The notes under the pieces: model-generated
Database searches by the model: none
Told to the model about the DNA's origin: nothing
Seen by the model: only the letters and a program-made list of their open reading frames with translations
Shown: positions 1 to 64,000 of the stretch, piece after piece
How positions within the stretch are numbered: the stretch's first letter is position 1
Layout of the letters: each line of letters begins with the position of its first letter
Made by a program: the position numbers and the translations under genes
Assembly (NCBI RefSeq): GCF_004340785.1
Contig: NZ_SLXS01000005.1
Coordinates: 62,001-126,000 of the forward strand
Direction of reading: 5' to 3'
Length of the DNA: 64,000 nucleotides
From: Tumebacillus sp. BK434
GTDB lineage: Bacteria; Bacillota; Bacilli; Tumebacillales; Tumebacillaceae

Positions 1-1229
1 CCAAACGCCGCAGCCAGTCGCCCCGCAAAGTCGGGCGTCATGTCAACATTGCCGATGCCTTGCACGCCGTACAGCCCAAACAGACTTTTCTCCAGCTTCT
101 CGCCCCAGATCAGCGACGAGTGCGCGACTGTGCCTTCCTGCACGCGCTTGCCCGGCCACAATTTGACCTGCGGCTTGACGACCGACTTGGCGCCAAGCGA
201 ACAGGCGTCGCCGATCACCGAACCTTCGAAACAGGCGACGTGCGACTGCAGGTTGAGCTGCGAGCAGAGCGTGGCGCCGCGCAGCTCCACCCCGTCGCCC
301 AGGTAGCTGCGGTTCCAGACGACAGTGCGCTTGAGCGATGCGCCCGCCTTGATCACATTGCCCACGCCAAGCACCGTGTACGGCCCGATGTGTGCCCCCG
401 CTTCGATCACCGTGTCCCGCCCGATGTAGCAGGGCGGCTCCAAGGTCACGCCTTCTGCGACCTGTGCCCCTTGCCCCATCCAGATCTTCGGCGCGACGCG
501 GAAGCCTTGGATCGCACAGTTCACCTTCCCCTCCAGCATGTCAAACTGGGTCTGGCGATACTGCGCCAGATTCCCGATGTCCGACCAGTACCCTTCCGCC
601 ACATAGCCATACAGGTCATGCCCGTTCTGCATGAGCTTCGGGAACAGATCTTTGGAGAAATCAAACTCCTGATCTTCCGGAATGAATTCCAGAACTTCTT
701 TTTCAAAAATATAGATGCCGGTGTTCACCGTGTCGGAAAACACCTCGCCCCACGACGGCTTCTCCAGAAAGCGGGTGATCCGCCCGTCCGCCTCTGTGAT
801 CGCCACGCCGAACTCCAGCGGCGTCTCGACGCGGGTCAAGATGATCGTAGCCAAGGCGCCTTTTTCCCGGTGGGCGCGCACGGCGGCGAGCAGGTTGAAA
901 TCGGTCAGCGCATCGCCGGAGATGACGATAAACGTCTCATCGAGAAACTCCTGCGCGTTTTTCACCGATCCGGCCGTGCCAAGCGGCGTCGTCTCTTCGA
1001 AATAGGCGATCTGCACACCGTGCTCCGACCCGTCGCCAAAATAGCCGCGGATCACATCCGGCATGTATTGCAGCGTCACCGCGATGTCCCCTGCGCCGCT
1101 TCTCTGCAAGAGGTCGATCGTGTAGGCCATGCAAGGCTGACCGAGCAGCGGCACCATCGGTTTCGGCTTGTTGCAGGTCAATGGCCGCAGCCTGCTGCCT
1201 TTACCGCCGGCAAGAATCACAGCTTTCAT
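1..1229 (-). CDS. NDP-sugar pyrophosphorylase / phosphohexomutase fusion, 3' part missing
   Basis: Partial gene running off the left edge; about 409 codons are visible and no stop is reached. The N-terminus reads [16 protein letters not shown], the nucleotide-binding signature of sugar-1-phosphate nucleotidyltransferases. A nucleotidyltransferase domain (about 1-235) is followed by left-handed beta-helix hexapeptide repeats (about 250-370). After that comes [18 protein letters not shown], which resembles the opening of a phosphoglucomutase/phosphomannomutase domain, so the full protein is probably the roughly 800-residue mannose-1-phosphate guanylyltransferase/phosphomannomutase-like fusion. 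The ATG overlaps the stop of the GH57-GT4 gene by four bases (ATGA), which implies translational coupling. The likely role is activated-sugar supply for the glucan or surface polysaccharide made by this operon. The substrate (glucose or mannose) cannot be read from sequence. Confidence 0.85.
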
Positions 1230-4018
1230 CTCTGTTCACCCGCTTCCTGCACCTTCTTTTGCAGCGCCTGCTCATAGACGAGGAGCGTGCCTCGCGCGAT
1301 GGCAGGCCAGCTGTACGCGTCGATCGCTTTTTGCCTGCCCCGCTCGGCCGTCGCTCTCGTGCCGTCCGGATCGGCGAACAGCTGCAGGAGCGTGTCGCAC
1401 AGATTCCCCGGATCGCCCGGCTCGACCAGCCAGCCGTCCCGACCGTGGTCGAGGATCTCCGCCAAGCCGCCCGTACGCGCCGCGACGGTCGGTGTGCCTG
1501 CGCCCATCGCTTCCAACGCCACGATGCCAAACGGCTCATACAGGCTGGGAAACACGGCAGCATCGGCCGCCAACATCAGGCGGTTGCGCTCCTCATCCGA
1601 CACAAAGCCGAGAAAGTCCACCTGTTCGGCGATGCCTAAAAACGCGGCCTGCTCCTTCAGCTGAGCCAGCATCGGCCCTTTGCCGGCGATGACAAACCGC
1701 GTGTCGGGGTGGTGCTGCAGCAGGGCTGGCGCGCTCGCCAACAGCACCTGCACCCCTTTTTCCGGGACGAGCCGGCCGACGTAAAACACCGTTTTGGCTG
1801 TGCTGTTTTTCACTTGCCCGGACGACCGGAGCCCGCGCGACAGTTCGGTCAGGTCAACGCCGTTGGGCAGCACATGCAGGCGGTCGCGAGCGATGCCGTA
1901 GATCTCGCCAAGCTCCTGTTGCATGTACTTCGAGCAGACGATCACTTCGGCCGACTCCCGGGCCAGTTGTTGCTCGATCGCAAAGATCCGGTGTTGCAAG
2001 TCGTTGTGAACCCCATGGTTGCGCCCATGCTCCGTCGCGTGAATCGTCGTCACCAGCGGCAGGCCGGACATTTCCGATAGCAGCAGGGCACATTCGGCGG
2101 CCAGCCAGTCGTGCGCGTGTATCAGGTCGAACGGCCCGCAGGCGGCTAGCACTCGGCTGCCCATCGCGCCGAGCCGAATGTTCAGCAAGGCCGCCCACTG
2201 CACAAAATCGTCATGCTCATAGTCGGGCGCCTGCACCCGGTGCACATGCACGCCATCGACCACCTCGTACTCCGGCGTGCCTTCACCATGGCAGGTGACG
2301 ACATGCACTTCAATCCCCGCTTCTGCCATCGCCCGCGACAGGTCATAGACATGACGAGCCAGCCCGCCGATGGTGCGCGGCGGGAATTCCCAGGACAGCA
2401 TCAGGACGCGCCGCTCCGGACTCTGTGTCAGTTCCGCCGGCTCCTCCTCGAGGAAATGGCCAAGGTGCAGCTCCGGGAAAATCGGGGTCGCCGCTTCCCA
2501 TTCGGCCAGCAAGTCTTCCCTGATGCCGTTTGCTTCGATCTGAGCGGCGAGCCGTTCAGCGCGCGCCAAATGCTCGGTCGTGCGCCGCACGCCATAGTCG
2601 ACCGTCGTGCCCATCGTGATCATAAACGGCCAGTCGCTCGCTTCGGCGAGCAACGTTTCCCGGGCCAGTTGCCGCAGCGCCCGCCCGGTCAGCGGATCGG
2701 CGATGCTCCCGCTGCGCTGCGCCCTTCGCACCAAGTCGACCAGCCGCTCTTCGAGGCGGTGCAGGTGCGGGTAGATCCAGTCGTTCGTCTCGTTCAGCCA
2801 GACGTCCGCATACCCGCCGCGCCCCCAAGAGGACAGAACGAGCTCCGCCCGCGTTGCTTCAGGGAACTGCTGCAGATATGCGCCGGGGGTGGTCATCCCA
2901 AGCTCGGTGCCGGCCAGTTTCAGCGCGACTTGCTCCAGCCACTGCGGACCTTCATACCACCAGTGGCCAAACAGCTCCGCGTCATACGGGGCGGTGATCA
3001 GCGGCGGGCGTCCGTCCGATATCGTCCAATCGAGGGAGTGAAGCCGCTGCAGCCGGGACGTCACAAAATGCTCCGCATGCTCGCTGCACGTGGCGGCCGC
3101 TCGGACCGGGTTGTACAGTTCCTTCTCGTTGCCCCGTCCCGTGACGCGGTGGTATTTGATCCCCGTGTTCACGCGGATGCCTTCCGGATGGATGTGGTCG
3201 CGAATGTACGAAAGCTCCAGGTCGAAACCGATGTCGCGGTAATATTCGCGATAATTGGGGTGGCCCGGATAACCGCTGAAGGAGCTCCACACTTGCCCCG
3301 CCGATTCCGGGTCGCGGCCCAGCGCGTACACGTCCGCTTCGGCCGTCATGAGCGGCCGATAGACGCTGTTTTCGCCAAAAGCGTGCGAATCGACCAGAAA
3401 ATAGGCGAGCCCCTCGTCGGCCAGCACCCGTTCGATGCCGGGCAGGTAGCCGCACTCCGGCAGCCAGATCCCGCGCGGTCGGCGTCCGATGATGCGCTCA
3501 TGCGTTTCACAGGCGAGCGCGACCTGCGCCCGGCGCAACTCCTCCCGCCCGATCACCGGCAGAAAGCCATGCGTAGCGCCGCAGGTCATCAGCTCCAGAT
3601 GCCCGCTCGCTTCCAGATCGGCCAGCCTGGCCGTCACGTCGCGCCCGCAGCCTTCGAACTGGTCGAGCAGCCCGCGATAGCGGGCGTAATACATCCGCGC
3701 CAAGTTCTGCAACTCCGATTCATGCACGGTGCGCACGAGCTCCTTTTCGGTCAGCTCGATCGTTTTCTTCATATGTTTGACATACCGCGCGCCCATCGCC
3801 TCATCGGTGAGCAGCGTCAGCAATGTCGGCGACACCGTCAGCGCATAGGCGAATGGAACGCACGTTTCGCGCAGCCGCTCAAAAACGGCAAGCAGCGGCA
3901 GATAGGTTTCGGACAACGCTTCAAACAGCCATCGTTCCTCCAGCGCATGCGCCCCCTCCGCATGGCGCACGTATGGCAGATGGGCATGCAAGATCATCGC
4001 CAAATAGCCTTTTTTCAT
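1226..4018 (-). CDS. GH57 glucan-branching-type enzyme fused to GT4 glycosyltransferase
   Basis: A 930-aa two-domain protein. Residues 1 to about 530 are glycoside hydrolase family 57 (DUF1957/1,4-alpha-glucan branching enzyme type): HAHLPYVRH near the N-terminus, the nucleophile motif WLPECGY (Glu about 188) and the acid motif [12 protein letters not shown] (Asp about 346). From about residue 540 ([20 protein letters not shown]) a GT-B glycosyltransferase of the GT4/glycogen-synthase type follows, with the usual late motif [20 protein letters not shown]. The ATG at 4018 is chosen because GAGGAGG lies about 6 nt upstream; a GTG at 4033 overlaps the previous stop but has no ribosome-binding site. 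Cytoplasmic. It probably both elongates and branches an alpha-glucan. The two activities are usually separate proteins, so the fusion is notable. Confidence 0.88.
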
Positions 4019-4029
4019 CCCCATCCTCC

Positions 4030-4440
4030 TCACGTCACACGATAGATCGAATAGGAGCTGATGCTGTCAGGGCGCTCCCGCCTTCGGGAGACAGCAGCAT
4101 GGGGCCCCGGCATTCTCACACTCGTTTCATAAAGAGGCCAAAACTCGCCCTTCATCTCCAAGCCATACTCCACTCGAACTTCTGCACTTGATCGCAGCCC
4201 ATCTACAAAAGCAGCGCCGTATTCTGCCGGGCAGGGCAACAAGCGCACAGTTCCCGTCCCGCTCTCGATCCGAAGCAGCCGCGGCGCCCGCTCCCACCCG
4301 TCCGGAAACTGGCGGTCCGCGATCTTTTGCAGGGCCGTTCCTTCCGCCCAATGCACCCAGATGCGCTTCTTGTCGAGCGCCAGCGCGTACAGCCGATCAT
4401 CCCGGTAACGCGACGGCAGGTGATCCCAACCCTGCTGCAA
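4030..4440 (-). CDS. DUF4912-like protein
   Basis: A 136-aa protein beginning (TTG start) QQGWDHLPSRYRDDRLYALALDKKRIWVHW, which resembles the DUF4912 pattern of a LPxRYxxDR opening followed by a short beta-rich Trp-containing segment. AGGGGTG lies about 10 nt before the TTG. DUF4912 proteins are known to sit next to GH57 glucan-branching enzymes, and here the gene is the first of that operon, 12 nt ahead of the GH57-GT4 start. No catalytic residues are recognisable; a carbohydrate-binding or regulatory role is only a guess. No signal peptide or membrane segment. Confidence 0.72.
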   Translation of the reverse strand: MQQGWDHLPSRYRDDRLYALALDKKRIWVHWAEGTALQKIADRQFPDGWERAPRLLRIESGTGTVRLLPCPAEYGAAFVDGLRSSAEVRVEYGLEMKGEFWPLYETSVRMPGPHAAVSRRRERPDSISSYSIYRVT

Positions 4441-4600
4441 ACAACATTCACCCCTTTGACTTGGTGATGGGACAATGAATCTCTATTTTTTTATGAAAAG
4501 GCCTCTCGAAAAAGAACGGCATATTGCCGCGAACGGCTCATAAGGTGAAGTAAGCGCAACAACGATTGCGCAATTCATCTCGCAAGGAGGACGATCAAGA

Positions 4601-4945
4601 ATGGCGAAGGTGTATGCTCGTGCAGCCGGTTGGATTTTCCTGCTCATCGGGATCCTCGGGTTCTTCATTACTGACCTCCTCGGACTCATCCAGTTTGATA
4701 CGACCCACAACATTGTCCACTTAGTCCTCGGGGTGCTCGGGATCGCGGCCGGTCAAAATGCCAACTGGTCGCGGCTGTATGCGCAAGTGTTCGGTGTGAT
4801 CTACCTGCTGCTGGGGATCGTCGGCTTCTTCCTCTCCGACTTCCTTGGGATGCATCTGGAAGTGACCGAAAACCTGATTCACATCATCCTCGGTGCCTGG
4901 GGTCTGTACGCGGTGCTCGGCGAGAAGGAAACGGCCGGCGAATAG
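4601..4945 (+). CDS. DUF4383-type small membrane protein
   Basis: A 114-aa protein with four hydrophobic segments arranged as two similar halves (MAKVYARAAGWIFLLIGILG and later LYAQVFGVIYLLLGIVGFFL). Each half is followed by a conserved NIVHLVLG / NLIHIILG stretch, typical of DUF4383 membrane proteins. AAGGAGG sits about 12 nt before the ATG. Function is unknown in the family. It is divergent from the DUF4912 operon, and a strong terminator follows 23 nt after the stop, so it is likely monocistronic. Confidence 0.8.
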   Translation: MAKVYARAAGWIFLLIGILGFFITDLLGLIQFDTTHNIVHLVLGVLGIAAGQNANWSRLYAQVFGVIYLLLGIVGFFLSDFLGMHLEVTENLIHIILGAWGLYAVLGEKETAGE

Positions 4946-4968
4946 CGGCAGGCAGGCAACGCATACTA

Positions 4969-4998
4969 AGACTGTCGGGTGTTCCCGGCAGTCTTTTT
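4969..4998 (+). terminator. Rho-independent terminator after DUF4383 gene
   Basis: An 11-bp stem (AGACTGTCGGG with CCCGGCAGTCT, one G-T pair), a 4-nt loop and a T run, placed between the DUF4383 gene and the first CBS gene. Confidence 0.88.
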
Positions 4999-5046
4999 GC
5001 GTTGCCACACCCGTTTTTCCACACCACGTACCAAGGAGGCGGTTGC

Positions 5047-5478
5047 ATGAAGGTCCGTGATCTCATGACCCAAGAAGTGATCACCCTGAAGGCGAAGCAC
5101 ACGCTGCAAGATGCGGCGAAGCTGATGCTTGACCTCAATGTCGGCGTGATTCCGGTCGCCGAAGAAGGGGACAAACTGCGCGGCATCATCACCGACCGCG
5201 ACATTGTCGTGCGCGCCGTCAGCAAAGGTGCGAATATCCGAACTGCGAAGATCAACGACTACATGAGCCCGAAACTCGTTTCGATCAATCCGTCCGAATC
5301 GGCCGAAGAAGCGGCCAAGCTGATGGCGGAACATCAGATTCGCCGTCTGCCGGTCGTCGAAGAAGGTCACATGGTCGGCATCATCTCCCTCGGCGACTTG
5401 TCGGTGGTCAACATCCACGAAAACGAAGCCGCTTTTGCCCTGCACGAGATCTCCAATCCGGCTCGTCCGCAGCTGTAA
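5047..5478 (+). CDS. CBS-pair protein, copy 1
   Basis: A 143-aa protein made of two CBS motifs (about 1-60 and 70-130), opening MKVRDLMTQEVITLKAKHTL and containing the GIITDRDIVVRAVSKG element typical of CBS pairs of the YhcV/HrpB1 type. AAGGAGG lies 9 nt before this ATG; an earlier in-frame ATG at 5002 has no ribosome-binding site. It has no attached catalytic domain, so it probably acts as a nucleotide-sensing regulatory module. A close paralogue follows directly. Confidence 0.88.
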   Translation: MKVRDLMTQEVITLKAKHTLQDAAKLMLDLNVGVIPVAEEGDKLRGIITDRDIVVRAVSKGANIRTAKINDYMSPKLVSINPSESAEEAAKLMAEHQIRRLPVVEEGHMVGIISLGDLSVVNIHENEAAFALHEISNPARPQL

Positions 5479-5552
5479 CCGCATAGCCCCTGCGCTTTTT
5501 GGCATACTAAGCTTGGTTGCACTACCATTCCACTCATGAGGAGGGCGATTCC

Positions 5553-5987
5553 ATGCAAATCCGTGAACTCATGACTTCTGACGTTGAATCCTGCTCATCG
5601 CAGGACTCCCTGCAGCAAGTGGCACAGATCATGGCCGACCTCGATGTCGGCATCGTGCCGATCGTACGTGACGGCGGCTATCTCGAAGGCTGCATCACCG
5701 ACCGCGACATCGTCATCCGCGCGGTGGCCAAGGGCATGGATGTCAACGCGACCCGCGTTGACGAGTGCATGACCGAAAACATCGTTTCCTGTACCCCGGA
5801 TCAATCGGCACAAGAAGCGGCACAGCTGATGGCCGACAACCAGGTCCGCCGTCTGCCGGTGGTCGAAGACGGCCGTCTGGTCGGGATCGTGGCGATCGGC
5901 GACCTCGCTGTGGAACGCAAAGCGGACGAATCGGCCGGCTACGCGCTGAGCGAAATCTCCGAACCGGCTCATCCGGAACTGCACTAA
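5553..5987 (+). CDS. CBS-pair protein, copy 2
   Basis: A 144-aa paralogue of the preceding gene with the same plan: MQIRELMTSDVESCSSQDSL, CITDRDIVIRAVAKGMD and a closing EISEPAHPEL that mirrors EISNPARPQL of copy 1. GAGGAGG is about 8 nt before the ATG at 5553. Tandem duplication is clear, but the residues of the two CBS motifs have diverged, so the pair may bind different ligands or form a heteromer. A hairpin follows the stop. Confidence 0.88.
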   Translation: MQIRELMTSDVESCSSQDSLQQVAQIMADLDVGIVPIVRDGGYLEGCITDRDIVIRAVAKGMDVNATRVDECMTENIVSCTPDQSAQEAAQLMADNQVRRLPVVEDGRLVGIVAIGDLAVERKADESAGYALSEISEPAHPELH

Positions 5988-6010
5988 TCTCTCGTCTCTT
6001 TTTCAGCCAA

Positions 6011-6043
6011 ATGGACAAGACCCTGCGCGGGTCTTGTCCATTT
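6011..6043 (+). terminator. Probable terminator after CBS pair
   Basis: A 13-bp perfect stem (ATGGACAAGACCC with GGGTCTTGTCCAT) and a 5-nt loop. Only a short T tract follows, so termination may be partial. Confidence 0.7.
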
Positions 6044-6085
6044 GCTGTTCCAAAGGTACACTGTACGAAAAGGAGGGACGGCCTG

Positions 6086-6595
6086 ATGATCGCAGAACGC
6101 AGACGATTTGGGATCTGGCTCTTGCTCAGCCTCGCCTGGATGCTGCTCATCTTTTACAAATCGGGACAGTCCTACGGCGAACAGGACCTGCGCCCCCTGC
6201 TCCGGCAATGGATCGAAGAGCCGACGCTTCTGCTCGTGCTGCCGAACATCGAATTTTTGTATGACGGCGGGCTGGTCTCCTACCAAGATCCCTATTCGAT
6301 GCTCGAGTTTTTCATCCGCAAAGCGGCGCATGTGACCGAATATTTCATTCTCGCCTTCCTGCTCTGGCGCACCTTTGCGGCCACGACGGTGCGGCAGGTC
6401 AGCGCGCTCATCTTGACGGCGCTGCTGTCCATTTTGTATGCGGCGTCCGACGAGTGGCACCAGTCGTTTGTACCCGGTCGCACTGGGCATGCGATCGACG
6501 TGTATGTGGACAGCATCGGCGTGTTTCTGGTCGTGTTGCTTGCGCTTTTCTTCCGGTCCGGACGATCCAAGCGTCAAAAAACTCTCTCAAGATGA
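6086..6595 (+). CDS. VanZ-like membrane protein
   Basis: A 169-aa protein with four to five membrane segments and the VanZ-family signature: RKAAHVTEYFILAFLLWR in the middle and SDEWHQSFVPGRTGHAIDVY near the end. AAGGAGGG lies about 9 nt before the ATG at 6086; the reading frame is open further upstream but without a start supported by a ribosome-binding site. The family is named for low-level teicoplanin resistance in enterococci, but most members have no assigned job; a cell-envelope role is the most that can be said. The stop codon lies inside a terminator hairpin. Confidence 0.82.
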   Translation: MIAERRRFGIWLLLSLAWMLLIFYKSGQSYGEQDLRPLLRQWIEEPTLLLVLPNIEFLYDGGLVSYQDPYSMLEFFIRKAAHVTEYFILAFLLWRTFAATTVRQVSALILTALLSILYAASDEWHQSFVPGRTGHAIDVYVDSIGVFLVVLLALFFRSGRSKRQKTLSR

Positions 6596-6610
6596 TCTGA
6601 GAGAGTTTTT
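6579..6610 (+). terminator. Terminator overlapping the VanZ-like stop codon
   Basis: An 11-bp stem (AAACTCTCTCA with TGAGAGAGTTT), an 8-nt loop and TTTTT. The stop codon of the VanZ-like gene is in the loop. It also separates this gene from the convergent holin gene. Confidence 0.85.
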
Positions 6611-6622
6611 CTGTTTAGCGCT

Positions 6623-7051
6623 TTAGCGCTCCTCGCCGGTGATCAGTCGAGCCGGCTCTGGCGCGCTGCCGGGCGCAGCAGACATCAGCGAAGCGCTCGC
6701 CGGCGCTGCAGCGCCGCGGCGATCCTCAAGCCACGCCGATTCGATCACCGCGCGCATGTCTTTCATCGGCACGTCTTGCATGCCGCATGTCCCGCATTTG
6801 TCCATCAGGTATTTGATCGCTTCGTTCATCTTGGCCGGACCGTCTTCCATCGTATATACAGTCTCCGCATAGGAGAAAGCTTCCCGCCCGAGTTGTGCCA
6901 ACAGTTGTCGATTCTGCAAGGTGGTCTGGGCATCATAGTAGTTCTGCATGCGTTGTTTGAGATTTCGAAGCAGGAGCAGACCGGCAAGGACAGCAAGTTG
7001 CAGCACGATCGACACGCCGTCTTGCAACATCCCGAGGATCTGTTCCGTCAT
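6623..7051 (-). CDS. Phage-type holin, LLH family
   Basis: A 142-aa protein with one N-terminal membrane segment (SIVLQLAVLAGLLLLRNL), then a charged coiled-coil-like region and a segment of the type NEAIKYLMDKCGTCGM, matching the LL-H holin family (phage_holin_6). The C-terminal 40 residues are Ala/Pro-rich. A GTG at 7060 is an alternative start; the ATG at 7051 has better spacing to AGGTGG. It sits directly downstream of an SLH-domain amidase. The pair looks like a phage lysis cassette domesticated in the chromosome, possibly for export of the amidase, which has no signal peptide. Confidence 0.75.
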   Translation of the reverse strand: MTEQILGMLQDGVSIVLQLAVLAGLLLLRNLKQRMQNYYDAQTTLQNRQLLAQLGREAFSYAETVYTMEDGPAKMNEAIKYLMDKCGTCGMQDVPMKDMRAVIESAWLEDRRGAAAPASASLMSAAPGSAPEPARLITGEER

Positions 7052-7060
7052 GGTGGCCAC

Positions 7061-7867
7061 CTACCTCCCGCTTCGGATAAAGTTGTAAAAGCGCACGAGC
7101 ACAGATGCCATCTCCGCTCGTGTCACCGCTTGTTCAGGACGCCACGTCCCGTCCTCGTAACCGGTCATCACGCCCCACTCGATCACTTGGCGGATCGATT
7201 CTTCCGCCCAGGCCGGCAGAACTTCCGGCTGCTTCGGCGGGGTGACGGGTGTCGGTGTGGACGGCGTTCCCGGCTGCGGGGTCGGGCGGGCCGGTGCGTT
7301 ATATGGCAGATCAAAAATCGCGCACACCCCCCTTGCCGCACCTTCTGCGGCAGCAATTTGATAGTCACGGGTCGCCATGCGGCGCGCTTCGGCCGCATTG
7401 GTGATAAAACCCGCTTCGACCAGCACCGCATCCATCACCGTGTCGCGCAGGACCTGAAAATCCCCAAAATACACACCCCGGTTGGTCTGACCTGTCGACG
7501 AAGCGATCGCAGCGGCGATCCGCTCCGCCCATTGGTTGGTACGGCCGCCGCGGGTGGACGGATGAATCCAGACCGCAGAGCCGTTTACGGCAGCCGAACT
7601 CGCCGCATCGGTGTGCCAGGAGATATACAGGTCGGCCTTGGCGTTGTTGGCGATGCTGGCGCGGTAGGCCAGATCCTGCCCGATCGTCCCATCAGGGTCA
7701 GGCAGCGTGTCGGTCGTTCGCGTCATGATGACACGAAAGCCGCAGCGCTGCAGCGCATCGCGAAGCAAGAGCGAAGTCTGCAACACGAGGTTCTTCTCCT
7801 GATATCCGTTCCCTGCCGCTCCCGGATCTCTGCCTCCATGCCCCGGATCAATCACAACTAACGGCAC
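7061..7867 (-). CDS. N-acetylmuramoyl-L-alanine amidase with one SLH domain
   Basis: A 268-aa protein. The N-terminal Amidase_3 domain shows the zinc-site motifs VVIDPGHGGRDPGA, the LYISWHTDA segment and VLVEAGFITN. A Pro/Thr-rich linker (about 185-215) leads to one S-layer homology domain ending in YEDGTWRPEQAVTRAEMASV. The start at the GTG at 7867 is preferred because AAGGAG lies 8 nt upstream; a GTG at 7876 is too close to it. There is no signal peptide, so release may depend on the adjacent holin. It cleaves the bond between N-acetylmuramic acid and the stem peptide. The single SLH repeat could anchor it to secondary wall polymer. Confidence 0.88.
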   Translation of the reverse strand: MPLVVIDPGHGGRDPGAAGNGYQEKNLVLQTSLLLRDALQRCGFRVIMTRTTDTLPDPDGTIGQDLAYRASIANNAKADLYISWHTDAASSAAVNGSAVWIHPSTRGGRTNQWAERIAAAIASSTGQTNRGVYFGDFQVLRDTVMDAVLVEAGFITNAAEARRMATRDYQIAAAEGAARGVCAIFDLPYNAPARPTPQPGTPSTPTPVTPPKQPEVLPAWAEESIRQVIEWGVMTGYEDGTWRPEQAVTRAEMASVLVRFYNFIRSGR

Positions 7868-7926
7868 TGCCCTCACTCCTTTCAGGACATTTCGTGATCA
7901 GCATATGAATCCTTCCGGCCAAACGT

Positions 7927-7963
7927 GAAAAAAGCGTCCACATCCCGTTCGGATGTGGACGCT
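7927..7963 (-). terminator. Terminator of the CBS/ACT gene
   Basis: A 13-bp stem (AGCGTCCACATCC with GGATGTGGACGCT) with a 5-nt loop, followed on the minus strand by six T residues. Confidence 0.88.
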
Positions 7964-7979
7964 GAAAAGCTTGCATCCC

Positions 7980-8612
7980 CTATCGAGTTACATGGAACAC
8001 GCGCACGCCGACTTGGCGCAGGTCTTCTGTGATCGCATCGACATCGGCATCAGGCGCGACCTTGAAAGATACGCGGCGATACCCAAAGTCTGCATCGTCA
8101 TCGAGCACGAGCAGCCCGAAGATGTTCGAGTACTTGCGCACAACATCGGCAAACTTGAGCAGGGAACCTTGCATCTCCGGCATGGAGACGGTCATGCGGA
8201 TGCCCGGCTTGTGCATGCCCAGCGCATCGCGCAGCATTTCGAAGTTGGCGCTGTGCGTCACGATGCCCGTGAACGTGCCTTCCTCGGACAGCACCGCAAT
8301 AAACGGCACGCGGTCGATCGCTAACAGAATGTCTTCGATGCTGCCTTCCTCGTGAATCGTTGCATTCTTGTTGACCGTGATCGCATCGACCTTCGTCTCA
8401 GTCAGGAACTGCTCTTTATCGGCAGAACCGCTTTCAAAATAAGCCTTGTGAACATCCGCATAGCCGACCATACCGAAAAACGCTCCGTCCGCTACGACCG
8501 GAATATGTTGGAACCCGCAGGAATCGAGCGCCGTGAGCAGCTCGTTCAGATTCGCTGTAGGTTCGATTGTTACGACCTTATGAGCTTCTACTTTCAGCTG
8601 TTGTACAATCAC
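7980..8612 (-). CDS. CBS-ACT protein, CbpA-like
   Basis: A 210-aa protein with a CBS pair (about 1-135) followed by an ACT-like domain (about 140-210; MTVSMPEMQGSLLKFADVV...). This is the plan of the c-di-AMP-binding CbpA-type proteins of Firmicutes. The GTG at 8612 is chosen: AAAGGGG lies 9 nt upstream, whereas the ATG at 8621 directly abuts the ribosome-binding site. The likely role is a small cytoplasmic sensor of c-di-AMP or another nucleotide; binding cannot be shown from the sequence. Monocistronic with its own terminator. Confidence 0.78.
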   Translation of the reverse strand: MIVQQLKVEAHKVVTIEPTANLNELLTALDSCGFQHIPVVADGAFFGMVGYADVHKAYFESGSADKEQFLTETKVDAITVNKNATIHEEGSIEDILLAIDRVPFIAVLSEEGTFTGIVTHSANFEMLRDALGMHKPGIRMTVSMPEMQGSLLKFADVVRKYSNIFGLLVLDDDADFGYRRVSFKVAPDADVDAITEDLRQVGVRVFHVTR

Positions 8613-8672
8613 CCATGACATCCCCTTTCTTCTCTCTTCTTTATCTATTCGGCGGTCCTGCAAACTTTCCTC

Positions 8673-9089
8673 TTACAGTTGAAAAATAATTAAAGCCCCT
8701 GCCAGCACCGCCAGCGCTGCCAAATAGATCAGCAGTCCGCGCACGTATTCTTTGCCTTGCATCCCGTAGAAAATGCGCGAGATGATCGCCATCAGCACCA
8801 TTGCGATAAAGGACACGGAGAACAGAGTCATGCCGAGCGCTTCGCCCGCGCTGCGCACCGCGTACTCCCCGTTTTGATCAACCATCATCAAGCCGATCAT
8901 CAGGTTGGACAGATACGCCTGTCCGATCAGAAAGACGGGAACGGCAAACATCCAGCGCTGCATCGAGACTTTCTTGCGGAAGAACAGGACGATCAGGATC
9001 TGTGCCAACAGGGGCAACAGCGTATAGTAGCCGAGAAAAAACAATGCAAAGTCAGGATCGGTCTGCAATTTCTCAAAAATGTTGGTCAT
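8673..9089 (-). CDS. Small four-helix membrane protein of unknown function
   Basis: A 138-aa protein with four predicted membrane segments, including FLGYYTLLPLLAQILIVLFF, the VFLIGQAYLSNLMIGLMMV stretch and a C-terminal LIYLAALAVLAGALIIFQL. The ATG at 9089 has AAAGG about 11 nt upstream; two earlier in-frame ATGs lack a ribosome-binding site and reach towards the citZ terminator. No family recognised. It lies between the citZ terminator and the CBS/ACT gene. Confidence 0.7.
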   Translation of the reverse strand: MTNIFEKLQTDPDFALFFLGYYTLLPLLAQILIVLFFRKKVSMQRWMFAVPVFLIGQAYLSNLMIGLMMVDQNGEYAVRSAGEALGMTLFSVSFIAMVLMAIISRIFYGMQGKEYVRGLLIYLAALAVLAGALIIFQL

Positions 9090-9125
9090 GGTGAATTCTG
9101 CCTTTCTGCTTGGGAATGGAGTCAT

Positions 9126-9155
9126 AAAAAAGGCTCCCCGCATCGCGAGGAGCCT
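9126..9155 (-). terminator. Terminator of citrate synthase gene
   Basis: An 11-bp stem (AGGCTCCCCGC with GCGAGGAGCCT, one mismatch) with a 3-nt loop, followed on the minus strand by TTTTTT. Confidence 0.85.
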
Positions 9156-9168
9156 GATCGGCGGCCGT

Positions 9169-10320
9169 TTATTTACGCTCTTCGATCGGAACGAACGATT
9201 GATCCACCGGACCTACGTAGTCGGCAACCGGACGGATGATGCGGTTGTTCGCATACTGTTCGAGAATGTGTGCCGTCCACCCGGAAACGCGGGAGATGAC
9301 GAACAGCGGGGTGAACAGTTCAACCGGAATGCCCATCGCGTTGTACAGGGAGCCGGAGTACAGGTCGACGTTGTACTTCAGGTCTTTGCCCTTCTTCGCG
9401 AAGTGTTCGAGCACGACGCCTTCGGTGATCTCAGTCATTTCATACCACTTGGTTTCGCCAACCTTTTCGGTCAGCTGTTTCGCGTAACGCTTCAGCACGA
9501 GACCGCGCGGGTCGTAGGAGCGGTAGACACGATGGCCGAAGCCCGGAACTTTTACGCCGTTGTCCAGCTTGTTTTGCACTTCCGAAGCTGCGTTTTCCAC
9601 CGAGTTGATCTCCATCAGCATGCGGAGCACGTCTTCGTTTGCGCCGCCGTGCAGCGGGCCTTTCAGCGCGCCGATCGCCGAAGTGACGCCGGAGTACATG
9701 TCGGACAGAGTCGCCACCGTGCAGCGTGCGGTAAAGGTCGAAGCGTTAAACTCGTGGTCAGCGTGCAGGATGAGCGCGACATCAAACGCTTCCACCGACA
9801 GCTCATCCGCATCTTTCCCGGTCAACATATACAGGAAGTTCGCCGCATGGCCGAGATCATGGCGCGGAGCCACATAATCTTTGCCTTGCTTAAAGCGTCC
9901 GATCGCTGCGGTGATCGAGGCGAGCATCGACACGAGCTTGGTCGCCTGCTTGATGTGCGTCTCATGATCCATCGACTTATCCGGGTCCACCGTGCCGAGG
10001 TAAGATGCTGCCGTGCGCAGAATTTCCATGCCGGTCGGGTTCGCCTGAGAGTTGCTGAGCGCCTTCACCAGTTCCAGCACATCGGACGGGATCTCGCGGT
10101 TTTTCTTCAGCTCTGCGTCGAGAGCTGCCAGTTCGCTCACATTCGGGAGCTTGCCGTACCAGAGCAGGTACACCACTTCTTCAAAAGAAGTTTTCCCGAC
10201 CAGATCGTTAATATCATATCCTTGATAGACGAGACGGCCTTGTTTCCCGTCTACGAGGCAGATGGAAGAATCACCTGCAACAACGTCTTGCAAACCCGCT
10301 TTCGCTTTTGCTTCAGACAT
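9169..10320 (-). CDS. citZ: Citrate synthase
   Basis: A 383-aa Bacillus-type citrate synthase (citrate/2-methylcitrate synthase family), first step of the TCA cycle, condensing acetyl-CoA with oxaloacetate. It carries the substrate-binding and catalytic segments GPLHGGANEDVLRML, GFGHRVYRSYDPRG and NVDLYSGSLYNAMGIP, and ends in the conserved VPIEERK. AGGAGG lies 8 nt before the ATG. Unlike the citZ-icd-mdh operon of Bacillus subtilis, icd and mdh lie 14 kb away here. A cre-like site upstream suggests CcpA catabolite control. A 2-methylcitrate synthase role cannot be excluded by sequence alone. Confidence 0.92.
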   Translation of the reverse strand: MSEAKAKAGLQDVVAGDSSICLVDGKQGRLVYQGYDINDLVGKTSFEEVVYLLWYGKLPNVSELAALDAELKKNREIPSDVLELVKALSNSQANPTGMEILRTAASYLGTVDPDKSMDHETHIKQATKLVSMLASITAAIGRFKQGKDYVAPRHDLGHAANFLYMLTGKDADELSVEAFDVALILHADHEFNASTFTARCTVATLSDMYSGVTSAIGALKGPLHGGANEDVLRMLMEINSVENAASEVQNKLDNGVKVPGFGHRVYRSYDPRGLVLKRYAKQLTEKVGETKWYEMTEITEGVVLEHFAKKGKDLKYNVDLYSGSLYNAMGIPVELFTPLFVISRVSGWTAHILEQYANNRIIRPVADYVGPVDQSFVPIEERK

Positions 10321-10475
10321 TGACGAACACCTCCTGAAAAATACGATGTTTCCATATAGTCAACTTATACCCAGAATAATCCGATGTTACTTATTATACA
10401 GGACTTGGTCTCGTTGGTCGAACTTTGTGAATGGGCTTTCATTCATTTCTCGGACTGCGAAAGCCCGTAGCCTTG

Positions 10476-10489
10476 CGAAAGCGTTTACT
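10476..10489. promoter_or_regulatory. Catabolite-responsive (cre) element, putative
   Basis: CGAAAGCGTTTACT matches the CcpA-binding consensus TGWAARCGYTWWCW at 13 of 14 positions. It lies about 80 nt upstream of the possible citZ -10. B. subtilis citZ is CcpA-controlled, which supports the reading; binding is untested. Confidence 0.55.
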
Positions 10490-10584
10490 TGCTTGGATTT
10501 AGCCATCTTTAGCGTACCCTGCACAACGTGGGTTATTTGTCGAAAAAAAATTTTTTTGGTACCTGTTGGCTGTTCACTGGAAAT

Positions 10585-10695
10585 TGTGGATAAGTTTGTA
10601 CACAGTTTTCCACACACTCGTCTATGGCAAATATGTCCTTTTCCACAGTGAATCCACAACTTACCCACAAACTGTACACAGGGTCTTGTGGATAA
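10585..10695. promoter_or_regulatory. Cluster of DnaA boxes upstream of sda
   Basis: Two perfect DnaA boxes (TGTGGATAA at 10585-10593 and 10687-10695, the complement of TTATCCACA) flank several one-mismatch copies: TTGTACACA 10596-10604, TTTTCCACA 10606-10614 and 10639-10647, TTACCCACA 10661-10669. A weaker copy, CTGTACACA, is at 10672-10680. In B. subtilis sda is activated by DnaA when replication is perturbed; the array sits just upstream of the sda promoter. Confidence 0.85.
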
Positions 10696-10704
10696 TCGGA
10701 ACGC

Positions 10705-10733
10705 TTGTTCGCTCCTATATTCCATGATATAGT
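10705..10733 (+). promoter_or_regulatory. Sigma-A promoter of sda
   Basis: -35 TTGTTC, a 17-nt spacer and -10 TATAGT, about 70 nt before the sda ATG and 10 nt after the last DnaA box. Confidence 0.7.
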
Positions 10734-10800
10734 CATACCACAACCAACTCGCGCGCGGGATTTGGTAGAGTACGAGACCAGAACTGTGAGGTGAACCACC

Positions 10801-10941
10801 ATGCATTTACTGAGTGATGAGTACCTTGTTGAAGCTTACACGAACGCAGTGAAGCAGAAGTTGGACAGACAGTTTATCGACCTGTTATACAAGGAAGTCC
10901 AAGCACGGGGTCTTACAGTCTCTGTCAGCATCGCTTCGTAA
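10801..10941 (+). CDS. sda: Sporulation checkpoint inhibitor Sda
   Basis: A 46-codon gene. The product opens MHLLSDEYLVEAYTNAVKQK and ends in VSVSIAS, closely matching the helical-hairpin Sda of B. subtilis in length and in the LSDE-L-EAY pattern, with an LDRQFIDLLYKE second helix. GAGGTGA is 7 nt before the ATG. Sda blocks autophosphorylation of sporulation histidine kinases (KinA) when DNA replication is stalled, so Spo0A is not activated. The DnaA-box array and promoter upstream reproduce the known regulatory arrangement. Confidence 0.92.
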   Translation: MHLLSDEYLVEAYTNAVKQKLDRQFIDLLYKEVQARGLTVSVSIAS

Positions 10942-10982
10942 CCTACCGTTCCCAAGAATGTTCGACAGAGCATTTGCATGAT

Positions 10983-11021
10983 CGAGAAAGGCCTGTTCTA
11001 CCGGGGAACGGGCCTTTCTCG
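10983..11021. terminator. Large hairpin between sda and the convergent methyltransferase gene
   Basis: CGAGAAAGGCC pairs with GGCCTTTCTCG, with an inner GTTC/GAAC stem. There is no T run on either strand, so it may act as an mRNA 3' end or weak bidirectional terminator. Confidence 0.5.
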
Positions 11022-11045
11022 CATGGCGACCGCGAGCACATTCGC

Positions 11046-12080
11046 TTACAGCTCTTCTTCTTTCATTAAATATAATGTCAGTTCTTCACGGTTGTGGAAC
11101 AGCTGCTTCGCTTTGAGCAGCACCAGTTGCGGCTCCAGGTTCTCCAGCGCATCCCTGACCGTTTGAAACGGCTTTTTGTGCATCAGCTTGACGGTGATGA
11201 TCGCCACGCCGCCCGTCTCCACGGCGGGCAAGAGTTCGGCCACCAGCTTGCTCATCTGCTTCGGGCTCCAGCTCATATCGCATACGAGCAGATCGAACGC
11301 CCCTTCTGGAAAAGTGACGTCCCCCGCGTTCTTTTGCAGGAAGGTGAGGTTGGCGTGTCCCGACACGGACGGGTGCAAGGCGCCCGGGTCGATGGCGGTC
11401 ACCTGCAGGTTCCGCTCGAGCAAAAGCGACGTCCAGCCGCCGGGTGCGGCCCCGATGTCGAGCGCGCTGCGGAACTGGGAGAGGTCGAGATGGAACCGTT
11501 CTTCCGCTTCCAAGAGCTTGAACTTGGCGCGCGATACCTGCTCCTCTTCTTTGCGGTAGCGCACCATCCCCCCGTTCCAATCGGATAGATTTTCATACGG
11601 CGTGGAGATTCCGAAATAGCACGTGCCGTCCGTCAAGTACACGGAGATGATCTTGTCGGCGCCGCGGACGACCGGCTCCACGCTTTGCTCTTGTTCCAAG
11701 ATCGGGTCGAGCGCGTCTTTCACGCCATACGGCGTATAGGCGAACTTGACCTCTTTGACTTTGCGGGCTTGCACCGCCACTTTTTCGCCTGCCTGAAAGG
11801 GGCGCAACTGCTGAATAAACTCGATCAGACGCATCAGGTCCTCTGCCGACTTGTCGAGCGGCAGTTCGTGCTGTACCGGCTGGATGTGGCGCAGGAAGAT
11901 CGGCTCCTGTTCGAGCAGAGCGGCTGTCACCACTTCGGCCGGAGCGGGCACATCGATCAAAAACACTTCTCCCGCATCGAGATAGCGGAATTTCACGCCC
12001 GGGAACAGGCGGCGGATCTCTTCTTGCGCGTACTGGGCAAATCCGAAATTGGATGAGCCGATAAAACGAGATGAAGTCAT
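11046..12080 (-). CDS. FtsJ-like SAM-dependent RNA methyltransferase
   Basis: A 344-aa protein. The C-terminal half (from about 195) is an FtsJ/RrmJ-type Rossmann methyltransferase: the SAM-binding motif ALDIGAAPGGWTSLLL, an acidic AIDPG, then LLVCDMSW and VAIITVKL giving the D-K positions expected for 2'-O-ribose methylation. The N-terminal part (about 1-190) may be a substrate-recognition region as in RlmM-type 23S rRNA methyltransferases. GGAGGAACTT precedes the ATG at 12080; earlier in-frame starts are unsupported. The target nucleotide is not known from sequence. An extended -10 (TGCTATACT) lies about 40 nt upstream. Confidence 0.82.
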   Translation of the reverse strand: MTSSRFIGSSNFGFAQYAQEEIRRLFPGVKFRYLDAGEVFLIDVPAPAEVVTAALLEQEPIFLRHIQPVQHELPLDKSAEDLMRLIEFIQQLRPFQAGEKVAVQARKVKEVKFAYTPYGVKDALDPILEQEQSVEPVVRGADKIISVYLTDGTCYFGISTPYENLSDWNGGMVRYRKEEEQVSRAKFKLLEAEERFHLDLSQFRSALDIGAAPGGWTSLLLERNLQVTAIDPGALHPSVSGHANLTFLQKNAGDVTFPEGAFDLLVCDMSWSPKQMSKLVAELLPAVETGGVAIITVKLMHKKPFQTVRDALENLEPQLVLLKAKQLFHNREELTLYLMKEEEL

Positions 12081-12161
12081 AAGTTCCTCCAAACCAATCA
12101 TTTTACTATGTATTCTTCTCAGTATAGCAAACAACATGTGACTTTTTCCTTATAAAAATGG

Positions 12162-12190
12162 TTGCGCACAAGGTCTTCGTCCGATATGCT
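12162..12190 (+). promoter_or_regulatory. Possible promoter of tail-anchored protein gene
   Basis: -35 TTGCGC, a 17-nt spacer and -10 TATGCT, 28 nt before the chosen ATG. It is divergent from an extended -10 (TGCTATACT, minus strand, 12121-12126) for the methyltransferase gene. Confidence 0.45.
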
Positions 12191-12217
12191 TTTTTTAATA
12201 AAGGAGTTGGGGTTACG

Positions 12218-12904
12218 ATGCAGCGTTTTGTAGTGGAACCAATCTTGTTTGCAATGTTTGGCGAACTGTTATTTCCAACGGAGCCAATCGAATATATCAT
12301 CCCCTACTCGACCGTCATGGAACTGTATGATTTGCGGGAGAGCGAGGAAGTCATTTCCGATCCGCAAGAAAACGAGCGCGTCAAAGCTAATTTGGAGAAG
12401 ATCATCCAATTCTTTGAGCAGCCGTTCGTATCCAAGAAGCTCGACAAATCACTTCGCGTGCCGTGGCAGAAGAGCCGTCCGATCCTGTTCAACGAAAACG
12501 TGACGTTCACCGTCGTCAACGCGCTGGACAACGCCGAATACGGCGAAGAGTTCGACCCGGTGGAGACGGAGCTCATTTTGCTGGCGCGGCGCGAGCAGAT
12601 CCCTTTGATCACCGACCAGTTGCAGTTTCAGCAACGCATCGTGGAAGCGCGGATCAACATCACGGTGATCGACGTGGCCGATTTTGGCTTCCAAGTCGAT
12701 GATGGGATGTTTGAGGAGCTGGAGATGTACGAAGAGGACCCGGTGCTGGCTCAGGCGCCTGTCAACTCGTTTGAAGCGCAGGAAGGCGCGCTCAGCGCCG
12801 CCGAAGAACGCACCATCCGCTCCAAGTCGAACAAGATGCTGCCCTGGGTGGTCAGCATTTTCGGCCTGATTTTGGTGTTGTTCGTCATCACCTTGATCCA
12901 GTGA
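12218..12904 (+). CDS. Tail-anchored protein with PIN-like N-terminal domain
   Basis: A 228-aa protein. The cytoplasmic part (about 1-160) alternates helices and strands and ends in LITDQLQFQQRIVEA followed by INITVIDVADF, which resembles the end of PIN-like nuclease folds. Acidic residues in the right places for a PIN active site are not certain. A charged linker (about 165-205) leads to one C-terminal membrane helix (PWVVSIFGLILVLFVITLIQ) that ends the protein, so it is a tail-anchored membrane protein. AAAGGAG is about 11 nt before the ATG at 12218. No family confidently recognised; it is followed by a strong terminator. Confidence 0.65.
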   Translation: MQRFVVEPILFAMFGELLFPTEPIEYIIPYSTVMELYDLRESEEVISDPQENERVKANLEKIIQFFEQPFVSKKLDKSLRVPWQKSRPILFNENVTFTVVNALDNAEYGEEFDPVETELILLARREQIPLITDQLQFQQRIVEARINITVIDVADFGFQVDDGMFEELEMYEEDPVLAQAPVNSFEAQEGALSAAEERTIRSKSNKMLPWVVSIFGLILVLFVITLIQ

Positions 12905-12944
12905 AAAAGCTCTGCACACTTTTTCGTGTGACAGAGCTTTTTTT
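12904..12944 (+). terminator. Terminator after tail-anchored protein gene
   Basis: AAAGCTCTG pairs with CAGAGCTTT around an inner CACAC/GTGTG stem, followed by seven T residues. Confidence 0.88.
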
Positions 12945-12963
12945 GTGGAATGCTGTAGAGGTG

Positions 12964-12992
12964 TTGCCACAAAGATATCACTACGGTACAAT
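12964..12992 (+). promoter_or_regulatory. Sigma-A promoter of hpt
   Basis: -35 TTGCCA, a 17-nt spacer and -10 TACAAT, 44 nt before the hpt ATG. Confidence 0.65.
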
Positions 12993-13036
12993 TAGCCAAA
13001 ATACAGTAACCTTCGTGAAACAGGAGGCCAAACCCC

Positions 13037-13570
13037 ATGGCAAAGACTCGTGACCGCATCCTCTTCAGCCGTGAAGCGATCCAGAAAAGGGTCGCCGAAC
13101 TCGGCGTGCAATTGTCCCAAGATTATAAGGACGGCGAAGTTGTCGTCATTTCCCTTCTGCGCGGCAGCTTTGTGTTTACTGCTGACTTGGTGCGGGAGAT
13201 TACCGTTCCGGTCAACGTGGACTTCATGACCACGTCCAGTTACGGACACGGTGAGCACAGCGCCGGTCGGGTGGAGATCGTCACCGATATTCGCACCGAC
13301 ATCGCGGGCAAAGATGTGCTGGTCTGCGATGACATTCTCGACACCGGCATCACCATGCGCGGCGTGCTCGATCATCTGGCAGCCAAGAACCCGAAGAGTT
13401 TGAAGACTTGCACCTTCCTCGACAAGCCGTCCCGCCGTCTGGTGGACGTGCCGCTCGACTACACCGGCATCACGATCGAAGACCTGTTTGTCGCAGGCTA
13501 TGGCCTGAACTTGGGCGACTACGCCCGCAACCTGCCGTACATCTTCGTCCGCGAGACGGTGGAAGAATAA
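13037..13570 (+). CDS. hpt: Hypoxanthine phosphoribosyltransferase
   Basis: A 177-aa purine-salvage enzyme converting hypoxanthine or guanine plus PRPP to IMP or GMP. It has the PRPP-binding motif VLVCDDILDTGITM (about 95-108), the flexible-loop SSYG element and a C-terminal FVAGYGLNLGDYARNLPYI. AGGAGG precedes the ATG. Length and order of motifs are normal for the Gram-positive family. In B. subtilis hpt sits by ftsH; that context is absent here. Monocistronic between its own promoter and a strong terminator. Confidence 0.93.
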   Translation: MAKTRDRILFSREAIQKRVAELGVQLSQDYKDGEVVVISLLRGSFVFTADLVREITVPVNVDFMTTSSYGHGEHSAGRVEIVTDIRTDIAGKDVLVCDDILDTGITMRGVLDHLAAKNPKSLKTCTFLDKPSRRLVDVPLDYTGITIEDLFVAGYGLNLGDYARNLPYIFVRETVEE

Positions 13571-13584
13571 GCGCTTGCGATACC

Positions 13585-13623
13585 AAAAGCCCGATCCCTC
13601 CTGCGAGGGGTCGGGCTTTTTGG
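13585..13623. terminator. Bidirectional terminator between hpt and small convergent gene
   Basis: AAAAGCCCGATCCCTC pairs with GAGGGGTCGGGCTTTT (one mismatch) with a 4-nt loop. T runs flank it on both strands. Confidence 0.88.
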
Positions 13624-13833
13624 CTAGATCTTGTGTTTTTTCGTCGGAAGGGGTTCGACCAGATCGCGGTATTCATGTCCTGCCGGCATGCGGTCGAGCT
13701 CAAAATCCTCCTGCTCACCGCGGGTGGTGTCATCGATCGCATCCCCGGACAGGAAGTCGTTCTTCATGTTTTCGTGCGTCAAGTGCTTGTGCAGGTTGCC
13801 AAGACGATCCCGATAGGTCTCGCGCTCTGTCAT
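13624..13833 (-). CDS. Small charged protein of unknown function
   Basis: A 69-aa protein opening MTERETYRDRLGNLHKHLT, with an acidic centre (GEQEDFELDRMPAGHEYRDL) and a Lys-rich end; no membrane segment. AAAGGGGG is 8 nt before the ATG. No family recognised. It is the last leftward gene before the shared hpt terminator and lies 54 nt downstream of the lytic transglycosylase. Confidence 0.6.
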   Translation of the reverse strand: MTERETYRDRLGNLHKHLTHENMKNDFLSGDAIDDTTRGEQEDFELDRMPAGHEYRDLVEPLPTKKHKI

Positions 13834-13887
13834 CAGCCATGCCCCCTTTCGCGTATAGTGTCCGTCTCTGCAAAGGGGGTGATACGA

Positions 13888-14478
13888 TCAAAAATCTGGG
13901 TAGAGCTGCTGATATTTTGTGTACGAAAAGCTGACCCGCTGTATGTAATGCCGCGTCTCACCGACCGGGATCTTCTCCGAGGCGGCGAGCGTTCCATCCC
14001 AGACGCCTTCTTTCATCCAGCGCGAGACACGCCCTTGTCCGGCGTTGTAAGCAGCGATAGCAGCCGCCTGGTTGCCGTCAAACTGCTTGAGCAGGTAGGC
14101 CATGTACCAGGAGCCCATGCGGATGTTCGTCTCCGGATCGGACAGGTCTTCGATGCCGCGGTAGGGAATCTCGCTTTCCTTGGCGATCCATTCGGCCGTC
14201 TCCGGCATCAACTGCATCAGGCCGACCGCGCCGACCTTGGAGACGTTTTCCGTGCGAAACTTGCTTTCCACGCGGATGATCGCAGCGACGAGCAGCGGGT
14301 CGATCTGATGGGTCTCGGCCGCTTGGCGAATCTCCGCCTCATGATAAATCGGGTAGATAAAGCGCCAGAACCAGTCGCTGCCCACGGCGAGCACGATCAG
14401 GAAGATCAGGCCGAGGATGATGGCGACTTTGCGTTTGGCTTGGGGCGTGAGTACCCACGAGATGCGAGGCCAGATCAA
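13888..14478 (-). CDS. Membrane-anchored lytic transglycosylase
   Basis: A 196-aa protein with an N-terminal membrane helix (VAIILGLIFLIVLAVG) and a Slt-type lysozyme-fold domain: VAAIIRVESKF carries the catalytic Glu (about 70), followed by VGLMQLMPETAEWIA and AIAAYNAGQGRVSRWM, the three hallmark motifs. It cleaves peptidoglycan glycan strands to 1,6-anhydro-muropeptides on the outer face of the membrane. The TTG start overlaps the coaE stop by four bases, with GGAAAGG 5 nt upstream, indicating translational coupling. No SLH or LysM domain. Confidence 0.88.
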   Translation of the reverse strand: MIWPRISWVLTPQAKRKVAIILGLIFLIVLAVGSDWFWRFIYPIYHEAEIRQAAETHQIDPLLVAAIIRVESKFRTENVSKVGAVGLMQLMPETAEWIAKESEIPYRGIEDLSDPETNIRMGSWYMAYLLKQFDGNQAAAIAAYNAGQGRVSRWMKEGVWDGTLAASEKIPVGETRHYIQRVSFSYTKYQQLYPDF

Positions 14479-15089
14479 CGGGACCTTTCCCTCTGGAGAC
14501 GGGTCAGTTCGACCCAGACCTCCTGCACCTGCCGCTGTGTTTCCTCGATCGTGCCCCGGTTGTCGATCAGGAAGTCGGCATAGCGCTTTTTCTCCTCGAT
14601 GGGCATCTGGGCGGAGATGCGTTGTTCCGCCGCTTCTGCCGACAGCTCGTCCCGTTTCAGGAGACGCTCATATTGCGTCTCCCGATCCACATAGACAACG
14701 ACCGTCTTTTCCACCTCTTGATAAATTCCCGTTTCGATCAACAGCGGAATGTCCCAGATGATGATCGCCCGGCTGTCGCGGGCTAGGGCTGCCGCTGTCT
14801 GTTGATCGCGCTCCTCACGGACGCGCGGATGGACGATGCTGTTGAGCTTCAGCCTGTTTTCCTCCTTGCCGAAAACCAGCGACCCGAGCTTGGCACGGTC
14901 CAGTTCGCCGTTTGGCAACAGCACTTCTTTGCCAAAATGATCGACAATCTCCAGGAATGCCTGCTTGCCGGGCTGCTGCACCTCGCGCACGATCTTATCT
15001 GCATCGACGATGACCGCTCCTGCTTCTGCGAACATCTTCGAAACGGTGCTTTTTCCTGTTGCTATCGAGCCGGTCAGACCTACGATCAT
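14475..15089 (-). CDS. coaE: Dephospho-CoA kinase
   Basis: A 204-aa enzyme of the last step of coenzyme A biosynthesis (phosphorylates the 3'-OH of dephospho-CoA). It has the P-loop GLTGSIATGKST at the N-terminus, DADKIVREV, and the lid region with VVYVDRETQYERLLKRD. AGGAGG is 6 nt before the ATG. It belongs to the conserved polA-mutM-ytaF-coaE neighbourhood of Bacilli and is coupled to the downstream transglycosylase. Confidence 0.93.
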   Translation of the reverse strand: MIVGLTGSIATGKSTVSKMFAEAGAVIVDADKIVREVQQPGKQAFLEIVDHFGKEVLLPNGELDRAKLGSLVFGKEENRLKLNSIVHPRVREERDQQTAAALARDSRAIIIWDIPLLIETGIYQEVEKTVVVYVDRETQYERLLKRDELSAEAAEQRISAQMPIEEKKRYADFLIDNRGTIEETQRQVQEVWVELTRLQRERSR

Positions 15090-15110
15090 AGTGAGCCTCC
15101 TGTCACCGCT

Positions 15111-15788
15111 TTAAAAAAATTTCGAAATGCCGATCAGGATCAGCATCACGCCTGGTATATAGACCATTTTGCGCAAAAGGCGCGCATCTGCAAAGCGCAT
15201 GCCGACCCGAAGACCTGTATAGATGAACACAAGGTTCATCACAGCGATCGTCAACGCTGTCGGAATGGAATGAAAACCGATCAAGCTCGCCCCGACGCCC
15301 GCTCCAAAACCGTCCATCGACAAAGCAAAGCCGAGGATCAGGCCTTCTTTGACCGAAATGTCACCAGAGCGGTCGACGTCTGCGGAGGACGGAGTACGCA
15401 GAATCTGAATGACCAGTCCGATCTTCTTCAGTTCCACGTGCAAGACCGTCTTCTGTCCCTCTTCTGCCGGCTGGTCGAGGACAGGCATCGGCTGTTCCTC
15501 GGCCACCAGATCTTTTTCCTTCTGGGTCAAAATGTTATAGATCGCAAAACTGCCGACGCCTATCAGAATGACCGCACCAAACGTTTTGGCGAAGGAGTCG
15601 GTCAGGAACTGGGAAAGCACGTCGCCCAGCTGCATCGCAACCAAGATCATCGTCGCCGAACAGAGCGTAACGACAAGCAGGGACCACAGAGGAAAGCGGA
15701 TTTTACGGAGTCCGTAAGTCAAGCCTACGCCAAAACCGTCGAGTGAGACGGCAAAGGCAAGCACCAGCAGGGAGAAATAGTGAAGCAC
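15111..15788 (-). CDS. ytaF: Sporulation membrane protein YtaF (MntP-like)
   Basis: A 225-aa protein with six predicted membrane helices. The repeated VSLDGFGVGLTYGLR and ALSMDGFGAGVGASLIG segments place it in the MntP/YtaF family with an internal duplication. A soluble loop lies between (about 85-130). GTG at 15788 is chosen because AAGGAGG is 7 nt upstream; the TTG at 15809 precedes the ribosome-binding site. YtaF is annotated as a sporulation membrane protein in Bacillus; the MntP relatives export manganese. Confidence 0.85.
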   Translation of the reverse strand: MLHYFSLLVLAFAVSLDGFGVGLTYGLRKIRFPLWSLLVVTLCSATMILVAMQLGDVLSQFLTDSFAKTFGAVILIGVGSFAIYNILTQKEKDLVAEEQPMPVLDQPAEEGQKTVLHVELKKIGLVIQILRTPSSADVDRSGDISVKEGLILGFALSMDGFGAGVGASLIGFHSIPTALTIAVMNLVFIYTGLRVGMRFADARLLRKMVYIPGVMLILIGISKFF

Positions 15789-15851
15789 GCTGACTCCTCC
15801 TTCCCTCAATCTGCCACCATGATATGCGCAGGAGGGAAAAAGGGTGTTCCG

Positions 15852-16688
15852 TTACTTGTCCAGCGGCTGACACGACGGGCAGAAGTGCGTGCCCCGCCCG
15901 CCGACGCGGGTCTTAGCGATCTCCGTGCCGCACGCGGGACACGGGGTGTTTTCATGGCCGTAGACTTTGAGCTGATGCTGCATACCGCCCTCTTGCCCGT
16001 AGCCGTTGACGTACGACTTCACCGAGGAGCCGCCGAGCTCCACCGACTGGGTGAGCACCGCGACGATCGCCGCATGCAGACGCTCAATCTGCTCGCTGTT
16101 CAGGTCGGGGCCGCTCGCTTCCGGGTGAACGCCCGACTGAAAGAGCACCTCATCTACATAGATATTGCCAAGCCCGGCGACAAATGTCTGGTCGAGCAGC
16201 AAAACTTTGATTTTGCCGCTGCGGCGTTTATTCAGCGCCTGTGCGAGGACGTCGGCCGTAAACGTTTCGGCCAGCGGTTCCGGACCGAGCATGGCCAGTC
16301 CCGGCAGCAACGCGTATTCGCCGCGCGGGAGCAGGTCCATCGTGCCGAACTGACGCACGTCTTTGTAGCGCAGTTCGGTGCCGTCGGTGAAATGGAAGAT
16401 GACGTGCGTATGCTTCTCAACCGGTTCGTCCGCATGGTACACGCCATAACGGCCTTCCATGCGCAGGTGCGAAACCAGCGTGTACGGTCCGATGGAGAGC
16501 AGCAGGTATTTGCCGCGGCGTTCCACCGCATCGATGGTGTGGCCTTGCAACATGAGGGCAAACTGCTGCACATCATCGGGCATCCGAATGATGCGCGGCA
16601 GGCTCACCGTCACATGATCGATCGTTTTGCCGAGGACCAGCGCTTCCAGCCCCCGGCGGACAGTCTCAACCTCCGGCAATTCCGGCAT
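15852..16688 (-). CDS. mutM: Formamidopyrimidine-DNA glycosylase
   Basis: A 278-aa bifunctional DNA glycosylase/AP lyase that removes 8-oxoguanine and formamidopyrimidines. The N-terminus MPELPEVETVRRGLE supplies the catalytic Pro2 and Glu3; the helix-two-turn-helix segment includes GLGNIYVDEVLFQSGVHPE. A C-terminal zinc finger has CPACGTEIAKTRVGGRGTHF followed by CPSC. AAGGAGGAGG precedes the ATG at 16688. It lies downstream of polA, as in other Bacilli, so repair incision and gap filling are co-located. Confidence 0.95.
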   Translation of the reverse strand: MPELPEVETVRRGLEALVLGKTIDHVTVSLPRIIRMPDDVQQFALMLQGHTIDAVERRGKYLLLSIGPYTLVSHLRMEGRYGVYHADEPVEKHTHVIFHFTDGTELRYKDVRQFGTMDLLPRGEYALLPGLAMLGPEPLAETFTADVLAQALNKRRSGKIKVLLLDQTFVAGLGNIYVDEVLFQSGVHPEASGPDLNSEQIERLHAAIVAVLTQSVELGGSSVKSYVNGYGQEGGMQHQLKVYGHENTPCPACGTEIAKTRVGGRGTHFCPSCQPLDK

Positions 16689-16818
16689 GAGGCCTCCTCC
16701 TTTCGTTAGCTGTCTATTCACCTGCAATCCGACACGCTTGCAGTCTTTTTGCAGACCTGTAATCTTCTTGCCGAGCTGTAGTCTTCTTGCAGTCTGCTTG
16801 ATTTTTACATCCAGCGTT
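16689..16818. repeat. mutM-polA spacer with degenerate short repeats
   Basis: 130 nt containing two imperfect copies of a roughly 20-nt unit built on CTGTARTCTTCTTGC (about 16756-16795), with further CTTGCAGTC-like echoes on either side. No gene or terminator is seen; possible slippage product. Confidence 0.4.
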
Positions 16819-19482
16819 TTATTTAGCTTCGTACCAAGTGTCGCCGATGTTGATGTCCGCTTTGAGCGGCACGGAGAGCACAGTTACCTGCTCCATCTCA
16901 TGGCGCACCAAGTCGGTGAGCTGCTCGATCTCCTCCGGCGGGCACTCGAAGATCAGTTCGTCGTGCACTTGCAGGAGCATTCTGGCGCGCAGCTTTTGGT
17001 CTTTCATCGCTTCGTGGATGTTGACCATCGCTTTTTTGATGATGTCAGCAGCCGTGCCTTGGATCGGCGTGTTCATCGCCGTGCGCTCGGCGAAGCTGCG
17101 GATGTTGAAGTTCGATGCTTTGATATCGGGCAGATGGCGCTTGCGGCCAAGCAGCGTAGTAACATATTCGTCCCGGCGCGCCTGCTCCACAACTTCTTCC
17201 ATATACCGTTTCACGCCGGGGAACTTCGCAAAATAACTCTCAATAAACGCCCCCGCCTGCTTGCGCGGAATGTTCAAGTTTTGCGACAAGCCAAAATCGG
17301 AAATGCCATATACGATCCCGAAGTTGACCGCTTTTGCCGCTCGGCGCATGTTCGCATCCACCTCTTCCGGCGCCACTTCAAACACCTGCGTCGCCGTGCG
17401 GGTGTGGATGTCCTCGTCATGCACGAACGCGTCGATCATGCTCTCATCGCCCGAGATGTGCGCGAGAATCCGCAGTTCGATCTGCGAGTAGTCTGCTGCG
17501 AGGATCTTCCACTCCGGATCGGTCGGCACAAACACATGGCGCAGACGGCGCCCTTCTTCCGTGCGGATCGGGATGTTCTGCAGGTTCGGCTCGGTCGACG
17601 ACAGACGGCCCGTCGCCGTCAGCGCCTGGTTGAACTGCGTGTGCACGCGGAAGTTGTCCCCCGACTGGCGCGCCGCATTCAACAGCCCTTCCACATAGGT
17701 GGACTGCAGTTTGCCCAAATGGCGATAATCGAGGATCTTCTGCACGACCGGCGAGTGCTCAGCCAATTTTTCTAATACATCGGCCGATGTGGAATAACCG
17801 GTCTTGGTCTTCTTCGACGCCGGCAGTCCCAGCTTGTCAAACAAGACTTCGCCGAGCTGTTTCGGCGAGTTGAGGTTGAACTCCAGCCCGGACAACTCGT
17901 AGATTTCTGCCTGCAGCGCTTCGATGCGCGTTTTGAGGTTCTCGCCGATCTCTTTGAGCTCCTCTGTGTCGATGCGCACGCCGGATGCTTCCATGTCGGC
18001 CAGCACAAAGGAGAGCGGCAATTCGAGGTCGCGGTACAGCGGCATCAGGTCGCTCGTCTCCAACGCCACTTCCAGCAGCTCTTTCAAATGCGCATTGGCT
18101 GCCGCGACCGAACCGGCCAACATCGCCCGCTCCTCCATCGAGACCTCAACCTTTTTCTTCGCCGTGCCTTTCGGGAGTGGATCGACCTTCCAGCCGATGT
18201 GGCGCTCGATCACGTCAAACAGATCGGGCGTGCCGTCAGACGGCGACAGCAAATACGAACCGAGCAGCGTGCAGAACACGTTGCAGTCCAGTTCGATCAG
18301 TTGCGTCTTCAGCGCGGCGCTGACCGCCTTCACATCGTAATAGACCTTCGTCTTGCCCGCATCTTGGAGCAGCGCCACCACTTCATTTGGCAACATGCCA
18401 TCGAACGGCAGATACCAGGCGGCGTCTTTGGTCGCCATCGCCAGCCCGTGAATCTCACCGAGCTGATAGTTGCCTTCTACATCCAGATAGAGCCCCACTG
18501 TCTCCGGCAAGGTGTCGATGATCGCCCCCAGCTCGTCCGCACGGATGATCTGAGGGCTCACCACCGCATTTGCAGCTGCAGCCGGCTCTTCGGCCGCTTC
18601 CGACTCGGTGCCGCCTTGGGGCAGACGATCAAGCAGAGACTTAAATTCCAGCGCTTTGAAAATCTCGCGCACTTTCCCCGCATCATAAGATTCGAAACGA
18701 TAGGACTCAAAATCGATGTCGAGCGGAACTTCGCGGTTGATCGTCGCCAAACGTTTAGACAGAAGTGCCGATTCGGCATGTTCGCGCAGCTTCTCCTGCA
18801 GCTTCTTGCCCGGCGCTTCGTCCGCATGTTCGAGCACTTCTTCCACCGTCGGGAATTGCGCCAGCAGCTTCAGCGCAGTCTTCTCCCCAACGCCCGGGAT
18901 TCCCGGAATGTTATCTGACGTATCGCCCATCAGGCCTTTCAGGTCGATGATCTGCAGCGGGGTCAGCCCGTAGCGCTCCTGAATCTCTTTCTCGGTGTAT
19001 TTTTCTGTCTCCGAGATGCCTTTGCGGGTCAGCATCGTCGTCACGTGATCGGAAACGAGCTGCAGCAAGTCTTTGTCCCCGGTGACCACCAGCGACTCAA
19101 AGCCCTGCGTTTCTGCTGCTTGAGTGATCGTGCCGATGATGTCGTCCGCTTCGTGGCCCTCGACTTCGAGATAAGGAATGTCGAAGCTGTCCAAGATCGA
19201 GCGCACGATCGGGAACTGCTCGCGCAGCTCGCCCGGTGTCTTCTCGCGCGTCCCTTTGTATTCCGGATAGATCTCCTGACGCACGGTCGCCTTGCCTTTG
19301 TCAAAGGCCACCATCAAATGGGTCGGCTGCTCGTCCTGCAGCAGCCGCAAAAGCATCGTTGTAAAGCCGTATGCGGCGTTCGTATACTGCCCTTTGCTGT
19401 TCGACAGCGGCGGCAGTGCAAAAAAAGCCCGGTATGTAATGGAGTTCCCGTCAATGAGAACCAATTTCTTTTTATCGGTCAT
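16819..19482 (-). CDS. polA: DNA polymerase I
   Basis: An 887-aa protein: 5'-3' exonuclease domain (about 1-290, with HEADDIIGT and TGDKDLLQL), a degenerate 3'-5' exonuclease domain (about 310-480) and a family A polymerase domain (about 490-887, including LSSTEPNLQNIPIRTEEGR, DYSQIELRILAH and LQVHDELIFE). The proofreading site looks inactive: the first motif keeps an LDVE (333-336), but the second and third motifs lack their acidic residues, as in Bacillus Pol I. GAGGTGGAGAC precedes the ATG at 19482. An extended -10 (TGCTACAAT) sits 35 nt upstream. Confidence 0.95.
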   Translation of the reverse strand: MTDKKKLVLIDGNSITYRAFFALPPLSNSKGQYTNAAYGFTTMLLRLLQDEQPTHLMVAFDKGKATVRQEIYPEYKGTREKTPGELREQFPIVRSILDSFDIPYLEVEGHEADDIIGTITQAAETQGFESLVVTGDKDLLQLVSDHVTTMLTRKGISETEKYTEKEIQERYGLTPLQIIDLKGLMGDTSDNIPGIPGVGEKTALKLLAQFPTVEEVLEHADEAPGKKLQEKLREHAESALLSKRLATINREVPLDIDFESYRFESYDAGKVREIFKALEFKSLLDRLPQGGTESEAAEEPAAAANAVVSPQIIRADELGAIIDTLPETVGLYLDVEGNYQLGEIHGLAMATKDAAWYLPFDGMLPNEVVALLQDAGKTKVYYDVKAVSAALKTQLIELDCNVFCTLLGSYLLSPSDGTPDLFDVIERHIGWKVDPLPKGTAKKKVEVSMEERAMLAGSVAAANAHLKELLEVALETSDLMPLYRDLELPLSFVLADMEASGVRIDTEELKEIGENLKTRIEALQAEIYELSGLEFNLNSPKQLGEVLFDKLGLPASKKTKTGYSTSADVLEKLAEHSPVVQKILDYRHLGKLQSTYVEGLLNAARQSGDNFRVHTQFNQALTATGRLSSTEPNLQNIPIRTEEGRRLRHVFVPTDPEWKILAADYSQIELRILAHISGDESMIDAFVHDEDIHTRTATQVFEVAPEEVDANMRRAAKAVNFGIVYGISDFGLSQNLNIPRKQAGAFIESYFAKFPGVKRYMEEVVEQARRDEYVTTLLGRKRHLPDIKASNFNIRSFAERTAMNTPIQGTAADIIKKAMVNIHEAMKDQKLRARMLLQVHDELIFECPPEEIEQLTDLVRHEMEQVTVLSVPLKADINIGDTWYEAK

Positions 19483-19535
19483 GTCTCCACCTCTTCGCAA
19501 GGTATGTGCTTCGTTTATTGTAGCATAATGAAAAG

Positions 19536-19562
19536 TAAAAAAGCACACCCGAAGGTGTGCTT
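19536..19562 (-). terminator. Terminator of the opp operon
   Basis: A 9-bp stem (AAGCACACC with GGTGTGCTT), a 4-nt CGAA loop (TTCG on the transcript) and T6 on the minus strand, between oppF and the polA start. Confidence 0.9.
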
Positions 19563-19575
19563 CTTAGAACGGATC

Positions 19576-20574
19576 TTAGTTGTAGAGCAGGCAAGCCACG
19601 TGATGGCCCGGCTCAACTTCTTTGAGCTCCGGAGTGATCTGTGCGCATTCCGGCATTGCTTTCGGGCAACGGGTACGGAAGCGGCAACCGGACGGCGGGT
19701 TAACCGGGGACGGAACGTCGCCTTCCAGAATGATGCGCTCACGGGTACGCTCGATTTCCGGGTCCGGAATCGGAATTGCAGACAAGAGTGCTTCCGTATA
19801 CGGATGCAGCGGCTTGCGGTACAGTTCGGTCGATTCGGTAACCTCGACGAGTGCACCGAGGTACATAACGCCGATACGGTCGGAAATGTGCTTAACCATT
19901 GCCAAGTCGTGCGCGATGAAGAGGTAGGTCAGACCGCGCTCTTCCTGCAGGTTCTTCATCAGGTTGACAACCTGCGCCTGGATGGAAACGTCCAGTGCGG
20001 AGATCGGTTCGTCCGCGATGATGAACTGCGGCTCGATCGCCAGAGAGCGAGCGATACCGATACGCTGACGCTGACCGCCGGAGAACTCGTGCGGGAAGCG
20101 GGAAGCGTGCTCTTCGTTCAGACCAACGGTACGGAGCAGTTCATAGATGCGATCCAAGCGTTGACGGCCGGACATCAGTTTATGGATGTCGATGCCTTCG
20201 CCGATGATGTCACCGACGGTCATACGCGGATTGAGCGATGCGTACGGGTCTTGGAAGATCATCTGCATGTCGCGGTTGAATTGCTTCAAGTCGCGGCCTT
20301 GCACTTTATGAACGTCTTTGCCGTTGAACTTCACAGTACCGGCAGTAGCATCGTACAGACGGATGATCGTACGGCCGGTGGTGGACTTACCGCAGCCGGA
20401 CTCGCCAACCAGACCGAACGTTTCACCGCGTTTGATTGAGAAGGAGACGTTGTCAACCGCCTTCAGGATCGTGCCGCGGCCCAAGTCAAAGTGCTTGGAG
20501 AGGTTCGTCACCTCAAGAATGTTATCAGTACCCGTCTTCGACGAGTTTGCAACAGTCGACGTAGCATTAGCCAT
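19576..20574 (-). CDS. oppF: Oligopeptide ABC transporter ATPase OppF
   Basis: A 332-aa ABC ATPase. Walker [16 protein letters not shown], signature [16 protein letters not shown] and Walker [12 protein letters not shown] are intact, and a C-terminal oligopeptide/dipeptide extension ends with a Cys-containing segment ([15 protein letters not shown]) typical of OppD/OppF proteins. GGAGG lies 9 nt before the ATG. It overlaps the end of oppD by 8 nt. It powers peptide import together with OppD through the OppBC channel. A short Ser/Thr-rich N-terminal extension (about 18 aa) is slightly unusual. Confidence 0.92.
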
Positions 20575-21598
20575 TGTGGTTACCTCCCCCTACTTCTACT
20601 GGACGTTCAACTTTCGGAGCGTTCGGGTGGAGAAGCCAGCAAGCAGCTGCGTGGTTCTGGTCGATCTTGGTCATTTCCGGATCCTGCTCCATGCAGATCT
20701 CCATCGCGTACGGGCAGCGCGCAGCGAATGCGCAGCCTTTCGGCGGTGCGATCAGGTCCGGCGGGGTGCCGTCGATCGGGATGAGATCTTCATCTTTGGA
20801 GGAGTCCAGACGCGGAACGGAACGCAGGAGACCCCAGGTGTACGGATGTTGCGGGTTGTAGAAGACTTCGTCGATCGTGCCGTTTTCTACAACTTTGCCC
20901 GCGTACATGACGACAACCTTTTGTGCAACGTCAGCAACAACGCCCAAGTCGTGGGTGATGATGATGATCGAAGCGCCGGTCTTCTCTTGCAGGTCGCGCA
21001 TCAGGTCGAGGATCTGCGCCTGGATCGTCACGTCGAGCGCGGTGGTCGGCTCGTCGGCGATCAAGAGCTTCGGATTACAAGCAAGCGCGATTGCGATCAT
21101 AACACGCTGACGCATACCGCCGGAGAATTGGTGCGGGTATTGCTCTACGCGAGCTTCCGGGTTCGGAATGCCTACGAGGCGCAGCATTTCGATCGCACGC
21201 TCACGAGCTGCTTGACGGGACAGGCCTTGATGCTTGATCAGGCCTTCCGCGATCTGAGCTCCCACCTTCATGGTCGGGTTGAGAGAAGTCATCGGGTCCT
21301 GGAAGATCATGCCCATCTCGGAACCGCGAACGTTTTCCATTTCTTTATCGGTCAGCTTTACGATGTCGGTCTTGCCGTCGAACACGATCTGCGAACCTGC
21401 TTTGATCTCACCCGGCGGGGTTTGAATGAGGCGCATGATCGCTTGGGAGGTCACGGATTTACCGCAACCGGACTCGCCAACGATCGCAAGGCATTCGCCT
21501 TTTTTCAGATTGAAGGTAACGCCGCGTACGGCTTGAACTTCACCGGCATAGGTGTGGAACGATACCTTCAAGTCTTTGACTTCTAAGATGTTGTTCAT
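20567..21598 (-). CDS. oppD: Oligopeptide ABC transporter ATPase OppD
   Basis: A 343-aa ABC ATPase with Walker [16 protein letters not shown], signature [17 protein letters not shown] and Walker [13 protein letters not shown], and the OppD-type C-terminal [20 protein letters not shown]. The second ATG (21598) is preferred: AGGAGG is 9 nt upstream, whereas the first ATG at 21604 is only 3 nt from it. Third gene of the oppB-oppC-oppD-oppF operon. Confidence 0.92.
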
Positions 21599-21612
21599 GG
21601 GCATTACCCTCC

Positions 21613-22527
21613 TTATTTACGAAGTCTCGGGTCGAGTGCGTCACGCAGACCGTCGCCCAACAGGTTGAAGGACAGCATGATGCAAGCGAATACGACCGAC
21701 GGGCAGATCAGGCGGAACGGGAAGTTACGCATCGATTGCACGCCGTCGTTTACCAGAGAACCGAGGGATGCGAGCGGAACCTTGATACCCAGACCGATAA
21801 AGGACAGGAATGCTTCCGCGAAGATCGCGCCCGGAACGGTAAACGTGATTTGTACGATAATGATCCCCAGTGCGTTCGGGATCAGGTGGCGCAGGATGAT
21901 ACGCCACGGGCTTGCGCCCAGGGTGCGGGCTGCGAGCACGTACTCTTGCTCTTTCAAGGACAGGATCTGACCGCGAACGAGACGCGCCATACCGACCCAG
22001 CCGACTGAAGCCATCGCTAGGATGATGGTGAAGATACCCGGACCCATGACCATGATCAGCAAGATGATCAGGATGAGGTACGGAATACCGTAAACGATCT
22101 CAACGAAACGCTGCATGATATCATCGATTCGGCCGCCAAAGTAAGCGGAGATACCGCCATACAGGACACCGATGACAAAGTCAAGGAATGCAGCGACAAT
22201 ACCGATAAACAGCGAGATACGAACGCCCCACCAAACGCGAACCCATTGGTCACGGCCGAAGTCGTCGGTACCGAACCAGTGGTCAGCGGTCGGAGCTTGG
22301 TTACGAACTTGCAGGTCTTGCGTCTGGTAGTCGTACGGGCGGATTTCCGGACCGGAGATCGCCAGTACCGCCAGCATGACAAGGAGAATCAAGCCGAGCA
22401 TTGCTGCTTTGTTTTTCTTCAGGCGGCGCCACGCGTCAGCCCAGTAGGAAACGGAAGGGCGAACGACGCGCTCTGCATCGGATTGCTTTTGCGCCAGTTT
22501 AAACTTATCTTGAGTAACAGGTTGCAT
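21613..22527 (-). CDS. oppC: Oligopeptide ABC transporter permease OppC
   Basis: A 304-aa permease with an N-terminal OppC leader domain, a membrane helix (AAMLGLILLVMLAVLAISG) and five further helices. The EAA loop (VRGQILSLKEQEYVLAARTLGASPWRI) contacts the ATPases. AAAGGTGG precedes the ATG, 3 nt after the oppB stop. It forms the peptide channel with OppB. Confidence 0.92.
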   Translation of the reverse strand: MQPVTQDKFKLAQKQSDAERVVRPSVSYWADAWRRLKKNKAAMLGLILLVMLAVLAISGPEIRPYDYQTQDLQVRNQAPTADHWFGTDDFGRDQWVRVWWGVRISLFIGIVAAFLDFVIGVLYGGISAYFGGRIDDIMQRFVEIVYGIPYLILIILLIMVMGPGIFTIILAMASVGWVGMARLVRGQILSLKEQEYVLAARTLGASPWRIILRHLIPNALGIIIVQITFTVPGAIFAEAFLSFIGLGIKVPLASLGSLVNDGVQSMRNFPFRLICPSVVFACIMLSFNLLGDGLRDALDPRLRK

Positions 22528-22530
22528 CGC

Positions 22531-23460
22531 TTACTTCCCACCTTTCGCCAGACGGATACGCGGGTCGACAACCCCGTACAGGATATCTGTCACGATGATC
22601 GCAAGGATGAGCAGACCAGAGTAGAAAATCGTCATCCCCATGATCATTGTGTAGTCATTCGTCGTGATAGAGTTAACGAAGTGCTTACCCATGCCCGGAA
22701 CTGCGAAGATCTGTTCAACGACGAGGGTACCGGTCATGATGTTGACGGTGAGCGGGCCCAAGATCGTGATGATCGGCAGAATCGCGTTTCGAACGGTGTG
22801 TTTTACAACGATCGAGATGCGGGAAAGACCTTTGGAACGAGCGGTCTTAATGTAGTCTTGGTTGACTACGTCCAGCATGGAAGTACGCATCATACGTGCC
22901 ATGGTAGCCAGTGTACCAAACGCCAGGGTGATGGTCGGAAGGATTACGTATTCCGGACCTTTCCACAGCGCCGGCGGCAGCCAGCCAAGTTGAACCCCGA
23001 TGTAGTACGAAAGCAACGGCCCGATTACGAACGCCGGAACGGATACGCCGACGATTGCGGTGAGCATTGCAAAGTAGTCGAGGCCTTTGTTGTGGTTCAG
23101 CGCTGCGACGATACCAAGGGTCAGACCGATGACAACGGCAACAACGATCGAGTAGAGACCAAGTTCAGCAGACGTCGGGAACGTCTGGCCGATGATGTCA
23201 TTAACAGAACGCGTTGGATAGAAGAAGGATACGCCAAGGTCACCAGTGACGATGTTCGTAAGGTAGCGACCGTATTGCACCCAGATCGGGTCATCAAGAC
23301 CGTAGTGTTGCATCAGGATAGCTTTTGTGGCGTCATTCAAACGCTCAGACGCGGCGAACGGGTCGCCCGGAAGGTTATGCATGAGGATAAAGGTCAAGGA
23401 AACGATTACCCAAAGAGTGATCAAACCGTATACTACACGACGGAGGATAAAACGAAGCAC
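22531..23460 (-). CDS. oppB: Oligopeptide ABC transporter permease OppB
   Basis: A 309-aa permease opening MLRFILRRVVYGLITLWVIV, with LPGDPF after the first helix and the EAA-type loop RTSMLDVVNQDYIKTARSKG. The GTG at 23460 has GGGAGG 7 nt upstream and replaces the earlier TTG at 23475. First gene of the operon. No oppA (peptide-binding lipoprotein) gene is present on either side, so the binding protein must be encoded elsewhere. Confidence 0.9.
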   Translation of the reverse strand: MLRFILRRVVYGLITLWVIVSLTFILMHNLPGDPFAASERLNDATKAILMQHYGLDDPIWVQYGRYLTNIVTGDLGVSFFYPTRSVNDIIGQTFPTSAELGLYSIVVAVVIGLTLGIVAALNHNKGLDYFAMLTAIVGVSVPAFVIGPLLSYYIGVQLGWLPPALWKGPEYVILPTITLAFGTLATMARMMRTSMLDVVNQDYIKTARSKGLSRISIVVKHTVRNAILPIITILGPLTVNIMTGTLVVEQIFAVPGMGKHFVNSITTNDYTMIMGMTIFYSGLLILAIIVTDILYGVVDPRIRLAKGGK

Positions 23461-24151
23461 AACCACACCTCCCAAAGAATTTTTTTTGTTATTTGTGGTT
23501 TTGGTTGAGATACAGCTTTTAGTCTACTTGCATCTCTGTCTTTTCGCTAGTGGCTTTTTGCTGGCAATTGCGAGCCGAGGCACCCCCAGTGCCGCGGTCT
23601 CAGCTTTCCGAGAACCTTGTTACTTTCTCCCAGTCCATTCATAGAAGCTGTTTCATGGAAGCGGTTTCGCACATGCTGCATTCAGCATCCAGATCCGGGA
23701 CTCACTCACTCCTCTTCCCCGTTCCCCCCCTTTTCCTAAAATCTCATGTAAGTGTTTCGTAATATTATGGTAAGGCTCCAGCCTAATACCCGATAGAAAG
23801 AATAAAGAGTTTTAAAAGACAGATTATTCATAAAAAATTATAGTCTAATCTGCCTTTCTCGTCCACTAGTAAAATTACGAGTGCTACGAGCCAATTATGC
23901 GATCATTTTACGGCTCATTTGCAAATAAGTTCTAGATTCTGAATCTTTGGTCCAAATCTACGAATCAGCCACAAGTTATACAATATCATAAAGATCTTAC
24001 ACATGCGAGTCATTTGTGGCTAAAATTCGTCAGGATTCTAGAATATTTCTTGATAGATTCGACATTTTTCTACAGGATTCAATCGTTTTTAGGTGTTGGA
24101 TAAGGCTCACGCTAAGATTTTGGCTTAATTTCATTGTACTACAGACACGAA
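23461..24151. other. Long leader and AT-rich region upstream of oppB
   Basis: No protein gene supported. Minus-strand reading finds a -10 (TATAAT) at 23837-23842, then about 370 nt of untranslated leader with a GC-rich structured part around 23570-23750. The leader includes the T-box-like string TGAGACCGCGG (about 23593-23603) inside a possible stem (GAGACCG/CGGCTC). Upstream of the promoter, 23860-24150 is markedly AT-rich with many GATTC/GAATC words and a separated GCCACAA/TTGTGGC inverted repeat. The leader could be a riboswitch or T-box variant, but no family was identified with confidence. Confidence 0.45.
23837..23865 (-). promoter_or_regulatory. Promoter of opp operon
   Basis: -35 TGGACG, a 17-nt spacer and a perfect -10 TATAAT on the minus strand, giving an unusually long leader of about 370 nt before oppB. 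Confidence 0.55.
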
Positions 24152-24189
24152 AAAAATTCCCCAGAATTTTCTAATTCCGGGGAATTTTT
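24152..24189. terminator. Bidirectional terminator after mdh
   Basis: AAAAATTCCCC pairs with GGGGAATTTTT, with an inner GAATT/AATTC stem. T-rich tracts flank it on both strands. It ends the icd-mdh transcript. Confidence 0.85.
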
Positions 24190-24228
24190 GGCGAATTGTA
24201 ATCTACCTGTAATCCTTTTGTTACGAAA

Positions 24229-25173
24229 CTATCTTCCTTCGACGACTGCAATCACTTTGCGAACCGAGTCGGCCGACTTGTCGAGCGCGTTCTTTTCGTC
24301 TGCCGTCAGTTCCAGTTCGAAGACTTTCTCGATACCGTTCTTGCCGAGCAGGGTCGGAACGCCCATGAACAGGCCCTCATAGCCGTATTCGCCTTCGAGC
24401 AGTGCGATCGACGGCAGGATGCGCTTCTTGTCCTTGAGGATCGCTTCGGTCATCTGTGCGAGCGATGCTGCCGGTGCATAGTAGGCAGAGCCGTTGCCGA
24501 GCAGCTGCACGATCTCGCCGCCGCCTACGCGGGCGCGCTGCACGATCTCTTCCAGACGGTCTGCCGGGATCAGCTTCTCCAGCGGAATGCCGCCTGCGTA
24601 GGAATAACGGACGAGCGGTACCATGTCATCGCCATGGCCGCCCAGCACGAAGCCTTGGATGTCTTCGACAGACACGCCGAGCTCCATCGCAATAAAGGAA
24701 CGGAAACGGGCGGTGTCGAGGACGCCAGATTGGCCGATGACGCGGCTTTTCGGAAAGCCGGACGTCTTGTAGGCCACATAGGTCATCGCGTCTACCGGGT
24801 TGGACAGGATGATCAGGATCGAGTTCGGAGAGTATTTTACCACTTGTTCGGTAACGGATTTCACAATGCCCGCGTTGGTCGCCACAAGGTCATCGCGGCT
24901 CATGCCCGGCTTGCGGGCAATGCCTGCGGTGATGATCACAACATCAGAATCTGCGGTGTCTTCGTAGTTCGAAGTGCCGGTGATGTTGGTGTCGACACCT
25001 AAGACCGGAGTTGCCTCAAACATGTCTAGCGCCTTGCCTTTGGTCGGGTTCTCCAACTGCGGGATGTCGAGCAGAACGATATCACCCAGTTCTTTTTGTG
25101 CCAGGAACAGTGCGGTGGTCGCGCCGGTAAAGCCTGCGCCGACGATGGTGATCTTGTTACGCTTCATGGTCAT
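24229..25173 (-). CDS. mdh: Malate dehydrogenase
   Basis: A 314-aa LDH/MDH-fold enzyme oxidising malate to oxaloacetate with NAD. It has the Rossmann motif [14 protein letters not shown] with the acidic DIPQLE after the second strand, [16 protein letters not shown] (the GxxRKPGMxRxDL substrate loop of malate dehydrogenases) and the catalytic His in [10 protein letters not shown]. Several ATGs lie close together; 25173 gives the best spacing (8 nt) to GGAGG. It follows icd by 47 nt, and both end at the shared terminator. Confidence 0.93.
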
Positions 25174-25220
25174 CATGATCTCCTCCACTCACAGATAGTC
25201 AAATCCGGTGTGAAACGAAC

Positions 25221-26510
25221 TTACAGGTTCTTGATCAGCGCGTCCGCAAATTCGGAGCACTTCACTTCGTTTGCGCCTTCCATCAGACGTGCGAAGTCAT
25301 AGGTGACGGTCTTCTGATCGATCGCTTTTTCCAGCGCGGAGACGATCATGTCAGCCGCTTCCTGCCAGCCGAGGAATTCGAGCATCATCACGCCGGAGAG
25401 GATGACAGAACCCGGGTTAACCTTGTCGAGACCTGCATACTTCGGTGCGGTGCCGTGCGTTGCTTCAAACACAGCATGGCCGGTAACGTAGTTAATGTTT
25501 GCACCCGGAGCGATGCCGATACCGCCAACTTGCGCAGCCAGCGCGTCGGAGATGTAGTCGCCGTTCAGGTTGAGCGTCGCGATGACATCGTACTCCGCCG
25601 GACGGGTGAGGATCTGTTGCAGGAATGCGTCGGCGATCACGTCTTTCACGATGATCTTGCCGGCAGCTTCAGCAGCAGATTGCGCCTTGTTCGCAGCTTC
25701 GGTGCCTTCTGCGTCCTTGATGCGGTCGTACTGCGCCCAGGTGAACACTTTATCAGCATATTCACGTTCAGCAACTTCATAGCCCCAGTTTTTGAACGCG
25801 CCTTCGGTGAACTTCATGATGTTGCCTTTATGCACGAGGGTCAGCGACTTGCGGTTCTGCTGGATCGTGTAGTCAAGCGCAGCGCGCACGAGGCGCTCGG
25901 TGCCCTCTTTGGAGACCGGCTTGATGCCGATGCCGGAAGTTTCCGGGAAGCGGATCTTCTTCGCGCCCATCTCTTCGCGCAGGAACTTGATCACTTTTTT
26001 CACTTCTTCAGTGCCTTCTGCATACTCGATGCCGGCATAGATGTCTTCGGAGTTCTCACGGAAGATGACCATGTCGACGTGCTCCGGGTGTTTGACCGGG
26101 GACGGAACGCCGTTGAAATAGCGGACCGGGCGCACGCATGCGAACAGGTCGAGCTCTTGGCGCAGCGCAACGTTCAGGGAACGGATGCCGCCGCCGACCG
26201 GAGTGGTCAGCGGGCCTTTGATGCCGACGAGAAACTCACGGAATGCGGTCAGGGTGTCGTTCGGGAGCCATTCGCCAGTTTCGTTGAAAGCCTTTTCACC
26301 TGCGAGCACTTCGAACCATTCCAGCTTCTTCTCACCGTTGTACGCTTTCTCAACTGCTGCATCGAACACGCGAACAGATGCGTTCCAGATGTCCGGACCG
26401 GTGCCGTCCCCTTCGATAAACGGAACGATCGGGTTGTTCGGAACGTTCAGCTTGCCATTCTCGATGGTGATCTTTTGACCTTTTGTCGGAGCCGTGTACT
26501 TTTCAAACAT
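25221..26510 (-). CDS. icd: Isocitrate dehydrogenase (NADP)
   Basis: A 429-aa NADP-dependent isocitrate dehydrogenase of the Bacillus/E. coli type, giving 2-oxoglutarate and CO2. It has [16 protein letters not shown] at the N-terminus and the substrate loop [22 protein letters not shown], whose Ser is the phosphorylation site in enteric homologues. [15 protein letters not shown] and the cofactor region [11 protein letters not shown] follow. AGGAGG precedes the ATG. Its leader carries a palindrome (listed). First gene of icd-mdh. Confidence 0.95.
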
Positions 26511-26546
26511 GATTTCGACCTCCTGGTTATGTATAGATATAGGATT

Positions 26547-26575
26547 GGGTAAGGCGACGCTTTGTCACCTTACCC
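26547..26575. repeat. Inverted repeat in the icd leader
   Basis: GGGTAAGG and CCTTACCC, perfectly complementary, separated by 13 nt that pair further (GAC/GTC). It lies between the icd promoter and ribosome-binding site with no T run, so it is a leader hairpin or operator and not a terminator. Confidence 0.6.
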
Positions 26576-26612
26576 GCTGTTGAACATGTGAGTGAAATAT
26601 CCAAGCATGTAA

Positions 26613-26642
26613 ATCATACCATATCATTCAGGACCTGAACAA
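26613..26642 (-). promoter_or_regulatory. Promoter of icd-mdh
   Basis: -35 TTGTTC, an 18-nt spacer and an extended -10 (TGGTATGAT) on the minus strand, about 100 nt before the icd ATG. Confidence 0.6.
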
Positions 26643-26671
26643 GGGTATCTTTCGTACTCCGAACCGTCGTT

Positions 26672-27595
26672 TCACCCTGTGAAACTTTCTTGCCCGTTCG
26701 GTGCCGCGGCCCCCTTTTTCTGGGTCGAGAGGAACAGCCAGATCCCGCTCATGATGATCGCGCCGCCGACCCATTGCGCCCAGGTGACCGCTTCGCTGAG
26801 CAGGAGATAGGCCAGAATGGTCGCAAAGATCGGCTCGCCGAGAATCGCCATCGAAATCGTCGCGGCGTTTACGTACTTCAGCAGCCAGTTGAACAGCGTA
26901 TGTCCAAAGACGGTCGGGATGAAGGCGAGCAGGACGAACAGCATCCATTCCCGTCCGCTGTAATCCACCAAAGAATAGCCTTCCCCAATGCAATAGAAAA
27001 ACATCACGATCATCGCAAAGACATAGACGAGCAGCGAGTAGACCATTGAGGTCATCACCCCGCGCAGGTATTGCCCGATCACCAGATAGCCGCTGACGAC
27101 CAAGGTGCCGAGCAGGGACAACAGATCGCCCCAAAGCGCAGTCCCGCTGATCTGCAGGTCGCCCCAGCCGATGAACAGGCTTCCGGCGATGGCGATGCCT
27201 GCGCCGGCCCATGCCTGCCACGTCGTGCGCTCTTTCAGCGTGAAGTAGGCGAGCACCATGACGAAGATCGGCTGCAAGGTGATCAGAATGGTCGAGGAAG
27301 CGACCGTCGTGTATTTCAGCGAACCGATCCAGAAGATGAAATGGAAGGCCAGAAACACGCCGGACAGCGCGACGAGCACCCACGTGCGCAGACTTATCCC
27401 TCTCAGCTCCGCCCGCGCCCCTTTGGTCAGCAAAAACGGGCCGAGCAGCAAAAACGTAAACACGAGCCTGTACAGCCCGAGGATCGCCGCGGGGGCGGTC
27501 GACCATTTGATAATGATGGCCGAAAACGAGACGGCCAGCACGCCGATCAGCAGGAACACCAGCGGTGAAACGGGCAGTTTTTTGTTCTCTTCCAT
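26672..27595 (-). CDS. EamA/DMT-family transporter
   Basis: A 307-aa protein with ten predicted membrane helices in two EamA repeats (about 12-145 and 160-295), opening SPLVFLLIGVLAVSFSAIII, with the conserved GLYRLVFTFLLL and late LGEPIFATILAYLLLSE segments. It belongs to the drug/metabolite transporter superfamily; the substrate cannot be inferred. A GAGG motif is about 12 nt before the ATG, so initiation may be weak. A strongly basic tail follows the last helix. Confidence 0.85.
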   Translation of the reverse strand: MEENKKLPVSPLVFLLIGVLAVSFSAIIIKWSTAPAAILGLYRLVFTFLLLGPFLLTKGARAELRGISLRTWVLVALSGVFLAFHFIFWIGSLKYTTVASSTILITLQPIFVMVLAYFTLKERTTWQAWAGAGIAIAGSLFIGWGDLQISGTALWGDLLSLLGTLVVSGYLVIGQYLRGVMTSMVYSLLVYVFAMIVMFFYCIGEGYSLVDYSGREWMLFVLLAFIPTVFGHTLFNWLLKYVNAATISMAILGEPIFATILAYLLLSEAVTWAQWVGGAIIMSGIWLFLSTQKKGAAAPNGQESFTG

Positions 27596-27613
27596 AGATG
27601 TAAAAGCCTCTTT

Positions 27614-28009
27614 CTAGAATCTGCGATAGAACACATAGTTGCCTTTTTGCATCATCTTCATCAAATACAGTTTGATCAGGCTCTTCGGCAGCTCCCGTAC
27701 GCCGGGCAGTAGCAGCAGCATCCCGATGAGATCACTCAATAAACCTGGAATGAGCAACAGCGTTCCGCCGACCAAAAGACAAGCCCCGTTGAGCAGCGAA
27801 TCGCCGGGGAGCTGTCCCATCTGCATCTCGCGTCTGATCTGCTGCATGATATATCGGCCCTGCACCGTCAACAGATAGACGCCAAGCCCCGACATGCCGA
27901 TGACGAGGAAAAACGTCAGCCAGCCGCCGATGATATGTCCAACTTGGATCAAAGTGAATATCTCCAGCGCCGGCACGGCGATGATCAAGAGAAGGAACAG
28001 ACGCTTCAT
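27614..28009 (-). CDS. fxsA: FxsA-family membrane protein
   Basis: A 131-aa protein with four hydrophobic segments. VPALEIFTLIQVGHIIGGWLTFFL and the late LLLIPGLLSDLIGMLLLLPGVR are the FxsA signature. E. coli FxsA relieves exclusion of phage T7 by the F plasmid; its ordinary role is unknown. The ATG overlaps the thioesterase stop by four bases (ATGA), so the two are translationally coupled. Confidence 0.85.
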   Translation of the reverse strand: MKRLFLLLIIAVPALEIFTLIQVGHIIGGWLTFFLVIGMSGLGVYLLTVQGRYIMQQIRREMQMGQLPGDSLLNGACLLVGGTLLLIPGLLSDLIGMLLLLPGVRELPKSLIKLYLMKMMQKGNYVFYRRF

Positions 28010-28434
28010 GTGTTGCTCACCGCTTTTTGGGTCATCAATTCGTAGAGCTCCGGCAAAATGCGGTTGATTCGCTGGACCTGGCCTTCGCGGTTGATGAAGA
28101 CATGCTCCGTCTTGCCGCTGACCAGCTTTTCGCCATCGGTGGCACGGGTGACTTCATAGCCGAAGGTCATGCGCAGTTTGGACATCGTGTCGATCCAGAT
28201 CTTGATCCGCACCAGATCGTCATATTTGGCCGATGCGTGGTATTTGCACCACACTTCAGTCACCGGGAGCAGCCAGCCTTGTTCTTCGAGGATGCGGTAG
28301 GACATGCCGTACTCGCGCAGCCACTCGGTGCGGCCGACTTCGAACCAGTTCAAATAGTTGGCGTGATAGACGACGCCCATCTGGTCGGTTTCCTGATAGC
28401 GCACACGCAGTTCCACTTCATAAAATTCAGCCAT
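28006..28434 (-). CDS. Acyl-CoA thioesterase, YbgC/FadM type
   Basis: A 142-aa single hotdog-fold protein opening with VRYQETDQMGVVYHANYLNWFEVGR; the Asp in ETDQMG and the following His-Asn are the conserved catalytic region of 4-hydroxybenzoyl-CoA thioesterase-like enzymes. GAGGAGGGG precedes the ATG. It hydrolyses acyl-CoA (or acyl-ACP) thioesters; chain preference unknown. Head of a two-gene unit with fxsA. Confidence 0.88.
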   Translation of the reverse strand: MAEFYEVELRVRYQETDQMGVVYHANYLNWFEVGRTEWLREYGMSYRILEEQGWLLPVTEVWCKYHASAKYDDLVRIKIWIDTMSKLRMTFGYEVTRATDGEKLVSGKTEHVFINREGQVQRINRILPELYELMTQKAVSNT

Positions 28435-28471
28435 GAAAATCCCCTCCTCTGCACGATGTTCTTATTATAGC

Positions 28472-28510
28472 AAAAAAGCTCCTTTGCCAGCTTTGCAAAG
28501 GAGCTTTTTC
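28472..28510 (-). terminator. Terminator of pyk
   Basis: An 11-bp stem (AGCTCCTTTGC with GCAAAGGAGCT), a 7-nt loop and T6 on the minus strand. It ends the pfkA-pyk transcript. Confidence 0.9.
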
Positions 28511-28531
28511 TTGATAGATTCAACAGTTCAA

Positions 28532-30286
<1,755 letters not shown>

Positions 30287-30334
30287 GGGTGATCCCCCTT
30301 GATTTCCAACGTTTATGTCTAACTTTACCACATC

Positions 30335-31432
<1,098 letters not shown>

Positions 31433-31472
31433 CTACCGTTCAGTGTTCACTGTTATTTCCTGCACTATGCAG

Positions 31473-32426
31473 CTATTCAGCGAAGTGCCCCATCTGCTTG
31501 AACTTCTGGTAGCGCTGTTCGACCAGCACGTCTTTCGGCAGCTTGATCAGCTCGTGCAGGGCGGTCGAGATCTGCTCGCGAACGGCTGCGATCATCGCCG
31601 CGTGGTCTTTGTGCGCGCCGCCTTGCGGTTCTGAAATCACGCCGTCGATGATGCCGAACTCGTGGATGTAGCCGGCGGTGATCTTAAAGGTCTCCGCCGC
31701 GCGCTGCGCTTGTCCTGAATCTTTCCAGAGCAGAGCCGCACCGCCTTCTGGCGAGATGACCGAGTAGATCGAGTTCTCCAGCATGTAGACGCGGTCGCCC
31801 ACGCCCAGCGCCAGCGCGCCGCCCGAACCGCCTTCGCCGGTGACGACGCAGATGATCGGGGTGCGCAGGCCTGCCATCTCGATCAGGTTGCGGGCCACCG
31901 CTTCGGAGATGCCGCGCTCTTCCGACTCGATGCCGGGATACGCGCCCGACGTGTCGATGAAGCAGATGACCGGGCGGTTGAACTTCTCCGCCTGTTTCAT
32001 CAGGCGCAGCGCCTTGCGATAGCCTTCCGGAAGTGGCATGCCCCAACGGCGAAGGATGTTTTCCTTGGTATCCTTGCCTTTCTGGTGGCCGATCACCGTG
32101 ACCGGAATGCCGTCGAACTTCGCCACGCCGCCGACGATGGCCGGGTCATCCCCGTAAGTCCGGTCACCGTGCATCTCCAGAAAATGCGTGCACATGCCGT
32201 TGATATAGTCGAGCGTGGTCGGGCGTTCCGCATGGCGGGCGATCTGCGTGCGCTGCCACGGGGTGAGTTCGGTGTAGATGTTGCCGGCCAACTGGGCGGC
32301 TTTCGCTTCCAGCTTGGCGATCTCGTCCGAAAAATCCAAGCCGCTCTGCTCCGAGAAGGTGCGCAGTTCCTTGATCTTCTTTTGCAGTTCTAAGAGCGGC
32401 TTTTCAAACATGAGCTCATTCGCCAC
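31473..32426 (-). CDS. accA: Acetyl-CoA carboxylase carboxyltransferase subunit alpha
   Basis: A 317-aa crotonase-fold subunit that with AccD transfers carboxyl from biotin carboxyl carrier protein to acetyl-CoA, giving malonyl-CoA for fatty acid synthesis. It opens [15 protein letters not shown], with [35 protein letters not shown] and [15 protein letters not shown]. The GTG at 32426 is chosen: GGAGG is 8 nt upstream and the product matches known AccA starts. It overlaps the accD stop by 11 nt. Confidence 0.94.
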
Positions 32427-33312
32427 CTGGTACACCTCCATGCAGTTCTAACAGGGTCGAAAGAGTCTGACGCATCTCTTTGCGCGGCACGACCATGTCG
32501 AGCATGCCGTGCTTCAGCAGAAATTCTGCCGTTTGGAAATCGTCAGGCAGTTTCTGCCGGATCGTCTGTTCGATGATGCGGCGTCCGGCAAAGCCGATCA
32601 GTGCGCCGGGCTCGGCGAGGTTGATGTCGCCAAGCATCGCAAACGATGCGGTGACGCCGCCTGTCGTCGGGTAGGTGTTGATGGCGATGTACAGACCGCC
32701 CGCTTCGGACAGCTTGTGCAGGGCGGCCGACGTCTTGGCCATCTGCATCAGCGAAAAGATCCCTTCCTGCATCCGGGCGCCGCCCGATGCGGTGAAGATG
32801 ATCAACGGGTAGCGCTTGGCCCGTGCCGCTTCGATCGCGCGGGTCAGCTTTTCGCCGACGACCGAGCCCATCGAGCCCATGAAGTAGGTCGAGTCCATCA
32901 CGGCGAGGACCACCGGATAACCGCCGATGGTGCCTTCCCCGGTCAGGACCGCTTCCTTCATACCGGTCTTCTTCTGCTCCCGCTCGACTTTCGACGGATA
33001 ATCCGGGAAGTTCAACGGGTCGACGGCGGTCATTCCGGCGTCGTACTCAAAGAAACGGCCTTCGTCGAGCGTCGCCTTGATCCGCTCTTCGGCGTTCATC
33101 GTATAGTGATATTCGCACTTGGGGCAGGTCTTGAGATTCTTCTCCAATTCCTTGGTGAACGTCATCTCGCCACAACGCTTGCACTTTGACATGAGACCTT
33201 CCGGAACGGATACTTCAGGTTGCTTGGTCCGGCCCAGCCGCTCCGCCACGTCGGCGGATGTCAAGGTCGCATACCGTTGCTTTTTTATATGAAAAATGTC
33301 CTTCAGCGCCAC
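32416..33312 (-). CDS. accD: Acetyl-CoA carboxylase carboxyltransferase subunit beta
   Basis: A 298-aa partner of AccA. An N-terminal zinc ribbon (two CxxC pairs: CKRCGE and CPKCEY, about 44-66) precedes the crotonase-type domain with [19 protein letters not shown] and [15 protein letters not shown]. It starts at a GTG with GAGGTG upstream. It belongs to the unit 67-aa ORF, accD, accA, then pfkA and pyk, placing fatty acid and glycolytic enzymes together. Confidence 0.94.
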
Positions 33313-33326
33313 ATTTTCACCTCATT

Positions 33327-33530
33327 TTATGATTCGCGATGTGAAGAGTGGAGAATGTCTTTTAAGACTTCCTGCACTTCGTCCAATTCTGTCTCGGGCA
33401 CCAAAATTTCAAACTGTTGCTTGGCTGCATTCGTCTGGCGGAGTTTGACCAGGAATCCTTCTTCCGTAAGCTTGTCCTTGATCCGCTCGGCCGTCTTCGT
33501 GTTAGGCGCAATATAGATGACAGTCCACAT
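33327..33530 (-). CDS. Small protein ahead of accD, unknown function
   Basis: A 67-aa soluble protein opening MWTVIYIAPNTKTAERIKDK, with LTEEGFLVKLRQTN and a closing LVPETELDEVQEVLKDIL. A beta-alpha-beta arrangement is likely, as in small ferredoxin-fold proteins of the DUF2007 type (inference). GGGGAGG is about 8 nt before the ATG. It is the first gene of the accDA transcript, 14 nt before accD. No catalytic residues recognised. Confidence 0.72.
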   Translation of the reverse strand: MWTVIYIAPNTKTAERIKDKLTEEGFLVKLRQTNAAKQQFEILVPETELDEVQEVLKDILHSSHRES

Positions 33531-33572
33531 ACGAGAGAACCTCCCCCGGGCTACGTCCGCAATTTTGGACTA

Positions 33573-33602
33573 ATCATATCATACGGGCAGGGAACACAGC
33601 AA
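33573..33602 (-). promoter_or_regulatory. Possible promoter of the accDA unit
   Basis: -35 TTGCTG, an 18-nt spacer and -10 TATGAT on the minus strand, about 45 nt before the small ORF. Confidence 0.45.
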
Positions 33603-33621
33603 CAGAGCGATATTGATGGAA

Positions 33622-34851
33622 TTACTCGCTTTTTGTCAGGCGGGCAGTCCGTTCCGCCACTTCATCCGGGTTGACAAATAGCTGCGCGACCCCTGTGTCC
33701 ATCGCCGCTTTCGCCACCGCTTTGGCAACGTTCGGCGCCACGCGCGGATCGAACGGCTTGGGAATGACATAGTCGGAAGACAGCTCATGCGGCTGGATCA
33801 GCTCCGCGATCGCATAGGCGGCGGCGATCTTCATCTCTTCGTTGATCGAGGTCGCCCGCACGTCGAGCGCGCCGCGGAAGATGCCCGGGAAGGCGAGGAC
33901 GTTGTTGACTTGGTTCGGATAGTCAGAACGGCCTGTCCCCACCACCTTCGCGCCCGCTTCCATCGCATCGTCAGGGCGGATCTCCGGATCGGGGTTGGCC
34001 ATGGCGAAGATGATCGGGTCGCGGTTCATCGAGCGCACCATGTCCTGGGTAACCGCGTCGGCAACCGATACGCCGATGAAGACGTCCGCTCCTTCGATCA
34101 CTTCTTCCAGAGAGCCGGTGACGCGCTCGCGGTTGGTATTTTTCGCGATCAGCTCTTTGACCGGGTTCATCCCTTCGACGCGTCCTTCGTAGATCGCGCC
34201 TTTGGTGTCGCACATGATCACGTGCTTGACCCCCATCGAGAGCAGCAGCTTGATGATCGCAATACCAGCCGCACCCGCGCCGTTGGCTACCACCTTGATG
34301 TCCTGCATCCGCTTGCCGACCACTTTCAGCGCGTTGATCAGACCGGCCAGCGTGACGATCGCCGTACCGTGCTGGTCATCGTGGAAGACCGGGATGTTCA
34401 GCTCTTCCTTGAGCCGCTGTTCGATCACAAAGCACGCCGGAGCTGCGATGTCTTCGAGGTTGATGCCGCCAAACGTGGGTTCGAGCAGTTTGACGGTGCG
34501 GATGATCTCCTCCGCGTCGGTCGTGTTCAAGCAGACCGGCACCGCATCGACGCCGGCGAACGCCTTAAAGAGCACCGCTTTCCCTTCCATGACGGGCAGG
34601 GCAGCATGCGGGCCGATGTTGCCGAGACCGAGCACGGCGGTGCCGTCGCTGACGACGGCGACAAAATTACCTTTGGCTGTATAATCATAAACGCGCTCAG
34701 GCGTCTTGTGAATCTCTTTGCACGGCTCGGCGACCCCCGGGCTGTAGGCCAGGCTGAGATCGCGGGCGTTGCTTACGGGCACCTTGGAGGTGACGGCAAG
34801 CTTGCCTTGGTGAGCGCGGTGCAGCTCAAGTGCATCTTCACGCAACGACAC
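33622..34851 (-). CDS. Malic enzyme
   Basis: A 409-aa malic enzyme of the short bacterial type, without phosphotransacetylase domain, decarboxylating malate to pyruvate with NAD(P). It has [16 protein letters not shown], the metal/substrate motif [17 protein letters not shown], the dinucleotide motif [14 protein letters not shown] and [11 protein letters not shown]. It resembles B. subtilis YtsJ. GTG start with AAGGAG 9 nt upstream. Cofactor preference cannot be assigned reliably. It lies 92 nt upstream of the accD unit. Confidence 0.9.
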
Positions 34852-34980
34852 GTACTTTCACTCCTTTTCCGGTCCCTGCCCAAACGAGGAAAAAACGGGC
34901 AGGATCAAGCGTCAAATTTTATTATATCATGCCGCTGCAGTTCCTTTCTACCAACCAGTCATTTACGTCTTTAGGGGCCG

Positions 34981-35448
34981 TTAAGGCTTGGCACAGCGGT
35001 GGGCGATGCGAGCGGAAGCGGCGGCGGCCACGCCTGCGACCAAGTCATCGAGGAACACGTGCACACCGTTTTGTTTGTTATTCAATTTCGCGATGATGCC
35101 GATCTTTTCCTTGTCCAAAAAGCCGAACGAAGTCAGGCCGATCGAGCCGTAGACGTTGGTGATCGACAGGGCGAGGATTTCGTCAACGCCGTACAGCGGC
35201 TCATCCGTTTCGAGGATGCGCTGCAGAGGCTCGGGCAGGGCTTTCCGCTCGGCGAGTTCGTCGAGCGCGACGCCGGTGTGCAAGGCGTATTGCACTTCGC
35301 GCTTGGCGAGCACGCGCATGACGCTGGTCACGCAGGGGTCGCGCTCGAGATCGGGATGATAGGGTTTTTGAAGTGTATACACGATATCCACGATGTCGTC
35401 GACGGTGACCCCGCGACGTTCCAACAGTTCGATAATCTCACGGGCCAT
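34981..35448 (-). CDS. Phosphatidylglycerophosphatase A-like protein
   Basis: A 155-aa PgpA/YutG-type protein opening MAREIIELLERRGVTVDDIV, with ITNVYGSIGLTSFGFLDKEKIGI and the acidic motif VHVFLDDLVAGVAAAASA expected of the family. GGGAGG is about 9 nt before the ATG at 35448. PgpA dephosphorylates phosphatidylglycerophosphate in E. coli. The Gram-positive version is shorter and lacks clear membrane helices, so the assignment is by family similarity. Downstream of dnaE. Confidence 0.78.
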   Translation of the reverse strand: MAREIIELLERRGVTVDDIVDIVYTLQKPYHPDLERDPCVTSVMRVLAKREVQYALHTGVALDELAERKALPEPLQRILETDEPLYGVDEILALSITNVYGSIGLTSFGFLDKEKIGIIAKLNNKQNGVHVFLDDLVAGVAAAASARIAHRCAKP

Positions 35449-35515
35449 AGGGTACAACCTCCCTGCAGATAAGAGAAGATAGTTACATCCTATGTGGAGG
35501 AGCCCAGAAGGTTGC

Positions 35516-38500
35516 TTAGTTTTTCCGCATTTTTTTGACAACCGCGCCCTGTCCCAGCAGGCCCTCCACCGCCGCCACAAACTGCGGTGTCATCGCCACG
35601 GCATACCGCTCCGACAGCTCCCGCGCCTTGCGCGTCGCCGTGTAGAACAAGAGCACCGGCAGCGTTCCATGGAACCTCGTGATCACCTGCTGAAGCTCCG
35701 CGAGACGAGATTCATCCTCCGGCCGGATGCGCAGATAGACGACCGCCTGCTCTTGGACTGCACCAGTTCCCTTTGCCTGCACGTTCACAGATCTCGCATC
35801 ATTCACAAGACTTGCATCATTCACAAGCCTTGCATCATTCACAAGCCTTGCATCATTCACAGCTCTTGCATCATTCACAGCTCTTGTCTCATACTCGACA
35901 TTCGTCTCCGGTTCGATCGCTTTGATCTGGTCCGCGATGATCTTCACTTCATCCCCGCGCTGCTGCAGGCGTCCGCGGACGGCGATCACTTCGGTGTCCA
36001 GCAGGGGCTCGGCGCGTTTGAACACTTCCGGGAAGAGGACGACTTCGGCGAGACCTGTGGTGTCCTCGACTTCCAGGAACGCCATGCGGGCGCCTTTTTT
36101 GGTCTGGATCTTCTTGGCCTGGCGCAGCAACCCGCAGACGGTGACGCTCGCTCCGTCCGGGGTGTCGGCGAGCTCGATGATCCGCTTGTCGGCGATCTGC
36201 TCCATCCGGCGGCGGTACGGTGTCAGCGGCGACCCGGTCACATACAGCCCGAGCAGTTCCTTCTCCATCTCCAGCCGCTCGCGCACGGTGAAATCGCCCG
36301 TCTCCGGCAAAATGAACTTCCGCTGTTTCTGCTCCCCTTGCCCTTCGATCAGCCCGAACAGGCTCATCTGGCTGTCATCATGCTCCTTTTGCTTCACCCG
36401 CCCCTGCTCCACCGCTTCTTCCAGCGCCAGCAGCATCGCCCGGCGGTTGCCGTGCAGTTCGTCAAAACAGCCGGCGCGAATCAGCGACTCGATCGCCTTC
36501 TTGTTGCACGACCGCGCATCGACCCGCTCGCAAAAATCGACCAGATCGGCAAACGCCTGCTTGCGCCGCGTCTGCACCAGCGACTGAATCGCCGCCACGC
36601 CGACATTTTTGATCGCCAGCAGGCCAAAACGTATTTTTCCATTCTCCACCGTAAACCGGTACGTGCTCTTGTTCACATCGGGCGGCAAGACCCCGATGTT
36701 CATCCGCCGCGCATCGTCCACATACTGCGCCACCTTGTGCGACGACATCATCACGCTCGTCAGCAGCGCCGCCATGTAGGCAGCCGGATGGTTCGCCTTC
36801 AAATAACAGGTCTGGTAGGCCAGTACCGCATACGCCGCCGCATGCGCCCGGTTGAATCCGTAATCGGCAAAGCGCACGATCAAATCATACACCTCATGGG
36901 CCAGCCGTTCCTCGTAGCCCTTTTGCAGACAGCCGTCCACAAAGATCGCCCGCTGCTCGTCGAGCACGTCGCGCTTCTTCTTGCCGACCGCACGCCGCAG
37001 AAGGTCTGCCTGCCCCAGCGAAAAGCCGGCCATCGTCGAGGCGATCTGCATGATCTGCTCCTGATAGACGATCACCCCGTACGTATCTTCCAAGATCCCT
37101 TGCAGATCGGGATGCGGATAGCGGACCGCCACCTCGCCGTGCTTCGCTTTGATAAAGGTCGGGATGTTCTCCATCGGACCCGGGCGGTACAGCGAAATCA
37201 CGGCGATGATATCTTCAAACGAAGACGGGCGCAGCTCCCGCAGCACATGTTTCACCCCGGACGACTCCAACTGGAAACACCCGTCCGTATCGCCGCGGCA
37301 GAGCAGCTCAAACGTCCGCGGATCGTCCATCTCCATCTCCGCAAAACGAATCTCCCGGCCCTCCGTCTGCTTGACGATCTCGATCGTCTGGTCGATCAGG
37401 CTCAGATAGCGCAAGCCCAGAAAATCCATCTTGAGCAGCCCGACATCCTCCAGCACTTCCATCGAGTACTGCGTCACGACGCCGCCTTCCGCCCCGCGCT
37501 GCAATGGCACATACTCGGTCAAGGGAGCTTTCGAGATCACCACGCCTGCCGCATGCAGTGACGTGTGCCGGGGCAGCCCTTCGATCTGGCGGGCAGTATC
37601 GACCAGCTTGCGCACCTGCGCATCGGTCTGGTAGTACTTTTGAAACTCATCGTCTTCCAGCGCCTTCCCGATGGTGATGCCGAGGAAGTGCGGCACCCGT
37701 TTCGTCGTTGTGTCAACCACGCTCTGCGGCAGGTCGAGCACCCGGCCGACATCGCGAATCGCAGCGCGGGCGGCCATCGTTCCGAACGTGACGATCTGCG
37801 CCACGCGGTCCGCGCCGTATTTGGCGGTCACGTAGTCGATCACTTCCCCCCGCCGCTCAAATTCAAAGTCGATGTCGATATCCGGCCAGGAGATCCGCTC
37901 CGGGTTCAAAAAGCGCTGAAACAGCAGATTGAACTTGATCGGATCGACGTCGGTGATCCGCAGCACGTACGACACCAGACTGCCGGCTGCCGACCCGCGC
38001 CCCGGCCCGGTCGAGATGCCGTTCTCATGAGCAAACCGCATGAAGTCCCACACGATCAAAAAGTAGCCCGAGAAGCCCATCGACCCGATCACGTCCAGCT
38101 CATAGCGCAGCCGCTCCCACACCTCCGGTCCGGGGTTCCCGTAACGCATCCTCGCTCCCTGTTCGCACAAGTGCGCGAGATACGTCTGTTCCGTATACCC
38201 CGGCGGCAGGTCAAACGCGGGCAGATGCGTTTCATTCAGATTGAGCTCGACGTTGCAGCGGTCGGCGATCACCCGCGCATTGTGCAGCGCCTCTGGAAAA
38301 TGCGAAAACAGCGCCGTCATCTCCGCGTCTGACTTCATATAATATTGGTCGGTCAGCAGGCGCGGCCGGTTCTCTTCTCCGATCGTCCGCCCTTCGCGAA
38401 TGCAGGCCAACACGTCCTGCACCGGCGCTTCTTCCGGCAGCAGGTAGTGGACGGCGTTGGTCACGACGAGCGGCAGATTGACCTTGTAGGACAGCTGCAC

Positions 38501-39067
38501 CAGATTCTGCACGACCTGCTTTTCCTCCAAAATCCCATGGTCCTGCAGTTCGAGATAGAAATTGCCTTTGCCAAAGATCGCCGCGTATTCATTTGCCGCA
38601 TGTTCCGCAGCCAGCAAGTCGCCTTGTTGAATCTTCTGCGCCACTTCGCCTTCCATCCCGGAGGACAACGCGATCAAGCCTTCGCGATGGCGTTTCAGCG
38701 CCTGCTTGTCGGTGCAAGGCAGCATCCCGGCGCTTTCCAGTTGCGCCTCCGAGACGATCTTCAGCAGATTGCGGTACCCGGCCAGATTCTCCGCGAGCAG
38801 CACCAGCCGGTACGGTTCCTCCCCGCGCATCATACGATCGCGCAAGCTCCCCCGCGCCACCAGCACCTCACAGCCCAGAATCGGCTTGATCCCCGCCCTC
38901 TTCGCCTGCTTATAAAACTCCACCGCCCCGTACATCACCCCGAGATCGGTCATCGCCACCGCATCCATGCCCAGATCGGATGCCCGCTCCACCAGCTCGT
39001 CGATCCGGCACAAGCCGCGCAGCAAACTATATTCTGTATGTACATTCAGGTGGACGAACCCGTTCAT
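35516..39067 (-). CDS. dnaE: DNA polymerase III subunit alpha (DnaE)
   Basis: An 1183-aa replicative polymerase of the DnaE type. N-terminal PHP domain (VHLNVHTEYSLL), a palm with GPGRGSAAGSLVSYVLR and the catalytic PDIDIDF (about 395-401), then NRAHAAAYAVLAYQTCYLKA, a helix-hairpin-helix region and an OB fold (about 970-1050; VTVCGLLRQAKKIQTKKG). Residues about 1059-1094 are six copies of a six-residue unit (DARLVN and variants) encoded by an 18-bp tandem repeat, which is unusual for this protein. AAAGGGGG precedes the ATG. In Bacilli DnaE works beside PolC, extending RNA primers on the lagging strand. Confidence 0.95.
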   Translation of the reverse strand: MNGFVHLNVHTEYSLLRGLCRIDELVERASDLGMDAVAMTDLGVMYGAVEFYKQAKRAGIKPILGCEVLVARGSLRDRMMRGEEPYRLVLLAENLAGYRNLLKIVSEAQLESAGMLPCTDKQALKRHREGLIALSSGMEGEVAQKIQQGDLLAAEHAANEYAAIFGKGNFYLELQDHGILEEKQVVQNLVQLSYKVNLPLVVTNAVHYLLPEEAPVQDVLACIREGRTIGEENRPRLLTDQYYMKSDAEMTALFSHFPEALHNARVIADRCNVELNLNETHLPAFDLPPGYTEQTYLAHLCEQGARMRYGNPGPEVWERLRYELDVIGSMGFSGYFLIVWDFMRFAHENGISTGPGRGSAAGSLVSYVLRITDVDPIKFNLLFQRFLNPERISWPDIDIDFEFERRGEVIDYVTAKYGADRVAQIVTFGTMAARAAIRDVGRVLDLPQSVVDTTTKRVPHFLGITIGKALEDDEFQKYYQTDAQVRKLVDTARQIEGLPRHTSLHAAGVVISKAPLTEYVPLQRGAEGGVVTQYSMEVLEDVGLLKMDFLGLRYLSLIDQTIEIVKQTEGREIRFAEMEMDDPRTFELLCRGDTDGCFQLESSGVKHVLRELRPSSFEDIIAVISLYRPGPMENIPTFIKAKHGEVAVRYPHPDLQGILEDTYGVIVYQEQIMQIASTMAGFSLGQADLLRRAVGKKKRDVLDEQRAIFVDGCLQKGYEERLAHEVYDLIVRFADYGFNRAHAAAYAVLAYQTCYLKANHPAAYMAALLTSVMMSSHKVAQYVDDARRMNIGVLPPDVNKSTYRFTVENGKIRFGLLAIKNVGVAAIQSLVQTRRKQAFADLVDFCERVDARSCNKKAIESLIRAGCFDELHGNRRAMLLALEEAVEQGRVKQKEHDDSQMSLFGLIEGQGEQKQRKFILPETGDFTVRERLEMEKELLGLYVTGSPLTPYRRRMEQIADKRIIELADTPDGASVTVCGLLRQAKKIQTKKGARMAFLEVEDTTGLAEVVLFPEVFKRAEPLLDTEVIAVRGRLQQRGDEVKIIADQIKAIEPETNVEYETRAVNDARAVNDARLVNDARLVNDASLVNDARSVNVQAKGTGAVQEQAVVYLRIRPEDESRLAELQQVITRFHGTLPVLLFYTATRKARELSERYAVAMTPQFVAAVEGLLGQGAVVKKMRKN
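35784..35891 (-). repeat. 18-bp x 6 in-frame tandem repeat within dnaE
   Basis: Six consecutive 18-bp units (plus-strand form TTCACAAGCCTTGCATCA). Units 3 and 4 are identical; the others differ at one to three positions. The length keeps the frame and yields DARLVN-type hexapeptides between the OB fold and the C-terminal region. Confidence 0.95.
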
Positions 39068-39162
39068 CGTCCAGCCCCCTTTCGTATGCGAACAAACATT
39101 CTCCTCTCATTATACAAAAAAATCCCCCCTGGCATCCACACGGAGCAGGGAGGATTCGGCGA

Positions 39163-40629
39163 TTATTTGGGTTCTAAGACATACGAATACGGATTGCCGA
39201 ACAAATCGAGCAGATTCTGCTTGGCCTCCGACTCCGGCAGGCGGGCGAGCGAAACAAAGACGCGCTCCTGCAAGCCGGACCGTGCACAGGCTGCCGTGTC
39301 GTTCGTTTCCAGGCTGATGATGTTTTTCGCGGCGAGGCGCGCCGTGTCGTGCAGCTCTTCGGCCACCCCGTCGTCCCCCTCAGGAAGTACCAGTTCCAGA
39401 TACCCGATCGCTTCGGCCAGTCTGAAAAACAGTTCCCGCTGCTTCCAGCGCTCCAAGTTCCGCTCGCGAAGCGCAGCGTCCAGCTCCGGCAATCGCTCAC
39501 AAGATAGGATGCTGGCAGGCGTCGGCCACGCATCCGGGTCGAACGACTCCGCCATCTTAGCCAGGCAATACGGGTCGGGCGGAAGCAGTTCGACCGTGCG
39601 GCGATATCCCGGCAGCCGATTGCGCTTCGCCGCCGCGATCCCCCATTTGCTGTGGATCTTCATACCTTCGGCGTACGTCTGGTAGTGCGTCCCGCGGATC
39701 AGCTCCTGTTCCGCTTCCGACACCGCAAAGTTCTGCAGGATCTTCGCTTTGACCGGGTTGTCAGCAATGCTGCGATCCCCCGTTCCCTGCTGCATCATCC
39801 ACGTCGTGTACAGCGACAGGGAGCGCCCGGTCAAGCCCGCAATCTCGCCTTTGTTGATTCGAATGCAGTCATATCCAGGATCGAGCGTCCACGGCAGCAG
39901 CGAAGCGAATCCGTTCTCATACGCATACAGATCTTGGTTGATCTCCATCCCTTCGACCAGCAAGCGGTCATTGATGTAGCAGCAGACCGCTTCGACATGT
40001 ACAAAAGAGCTGATGTCTTCCGCCTCGTTCTCGCTTAACACGCGGGGATACAGGTCATAGAACAGTAAGAGATGTGCCAGCTCATGCGAGAAGTTGACCG
40101 CCTTCAGATTGTTCGAATGGCGTTGGGAAGGCTTGCAATTTTCATACACACGCCCGTGCTCGGGACGAAACACGGCCGCTTCCTCATCTCGGTATTCAAA
40201 ATGCAGTGTAAGGCCGGCATTGTAGCCGTGCGCAAACAAAGTCAAATAAGTCGGACTGAGCAACAGCCAAAGCGAATGGTCGGTGATCTCGATCGGCAGG
40301 TTGAAAAACGAGTTCTTCTGCTTCAGATCGAGAGAGAGCCATGTCATCCCCACCGAAAACGCCTTGTAGAGTTCGTACTCGCTTTTCATCCCTTCGCGGC
40401 GGCAAAATGTCTGCAGCCGCTCCAGCGTTTCGATGTAGGAAGAGGACGCGCCGTACTCCTCTAAAAAGAGATCAAGAGTCTCTTCGAACTCAGCCAATTC
40501 AATATTGGTATATACGTTTAAACCGTCCACCCAAAGGTCGATGCCGATCGGGTTCGACAGCCATTGAGCATGGTCGGATGTAAGCTGTTGGATCTCGAGA
40601 AATCGGGATCGCATCTGTGCCGTGTCCAT
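39163..40629 (-). CDS. HExxH-motif protein, candidate peptide-modifying enzyme
   Basis: A 488-aa cytoplasmic protein with no signal peptide or membrane helix. The central motif NFSHELAHLLLF (HELAH at 182-186) fits HExxH metal sites; E200, E202, E204 or E213 could be the third ligand. Flanking regions are mostly helical and not recognised. It follows a 30-codon peptide gene across a hairpin terminator, so low-level read-through expression is likely. Sets of this kind (small precursor plus HExxH protein) occur among putative RiPP systems, where some HExxH proteins are described as 2-oxoglutarate-dependent peptide hydroxylases; assignment to that family is a hypothesis. A stand-alone metallopeptidase is the alternative. 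The ribosome-binding site (GAGAGG) is modest. Confidence 0.7.
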   Translation of the reverse strand: MDTAQMRSRFLEIQQLTSDHAQWLSNPIGIDLWVDGLNVYTNIELAEFEETLDLFLEEYGASSSYIETLERLQTFCRREGMKSEYELYKAFSVGMTWLSLDLKQKNSFFNLPIEITDHSLWLLLSPTYLTLFAHGYNAGLTLHFEYRDEEAAVFRPEHGRVYENCKPSQRHSNNLKAVNFSHELAHLLLFYDLYPRVLSENEAEDISSFVHVEAVCCYINDRLLVEGMEINQDLYAYENGFASLLPWTLDPGYDCIRINKGEIAGLTGRSLSLYTTWMMQQGTGDRSIADNPVKAKILQNFAVSEAEQELIRGTHYQTYAEGMKIHSKWGIAAAKRNRLPGYRRTVELLPPDPYCLAKMAESFDPDAWPTPASILSCERLPELDAALRERNLERWKQRELFFRLAEAIGYLELVLPEGDDGVAEELHDTARLAAKNIISLETNDTAACARSGLQERVFVSLARLPESEAKQNLLDLFGNPYSYVLEPK

Positions 40630-40650
40630 CTACAATCAACCTCTCCGAAA

Positions 40651-40683
40651 AAATTGGAAAAGGGCACCTCCTAAGAGATGCCC
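40651..40683 (-). terminator. Terminator/attenuator between peptide and HExxH genes
   Basis: A 9-bp stem (minus strand GGGCATCTC with GAGGTGCCC, one G-T pair), a 4-nt loop, then TTTT and a second T run. It starts 10 nt after the peptide stop codon and would keep enzyme expression below that of the peptide. Confidence 0.82.
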
Positions 40684-40693
40684 ATAACCGCTC

Positions 40694-40786
40694 TTAGAAG
40701 CAAGCGGAACCGTTAAAGATCACTAGGATCTTGGTTTCTGCAACCACCTGGTTTGCGGACAGGTCAGATTTAACCATTTTTTTCAT
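40694..40786 (-). CDS. 30-aa peptide, candidate RiPP precursor
   Basis: A 30-codon gene. The product opens MKKMVKSDLSANQVVAE and ends ILVIFNGSACF. The charged, leader-like N-terminus followed by a hydrophobic C-terminus ending in small residues plus Cys-Phe looks like a short precursor peptide. Expression signals are excellent: AGGAGGTGAC 8 nt before the ATG and a consensus promoter immediately upstream. A second ATG (40777) is in frame but has worse spacing. No homology is claimed from memory. The adjacent HExxH protein suggests enzymatic modification. A signalling peptide or toxin is also possible. Confidence 0.75.
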   Translation of the reverse strand: MKKMVKSDLSANQVVAETKILVIFNGSACF

Positions 40787-40811
40787 TTTTTGTCACCTCC
40801 TTCATAACCAT

Positions 40812-40840
40812 AGTATAAATTACCATTTTTGGAATGTCAA
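40812..40840 (-). promoter_or_regulatory. Consensus sigma-A promoter of the peptide gene
   Basis: Perfect -35 TTGACA, a 17-nt spacer and -10 TATACT on the minus strand; the predicted leader is only about 20 nt. One of the best promoter matches in the window. Confidence 0.85.
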
Positions 40841-40913
40841 TACTATTGTTCATTTCTTTATTATATTGCGTTATTTTTAGTATATTTGGAATTTTATCCG
40901 AGTGCCATAATCC

Positions 40914-41174
40914 GGTTTCAACACCCTGATCCACCACGAAACACCGCAGGAAGCGGTCGGGCGCGTATTTGGCATCACGCAGTCGCTGAGCAGTCTGATC
41001 CTGCTCGCCGCCCCGATCAGTGGCGGCCTGCTGGTGGAAGCGATCGGCGTGCACCTCGCGATGCAGATGTCCGGTACCGTGCTTGGACTGATCGGAGTCA
41101 CCGGCCTCTTGCTGCGCGGACGCCTTGGGAAGAGCTCATCTCTCGACATCAAAAAAACCGGCGAACAGCTCTAA
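40914..41174 (+). pseudogene. MFS transporter remnant, C-terminal end only
   Basis: An 86-codon open stretch without its own start. It reads GFNTLIHHETPQEAVGRVFG and continues through about three hydrophobic segments (SLSSLILLAAPISGGLLVEA, VLGLIGVTGLLL) to a basic tail and stop, which is the C-terminus of a major facilitator superfamily exporter. An in-frame TAA at 40908-40910 lies immediately upstream, so the rest of the gene is lost. The junction coincides with the shift to the AT-rich promoter region of the peptide cassette. The stop overlaps the terminator shared with the opposite gene. Confidence 0.8.
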
Positions 41175-41190
41175 GCTGCTCGCCGGTTTG
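41151..41190 (-). terminator. Terminator of the GNAT-nitrilase gene
   Basis: AAACCGGCGAACAGCT pairs with AGCTGCTCGCCGGTTT (one mismatch), followed by T7 on the minus strand. It includes the stop codon of the MFS remnant. Confidence 0.88.
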
Positions 41191-42735
41191 CTATTTGTCC
41201 AGATTCTTCAGCTTCACCTCATACAGATCCAGCCTGCGATCCCGCAGTTGCGTCACGCTGCCCGACTTTCTTGTGCGACGCAGCAGTTCCAAGTCGATAT
41301 CCCCGACCACCACCGTCTCGATGTTTTCGCTGCACATGCCGACGATGCCGTCGCGGGGGAAGGAGTAGTCGGACGGAGTGAAGATGCCCGACTGGGCGTA
41401 TTGGATGTCCATGTTCTCGACATGTGACAGGTTGCCGACGGTGCCGGAAATGACGGTGTAAACTTGGTTTTCGATGGCGCGGGCCTGCGAGCAGGTGCGC
41501 ACGCGAAGGTAGCCTTGGCGGTCTTCGGTGTTGAACGGGGTGAAGATGATGTTTGCCCCTTTTTGGGTGACGATGCGGGCGAGCTCAGGGAACTCGATAT
41601 CGTAGCAGACGAGGATTGCGATCTTCCCGCAGTCGGTGTCAAAGACGCGGATGTCGTCGCCCGGCTGCACGCCCCACCATTTGGTTTCGTTCGGGGTGAT
41701 GTGGATCTTGTACTGCCGCTCGATCGTCCCGTCGCGGCGGAACAGATAGGCGATGTTGTAAATGTGGTGGTCTTCTTCTACGAAATGCGAGCCGCCGACG
41801 ATGTTGACGTTGTATTTGACGGCGAGCGAGGTCATCAGGTGCAGATAGTCCTCCGTGTATGCGGTCAGCTTGCGCACGGCGACGCTCGGCGTTTTTTCGT
41901 CCAAAAAGGACAGGAGCTGCATCGTGAAGATCTCCGGGAACACGGCGAAGTCGGAACCGTAGTTGGACGCAACATCAACGTAGTACTCGCACTGCTGGGC
42001 GAAATCGTCGAAGCTCTCGATCTTTTTCATCATGTATTGGATCACGCAGATGCGCACCGGGAACGACGTTTTGAACTGCTTGCGCGTCTGGGGCAGGTAG
42101 TCGACGTTGTTCCACTCCATCAGGGTGGCGTACTGCAGCGACTGTTTGTCATCATCGAGGTAATGCGTGTTGATGCGTTTCACCATAAAGCCGTTCATCA
42201 GTTGAAACGTCAGCACCGGGTCGTAGATGTTGTGCGCCATCACCTCTTCGACATACTGGCGCGGCGACATCTTGTCGGCGTAGAGGTGGTAGTTGGGGAT
42301 GCGCCCGCCGATGATGATGCTCTTCAGGTTCAGTTCCTGCGCGAGCTTCTTGCGCGCTTCGTACAGGCGGCGCCCGATCTTCATCCGGCGGTAATCGGGG
42401 TGCACCATGACTTCCATGCCATACAGGTTGAAGCCTTCCGGGTCGTGGTTGCGGATGTAGCCGTGATCGGTGATCTCGTTCCAGGTGTGTTGGGCGTTAT
42501 ATTCGTTAAAATCGACGATCAGACTGGAGCAGGAGCCGATGATTTTGTTTTCGTATTCCACACAGAACTGCCCTTCCGGAAAATGGCGCAGATGGCTTTG
42601 GAGCTGCTCGATCTTCCACAGATCCATATTGGGAAAACAGATCTTTTGCAACGCGATCAGCTCTTCGAAGTCTTCACGCTCGATGTTGCGCAGGATCATC
42701 TTTTTCTCAAATTTTGAAAGGTCAATGTCTGACAT
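41191..42735 (-). CDS. GNAT acetyltransferase-carbon-nitrogen hydrolase fusion (YhcX-like)
   Basis: A 514-aa two-domain protein. Residues 1 to about 200 are a GNAT fold (MVHPDYRRMKIGRRLYEARKK is the acetyl-CoA-binding loop). Residues about 225-505 are a nitrilase-superfamily hydrolase with the Glu-Lys-Cys triad visible in FAVFPEIF, the YKIHITPNE segment and AILVCYDIEFPE. The architecture matches B. subtilis YhcX. GGGAGG is about 11 nt before the ATG. Substrates are unknown; an amide or omega-amide acting enzyme is the family expectation. Monocistronic. Confidence 0.9.
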   Translation of the reverse strand: MSDIDLSKFEKKMILRNIEREDFEELIALQKICFPNMDLWKIEQLQSHLRHFPEGQFCVEYENKIIGSCSSLIVDFNEYNAQHTWNEITDHGYIRNHDPEGFNLYGMEVMVHPDYRRMKIGRRLYEARKKLAQELNLKSIIIGGRIPNYHLYADKMSPRQYVEEVMAHNIYDPVLTFQLMNGFMVKRINTHYLDDDKQSLQYATLMEWNNVDYLPQTRKQFKTSFPVRICVIQYMMKKIESFDDFAQQCEYYVDVASNYGSDFAVFPEIFTMQLLSFLDEKTPSVAVRKLTAYTEDYLHLMTSLAVKYNVNIVGGSHFVEEDHHIYNIAYLFRRDGTIERQYKIHITPNETKWWGVQPGDDIRVFDTDCGKIAILVCYDIEFPELARIVTQKGANIIFTPFNTEDRQGYLRVRTCSQARAIENQVYTVISGTVGNLSHVENMDIQYAQSGIFTPSDYSFPRDGIVGMCSENIETVVVGDIDLELLRRTRKSGSVTQLRDRRLDLYEVKLKNLDK

Positions 42736-42818
42736 GCTGTGTCAATCCTCCCGTTCTTCCCAAACGTAATGAAAGTGTACCGTTTGGATGTCGTTATTAT
42801 GCCTCCAAATTAGGAAAC

Positions 42819-42856
42819 AAAAAGCCTCCTGTTCACCGGGAACGGGAGGCTTTTTT
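42819..42856. terminator. Bidirectional terminator after GT-C gene
   Basis: AAAGCCTCC pairs with GGAGGCTTT around an inner GTTC/GAAC stem, with T runs on both strands. Confidence 0.85.
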
Positions 42857-42860
42857 GGAT

Positions 42861-44471
42861 TTATTGAATCGGGAAGGTGTTCCAGCCTTGCTCAGAGATC
42901 ACCCTGTCCACTTCGGCGCTGTTGGTTACGTACAGCGCGTAGAGGTTCCATTTGGAGTCGATCGGGATGCGCACCATCTTGGCATCTTGCGGAAGCATCT
43001 CCTTGTTCCACACGCGGTACCGGTAGAGGTCGCCGACGGTGAAAGCGTTGCGTTTGGCAGGGCCTTCTTCCATCCACGGGTGGCCAATTACGAGGTTGAC
43101 CTTTTGCTCTTTGAGGTAGGCGAACGTCGTGATGCGGTAATGGCCCGGTTTGTTGCTGTGGTGGTCGCCGTGGCGGGCGATCCAAGCGTCGTTTAAGCCG
43201 AGCATGTCGATTGTGCGCAGCTTGGCGTAGTACGGCGTGGCACCGGCGGCGGTGACGGCGATGGTGACGTCACGGTTGCCATCGAACGCTTTGCCGAGGA
43301 CGCGGCCGATCTCGTCCCAGTTTTCATTTTCGTTGGTGATGTGAGCGGCGAGTGTGGTGCGCGTTTCGATGTTCTTGCGGTAGCTTGCCGTGTCGAAATT
43401 GACGGCGTGGCTGTAGGAACCGGCGACGACGACGAGGGCGAGCAGAACTTGCAGCCAGCGCCATTTCACGCATTTGACGATCAAGAAGGCGAGCAGCATG
43501 AACGCAAACGGCAGGATCGGCACGAGGAAGCGAAACTCCATGAAATCGCCGCCGACTTTGACGATGTAACCGAGCCAGAGCAGCACGGTCACCGACAGGA
43601 TGGCGGTGTAGACATTGGTGAAAATCCGTTTGGCAAACGCCAGCGCCAAGAGCGGGAACGGGAGCAGCCAATAGGAGATGAAAAACATGCCGAGGAAGCG
43701 GATGCCGTTTTTCTCAAGGGCGACGGTGCCGACCTTGGCATAAAAGGTGTTCGGGAGGATGTTGCCGTAGTAGGACAGCTTCCACAGGAACCAGCCGCCG
43801 ACGAGCAGTAGAAACGGCAGGGCGAGGGCGGCGAAATGGATCGCCTTCTGCTTGCCGGACACCTGGTCGCGCAGCAGGAAAAACAGGGCGAGCGGCCCAA
43901 TGAAGATCAAAAAAATGGCCGAGTCGAGCCGAGTCATGGCGGCGAGGCTGGCGAGCACGGAGATCTCCAAAAACGGGACGATGCCCCACTGGCGGCGTTT
44001 GATGCCCATGAACAGGACGTAGAGGATCATCGAGAACAGGCTGGCTTGAAGCTGTGTTTCCAAGCCGCCCGTCGCATACATGCTAAAGGTGTAGTTGGTG
44101 CCGAGCAAAAGGATCGTGAGCAGACCAACCGCTTTCGATTCAAAAACATGGACGGCGGCGTGGTACGTGAAGTGCAGCGTCACCAGAAACAAGAGCAGCC
44201 CGGCCGCGTACGAAAACGAGACCACATCGATGCCGAGCTTAATCGGCATGACCATCAAAAGTGTCCATAAAAAGTTCGTGTAGCCTTCAATTCGCTCCCC
44301 CTCGTTCCAAACAAGCCCGAGGCCGGATGCTAAGTGATCCGCATAACGAAATGAAATAAATGCGTCATCCTGAATAAAACGATTCAGAAAAGCCAGTCCC
44401 AGCAACAATATGACCAACAGGAACAAGCCGACTTGATAAGGTGATTTCTCTAATTTAAATGATTCCCGCAT
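42861..44471 (-). CDS. GT-C-type membrane glycosyltransferase
   Basis: A 536-aa protein with about ten to eleven membrane helices and a C-terminal extracytoplasmic domain (about 375-536). The first outer loop carries NRFIQDDAFISFRYADHLA, whose paired Asp residues are typical of polyprenyl-phosphate-sugar-dependent GT-C enzymes; GERIEGYTNFLWTLLM follows, as in the family that includes mycobacterial arabinofuranosyltransferase-like proteins. AGGAG is 8 nt before the ATG. It probably transfers a sugar from a lipid-linked donor to a wall polymer or glycoprotein outside the membrane. Acceptor unknown; no other polysaccharide genes adjoin it. Confidence 0.8.
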   Translation of the reverse strand: MRESFKLEKSPYQVGLFLLVILLLGLAFLNRFIQDDAFISFRYADHLASGLGLVWNEGERIEGYTNFLWTLLMVMPIKLGIDVVSFSYAAGLLLFLVTLHFTYHAAVHVFESKAVGLLTILLLGTNYTFSMYATGGLETQLQASLFSMILYVLFMGIKRRQWGIVPFLEISVLASLAAMTRLDSAIFLIFIGPLALFFLLRDQVSGKQKAIHFAALALPFLLLVGGWFLWKLSYYGNILPNTFYAKVGTVALEKNGIRFLGMFFISYWLLPFPLLALAFAKRIFTNVYTAILSVTVLLWLGYIVKVGGDFMEFRFLVPILPFAFMLLAFLIVKCVKWRWLQVLLALVVVAGSYSHAVNFDTASYRKNIETRTTLAAHITNENENWDEIGRVLGKAFDGNRDVTIAVTAAGATPYYAKLRTIDMLGLNDAWIARHGDHHSNKPGHYRITTFAYLKEQKVNLVIGHPWMEEGPAKRNAFTVGDLYRYRVWNKEMLPQDAKMVRIPIDSKWNLYALYVTNSAEVDRVISEQGWNTFPIQ

Positions 44472-44574
44472 TCCATCATCTCCTAGAATCTAAACAACTT
44501 ACACGACTAAGGCTATCGCCTATTTTGTGGTGTGTCAACGCATCCTATAGAATGCGGGAGTGTATCCTCGCCAG

Positions 44575-44720
44575 CAATATGTTTCGACTTGCAAGACGCT
44601 ATCTTCACCTGCAACATGCTTCTACTTGCAAGACGCTATCTTCGCCTGCAACATGCTCCTACTTACAAAGCGCTATCTTCGCCTGCATCATGCTTCTACT
44701 TACAAGGCACTATCATCACG
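44575..44720. repeat. 37-bp x 4 intergenic tandem repeat
   Basis: Four tandem units of 37 bp (44575-44611, 44612-44648, 44649-44685 and a 35-bp last copy at 44686-44720), each containing ACTTGCAAGACGCTATCTTC or a variant. They lie between the GT-C gene start and the ytoI stop. No gene is seen in 44472-44731. Copies differ at several positions, so the array is not recent. Confidence 0.9.
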
Positions 44721-44731
44721 AAAAGCAGAAC

Positions 44732-46045
44732 TCATCTCTCCAATACCTGCGCCGTATAAAGGGCTTTGCCCATCAGGTCGCCGTGGCTGGAGATTTCGAC
44801 GTCGACTTTGCCGAACTTGCGGCCGAAGTCGACGACGGTGGCACGGACGGAGACGGGAGAATCGATCTGGATCGGCTTGAGGAAATAGACCGAGACGTTT
44901 TCGACGACCATGTCCGAATTTTTCAAGCGGCGGATCGCAAGCGTCCCCGCTTCGTTGATCAGGGTCATCAGCACGCCCGGGCCCATCGTGCCCATCTGGT
45001 TGGTCATCTGCGGGGTGACGACGCCGGAGAGCCCGACGCTTTTGCCGTCGCATGATTCTTCCTTGAAATGGCTCAGGATGATGTCTTGGATCGTCTGCGC
45101 CACTTGCGGCTGGTTCTGGATGTGCTGCATGGCGCGGATCACGTCCTGGCGCGAGATCACACCGACCAGCCGCTTGTGATCGACGACCGGGAGCAGCTCA
45201 AATCCTTCCCAGACCATCATGTGCGCCGCATAAGCTACTGTCGTCCGCCCCGAGGCGCTGATCGGGCTTCGCGTCATCACCCGCTCGATCGGCTCGTCGA
45301 GGTCATGCCCGGTCACATCTTTTGACGTCACGATCCCGATCAGCCGCTCCCCGCCGTCCAGCACGGGAAACCGCGTATGGCCTGTCGCTTCCACCATCCT
45401 GTACCATGACTGCACGGTGTCCCCCACATACATCACATCGGGAATCACATTCGCCGGCAGGATGTCCTCCACCAGCAAGATCTCCTTCTTGATCAAGCGG
45501 TCATAGATCGCCCGGTTGATCAGCGTCGCAATCGTAAACGAATCGTACGCCGACGAGATGATCGGCAGCTGCAGTTGATCGGCCAGCACCTTCACATCGT
45601 CGGTCGTGTCAAAACCGCCTGTGATCAGCACCGCCGCCCCATGCTCCAGCGAGATCTTATGCACCTGCTCGCGGTTGCCGACGATCATCAGCGAGTCGCG
45701 GTCGATGTAGCGGAGCATCGCGTCCACTTCCATCGCGCCGATCACGAACTTGCTCAGCGTCTTGTGCAGCCCTTCCTTGCCGCCAAGCACCGTGCCTTCG
45801 ACGATGTTGACGACCTCGGCGAACGTGAGTCGCTCAATGTTCTTCTTCTGTTTCTTCTCGATCCGCACCGTCCCGACCCGCTCGATCGTCGAGACGATGC
45901 CCCGCGTCTCCGCTTCCTTGATCGCGCGGTAGGCGGTGCCTTCGCTGACCTCCATCACTTTGGCGATCTGACGGACGGAAATCTTATTGCCGACATCCAA
46001 ATCTTCAATATATTTTAGTATCTGCTCATGTTTGGTCGTACTCAT
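44732..46045 (-). CDS. ytoI: YtoI-like regulator: HTH, DRTGG, CBS pair, hotdog
   Basis: A 437-aa four-module protein: an N-terminal winged HTH (about 1-65, VGNKISVRQIAKVMEVSEGT), a DRTGG domain (about 70-185), a CBS pair (about 190-310, with RFPVLDGGERLIGIVTSKD and GVISRQDVIRAM) and a C-terminal hotdog thioesterase-like domain (about 325-437). This is the architecture of B. subtilis YtoI. GAGG precedes the ATG. It probably senses a nucleotide or acyl-CoA metabolite and regulates transcription; targets unknown. Confidence 0.88.
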   Translation of the reverse strand: MSTTKHEQILKYIEDLDVGNKISVRQIAKVMEVSEGTAYRAIKEAETRGIVSTIERVGTVRIEKKQKKNIERLTFAEVVNIVEGTVLGGKEGLHKTLSKFVIGAMEVDAMLRYIDRDSLMIVGNREQVHKISLEHGAAVLITGGFDTTDDVKVLADQLQLPIISSAYDSFTIATLINRAIYDRLIKKEILLVEDILPANVIPDVMYVGDTVQSWYRMVEATGHTRFPVLDGGERLIGIVTSKDVTGHDLDEPIERVMTRSPISASGRTTVAYAAHMMVWEGFELLPVVDHKRLVGVISRQDVIRAMQHIQNQPQVAQTIQDIILSHFKEESCDGKSVGLSGVVTPQMTNQMGTMGPGVLMTLINEAGTLAIRRLKNSDMVVENVSVYFLKPIQIDSPVSVRATVVDFGRKFGKVDVEISSHGDLMGKALYTAQVLER

Positions 46046-46163
46046 CGTTTGGCAGCCTCCGAACGTCCCGATCTATCCTGTCTCTTCTCTGTACCCTCTC
46101 CTATTATAGTACAGCTTGCATAAAAAAACGCACCCTTTTCAGGTGCGTTTGCCAGCAAGTGGT

Positions 46164-46478
46164 TTACGACATAAAACGCCGCTGTTTCTTTTGTCTCATC
46201 TCGCGCTTTGCTTCGCTGAAATAGCCGCGCTTAAATTCCCGCAAGCCGCGCTCCAGCCATTCGTTGCGCTGCTTTTTGCGATCCTGTTTCTCCTTGTCCA
46301 CCCCGATCAGGTAATACAGGTTGGAACTGATGATCAGCATCGCAAACGCCAGCCAAGTCACAGTAAAAGCACCGTCGAGCGACCACGTTACCTGCGGCAC
46401 GCGCGGCAGTGCGAAGAACAGCAAGGCGAGACCGATCGTCATGTAGACAAAGCTTCGCGTCGTCTGTTTGCGCTTCAA
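46164..46478 (-). CDS. Small two-helix membrane protein
   Basis: A 104-aa protein: basic N-terminus (MKRKQTTRSF), two membrane helices (VYMTIGLALLFFALP and VTWLAFAMLIISSNLYYLIG), then a strongly basic, helical C-terminal tail (about 60-104). The TTG start at 46478 is chosen: AAGGGGG is about 9 nt upstream; the longer frame upstream lacks a ribosome-binding site. It lies next to ytoI, where Bacillus genomes carry small membrane proteins such as YtpI; identity with YtpI is unproven. Confidence 0.65.
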   Translation of the reverse strand: MKRKQTTRSFVYMTIGLALLFFALPRVPQVTWSLDGAFTVTWLAFAMLIISSNLYYLIGVDKEKQDRKKQRNEWLERGLREFKRGYFSEAKREMRQKKQRRFMS

Positions 46479-46778
46479 AGCCAACTGCCCCCTTCTTCTC
46501 GTACAAGTCCCTTGTCTCCTACACGATATGCGTAAAGCACGGGTGCTATGTCCGTAAAAAGGCAAAAAAATAGGTGACCTCAAACCTCGGGGTCACTTCT
46601 GAAAAGGGGGTAATGTCGATGTAGTTATATCTTACGCCAGATATATTACGGCATTATTACAAGAACCTTACAGGAGAATGTTTTTTTAATACACCCGTCT
46701 CCTGCATAGCCACGCTCCCGCCGTGGGATAGTAACACGTGTAATCAGTTTCCCTGAAATCTGAAAAGGAGGGATCACG

Positions 46779-47027
46779 ATGTCCGTTCTGAGCAACTTCG
46801 ATCAATGGAAAGAGTTCCTGGGCGACCGCGTCTCCCAAGCGGTCGATGCCGGCATGTCCAACGAGAAGATTTCCAACGTCGCGTATCGCGTTGGCGAGTA
46901 CCTCGCTGATAAAGTGGACCCGAAAAATGAACAAGAGCGTCTGCTGCAAGAGATGTGGAATGTCAGCGGCGAAGAAGAGCGCCACGCGCTGGCTCGCGTG
47001 ATGGTCAATCTGGTCGCCAAACACTAA
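46779..47027 (+). CDS. DUF3243 protein
   Basis: An 82-aa all-helical protein opening MSVLSNFDQWKEFLGDRVSQ, with NVAYRVGEYLADKVDPKNEQ and VSGEEERHALARVMVNLV, the DUF3243 pattern (B. subtilis YmfJ type). AAGGAGGGATCACG precedes the ATG. Small acidic cytoplasmic protein of unknown function; the helical-bundle fold is inferred. It is followed by a terminator shared with ytkL. Confidence 0.85.
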   Translation: MSVLSNFDQWKEFLGDRVSQAVDAGMSNEKISNVAYRVGEYLADKVDPKNEQERLLQEMWNVSGEEERHALARVMVNLVAKH

Positions 47028-47040
47028 GCAGGCAGTAGTA

Positions 47041-47073
47041 CAAAAAAGGAGGTGTCCTTGGACACCTCCTTTT
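47041..47073. terminator. Bidirectional terminator between DUF3243 gene and ytkL
   Basis: AAAAGGAGGTGTCC pairs perfectly with GGACACCTCCTTTT around a TT centre, with A/T-rich flanks on both sides. Confidence 0.88.
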
Positions 47074-47076
47074 GAG

Positions 47077-47766
47077 TTACACTTCGACCGACTCGTTCGA
47101 AGCGAGCACAACGCCTTTCAGATCATACTCGCGCAGGCGCTCCACCCATGCGTGCGCGTCTTGCTTGATCGGCGGGAAGGTGTTGTAGTGGATCGGATAG
47201 GTCACGCCCGCCTTGATCCACGAAGCGGCCAGCAGCGCGTCGTCCGGGCCCATCGTGTAGTTATCCCCGATCGGGAGTGCCGCGACGTCGATCTTGTTCA
47301 GCTCGCCGATCAGCTTCATGTCCCCAAACAGGCCGGTGTCGCCGGCGTGGTAAAACGTCTTGCCGCCCATCGTCAGCAAAATGCCGGCCGGCATGCCTCC
47401 GTAGACCAGATCGCCGTTCGGCAGCTCAAACGCAGAGCCATGAAACGCCTGCGTCAGCTTGACGCGTCCAAAATCAAATTGAAACGCGCCGCCGATGTGC
47501 ATGCCGTGCGCTTTCACGCCATGCTTCGCTTCGAGATAGGACGCGATCTCGTGGTTGGCGATGATCGGGCAGTCGTTGTTTTTCGCGATCTCCACCGCAT
47601 CGCCGACATGGTCGCCATGCGCGTGTGTGATCAGCACGGCGTTGACCTTCACGTCGGCCGGCTTCACGGTCGCTTGGGGATTGTAGTTCAAAAACGGATC
47701 GATGATCACTTTGTAGTCCCCAGCTTCAACCAAGGTGCATGCATGTCCCAAATTCGTAACTTTCAT
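47077..47766 (-). CDS. ytkL: Metallo-beta-lactamase-fold hydrolase, UPF0173 (YtkL)
   Basis: A 229-aa UPF0173 metal-dependent hydrolase. Zinc ligands appear in VLITHAHGDHVGDAVEIA, the FYHAGDTGLFGDMKLI segment and the late PIHYNTFPPIKQD. The N-terminus MKVTNLGHACTLVEAGDYKV is typical. AGAGG is about 9 nt before the ATG. Substrate unknown. Length and motifs are normal for the family. Confidence 0.92.
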   Translation of the reverse strand: MKVTNLGHACTLVEAGDYKVIIDPFLNYNPQATVKPADVKVNAVLITHAHGDHVGDAVEIAKNNDCPIIANHEIASYLEAKHGVKAHGMHIGGAFQFDFGRVKLTQAFHGSAFELPNGDLVYGGMPAGILLTMGGKTFYHAGDTGLFGDMKLIGELNKIDVAALPIGDNYTMGPDDALLAASWIKAGVTYPIHYNTFPPIKQDAHAWVERLREYDLKGVVLASNESVEV

Positions 47767-47808
47767 GTCCAGACCTCTTTTCTCGTCTTCCAGATTATGA
47801 ATCTCCTG

Positions 47809-48159
47809 TTACATCGTCTCCGGCTGTGCGATCACGTCACGCACCGCTTCGCCGAGAATTTTGTGCACATCAGAATAGATCATGCCAAACCGGTACTCCG
47901 CCTCCAGATAACGGCGGGCCGTCTCATTCACGGAAAGCGCTTCCTGCAGGCGGGTCATCTGTTCGAGATCGCTTTCGATGATCTCTTCCCCCATCAGCCT
48001 GCGCGTTTCCAGATCCCACTGGCGGCGGCGAAAATCATCCAGCATCTTTTTGACGGCCGGATCTTGATCCACGCACTTTTTCAAGTCATGCAAAAGCTGA
48101 AACTCCTGCGAGCTCTGCAGCGCGCGAGCCAGTTCGTGTGCTTTGTCATATGGATTCAT
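47809..48159 (-). CDS. YlbF/YheA-family protein
   Basis: A 116-aa helical protein opening MNPYDKAHELARALQSSQEF, with DPAVKKMLDDFRRRQWDLE and a late MIYSDVHKILGEAV, matching the YlbF/YmcA/YheA family (DUF964). The location directly downstream of a YheB homologue favours YheA. AGGAGG is about 11 nt before the ATG. YlbF and YmcA relatives form a complex with RNase Y; whether YheA does is unclear. Confidence 0.82.
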   Translation of the reverse strand: MNPYDKAHELARALQSSQEFQLLHDLKKCVDQDPAVKKMLDDFRRRQWDLETRRLMGEEIIESDLEQMTRLQEALSVNETARRYLEAEYRFGMIYSDVHKILGEAVRDVIAQPETM

Positions 48160-48283
48160 GCACGAGATGACCTCCTGAAAAAAATGGGTTCCATTCAATG
48201 GTAACAAAGGTGACGTTCATAAATCAATCTATGCTTTGTTAATTCTGTGCATGAGTGTAAATACGACCTGAATCGCCCAGCTT

Positions 48284-49630
48284 CTACAACACGAGCAGCG
48301 CCTGCACCAGACCGATGATCCCGCCGAGCACCCCGCCGAGGATCGTGATCATGCGCAGCTCTTTGTTGACGACGGTCAGGATCAGCTTTTCCAGCGTCGG
48401 GATCGGATAAGAGGCGATCTGATCGCGCACCACTTGGCGCAAGGCCAGCGCATCGAGCAGTGCAGGCATCGCTTCGATCAGCTCGCCGCGCAGCCAGCGC
48501 CATCCTTTCATGAACACGCGGTCGAACTCCTCCGTATGCGTGATGTACAGCTCGCGCACGTTGTATGCGGCCAGTCCTTCGACCAGACGGTGCACAAGGT
48601 CGCCGACCGTCTGGTGATTTGCGCCAGCCAGCAGACCGTTTACGACCATGCTTTTGAACAGGTCCTTTGCGGCAGCTTCCTCCGACAAGGCCCGCTCCAG
48701 CACCACACCGAGCACTTTTTCCAACAGCACGGCCACATCATCGGCCGACATGCGGGAGATGTAGCTGCCGATCGGCTTGCTCCAGAACTTGCCGATCCCG
48801 TCCTGCAGGCGGGCTTGGACCAGTTCGCGCACGCTGGAGGAGACGAGCACCGCCTGCAGGCGCGGCACGATGTCACCCGCCACCCGCTCCGGCGTCAAAA
48901 AGCCGACCGCCATCGGGCCGAGCAACGGAATGTTCTTCACTTTGTCCTGCAGCATCTCTGAGATCGCCTGCACCACCTGCGGTTCCTGCATCCAGCGCGC
49001 CGCCCCTTCGAGCAGCGGTTCGACCTGCGCCCGCAGGCGGTCTTCCAGAATCGCACGCGTCCCTTCCGGCAACGCTTCCTCCCACGTCACCTGCCCGCTG
49101 GAAAGGTTGGCGTGAAGCGGCACCGCAAATCCACGCGCCAGTTCCCGGCGCACTTCTTCCTTCGCGAGCGTGCCGCGCAGATGATCGAACAGTCCGTCGG
49201 CCAGCCCTTCCAGCCGTTGTCTGCCCGCATCGCTTTGCAAAAAGCTGACCGCCCGCCCGACCATCCAGCCGGACGCTTTCTCGAGCACATCCGGTCCAAA
49301 CAGATGCCCGGCGAGCTGCCCGGCCGTCGGCGTCTCGTTGAGGCGTTTGGCCAGTGCGTTGATGCCCGCCCGCTTGACCGCATATTCCAGATCGGGCCGG
49401 GAGAGCGACTTGGCGAGCCCTTCCGGCGTCAGCAGATCCTGCTCGACGATCTCGCCCAGCTTTTCGGCCAGTTCGTTCTGGCGGCGCGGGATCAACCCCG
49501 GCGTCAGCGGCAGCCGCATGCCGAACAGCCGCCGTTCGGTCCACGGGCGAAACAGCATGACGATCGCTAGCCAATTCGTAAACAGCCCGATCAAGGCACC
49601 CACACTCACGGTGATGAACAACACTTTCAT
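48284..49630 (-). CDS. DUF445 membrane protein (YheB-like)
   Basis: A 448-aa protein with a membrane helix at each end (VGALIGLFTNWLAIVMLF at about 10-27 and ITILGGVLGGIIGLVQALLVL at the C-terminus) and a long helical central region, as in DUF445/YheB proteins. The RPWTERRLFGMRLPLTPGLI segment after the first helix is the family hallmark. GGAGG is about 12 nt before the ATG. Unknown function; in Bacillus it sits by yheA, as here. Confidence 0.83.
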   Translation of the reverse strand: MKVLFITVSVGALIGLFTNWLAIVMLFRPWTERRLFGMRLPLTPGLIPRRQNELAEKLGEIVEQDLLTPEGLAKSLSRPDLEYAVKRAGINALAKRLNETPTAGQLAGHLFGPDVLEKASGWMVGRAVSFLQSDAGRQRLEGLADGLFDHLRGTLAKEEVRRELARGFAVPLHANLSSGQVTWEEALPEGTRAILEDRLRAQVEPLLEGAARWMQEPQVVQAISEMLQDKVKNIPLLGPMAVGFLTPERVAGDIVPRLQAVLVSSSVRELVQARLQDGIGKFWSKPIGSYISRMSADDVAVLLEKVLGVVLERALSEEAAAKDLFKSMVVNGLLAGANHQTVGDLVHRLVEGLAAYNVRELYITHTEEFDRVFMKGWRWLRGELIEAMPALLDALALRQVVRDQIASYPIPTLEKLILTVVNKELRMITILGGVLGGIIGLVQALLVL

Positions 49631-49670
49631 TGTAGAAGTAGACCTCCAATGTAGAAATTAGACCAGCAAT

Positions 49671-49702
49671 CAAAAAGGCCGACATCTGCATGCCGGGCCC
49701 TT
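49671..49702 (-). terminator. Terminator of the membrane-anchored protein gene
   Basis: An imperfect stem (minus strand CCGGCAT with ATGTCGG and outer GG/CC pairs), a 4-nt loop and T5. Confidence 0.6.
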
Positions 49703-49730
49703 TCGCCTTGCTTACCAGTATACCCAATTT

Positions 49731-50381
49731 TTACACACCGAGATCCCATCCTTCAAGCTTGTGACCGAAAGGAAGTTTTAACTCACCCCTGCCGAGCTGC
49801 TTCGGATCGGAGAAATAAGGACGCTCCCAGATCTCAAACTGATACACCTCATAGACCGGCAGCACGCGCACCTCATAAGGATGATCGAACGGCATGCTGA
49901 CCGTAAACGTGTCGTTGTTCAACACCGGCTGCGTGATGTCGAGGCTAAAATAAGCCGAGATCACATCGGCGGGAAGTTCCGGGTCGGCCGTAAACAGCGG
50001 CCGAAAATTGCCTCCGTCCGATGTGGTGACGGTCGTCGGGCCGTGAAAAGACGCCAGACTCAGCGGTTCCGTGCCATACTCCTTGCCCTGTCGCGTTACG
50101 TTTCGCAGCTCGTAGCGAGTAAAATGCCAGTCGGCTTTCAGATCAACTTGTCTGTCGAACGGCAATACTTCTGATTCCACCAGCGGAATGCGGTGCGGAT
50201 ACGTCTCCCCCGGCTTCAAGTCATACGGCGGAACCACCACCGACGAATTGGTGCTGCCCGTACTGCCGGTACGTCCCGTGCCCGTTTTATCGCTGCCCGT
50301 CGTGACGATGTTGATCAGGATCGAGACCAAAAACAGCACGCCGATCAGGGTTAGCCCCCACGCGACCATTTTCTTTATCAT
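49731..50381 (-). CDS. Membrane-anchored extracytoplasmic protein, unknown
   Basis: A 216-aa protein. One N-terminal membrane helix (MVAWGLTLIGVLFLVSILIN) and a Gly/Ser/Thr-rich linker (about 30-50) are followed by a beta-rich soluble domain (about 55-216), probably outside the cell. The ATG at 50381 has GAGGAG 7 nt upstream. The first 95 nt overlap the 3' end of the YheC/D-like gene in another frame. No family recognised. Confidence 0.72.
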   Translation of the reverse strand: MIKKMVAWGLTLIGVLFLVSILINIVTTGSDKTGTGRTGSTGSTNSSVVVPPYDLKPGETYPHRIPLVESEVLPFDRQVDLKADWHFTRYELRNVTRQGKEYGTEPLSLASFHGPTTVTTSDGGNFRPLFTADPELPADVISAYFSLDITQPVLNNDTFTVSMPFDHPYEVRVLPVYEVYQFEIWERPYFSDPKQLGRGELKLPFGHKLEGWDLGV

Positions 50382-51534
50382 CCACCTGCTCCTCTGCCCC
50401 TTTTTCCATATTATAGCATAAGAATTTAGCAAATTCTGCGTTCAGCTTCTGGCATTGCCCTTTTTGCTCCCGCTCCAAGATGTTGCGGCCAGGGCGGGCG
50501 TTGACATCGAGCAGCCAGATCTTGCCGTCCCGGTCGATGCCGAGATCGAGCCCCAGCGAGGCAAGATGGGGATGTTTGACAGCATAAGCAGCACAGATCT
50601 CCTTTGACAGCTCGATCACGGCCCGGCGGCGCGGCAGGCCGACACCTTGATTCTCCGCCCATTTTTTCAGCCATTCCCAAGAGTGGACCGAGCCGCCCGC
50701 ATGGTAATTGGAGACGATCGAGCCCGGGCTGCCCCGCTTGACGATCAGCCCGACCAGTTCCCATTCGCCTTGCAGATTGCGCTGCAGATGGGTGCGCAGG
50801 TCGATCTTGCCATCGGAGACCCAGAGCAGTTCACACCCGGCCTGTACAATATAGCGCAGGCGCTTTCGCTCCCTTTTCACAAACTCCAGTACCTTGGCGT
50901 TCGTCAGCTCCTTGGTGAAAAAGCGTTTGTCTTTGCCATATTTGACAGCGCTGACCCGGTAGCGGCCTGTGCCTGTTTGTCGAATTTCGATGATGCCTTG
51001 TCCTGCGCTGCCGAGCACCGGTTTGAGATAGACGGACGGATAGCGCTGCAGCAGGCCGGACACCTCTTTCGGGGAGGTCAACAGCACCGTTTCCGGATGG
51101 TGTTTCCACAGCTCGGGGTAGTGTCGCAGCCAATCGGCCAGCTCCGCCTTGTCGCCGAGGCGGGGGTTGAACACCGGAATCTGTCGTTGCTGAAAATAGT
51201 TTCGCACTTGTTTGACGACACGCGTTTTGCTGAGATGCACAAAGACATTTTCATAGACCACATCGGGCAACGGGCAGTTGACGCGCCGCCAGACTTTCGA
51301 CCCCTGATCCCCGGAGCCTTGTGTGCGGGAACAGACCCATCCGTGCACGCGCGCTCGTTTCATATCGAGATCTTCCGGCCGGAAGAGACAGGTTGTCAAA
51401 CCAAGTTCATCGGCGCGCTGTTCTAGATCCTGCCAAGTCGCGCCTGGTTGATACGCTACCCGACTTCGTGTTGAGCGGTGACGGTGGGCGACGGTCGTCG
51501 TGATGACGCCGAACAGCGGGCGCTGTTTGTTCAT
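50287..51534 (-). CDS. YheC/YheD-family ATP-grasp protein
   Basis: A 415-aa protein opening MNKQRPLFGVITTT, with an ATP-grasp region (YLKPVLGSAGQGIIEIRQT; later LGLDLGIDRDGKIWLLDVNARPG), matching the YheC/YheD endospore coat-associated family. GGGGGAG precedes the ATG. The C-terminal 30 residues are encoded within the 95-nt overlap with the next gene. YheC/D proteins associate with the spore in B. subtilis; the ligase substrate is unknown. Confidence 0.87.
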   Translation of the reverse strand: MNKQRPLFGVITTTVAHRHRSTRSRVAYQPGATWQDLEQRADELGLTTCLFRPEDLDMKRARVHGWVCSRTQGSGDQGSKVWRRVNCPLPDVVYENVFVHLSKTRVVKQVRNYFQQRQIPVFNPRLGDKAELADWLRHYPELWKHHPETVLLTSPKEVSGLLQRYPSVYLKPVLGSAGQGIIEIRQTGTGRYRVSAVKYGKDKRFFTKELTNAKVLEFVKRERKRLRYIVQAGCELLWVSDGKIDLRTHLQRNLQGEWELVGLIVKRGSPGSIVSNYHAGGSVHSWEWLKKWAENQGVGLPRRRAVIELSKEICAAYAVKHPHLASLGLDLGIDRDGKIWLLDVNARPGRNILEREQKGQCQKLNAEFAKFLCYNMEKGAEEQVDDKENGRVGANPDRRAVFGLDPDQHRHDGQR

Positions 51535-51571
51535 GCGCTTCTCCCCCTTTGTCCACCTTTTTACTACTATA

Positions 51572-51605
51572 TGAAAAAACCGGCAGGAGTGTTCTCCCTG
51601 CCGGT
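51572..51605 (-). terminator. Terminator of the M4 protease gene
   Basis: A 9-bp stem (ACCGGCAGG with CCTGCCGGT), then T6 on the minus strand. Confidence 0.87.
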
Positions 51606-51630
51606 GCGTGTTGCTGATCTCGCAATTTTG

Positions 51631-54021
51631 TTAGTTGCCGATGATTGGATCGGTCGACGTGGTGGAGACGGCGCCAAACAGCGGTGCGGTGCTGAAGTAG
51701 CCGACCTGGTCGATCGAGTAGCCCCAGCCTGTGACCGAGTAGTCGGTGGTCAGGGTCGAGGAAATCTTGTCGCCGTCGACGATCGCCCAGAAGGCGGCTT
51801 TGGTGCCGCTGTACGTGAAGATGACGGTGCCGTTTTTGTCCTTGATCGTCACTTTGTCATAGCCCGATTCCGTTTCAAAACGAGAGAAGTGCAAAGCGAC
51901 TTGCTGCGCGCCGGTCTTGGTGTAGGTGTGTGCCGCATACGTGGTGGAGTTGCTGTACGGGTGCGGCGTGTTGAACGCCATCGTCTCGTAGTACCACTGG
52001 CCGGTCGTCGGCGTGCCGTTCGGATAGGTCGCTTTCAGCGCGTAGGCAACCGAGGTGCTCATCGCGCCGCTGTAGCCGACCACTTTCACGTAATAGTCGC
52101 CGCTTGCCGTCGAGTTGTAAGAGATCGACTCGTTCGAGGTGCCGCTGTTCCAGGACTTCGCCACTTCGGTGCCGGCGGAGTTGTACAAGTACAGGTCGTA
52201 GTCGCCCGGCAAGTTGGTCAAGGTCACGGAGATCGTGCCGGAAGCGCTGGTCGTGAATTTGAACCAGTCTTGGTCGGACGACGTGGAGATCTTGCCGTTG
52301 TAGACGGTGCCGGACGTGATCGGGCCGTACGCCGTCGCGCGGGAATCGTTCGGCTCATAGGCGTCGCCGGTGTTCGGTACGCCGACGCCGACAGCGGTCC
52401 ATGCGTTGCTGACAGCGGTCACCTCTGCGGAGCTGGCGCCAAACAGGTCGGTCGCCGCTTGCACGGTGGCGTTTTTCGCGTCGATGAACTGCGAGTTTGA
52501 AGTCAGGTATTGCGTCAGGGCGCGGTACCAGACTTTTCCCGCGTTGTCACGGGTGATGCCGCTGGTGGTGACGAAGTTGTAGAACGCTTTGTTCGGGATG
52601 CCGGAGTTGGTGTGCACGCCGCCGTTGTCGCTGGAGGTGTTCACATATTGATCCATGTGTGCCGGATCGCCGTACAGCGTCGGGTTGGACATCGAGCGCA
52701 GTGCATCGTTAGCAATGCCCGGCGTGTAGATGTCTTCGCCGACCAGCCAGAGGTCGTCCGGCTTGTTTTCGATCAGGTTGCCCAGCACGTCCGACCAGGA
52801 CTCGTTGAGCGCGCCAGACTGGTAGGAGTAGACGAGGTTTGCCGTGCGTTCGGTCACCCCGTGGGTGATCTCGTGGCCGACGACGTCGAGCGCTGCGGAG
52901 AAGGCGATAAAATCTCGGCCGTCGCCGTCGCCATACACCATCTGCGTGCCGTCCCAGAAAGCGTTGACGTAGTTGCGGCCGTAGTGCACGGTCGATTTCA
53001 TCGTGCCGCCGACGCCGTCATACGAGTTGCGGTTGTGCTTGTTGTAGTAGTAGTCGTAGACTTGGCCGGAGTGATAGTGCGCATCCACAGCAGCCGGGTC
53101 GGTCCACACGTTGTCCGCATCGGTCATCAGCGTGCCCGGGTAGGTCGAAGTGTAGTTGGCGGTGTAGGTTTCGATCTTGCCGCCAGTTGCAAACATCGGC
53201 TTGCTGACGTCGCGCAGATAGTAGCCGCCGGAGTAGGAGTCGGTGTTCAGCGAGCGGGTTGCTCCGTTGACGCCGGTGCCGGTGCCGACCGCATGGGCAT
53301 GAGCCGATTTGTTCAGCTTGTCAACCACTTTGCCGGTCTGTGCATCCACAAACACATCCCAATAGGCCGGCGCTGCTCCTTCCGTCGTGGAGAGTGTGAC
53401 GAGATAGATGAGATGGTACTTGCCGTTTTTCGCCTGATAGAAATACTTGTCGCCTTTGGCGATGCTAAAGTTCTGGATGCCGGATAGCCCGGTATTAGCT
53501 TTGGCAGCAGCGATCGCTTCATCGACGCTGAGCTTTTCTTTCGCTTTCACGTCGGAGCGCTTCACTTCCGGATCGTAGTAGCCATTGATCGAGGTGACCA
53601 CGCCGTTTTTGTCAGCGTGTACGATCAGCTCGTGACCGAAGACCGGAATGCCTTGGAACTGCTGTTGGAACTTGAACATCTTGGTGCCGAGCTCGTCTTG
53701 GGCCGAGGTGAGCAGGCTCAGCTCGCCTGTCGCCGAGTCCATGTCGAAGATCGATTTGTTCTCTTCGAGGAACGACACCGCATCGTTTGCGTTGCTCAGT
53801 TTCTTGTCGGACAGCTTGCCGGTCACAAACGTCGGAACGCCCTTGTTGTCGTTCCAAGAGACCGCTTGCGGCGCAATCTTCGAGAGCGCCTGCACTTGCT
53901 TCTCTTTTTTGTCGATCGCTTTGTCTTTGCCGGCCGGTGCGGCCGAGGCGTTTCCTGCAGCCAAAGTCAGCACCATGGTGGACATGACGGCAAACGCCGT
54001 CACTTTGTTAATCCGGGACAT
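51631..54021 (-). CDS. Secreted thermolysin-family (M4) metalloprotease
   Basis: A 796-aa pre-pro-enzyme: signal peptide (1 to about 28, ending NASAAPA), FTP/PepSY propeptide (about 40-240), M4 catalytic domain (about 250-550) with zinc motif VVGHEITHGVTE (HEITH 383-387) and third ligand Glu407 in GALNESWSD, a PPC domain (about 555-670; YEPNDSRATAY to YYVKVVGYSG) and a C-terminal CUB-like domain (about 680-785; FETESGYDKVTIKDKNG). It is larger than neutral proteases lacking the two C-terminal domains, which may bind substrate. GGGGGG precedes the ATG, and a good promoter lies upstream. Extracellular protein degradation. Confidence 0.93.
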   Translation of the reverse strand: MSRINKVTAFAVMSTMVLTLAAGNASAAPAGKDKAIDKKEKQVQALSKIAPQAVSWNDNKGVPTFVTGKLSDKKLSNANDAVSFLEENKSIFDMDSATGELSLLTSAQDELGTKMFKFQQQFQGIPVFGHELIVHADKNGVVTSINGYYDPEVKRSDVKAKEKLSVDEAIAAAKANTGLSGIQNFSIAKGDKYFYQAKNGKYHLIYLVTLSTTEGAAPAYWDVFVDAQTGKVVDKLNKSAHAHAVGTGTGVNGATRSLNTDSYSGGYYLRDVSKPMFATGGKIETYTANYTSTYPGTLMTDADNVWTDPAAVDAHYHSGQVYDYYYNKHNRNSYDGVGGTMKSTVHYGRNYVNAFWDGTQMVYGDGDGRDFIAFSAALDVVGHEITHGVTERTANLVYSYQSGALNESWSDVLGNLIENKPDDLWLVGEDIYTPGIANDALRSMSNPTLYGDPAHMDQYVNTSSDNGGVHTNSGIPNKAFYNFVTTSGITRDNAGKVWYRALTQYLTSNSQFIDAKNATVQAATDLFGASSAEVTAVSNAWTAVGVGVPNTGDAYEPNDSRATAYGPITSGTVYNGKISTSSDQDWFKFTTSASGTISVTLTNLPGDYDLYLYNSAGTEVAKSWNSGTSNESISYNSTASGDYYVKVVGYSGAMSTSVAYALKATYPNGTPTTGQWYYETMAFNTPHPYSNSTTYAAHTYTKTGAQQVALHFSRFETESGYDKVTIKDKNGTVIFTYSGTKAAFWAIVDGDKISSTLTTDYSVTGWGYSIDQVGYFSTAPLFGAVSTTSTDPIIGN

Positions 54022-54079
54022 ATAAATGACCCCCCTTTTTTTATCTGCGGAAATTCAAGGAATATTCTTCCTAATAAAA

Positions 54080-54108
54080 ATAATATAACGATTTCAATCA
54101 AATGTAAA
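54080..54108 (-). promoter_or_regulatory. Promoter of the M4 protease gene
   Basis: -35 TTTACA, a 17-nt spacer and -10 TATTAT on the minus strand, about 60 nt before the ATG. Confidence 0.65.
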
Positions 54109-54170
54109 CTAGGAATCACAATTTTTTATTAAATTAAAAACGACATTTTTCGTTCCCGCACGTCGAAAAA

Positions 54171-54200
54171 ATGAAAGGCCCCTTGCAGAAGGGGCCTTTC
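54171..54200 (-). terminator. Terminator of the SDR gene
   Basis: GAAAGGCCCCTT pairs perfectly with AAGGGGCCTTTC around a 4-nt loop; a T-rich stretch (ATTTTTTCG) follows on the minus strand. Confidence 0.85.
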
Positions 54201-54203
54201 GTA

Positions 54204-54971
54204 TTAGAACGGCATGCGGTTGAGCCATTGCCCGCCATCCATCGTGATCGTGTCACCATTGATATACTCCGCTTGCGGCGAGAGCAGGAAGTAGGCGAGG
54301 TTGGCGATCTCCTCGACGCGTCCGAGACGGCCGAGCGGAACGGATTCCAGCGTCGCTTGGTGCATCGCTTCGGACAGGAACAGCTTTTCCGCGCCTCCCG
54401 TCTCGGCGATCGGGCCCGGCGCGATGGCGTTGACACGGATGCCGTAGCGGCTGCCCCACTCGACAGCCAGGGTCCGGGTCAGCGACTGCACGCCCGCTTT
54501 TGCTGCCGCCGAGTGAGCGACGCCGGCGCCGGCCGTCCAGGCGTAGGTGGCGAGCATGTTCAAGATGCTGCCTTTCTGCCCGTTTTCGATCCACTCTTTG
54601 CCCACCGCCTGCGAGCAGTAGAACGTGCCGTTGAGCACGATGTTGATCACCGAGTTCCAGGCGTTGATCGACATCTTCTCAGCCGGGACGATGAAGTTGC
54701 CCGCCGCATTGTTGACGAGAAAATCGATGCTGCCAAAAGCGTCCTTGGTCTCCTTGACCATCTTTTGCACCAGTTCCGGGTCGCGCACGTCCATCTCGAC
54801 GGTCAACACCTGTCCGCCGCCAAGCGCTTCGATCTCCCCTTTCGCCGCCTCCAGCTTCTCTTTCGTCCGGCCGGTGATGACGACGTTCATGCCTTCTTGC
54901 GCGAACTTTTTCGCCATCGCTTTGCCCATGCCGCTGCTGCCGCCTGTGACGATTGCCACCTTGTCTTTCAC
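54204..54971 (-). CDS. Short-chain dehydrogenase, 2,4-dienoyl-CoA reductase-like
   Basis: A 255-aa classical SDR. Cofactor motif VTGGSSGMGKAMA, NNAAGNFIVPAEKMS (typical of mitochondrial-type 2,4-dienoyl-CoA reductases) and the active region with ATYAWTAGAGVAHSAAAKAGV. The usual Tyr-x-x-x-Lys is replaced by SAAAK, as in dienoyl-CoA reductases. GTG start with AAGGAGG upstream. It probably reduces dienoyl-CoA in unsaturated fatty acid beta-oxidation with NADPH. Confidence 0.87.
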   Translation of the reverse strand: MKDKVAIVTGGSSGMGKAMAKKFAQEGMNVVITGRTKEKLEAAKGEIEALGGGQVLTVEMDVRDPELVQKMVKETKDAFGSIDFLVNNAAGNFIVPAEKMSINAWNSVINIVLNGTFYCSQAVGKEWIENGQKGSILNMLATYAWTAGAGVAHSAAAKAGVQSLTRTLAVEWGSRYGIRVNAIAPGPIAETGGAEKLFLSEAMHQATLESVPLGRLGRVEEIANLAYFLLSPQAEYINGDTITMDGGQWLNRMPF

Positions 54972-55025
54972 AAGAACTCCTCCTTAGCAACGCTGCGTTT
55001 TATACTGACTAGTTCGACTAAAAAA

Positions 55026-55056
55026 ACCAAAAACCTCTCCCGCATCGGGAGAGGTT
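55026..55056 (-). terminator. Terminator of the DUF92 gene
   Basis: AACCTCTCCCG pairs with CGGGAGAGGTT around a 3-nt loop, followed by TTTTTGG and a further T7 on the minus strand. Confidence 0.85.
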
Positions 55057-55134
55057 ATGATCGGCAGCAGACATTTATTTCTCCAGCTAGCAACTGGCTG
55101 GTTGCAGGGAAGTACAGATCCGCTTTGTCCTTTT

Positions 55135-55944
55135 TTACAGATTGTAAAACAAGATGTAACACCAGACCGCAACCGCGCCGCCAAACGCGGAAGCAGCGAG
55201 GTTGACCAGATCGTTCGACAAAAAGGGAAGGCCGCGCAGATGCAGGGTCGGCGTTTTGCAATGCTCGCGCCGCTCCGTCTCCTTGCCGCAGACAGGGCAT
55301 TTGAACATCGCTTGCAGGGTCGCGCCGAGCAGCGAGTCGAACAGCGATCCGAAAAGTCCCGCCGCGCCGCCGATCCAGAGCAGCGCATAGCGGTGCTCCG
55401 CGAGGTCGGTGCCGAGCGACAAGCCCCAGGCCGATCCGCCGATGAACAGTCCGCCAAGCAGTGAAGCCAGCAGCCCGAGACCCGACACACCGCCCGAGGT
55501 GCCCGGCGCCACCTGGCGCAGCGTCAATAAAAAGCGCGGCGGTCGTTTGCTGAGACCGCCGACCTCGGTCGCCCAAGTATCGGCGTTCACCGTCGCCATC
55601 ACGCCCAGAAACGCCCACCACCACAGCGGATGCGGCCAGAGCCAGGCCAGCAGGCAAAGCAGCACGCCAAGCCCGCCGTTGGCAAAGACCTGTCCGGCAT
55701 CCCGTCGGCCGGTCTTTTCATAGTTGGCTTCCAGTTCGGACTTGGCGTTCGTTTTCCATTTCGTGAGCAAGGTGGAGGAGAGGAAAAACAAGATCAACGT
55801 GCCGAACCACGGCAAGCTGCCCGCCCCATACAGCACCGTGCCGACCAGCACGGCTGCCAGCGCACCGGACAGCGTCAGCGACCGTTTTTGATAAGCCAAA
55901 AAGGCGATCAGCGCGCTCCCGCAGAGCCCGAGTATCCAATTCAT
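55135..55944 (-). CDS. DUF92 membrane protein (VTE6-like)
   Basis: A 269-aa protein with six to seven membrane helices. Family segments include KTGRRDAGQVFANGGLGVLL, NADTWATEVGGLS and a late LFDSLLGATLQAMFKCPVCG, the DUF92/TIGR00297 pattern shared with plant phytyl-phosphate kinase VTE6. AAGGAG is 9 nt before the ATG. It belongs to the CDP-alcohol/polyprenyl kinase-like membrane families; the bacterial substrate is unknown. Cysteines in the late CPVCGKETERREHC segment might bind metal. Confidence 0.83.
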   Translation of the reverse strand: MNWILGLCGSALIAFLAYQKRSLTLSGALAAVLVGTVLYGAGSLPWFGTLILFFLSSTLLTKWKTNAKSELEANYEKTGRRDAGQVFANGGLGVLLCLLAWLWPHPLWWWAFLGVMATVNADTWATEVGGLSKRPPRFLLTLRQVAPGTSGGVSGLGLLASLLGGLFIGGSAWGLSLGTDLAEHRYALLWIGGAAGLFGSLFDSLLGATLQAMFKCPVCGKETERREHCKTPTLHLRGLPFLSNDLVNLAASAFGGAVAVWCYILFYNL

Positions 55945-56006
55945 AGACCCCGCTCCTTACAGTCAGATTTGATTCATTATACACTAATTTTATTACCTAA
56001 AAAATA

Positions 56007-56035
56007 TTGAAAACAGGACTTAAATTTGCTAGAAT
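56007..56035 (+). promoter_or_regulatory. Extended -10 promoter upstream of 103-aa gene
   Basis: -35 TTGAAA, a 17-nt spacer and extended -10 TGCTAGAAT. A palindrome TTCCGC-N3-GCGGAA (56095-56109) lies between it and the gene and could be an operator. Confidence 0.55.
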
Positions 56036-56147
56036 ATGAGCTAGAGAAACCAACCTGTCCACTTGTGATCATTCTTCACGAGTAATGATAACTCTTCCGC
56101 ACTGCGGAATCCTCAGGTATAGTGGAAGAAAAGGGAGGGAATGCCTC

Positions 56148-56459
56148 ATGAATTCGAACATCTTGCGCTATGTACAAGAAGCCAAAGAAAACTTTGACCG
56201 AACGGTCGACTGCAAACACACCGCCTTCGATGATCTCTATCCGTTCATGCTGGAAGATCCGAACTTCTTTTGGTACAAGCGGCACGCAGCTTGGTCGCGC
56301 CTGCTGATGACCGTCGAGATCGCGGAACGTGAAGGCATGGAATGGCGCGAGCTGTTCAAACCCCTTCAGCAAGCGATGGTCTCCAACAAAGTCTTAAACC
56401 GCAAAGTGCTCGACTACTGGCTCGAACCGAGCATCACCGAAGTCGTCGAATCCGAATAG
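56148..56459 (+). CDS. 103-aa soluble protein of unknown function
   Basis: Opens MNSNILRYVQEAKENFDRTV, with FDDLYPFMLEDPNFFWYKRH and EGMEWRELFKPLQQAMVSNK; helical and Trp-rich. GGGAGGG is 8 nt before the ATG. No family recognised. Monocistronic, with its own promoter and a perfect terminator. Confidence 0.72.
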   Translation: MNSNILRYVQEAKENFDRTVDCKHTAFDDLYPFMLEDPNFFWYKRHAAWSRLLMTVEIAEREGMEWRELFKPLQQAMVSNKVLNRKVLDYWLEPSITEVVESE

Positions 56460-56478
56460 CACCACTCACCACACAAAC

Positions 56479-56507
56479 AAGCCCGCTTCCGATGGAAGCG
56501 GGCTTTT
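56479..56507. terminator. Bidirectional terminator
   Basis: AAGCCCGCTTCC pairs perfectly with GGAAGCGGGCTT around a 3-nt loop; T residues follow on the plus strand. It is shared by the 103-aa gene and the convergent peptidase gene. Confidence 0.85.
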
Positions 56508-56547
56508 CGTATCGCTTGCACGCTGTGACTTGCGTTCGCATACAAAG

Positions 56548-57147
56548 TCAAACGTTTTCCGCTCTGGCCGTCACGGCCTGTTTGCCGAGCAGTTCCCAGC
56601 GCTGTTCGAACAGGTCGCGGGGGTATTGCTCCGTCTGGCCGGTGTCCGGGTCGTTGATGTACACGTGCGCCTCGTCATACCCGATCATCAGCATGCAGTG
56701 CTGCGGCGAGATCCAGCGGACCTCGGCGCCGTCTTCCTCTTGCCAGACGTCCGTCTCACGGCCTTCGCGCAGCTTGAGCGTCGCCCAGACGATGACCGGA
56801 CACCCGGCGTCGAGCGCCTCGTACACGCGCCCGATCGTACCGCCGCTGAGATCTTGCACCCTGCCCGGCAGGTAGGTATCCAGCAGCGCGGCGACCGGCC
56901 CGTGAAACACGCCGTAGCTCTCCTTCGTAAACGGGTCGCCGACAAATCCCTTGTTCGGATTGCCCCCGTACAGCTTGCCATCCACTTCGTGCGGCAGCGG
57001 AACTTTCGGCAGCGCACGGGCGATGTCGGTGTTCGCAGTCTCCACCCCCGCCCAGTTCAGCAGCATCGCCATCGCCGTCGCTTCACAACCGGTCGGCAAC
57101 ACCGGATATTGATAGATCACCGGAATCCCTTTGATCATATTCCCCAT
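56548..57147 (-). CDS. C39-like papain-fold peptidase
   Basis: A 199-aa protein with a Cys in LPTGCEATAMAMLLNWAGVE (about 20), His in SPQHCMLMIGYDEAHVYI and Asp in NDPDTG, the Cys-His-Asp arrangement of peptidase_C39-like (C39_2) proteins. No signal peptide, ABC or membrane domain, so it is not a bacteriocin-exporter protease. GGGAGAG precedes the ATG. Cytoplasmic cysteine peptidase or related hydrolase; target unknown. It lies 31 nt downstream of a small acidic protein gene, probably in one operon. Confidence 0.8.
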   Translation of the reverse strand: MGNMIKGIPVIYQYPVLPTGCEATAMAMLLNWAGVETANTDIARALPKVPLPHEVDGKLYGGNPNKGFVGDPFTKESYGVFHGPVAALLDTYLPGRVQDLSGGTIGRVYEALDAGCPVIVWATLKLREGRETDVWQEEDGAEVRWISPQHCMLMIGYDEAHVYINDPDTGQTEQYPRDLFEQRWELLGKQAVTARAENV

Positions 57148-57178
57148 GTCGCTCTCTCCCTTTCAACCGTTCAGCCGT

Positions 57179-57649
57179 TCAGCAGTACTGCCCGTGCTCG
57201 TCGATGCCGATCGGGAAATACGGCAGTTTGGAAACGATGCGGTACAGCCCGTCATGCTCCTCCGCCAGCCAGTCGACCGTGAAATCCTTCGGGTTGGCGT
57301 GCGTCATGCCGTTAAAAAATTCGTCTTCGTCCCGCGCCGTCAACTGCGCTTCTTCCTGCACCATCGCCGCGTCTTCGCTGCCTTCTTCCAGTTCCTCTTC
57401 GATGTCCATCGCTTCGAACTGGGCGTTCAGCTTGTCGCAGGCGATCCAGTATTTGCGAAACACCGCGATCACCCGACCGGCCACCGCGACCGGCTGCCAC
57501 GCTTCGGCCATCCATTTTTCCAATTCCTCTTCGCTGGTGAATTCAGCCCGGTTGCGCTCCCGGATCCGCTCGCGGCGTCCTTCCTCATCAGCCACGGCCT
57601 GTCCCAGCTCCGCCGCATACGCTTCAAACAGTTCTCTGTACGGATTCAT
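57179..57649 (-). CDS. Acidic 156-aa protein of unknown function
   Basis: Opens MNPYRELFEAYAAELGQAVA; charged helices, an acidic centre (EAMDIEEELEEGSEDAAM) and a C-terminal part LYRIVSKLPYFPIGIDEHGQ. GGAAGGAG precedes the ATG. No signal peptide or membrane helix. The operon with the C39-like peptidase suggests a partner, inhibitor or substrate, but this is only context. No family recognised. Confidence 0.65.
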   Translation of the reverse strand: MNPYRELFEAYAAELGQAVADEEGRRERIRERNRAEFTSEEELEKWMAEAWQPVAVAGRVIAVFRKYWIACDKLNAQFEAMDIEEELEEGSEDAAMVQEEAQLTARDEDEFFNGMTHANPKDFTVDWLAEEHDGLYRIVSKLPYFPIGIDEHGQYC

Positions 57650-57746
57650 AAAAGATAGCTCCTTCCAAGCAACAGTTCTTCAACTGTTCTCCATCACTTC
57701 ATCTTTGTCCAATTCTACGCGTTTTATGAAAAACGTGCCAGCAGAA

Positions 57747-57776
57747 AGCAAAACGCTCTGCCCAAGGGCAGAGCGT
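57747..57776 (-). terminator. Terminator-like hairpin, copy 1
   Basis: ACGCTCTGCCC pairs perfectly with GGGCAGAGCGT; TTTTG follows on the minus strand. Its flanks (CAAATG before, TTTTGCTTTC after) match those of the spoVR terminator. Confidence 0.7.
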
Positions 57777-58121
57777 CATTTGTAGATGATCTTGGAAAGT
57801 CGTACTGCATTTTCATACTGTGAAACGCCTTAGCAATCACATTTAATTACGGGAACGACTCCCGAAAAACCTTTCAGTCCCCTATATGTCGGGTCTGCAT
57901 TGTTACCGACCTCGATCAACATGAGAAAACTCAGACGTGGCGCGGCTTGACGAGACGCTTCGTCCCGTCTGATTTAGCCATTTTTTCGAGGATCGACTTT
58001 TTGCATCAAAAGGCGGGGGATCCTCGAAAATCAGTTTCTGCTCCTCTTAGTATTTCCATTTCCAGTATAACTGATGCAAGGTGTGGAGAGAATAGAAGTT
58101 TTGAATTTGCTCTCCCACTGA

Positions 58122-58153
58122 AAGCAAAACGCCCTGCCGGGCCGGCAGAGCGT
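58122..58153 (-). terminator. Terminator of prkA-yhbH-spoVR operon
   Basis: ACGCCCTGCCGG pairs with CCGGCAGAGCGT (one mismatch); TTTTG follows on the minus strand, 27 nt after the spoVR stop. Confidence 0.75.
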
Positions 58154-58180
58154 CATTTGCTGTATTTCCAAAGTTGCGAG

Positions 58181-59539
58181 TCATTGAAATCGGCGGTGAT
58201 TCTTCTTGCCGTCGTGGGTGAAGACCACAGCCCGGCCGTCAAGTACCGTCTCCAGATGCACCGTACGGCCCCAGAGATTGTGTACGTGAGGCAGCGTTTT
58301 TTCGAGGTATTTCACGTCGAGCTCCGTCCCGTCAAAATGGTGCTTGATGTACAGCTCGCCGTTTTTTAAATAGTCGCCATCCTGCACGGTCAGCACCGGG
58401 AACCCGCCGTTGACGCGGGAGGCGCAGAGCATGTCGCGCACTTTCTCCCAGTCTTTCTCGACGATCTTCCACTCGTTGCCGACTTTTTGGTAGAGGTAGA
58501 GGTCCATCTCGTCGCACAGCTCTTGGGTCAGGTAGTTGCGCAGGAACGACGAGTCAGACTCGATCTCGCGGATCTCCCACATCGCGTCCCGTCCGAAGCG
58601 CTTCTCGATATCCTCCCACATCTTCAAGCCGACATGATAGGGATTGAGCGACATGCGCGACGGCATGATCACCCCGGCGTTCATCTTCGCAAACTCCAGC
58701 GTCTCCCCTTCGGTCAGATCGAGCTCGCGCATGATCCGCAAATGCCAGTATGTCGCCCATCCTTCGTTCATGATCTTCGTCTCCAACTGCGGCCAAAAGT
58801 ACAGCATCTCTTCGCGCAGCACCGTCAAAATGTCGCGCTGCCAATCTTCCAGGTGCTTGGCATGCTCCATGATGAACAGCATCAGATCTTTCTCCGGCTG
58901 CGCGGGGAAACGCGGTGCGGGCGCAGGCTGATCCGCTTTTTTCACGTCGAGCTCAAACAGGTCGGCATACGGATCGACCGCCTCAAGCTCGCCCGAAGCG
59001 TTGGCAGGAGCTGCGTTCTTCTTGCGCAGGTTGCGCCCGACCAAAGTCGGATCGACATGCTCCTGAATCGCCAGCGCCGAGTCGATAAACTCCTCGACCG
59101 CCAGTTTCCCGTACTCGATCTCATACTGCCGCATCCGCTCCGCCGACGCGGCCATCGAGTCGACCATGTAGCGCGACGAGTTGTGGAAGCGGGCGTTGTG
59201 TTTGAAAAAATCGCAGTGCCCGAGCACGTGTGCCACGATCAGCTTGTTCTGCAGCAACGTATTGCTGTCCAGCAAAAACGCATAGCAGGGATCGGAGTTG
59301 ATCACCAGCTCGTAGATCTTGGACAGCCCGAAGTCGTACTGCATTTTCATCCTGTGAAACGCCTTCCCAAAGCTCCAGTGGCTGAAGCGGGTCGGCATCC
59401 CGTACGCGCCGAACGTGTAAATGATGTCGCTCGGGCAGATCTCATAGCGCATGTCGTAAAAATCGAGCCCAAAATCGCGGGCGATCATCGTCACTTCATC
59501 GATCGCGTGTTCCAGCTGTTTGATGTCGTCATGTTTCAC
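58181..59539 (-). CDS. spoVR: SpoVR-family protein
   Basis: A 452-aa SpoVR protein opening [16 protein letters not shown], with the conserved [20 protein letters not shown], the [20 protein letters not shown] segment and [14 protein letters not shown] near the end. The GTG at 59539 has AAGGAGGGG upstream; the frame is open further but overlaps yhbH. SpoVR is needed for normal spore cortex in B. subtilis. Third gene of prkA-yhbH-spoVR. A 35-nt piece of this gene recurs downstream at 57797-57831. Confidence 0.92.
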
Positions 59540-59556
59540 ACACTGCCCCTCCTTTT

Positions 59557-60729
59557 CTACGAGGCCCGGATGGCGTCGCCGGCCGTGAAGAACGTGGTCA
59601 GTGCTTTGTAGACTTCGCTCTTCTCGCGGATCAGAACGTTTTTGAATTTCGGGTCGGTCAGGTTTTTGAACGCGCTCATCAGCGTGGAGCTTCTGTTGTA
59701 CTGATTCACTTCGCCATAGCCAAAAATATTCGAGATCTCCATCAGTTGCTTGACGAGGCGCAGGCATTTTTCATTGTCGGAGCTCAAGTTGTCGCCGTCC
59801 GAAAAATGGAACGGGTAGATGTTGAACTTGTCGGGCGGATATTTTTGGCCGATCAGGTTGAGCGCCAGGTTGTACGCGGAGGAGCAGATCGTGCCGCCGC
59901 TTTCCCCTTTGGTGAAGAATTCGTGCTCGGTGACCACTTTCGCCTCCGTGTGATGGGCGATGTACTGGATGTCGACATGCTCGTATTTGGTGCGCAAAAA
60001 GCGGGTCATCCAGAAGAAGAAGGAGCGGGCGATGTATTTCTCAAACTGCCCCATCGAGCCTGACGTGTCCATCATCGCCAGCACCACCGCCTGCGAATGC
60101 GGGACTTCGATCTCCTCCCACGTCTTGTAGCGCAGATCGTCCGGGTGGATGCCGCCCTGCAGGCCCTGTTTGCCGGACAATGCGTTGCGGCGTACCGCCT
60201 CGATCAGCGTGCGGCGCTTGTCGATGTTGCCGCTGAGCCCTTTTTTGCGGATGTCGTTGAAGCGGATGTCCTGCGTTTTGATGTCGTCGAGCGTCTTGCG
60301 CTGCAGATTGGGCAGCTCGAGGTCTTTGAACAGCATGGTCTCGATCTCGTCGAGCGACACTTCCGCCTCGTAGTAGTCGACGCCCGGCTGCTCGCCGGCG
60401 CCTTCCCCTTTGCCCGGTCCCTTCTGCTGCTGGCCGCTGCCCGGGTCTTTGCCGAGCACATCGCCGACCGAGGAGGAGCCGTCGCCTTGTCCGCCATGCT
60501 GGCCTTTGTTGAAGTTGTAGCGGAAGCGGAATTCATCGAGCGAGCGGATCGGCACCTTGATGATCTGCCGGCCGTTTTGCATGATGATGCTTTCATCGGT
60601 GACGAGGTCGGCGAGGTTCTTTTTGATCGCGTCCCGCACCTTTTCCTGGTGGCGCAACTGGTCCTGATACCCTTTGCGATGCAGGGACCAATCGTCTTTG
60701 GAAACGACGAAATTCGGCTTGTGAACCAT
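59557..60729 (-). CDS. yhbH: Sporulation protein YhbH (UPF0229/YeaH family)
   Basis: A 390-aa protein with a disordered Gly/Gln/Lys-rich stretch (about 78-110) and a C-terminal von Willebrand A-like domain (about 195-390) carrying the MIDAS-like motif [24 protein letters not shown] precedes the ATG. It works with PrkA and SpoVR: the three genes are conserved together in spore formers and as yeaG-yeaH-ycgB in enterics. It lies 17 nt upstream of spoVR. Confidence 0.92.
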
Positions 60730-60824
60730 TCGCGCTCTCTCCCTTTCTGTGATTTTTGCTGATGTGCAGATTTGGAAAAGGGACAGGTGCGTGCGCTGTC
60801 CTGTCCCCCGGGTCGATGTGTCTG

Positions 60825-62723
60825 TTATCGGTTCAGCAGGCTGCCGGTGTAGCGGAGCAGTTCGTTCGCACAGACCGGGCAGTAGCCGTGTTCGTCGATC
60901 AGCTGTTTCGTCACTTCGTTGATCTTCTTCAACTGCTGCTCATCGGGCGTCTTCGAAGACGTGGTGATCTTCACGACATCCTTGAGGTCGGAGAACAACT
61001 TTTTCTCGATCGCTTCCCGCAGACGATCGTGCGAGTTGTACTCGAACTTCTTGCCACGGCGGGCGTACGTGGAGATGCGGATCAGGATCTCTTCACGGAA
61101 CGCTTTCTTCGCGTTTTCGGAGATGCCGATCTGCTCCTCGATCGAACGCATCAGCCGCTCGTCGGGGTCAACCTCTTCGCCGGTGATCGGATCTTTGATC
61201 TTTTGCCAATTGCAGTAAGCTTCCACGTTGTCGAGGTAGTTCTCCAGCAGGGTCTTCGCCGACTCCTCGTAGGAGTAGACGAACGCTTTCTGCACTTCTT
61301 TTTTGGCCAGCTCGTCGTACTCTTTGCGGGCGATGGCGATGAAGTTCATCAGCCGCTCTTTGTCTTCTTTGGAGATCGAAGCGTGCTGGTCGAGCCCTTC
61401 CTTGATCGCGCGGAGCACGTCGAGTGCGTTGATGCAATTCGTGTCGCGGCGGATCAGGGCCGACGAGATGCGGTTGATGACGTAGCGCGGGTCGATGCCC
61501 GACATCCCTTCATCGTGCGACTCGCTCTTCAGATCCTGGATGTCTTTTTCCTTGTAGCCTTCGACGGCGGCTCCGTCGTACAGCTTGAGCTTCTTCAACA
61601 GGTCCATGCCCTGCTTCTTCGACTCTTTGAGCCGGGTCAGGATCGAGAAGATCGACGCCGTCTGCAGCGCGTGCGGCGAGATGTGCACGTGGCGCATGTC
61701 AGACTGCTGAACCAGCTTTTCGTAGATCTTCACTTCATCGCTGACCCGCAGATTGTACGGGATCGGCATGACGATCATCCGCGACTGCAGCGCTTCGTTT
61801 TTCTTGTTGGAGATGAACGTCTTGTACTCCGTTTCGTTGGTGTGCGCGACGATCATCTCATCGGCGGAGATCAGCGCGAACCGCCCGGCTTTGAAGTTGC
61901 CTTCCTGGGTCAGCGAAAGCAGGTGCCAGAGGAACTTCTCGTCGCACTTCAGCATCTCTTGGAACTCCATCAGGCCGCGGTTGGCTTTGTTCAGCTCACC
62001 GTCGAACTTGTAGGCGCGCGGGTCGGACTCGGAGCCGTACTCGGCGATCGTCGAGAAGTCGATCGAGCCGGTCAGATCGGCGATGTCCTGCGACTTTGGA
62101 TCGGACGGCGAGAAGGTGCCGATGCCGACGCGCTCATCTTCGGAGAGCACGATCCGCTCGACCTGCACATCCTCGATGCGGCCGCCGTACTCGCCGGTCA
62201 GGCGCATCCGGCAGGACGGGCAGAGGTTGCCTTCGATGCGGACGCCAAATTCCTGCTCGAAGTCGGCGCGCAGCTCGTTTGGAATCAGATGCAAAGGCTC
62301 TTCGTGCATCGGGCAGCCTTTGATCGCGTACAATGCGCCTTCTTCGGTGCGGGAATAGCGCTCCAGCCCCTTTTTCAGCATCGTCACGATCGTCGACTTC
62401 CCGCCGGAGACCGGCCCCATCAGGAGCAGGATCCGCTTGCGCACATCCAGACGCCGTGCCGCCGAGTGGAAGTACTCCTCAACGAGACGTTCGAGCGACG
62501 CGTCCAAACCGTAGATTTCGCCCGAAAAAAAGTGGTATTTTTTTCGTCCGTTTTCGTCTGTCGTGATCCCCTCAGATGCGATCATGTTGTAGATGCGGGA
62601 ATGAGCCGTCTGTGCAACGCTCGGCTGCTTTTTCACGAGATCCAGGTATTCAACGAACGTCCCGTCCCATCGCAATTGCTCCTCTTGAGCCCGATACGCG
62701 TTCAACCGGTTCAGCAGGTCCAT
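60825..62723 (-). CDS. prkA: PrkA AAA+/serine protein kinase-like
   Basis: A 632-aa protein. AAA+ part with Walker [19 protein letters not shown] (about 100-117), the [19 protein letters not shown] segment and a zinc-like CPSCRMRL; a helical C-terminal domain; a final [11 protein letters not shown]. Start at the ATG at 62723 (GGAGGA 7 nt upstream), not the GTG two codons earlier. PrkA was described as a protein kinase and more recently as an AAA+ protease-like factor in sporulation. First gene of prkA-yhbH-spoVR; the spacing to yhbH is 95 nt. Confidence 0.93.
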
Positions 62724-62933
62724 GTGCACTTCCTCCTCCTTTTTTAGTCGGGCCCGTTGCCCAACTGTTCCGCTGGGTCCCTGTGGTTTTCAATAGGATA
62801 TTCGGACAAATGCTTGCCCTATGAGTGTAGGAGGCAAATATTCTGAATATTAGATGAATAAAACTGCCAGTACTGTGGCGTTCGTAATCTATATCTATGC
62901 AAGCCCGTTTGATCTGTTGCGTCCTTGGGAAAA
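62724..62933. promoter_or_regulatory. prkA upstream region
   Basis: No gene. A possible sigma-E-like element on the minus strand, GAATATT then 13 nt then CATAGGGC, lies around 62815-62845; spacing and the -10 half match only partly. The region separates prkA from the divergent TetR gene. Confidence 0.3.
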
Positions 62934-62962
62934 TTGAAATGAGGCGGTATCTCTGCTATGAT
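62934..62962 (+). promoter_or_regulatory. Promoter of the TetR regulator gene
   Basis: -35 TTGAAA, a 17-nt spacer and extended -10 TGCTATGAT. An imperfect dyad TTAGTACTTACTTCTAA just downstream (about 62977-62993) is a candidate autoregulatory operator. Confidence 0.65.
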
Positions 62963-63008
62963 GTTAGGAGTGGTTATTAGTACTTACTTCTAAGTGGGTG
63001 AAATGTTC

Positions 63009-63578
63009 ATGCGCAAAAGCAAGATGAGCCTGATCTTCCAGGCAGCCATCGATGTGTTCTCCGAAAAAGGGTTTGACAAAGCGACGATGGATGATATCGC
63101 GGCGCGCGCGAACGTCGCAAAAGGCACGATCTACTATCATTTTAAAAGCAAGGAAGAACTCTTCCTCTTCCTCGTCGAGGAAGGCGTCGAACTGCTCCGT
63201 GACGGCGTGGAGTCGAAGCTTTTGCCCGAGATGTCCCCGACGGAAAAATTGGAGTTAATCGTGCGTGAACAGATCAACTTCTTTGGACAATACCGCGATT
63301 TCTGCGTGATCCTGCTGCGTGAAACCTGGGGTGGCGAAGAACGTCAGCTGGAGTTCCGGAAGATGATCCGCTCGTATATGTATCTGATTGAACAAGTGAT
63401 TCAACAAGGGATCGATGCCGGTGAATTTCACCCGGTCAATGCGGAAAATGCCGGTGCTGGCATCTTCGGCATGATCGCGATCTCCGCTTTGCACATTTTG
63501 CTCGGCCAAAGACCGTACGAAGAAGAAGCGTTGTTCCAAGATATGAAGCGCATGACCTTCACGGGAGTTGTGAAATGA
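63009..63578 (+). CDS. TetR/AcrR-family regulator
   Basis: A 189-aa regulator opening MRKSKMSLIFQAAIDVFSEK, with the TetR HTH (about 5-50: FDKATMDDIAARANVAKGTI, then YYHFKSKEELF) and a C-terminal ligand-binding helical domain. Start choice is uncertain: the ATG at 63009 has GGGTG 8 nt upstream; GTG 62994 and ATG 63003 are alternatives. It is convergent with a YhgE/Pip-like membrane protein gene; in B. subtilis the TetR protein YhgD is linked to yhgE, so that gene is a likely target. Confidence 0.87.
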   Translation: MRKSKMSLIFQAAIDVFSEKGFDKATMDDIAARANVAKGTIYYHFKSKEELFLFLVEEGVELLRDGVESKLLPEMSPTEKLELIVREQINFFGQYRDFCVILLRETWGGEERQLEFRKMIRSYMYLIEQVIQQGIDAGEFHPVNAENAGAGIFGMIAISALHILLGQRPYEEEALFQDMKRMTFTGVVK

Positions 63579-63617
63579 AAAACGCCTCTGCACAGGATGA
63601 GTGCAGAGGCGTTTTGT
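63578..63617. terminator. Bidirectional terminator between TetR and YhgE-like genes
   Basis: A 15-bp perfect stem (AAAACGCCTCTGCAC with GTGCAGAGGCGTTTT) and a 7-nt loop, flanked by A/T runs on both sides. Confidence 0.9.
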
Positions 63618-63645
63618 TGTTTTTGCGTTTCTTCGTTTTCGCGCC

Positions 63646-64000
63646 TTAACCTGCCAGCTGGTCTTTATCGTGCAGGTCGCGCACGCGCAAGGTGCGGCGC
63701 GTGGTCAGGATGTGCACGAGCAGGACGCTGATCAGGATGCCGCCGAGGATCGACAGGTCGCGGATGACCTGTGTCTGATCGCCGGTCGAGATGATCGAAC
63801 GCAGGCCCTCCACGCCGTAGGTCATCGGCAGGAAGTGGTGCAGAGTCTGGAAGAACTGCGGCACCAGCTCGATCGGGAACGTGCCGCCACTCGAGGTCAG
63901 CTGCAGGATCAGGAGCAGGATGGCGAAGAAGCGCCCCGCTCCGGAGCCCAGCCGTGCGATCAGCAAGCCGATGATCGCGATCGAGGTCAGCGAGATCAGG
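63646..64000 (-). CDS. YhgE/Pip-family membrane protein, C-terminal part
   Basis: Partial gene entering from the right edge; 117 codons plus stop are visible. It reads LISLTSIAIIGLLIARLGSG, then FFAILLLILQLTSSGGTFPIE, LVPQFFQTLHHFLPMTYGVEG and a last helix before a basic tail, the C-terminal end of YhgE/Pip (phage infection protein) / ABC-2-like membrane proteins. At least three membrane helices are present. In Bacillus the homologue is paired with a TetR regulator, as here. Confidence 0.85.
   Translation of the reverse strand, partial: LISLTSIAIIGLLIARLGSGAGRFFAILLLILQLTSSGGTFPIELVPQFFQTLHHFLPMTYGVEGLRSIISTGDQTQVIRDLSILGGILISVLLVHILTTRRTLRVRDLHDKDQLAG

Follow-up and report, generated by a model that had tools for sequence, protein, structure and literature searches.

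The DNA studied here, called the window below, is a stretch of 64,000 nucleotides from Tumebacillus sp. BK434 (assembly GCF_004340785.1, contig NZ_SLXS01000005.1, positions 62,001-126,000 of the forward strand). On its minus strand, at 35516-39067, lies an intact dnaE gene encoding a DNA polymerase III alpha subunit of 1183 amino acids, identified from its open reading frame and from Pfam and NCBIfam matches. The Pfam matches of the product are PHP, DNA_pol3_alpha, DNA_pol3_finger, HHH_6 and the tRNA_anti-codon OB fold, the last at residues 975-1049. Four parts by which a DnaE-type Pol III alpha is recognised are thus present: PHP, polymerase core, HhH and a C-terminal OB fold. In NCBIfam, the protein passes the thresholds of PRK06826 and PRK05673 and falls short of that of PRK06920.

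The OB fold is followed by a linker, delimited by alignments and by model confidence (pLDDT) at about residues 1055-1108 (approximately 35744-35905, minus strand), which is predicted to be disordered. After it, alignments and the model place a C-terminal domain at about residues 1109-1183, taking up 35516-35743 on the minus strand together with the stop codon. All 7 family genomes conserve this last segment, to which the model gives secondary structure; no Pfam domain was matched in it or in the linker. Excerpts of PMC3919608 report a C-terminal domain after the OB fold in 91% of DnaE1 and 60% of DnaE3 proteins. The order PHP, polymerase core, HhH, OB fold, C-terminal segment is common to the window's DnaE and the DnaE-type Pol III alpha families PRK06826 and PRK05673, but the window's protein has a longer, repetitive linker ahead of the C-terminal segment.

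A PolC is also encoded in this Tumebacillus genome (1779.5 bits, above the cut-off), and therefore DnaE is probably not the sole replicative polymerase of the organism. In Bacilli, PolC is usually partnered by a DnaE, which is DnaE3 in the scheme laid out in excerpts of PMC3919608, and an excerpt of PMC5627055 names PolC as the main polymerase of B. subtilis.

A six-unit array in the linker

Codon alignment and Tandem Repeats Finder (TRF) delimit six in-frame units of 18 bp at 35780-35887 (minus strand), corresponding to residues 1061-1096. In order, the units read TRAVND, ARAVND, ARLVND, ARLVND, ASLVND and ARSVNV. Comparison of the DNA shows that units 3 and 4 (ARLVND ARLVND, 36 bp, 35816-35851, minus strand) are identical. 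Units 1-5 differ from each other at 0-4 of 18 bases, and their GTG AAT GAT part is invariant; unit 6 is degenerate, with 5-7 differences from the others.

TRF describes the array in two rows, one with period 18 (5.7 copies, score 139, 35784-35886) and one with period 36 (score 155, 35784-35879). The higher score is well beyond what shuffling gives: 100 dinucleotide-shuffled versions of dnaE reach at most 58, and 50 shuffled versions of the window at most 61. The six-copy in-frame repeat described in the initial annotation is therefore real, and the two identical copies mentioned there are units 3 and 4. Its placement between the OB fold and the C-terminal domain is also borne out, as the array comes after the OB-fold match and before the conserved segment. 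The coordinates given there, 35784-35891, have the right length of 108 bp but are offset by 4 bp from the codon-aligned position.

The base composition of the array sets it apart from the gene around it. Over its first 34 codons the array has a GC3 of 0.26, the lowest value of all 34-codon windows in the gene, tied with two windows that overlap the array; in dnaE outside the linker region GC3 is 0.80. The AGA codon, too, is absent from dnaE outside the linker region. Together with the invariant GTG AAT GAT, the low GC3 and AGA are more in line with copied DNA than with prolonged selection for the protein sequence, but the base composition alone does not date the expansion.

Coding minisatellites are in-frame tandem arrays with units longer than about 9 bp that are more alike than expected by chance, restricted to a lineage and variable in copy number between strains. 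The units of the dnaE array are in tandem, more alike than by chance and keep the frame, and the array is restricted to its lineage, being absent from close relatives (6 of 6 other family genomes) and unmatched in 397 other sampled class genomes. That copy number, and with it length, varies between strains, as the initial annotation expected, is plausible.

The linker in related genomes

To describe the linker we used AlphaFold2 on the last 300 residues of DnaE, with 7 sequences, which gave a model of moderate quality (mean pLDDT 62). Blocks over the OB fold reach pLDDT 84-88, and the C-terminal segment lies mostly at 55-76. Below 50 are construct residues 173-223, that is, residues 1056-1106 of the protein, and this points to a flexible linker. 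A low-confidence helix covers the first two units (construct residues 174-189); with a model of only moderate quality, the repeat could thus still be folded.

The length of the linker is far from constant. Counted together with about 16 framing residues, the linker segment has 71 residues in the window compared with 20-57 in 12 other genomes of the order; a thirteenth, in which the anchor is missing, was only viewed. By eye, no sequence in the middle of the segment is conserved across these genomes. The initial annotation had named a fixed-length conserved segment in all related DnaE proteins as the observation that would speak against its reading, and this is not what is found, as the lengths differ. 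In addition, 11 of 12 Brevibacillus loci viewed have short linkers by eye.

The twelfth locus, Brevibacillus dissolubilis, carries about 130 extra residues at the linker site (L033 2001-3143). They are rich in P, T, S and E and unrelated to the array, the dnaE match spans 1143 instead of 753 bases, and no tandem repeat scoring at least 40 was found in this insert. Evidently the linker site accepts long additions.

Since the segment is variable in relatives and predicted to be disordered, it is unlikely that the expansion disturbs a conserved part of DnaE. For the same reasons the importance that the initial annotation implied for the repeat is not supported.

Six other genomes of the family, two congeners and four others, were compared: Tumebacillus avium, T. 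flagellatus, T. lacus, T. permanentifrigoris and two more (G001 and G003). The repeat is absent from the DnaE of all six. The nearest is the sister species T. avium, 90% identical over 451 columns, and the tree places the window with it (support 99/94). This tree has 46 rows, a midpoint root and flagged long branches; the window is represented by its residues from 701 on, with 48% of columns filled. From a common anchor to the end, the protein has 259 residues in the window, 230 in T. avium and 236 in G001, the other congener, which is a net growth of 29 and 23 residues, respectively. The array does span 36 residues, about the number that had been proposed as inserted, but the net growth is smaller because a shorter linker already exists in the relatives.

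The 26-residue linker of T. avium contains the stretch P-A-N-D-A-R, which matches the unit in frame at 15 of 18 bases. When this linker is shuffled by codons, just 3 of 2000 shuffles reach such a match, a figure uncorrected for the scoring of six relatives. For the other five the best match is 9-12 of 18 bases and is equalled by 100 to 1915 of 2000 shuffles; in G001, the next nearest after T. avium, it is 10 of 18 (830 of 2000), which is no better than shuffled sequence gives.

Origin of the array

We consider it very probable that the array is a nearly neutral coding minisatellite that arose by slippage in a disordered linker, an ordinary expansion. The ancestor shared with T. avium probably already had a unit-like stretch, encoding N-D-A-R, in its dnaE linker, and replication slippage or unequal recombination would then have raised the 18-bp unit to six copies in the window's lineage. 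The match in T. avium makes slippage from such an existing seed the most likely way in which the array grew; amplification of a single ancestral unit would be the simplest history. Two features may have let the expansion be tolerated: a unit length divisible by three, and a location in the flexible tether that joins the OB fold to the C-terminal domain and seems to be under little constraint in length and sequence.

The initial annotation had taken the array as recently expanded by slippage. It does look recent: neighbouring units are identical, the repeat is absent from all six family genomes, and T. avium has a single unit-like stretch. Slippage itself is likely, and from the features above we infer both this mechanism and near-neutrality.

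A strong DNA hairpin promoting slippage is unsupported by the folding of either strand. As DNA, the coding strand of the array folds slightly better than its shuffles (z -1.5, 14 of 200 as good) and the opposite strand shows no advantage over its own (z 0.3; 121 of 200 as good), and therefore no strong hairpin accounts for the instability.

A different possibility is that the longer linker has been kept by selection because it alters the reach of the C-terminal domain to a replisome partner, so that copy number tunes the polymerase. The window's segment is indeed the longest among the 13 order genomes compared, the window included, and in E. coli the C-terminal domain binds the tau subunit, according to excerpts of PMC3919608. 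However, linker length varies widely among the compared relatives and the codons of the array are untypical of dnaE. According to the same excerpts of PMC3919608, SSB keeps B. subtilis DnaE3 at the fork, and they suggest that DnaE3 depends less on its OB fold and C-terminal domain, although the tree does not fix whether the protein studied here is a DnaE1 or a DnaE3. Taken together, we regard selection on the linker as improbable. More improbable still is a contingency-like control of replication, in which copy number varies by strain and the length of the tether alters the hold of the second replicative polymerase at the fork.

It is also very unlikely that the array belongs to a mobile or dispersed repeat family and entered dnaE as one of its copies. 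The third-position composition, unlike that of the rest of the gene, would agree with this, but the search for other copies, made in its own genome and in sampled genomes of the order and class, disfavours it. With up to 2 mismatches the 17-base core of the array has no second site in its own genome, where the next match of the peptide reaches only E 0.169. Among 13 other order genomes there is a single weak peptide match (G008, E 0.04, 47% identity), and none of the 397 other sampled class genomes has one at E 0.001, so that of 398 genomes only the window's own is found. Further, the unit-like stretch was already seen in the linker of T. avium.

Finally, the genome is in 32 contigs and the copy number is that of the assembly, but with an array of just 108 bp, only two identical units (36 bp) and a preserved frame, an assembly artefact is hardly credible.

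The array resembles coding minisatellites in disordered regions such as those of Borg elements, as described in excerpts of PMC9879509: unit length is divisible by three, and the repeat is lineage-specific, apparently recent and predicted to be disordered. It differs from them in that it stands alone, lies in the gene of a housekeeping polymerase and is read from one strain. It leaves existing knowledge of DnaE unchanged, serves as an example of a housekeeping enzyme that tolerates repeat expansion in a linker, and may be of use as a marker for strain typing. No mention of a repeat in the dnaE linker was found among the titles and beginnings of abstracts listed by searches of an open-licence library, which leaves its absence from print unproven.

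Other tandem repeats in the genome

In 396 kb of the genome, TRF reports seven rows with a score of at least 100, two of which are the dnaE array. One row sits in no frame of at least 150 amino acids, and the other four belong to infB (two), to a frame of 410 amino acids and to the array at 44563 of the window. The infB gene (L105 3037-5490, identity by Pfam) has two adjoining in-frame arrays with periods 24 and 21, of the GGNRPGGQ and NNRGG types, ahead of its IF2_N match. These arrays are comparable to that of dnaE and agree with the minisatellite reading. As infB is essential in model bacteria, the dnaE array is not the genome's only case of an in-frame array in an essential gene. A frame of 410 amino acids (L091 9034-10263, minus strand) contains an in-frame repeat of 210 bp in 2.2 copies; Q, G, S, Y and N are abundant in the frame, RIHQNSL motifs occur in it, and Pfam gives no match.

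Within the window, a 37-bp unit, which is not a multiple of three, is repeated 4.1 times at 44563-44714 (TRF score 206). This array probably lies between genes, the overlapping frame being taken as incidental. With up to 3 mismatches its unit has no other site in the genome; a unit common to this array and that of dnaE was considered and rejected, given the sole site at 44563 and no likeness by eye. At 16744-16792 a 19-bp unit is present in 2.6 copies (TRF score 70).
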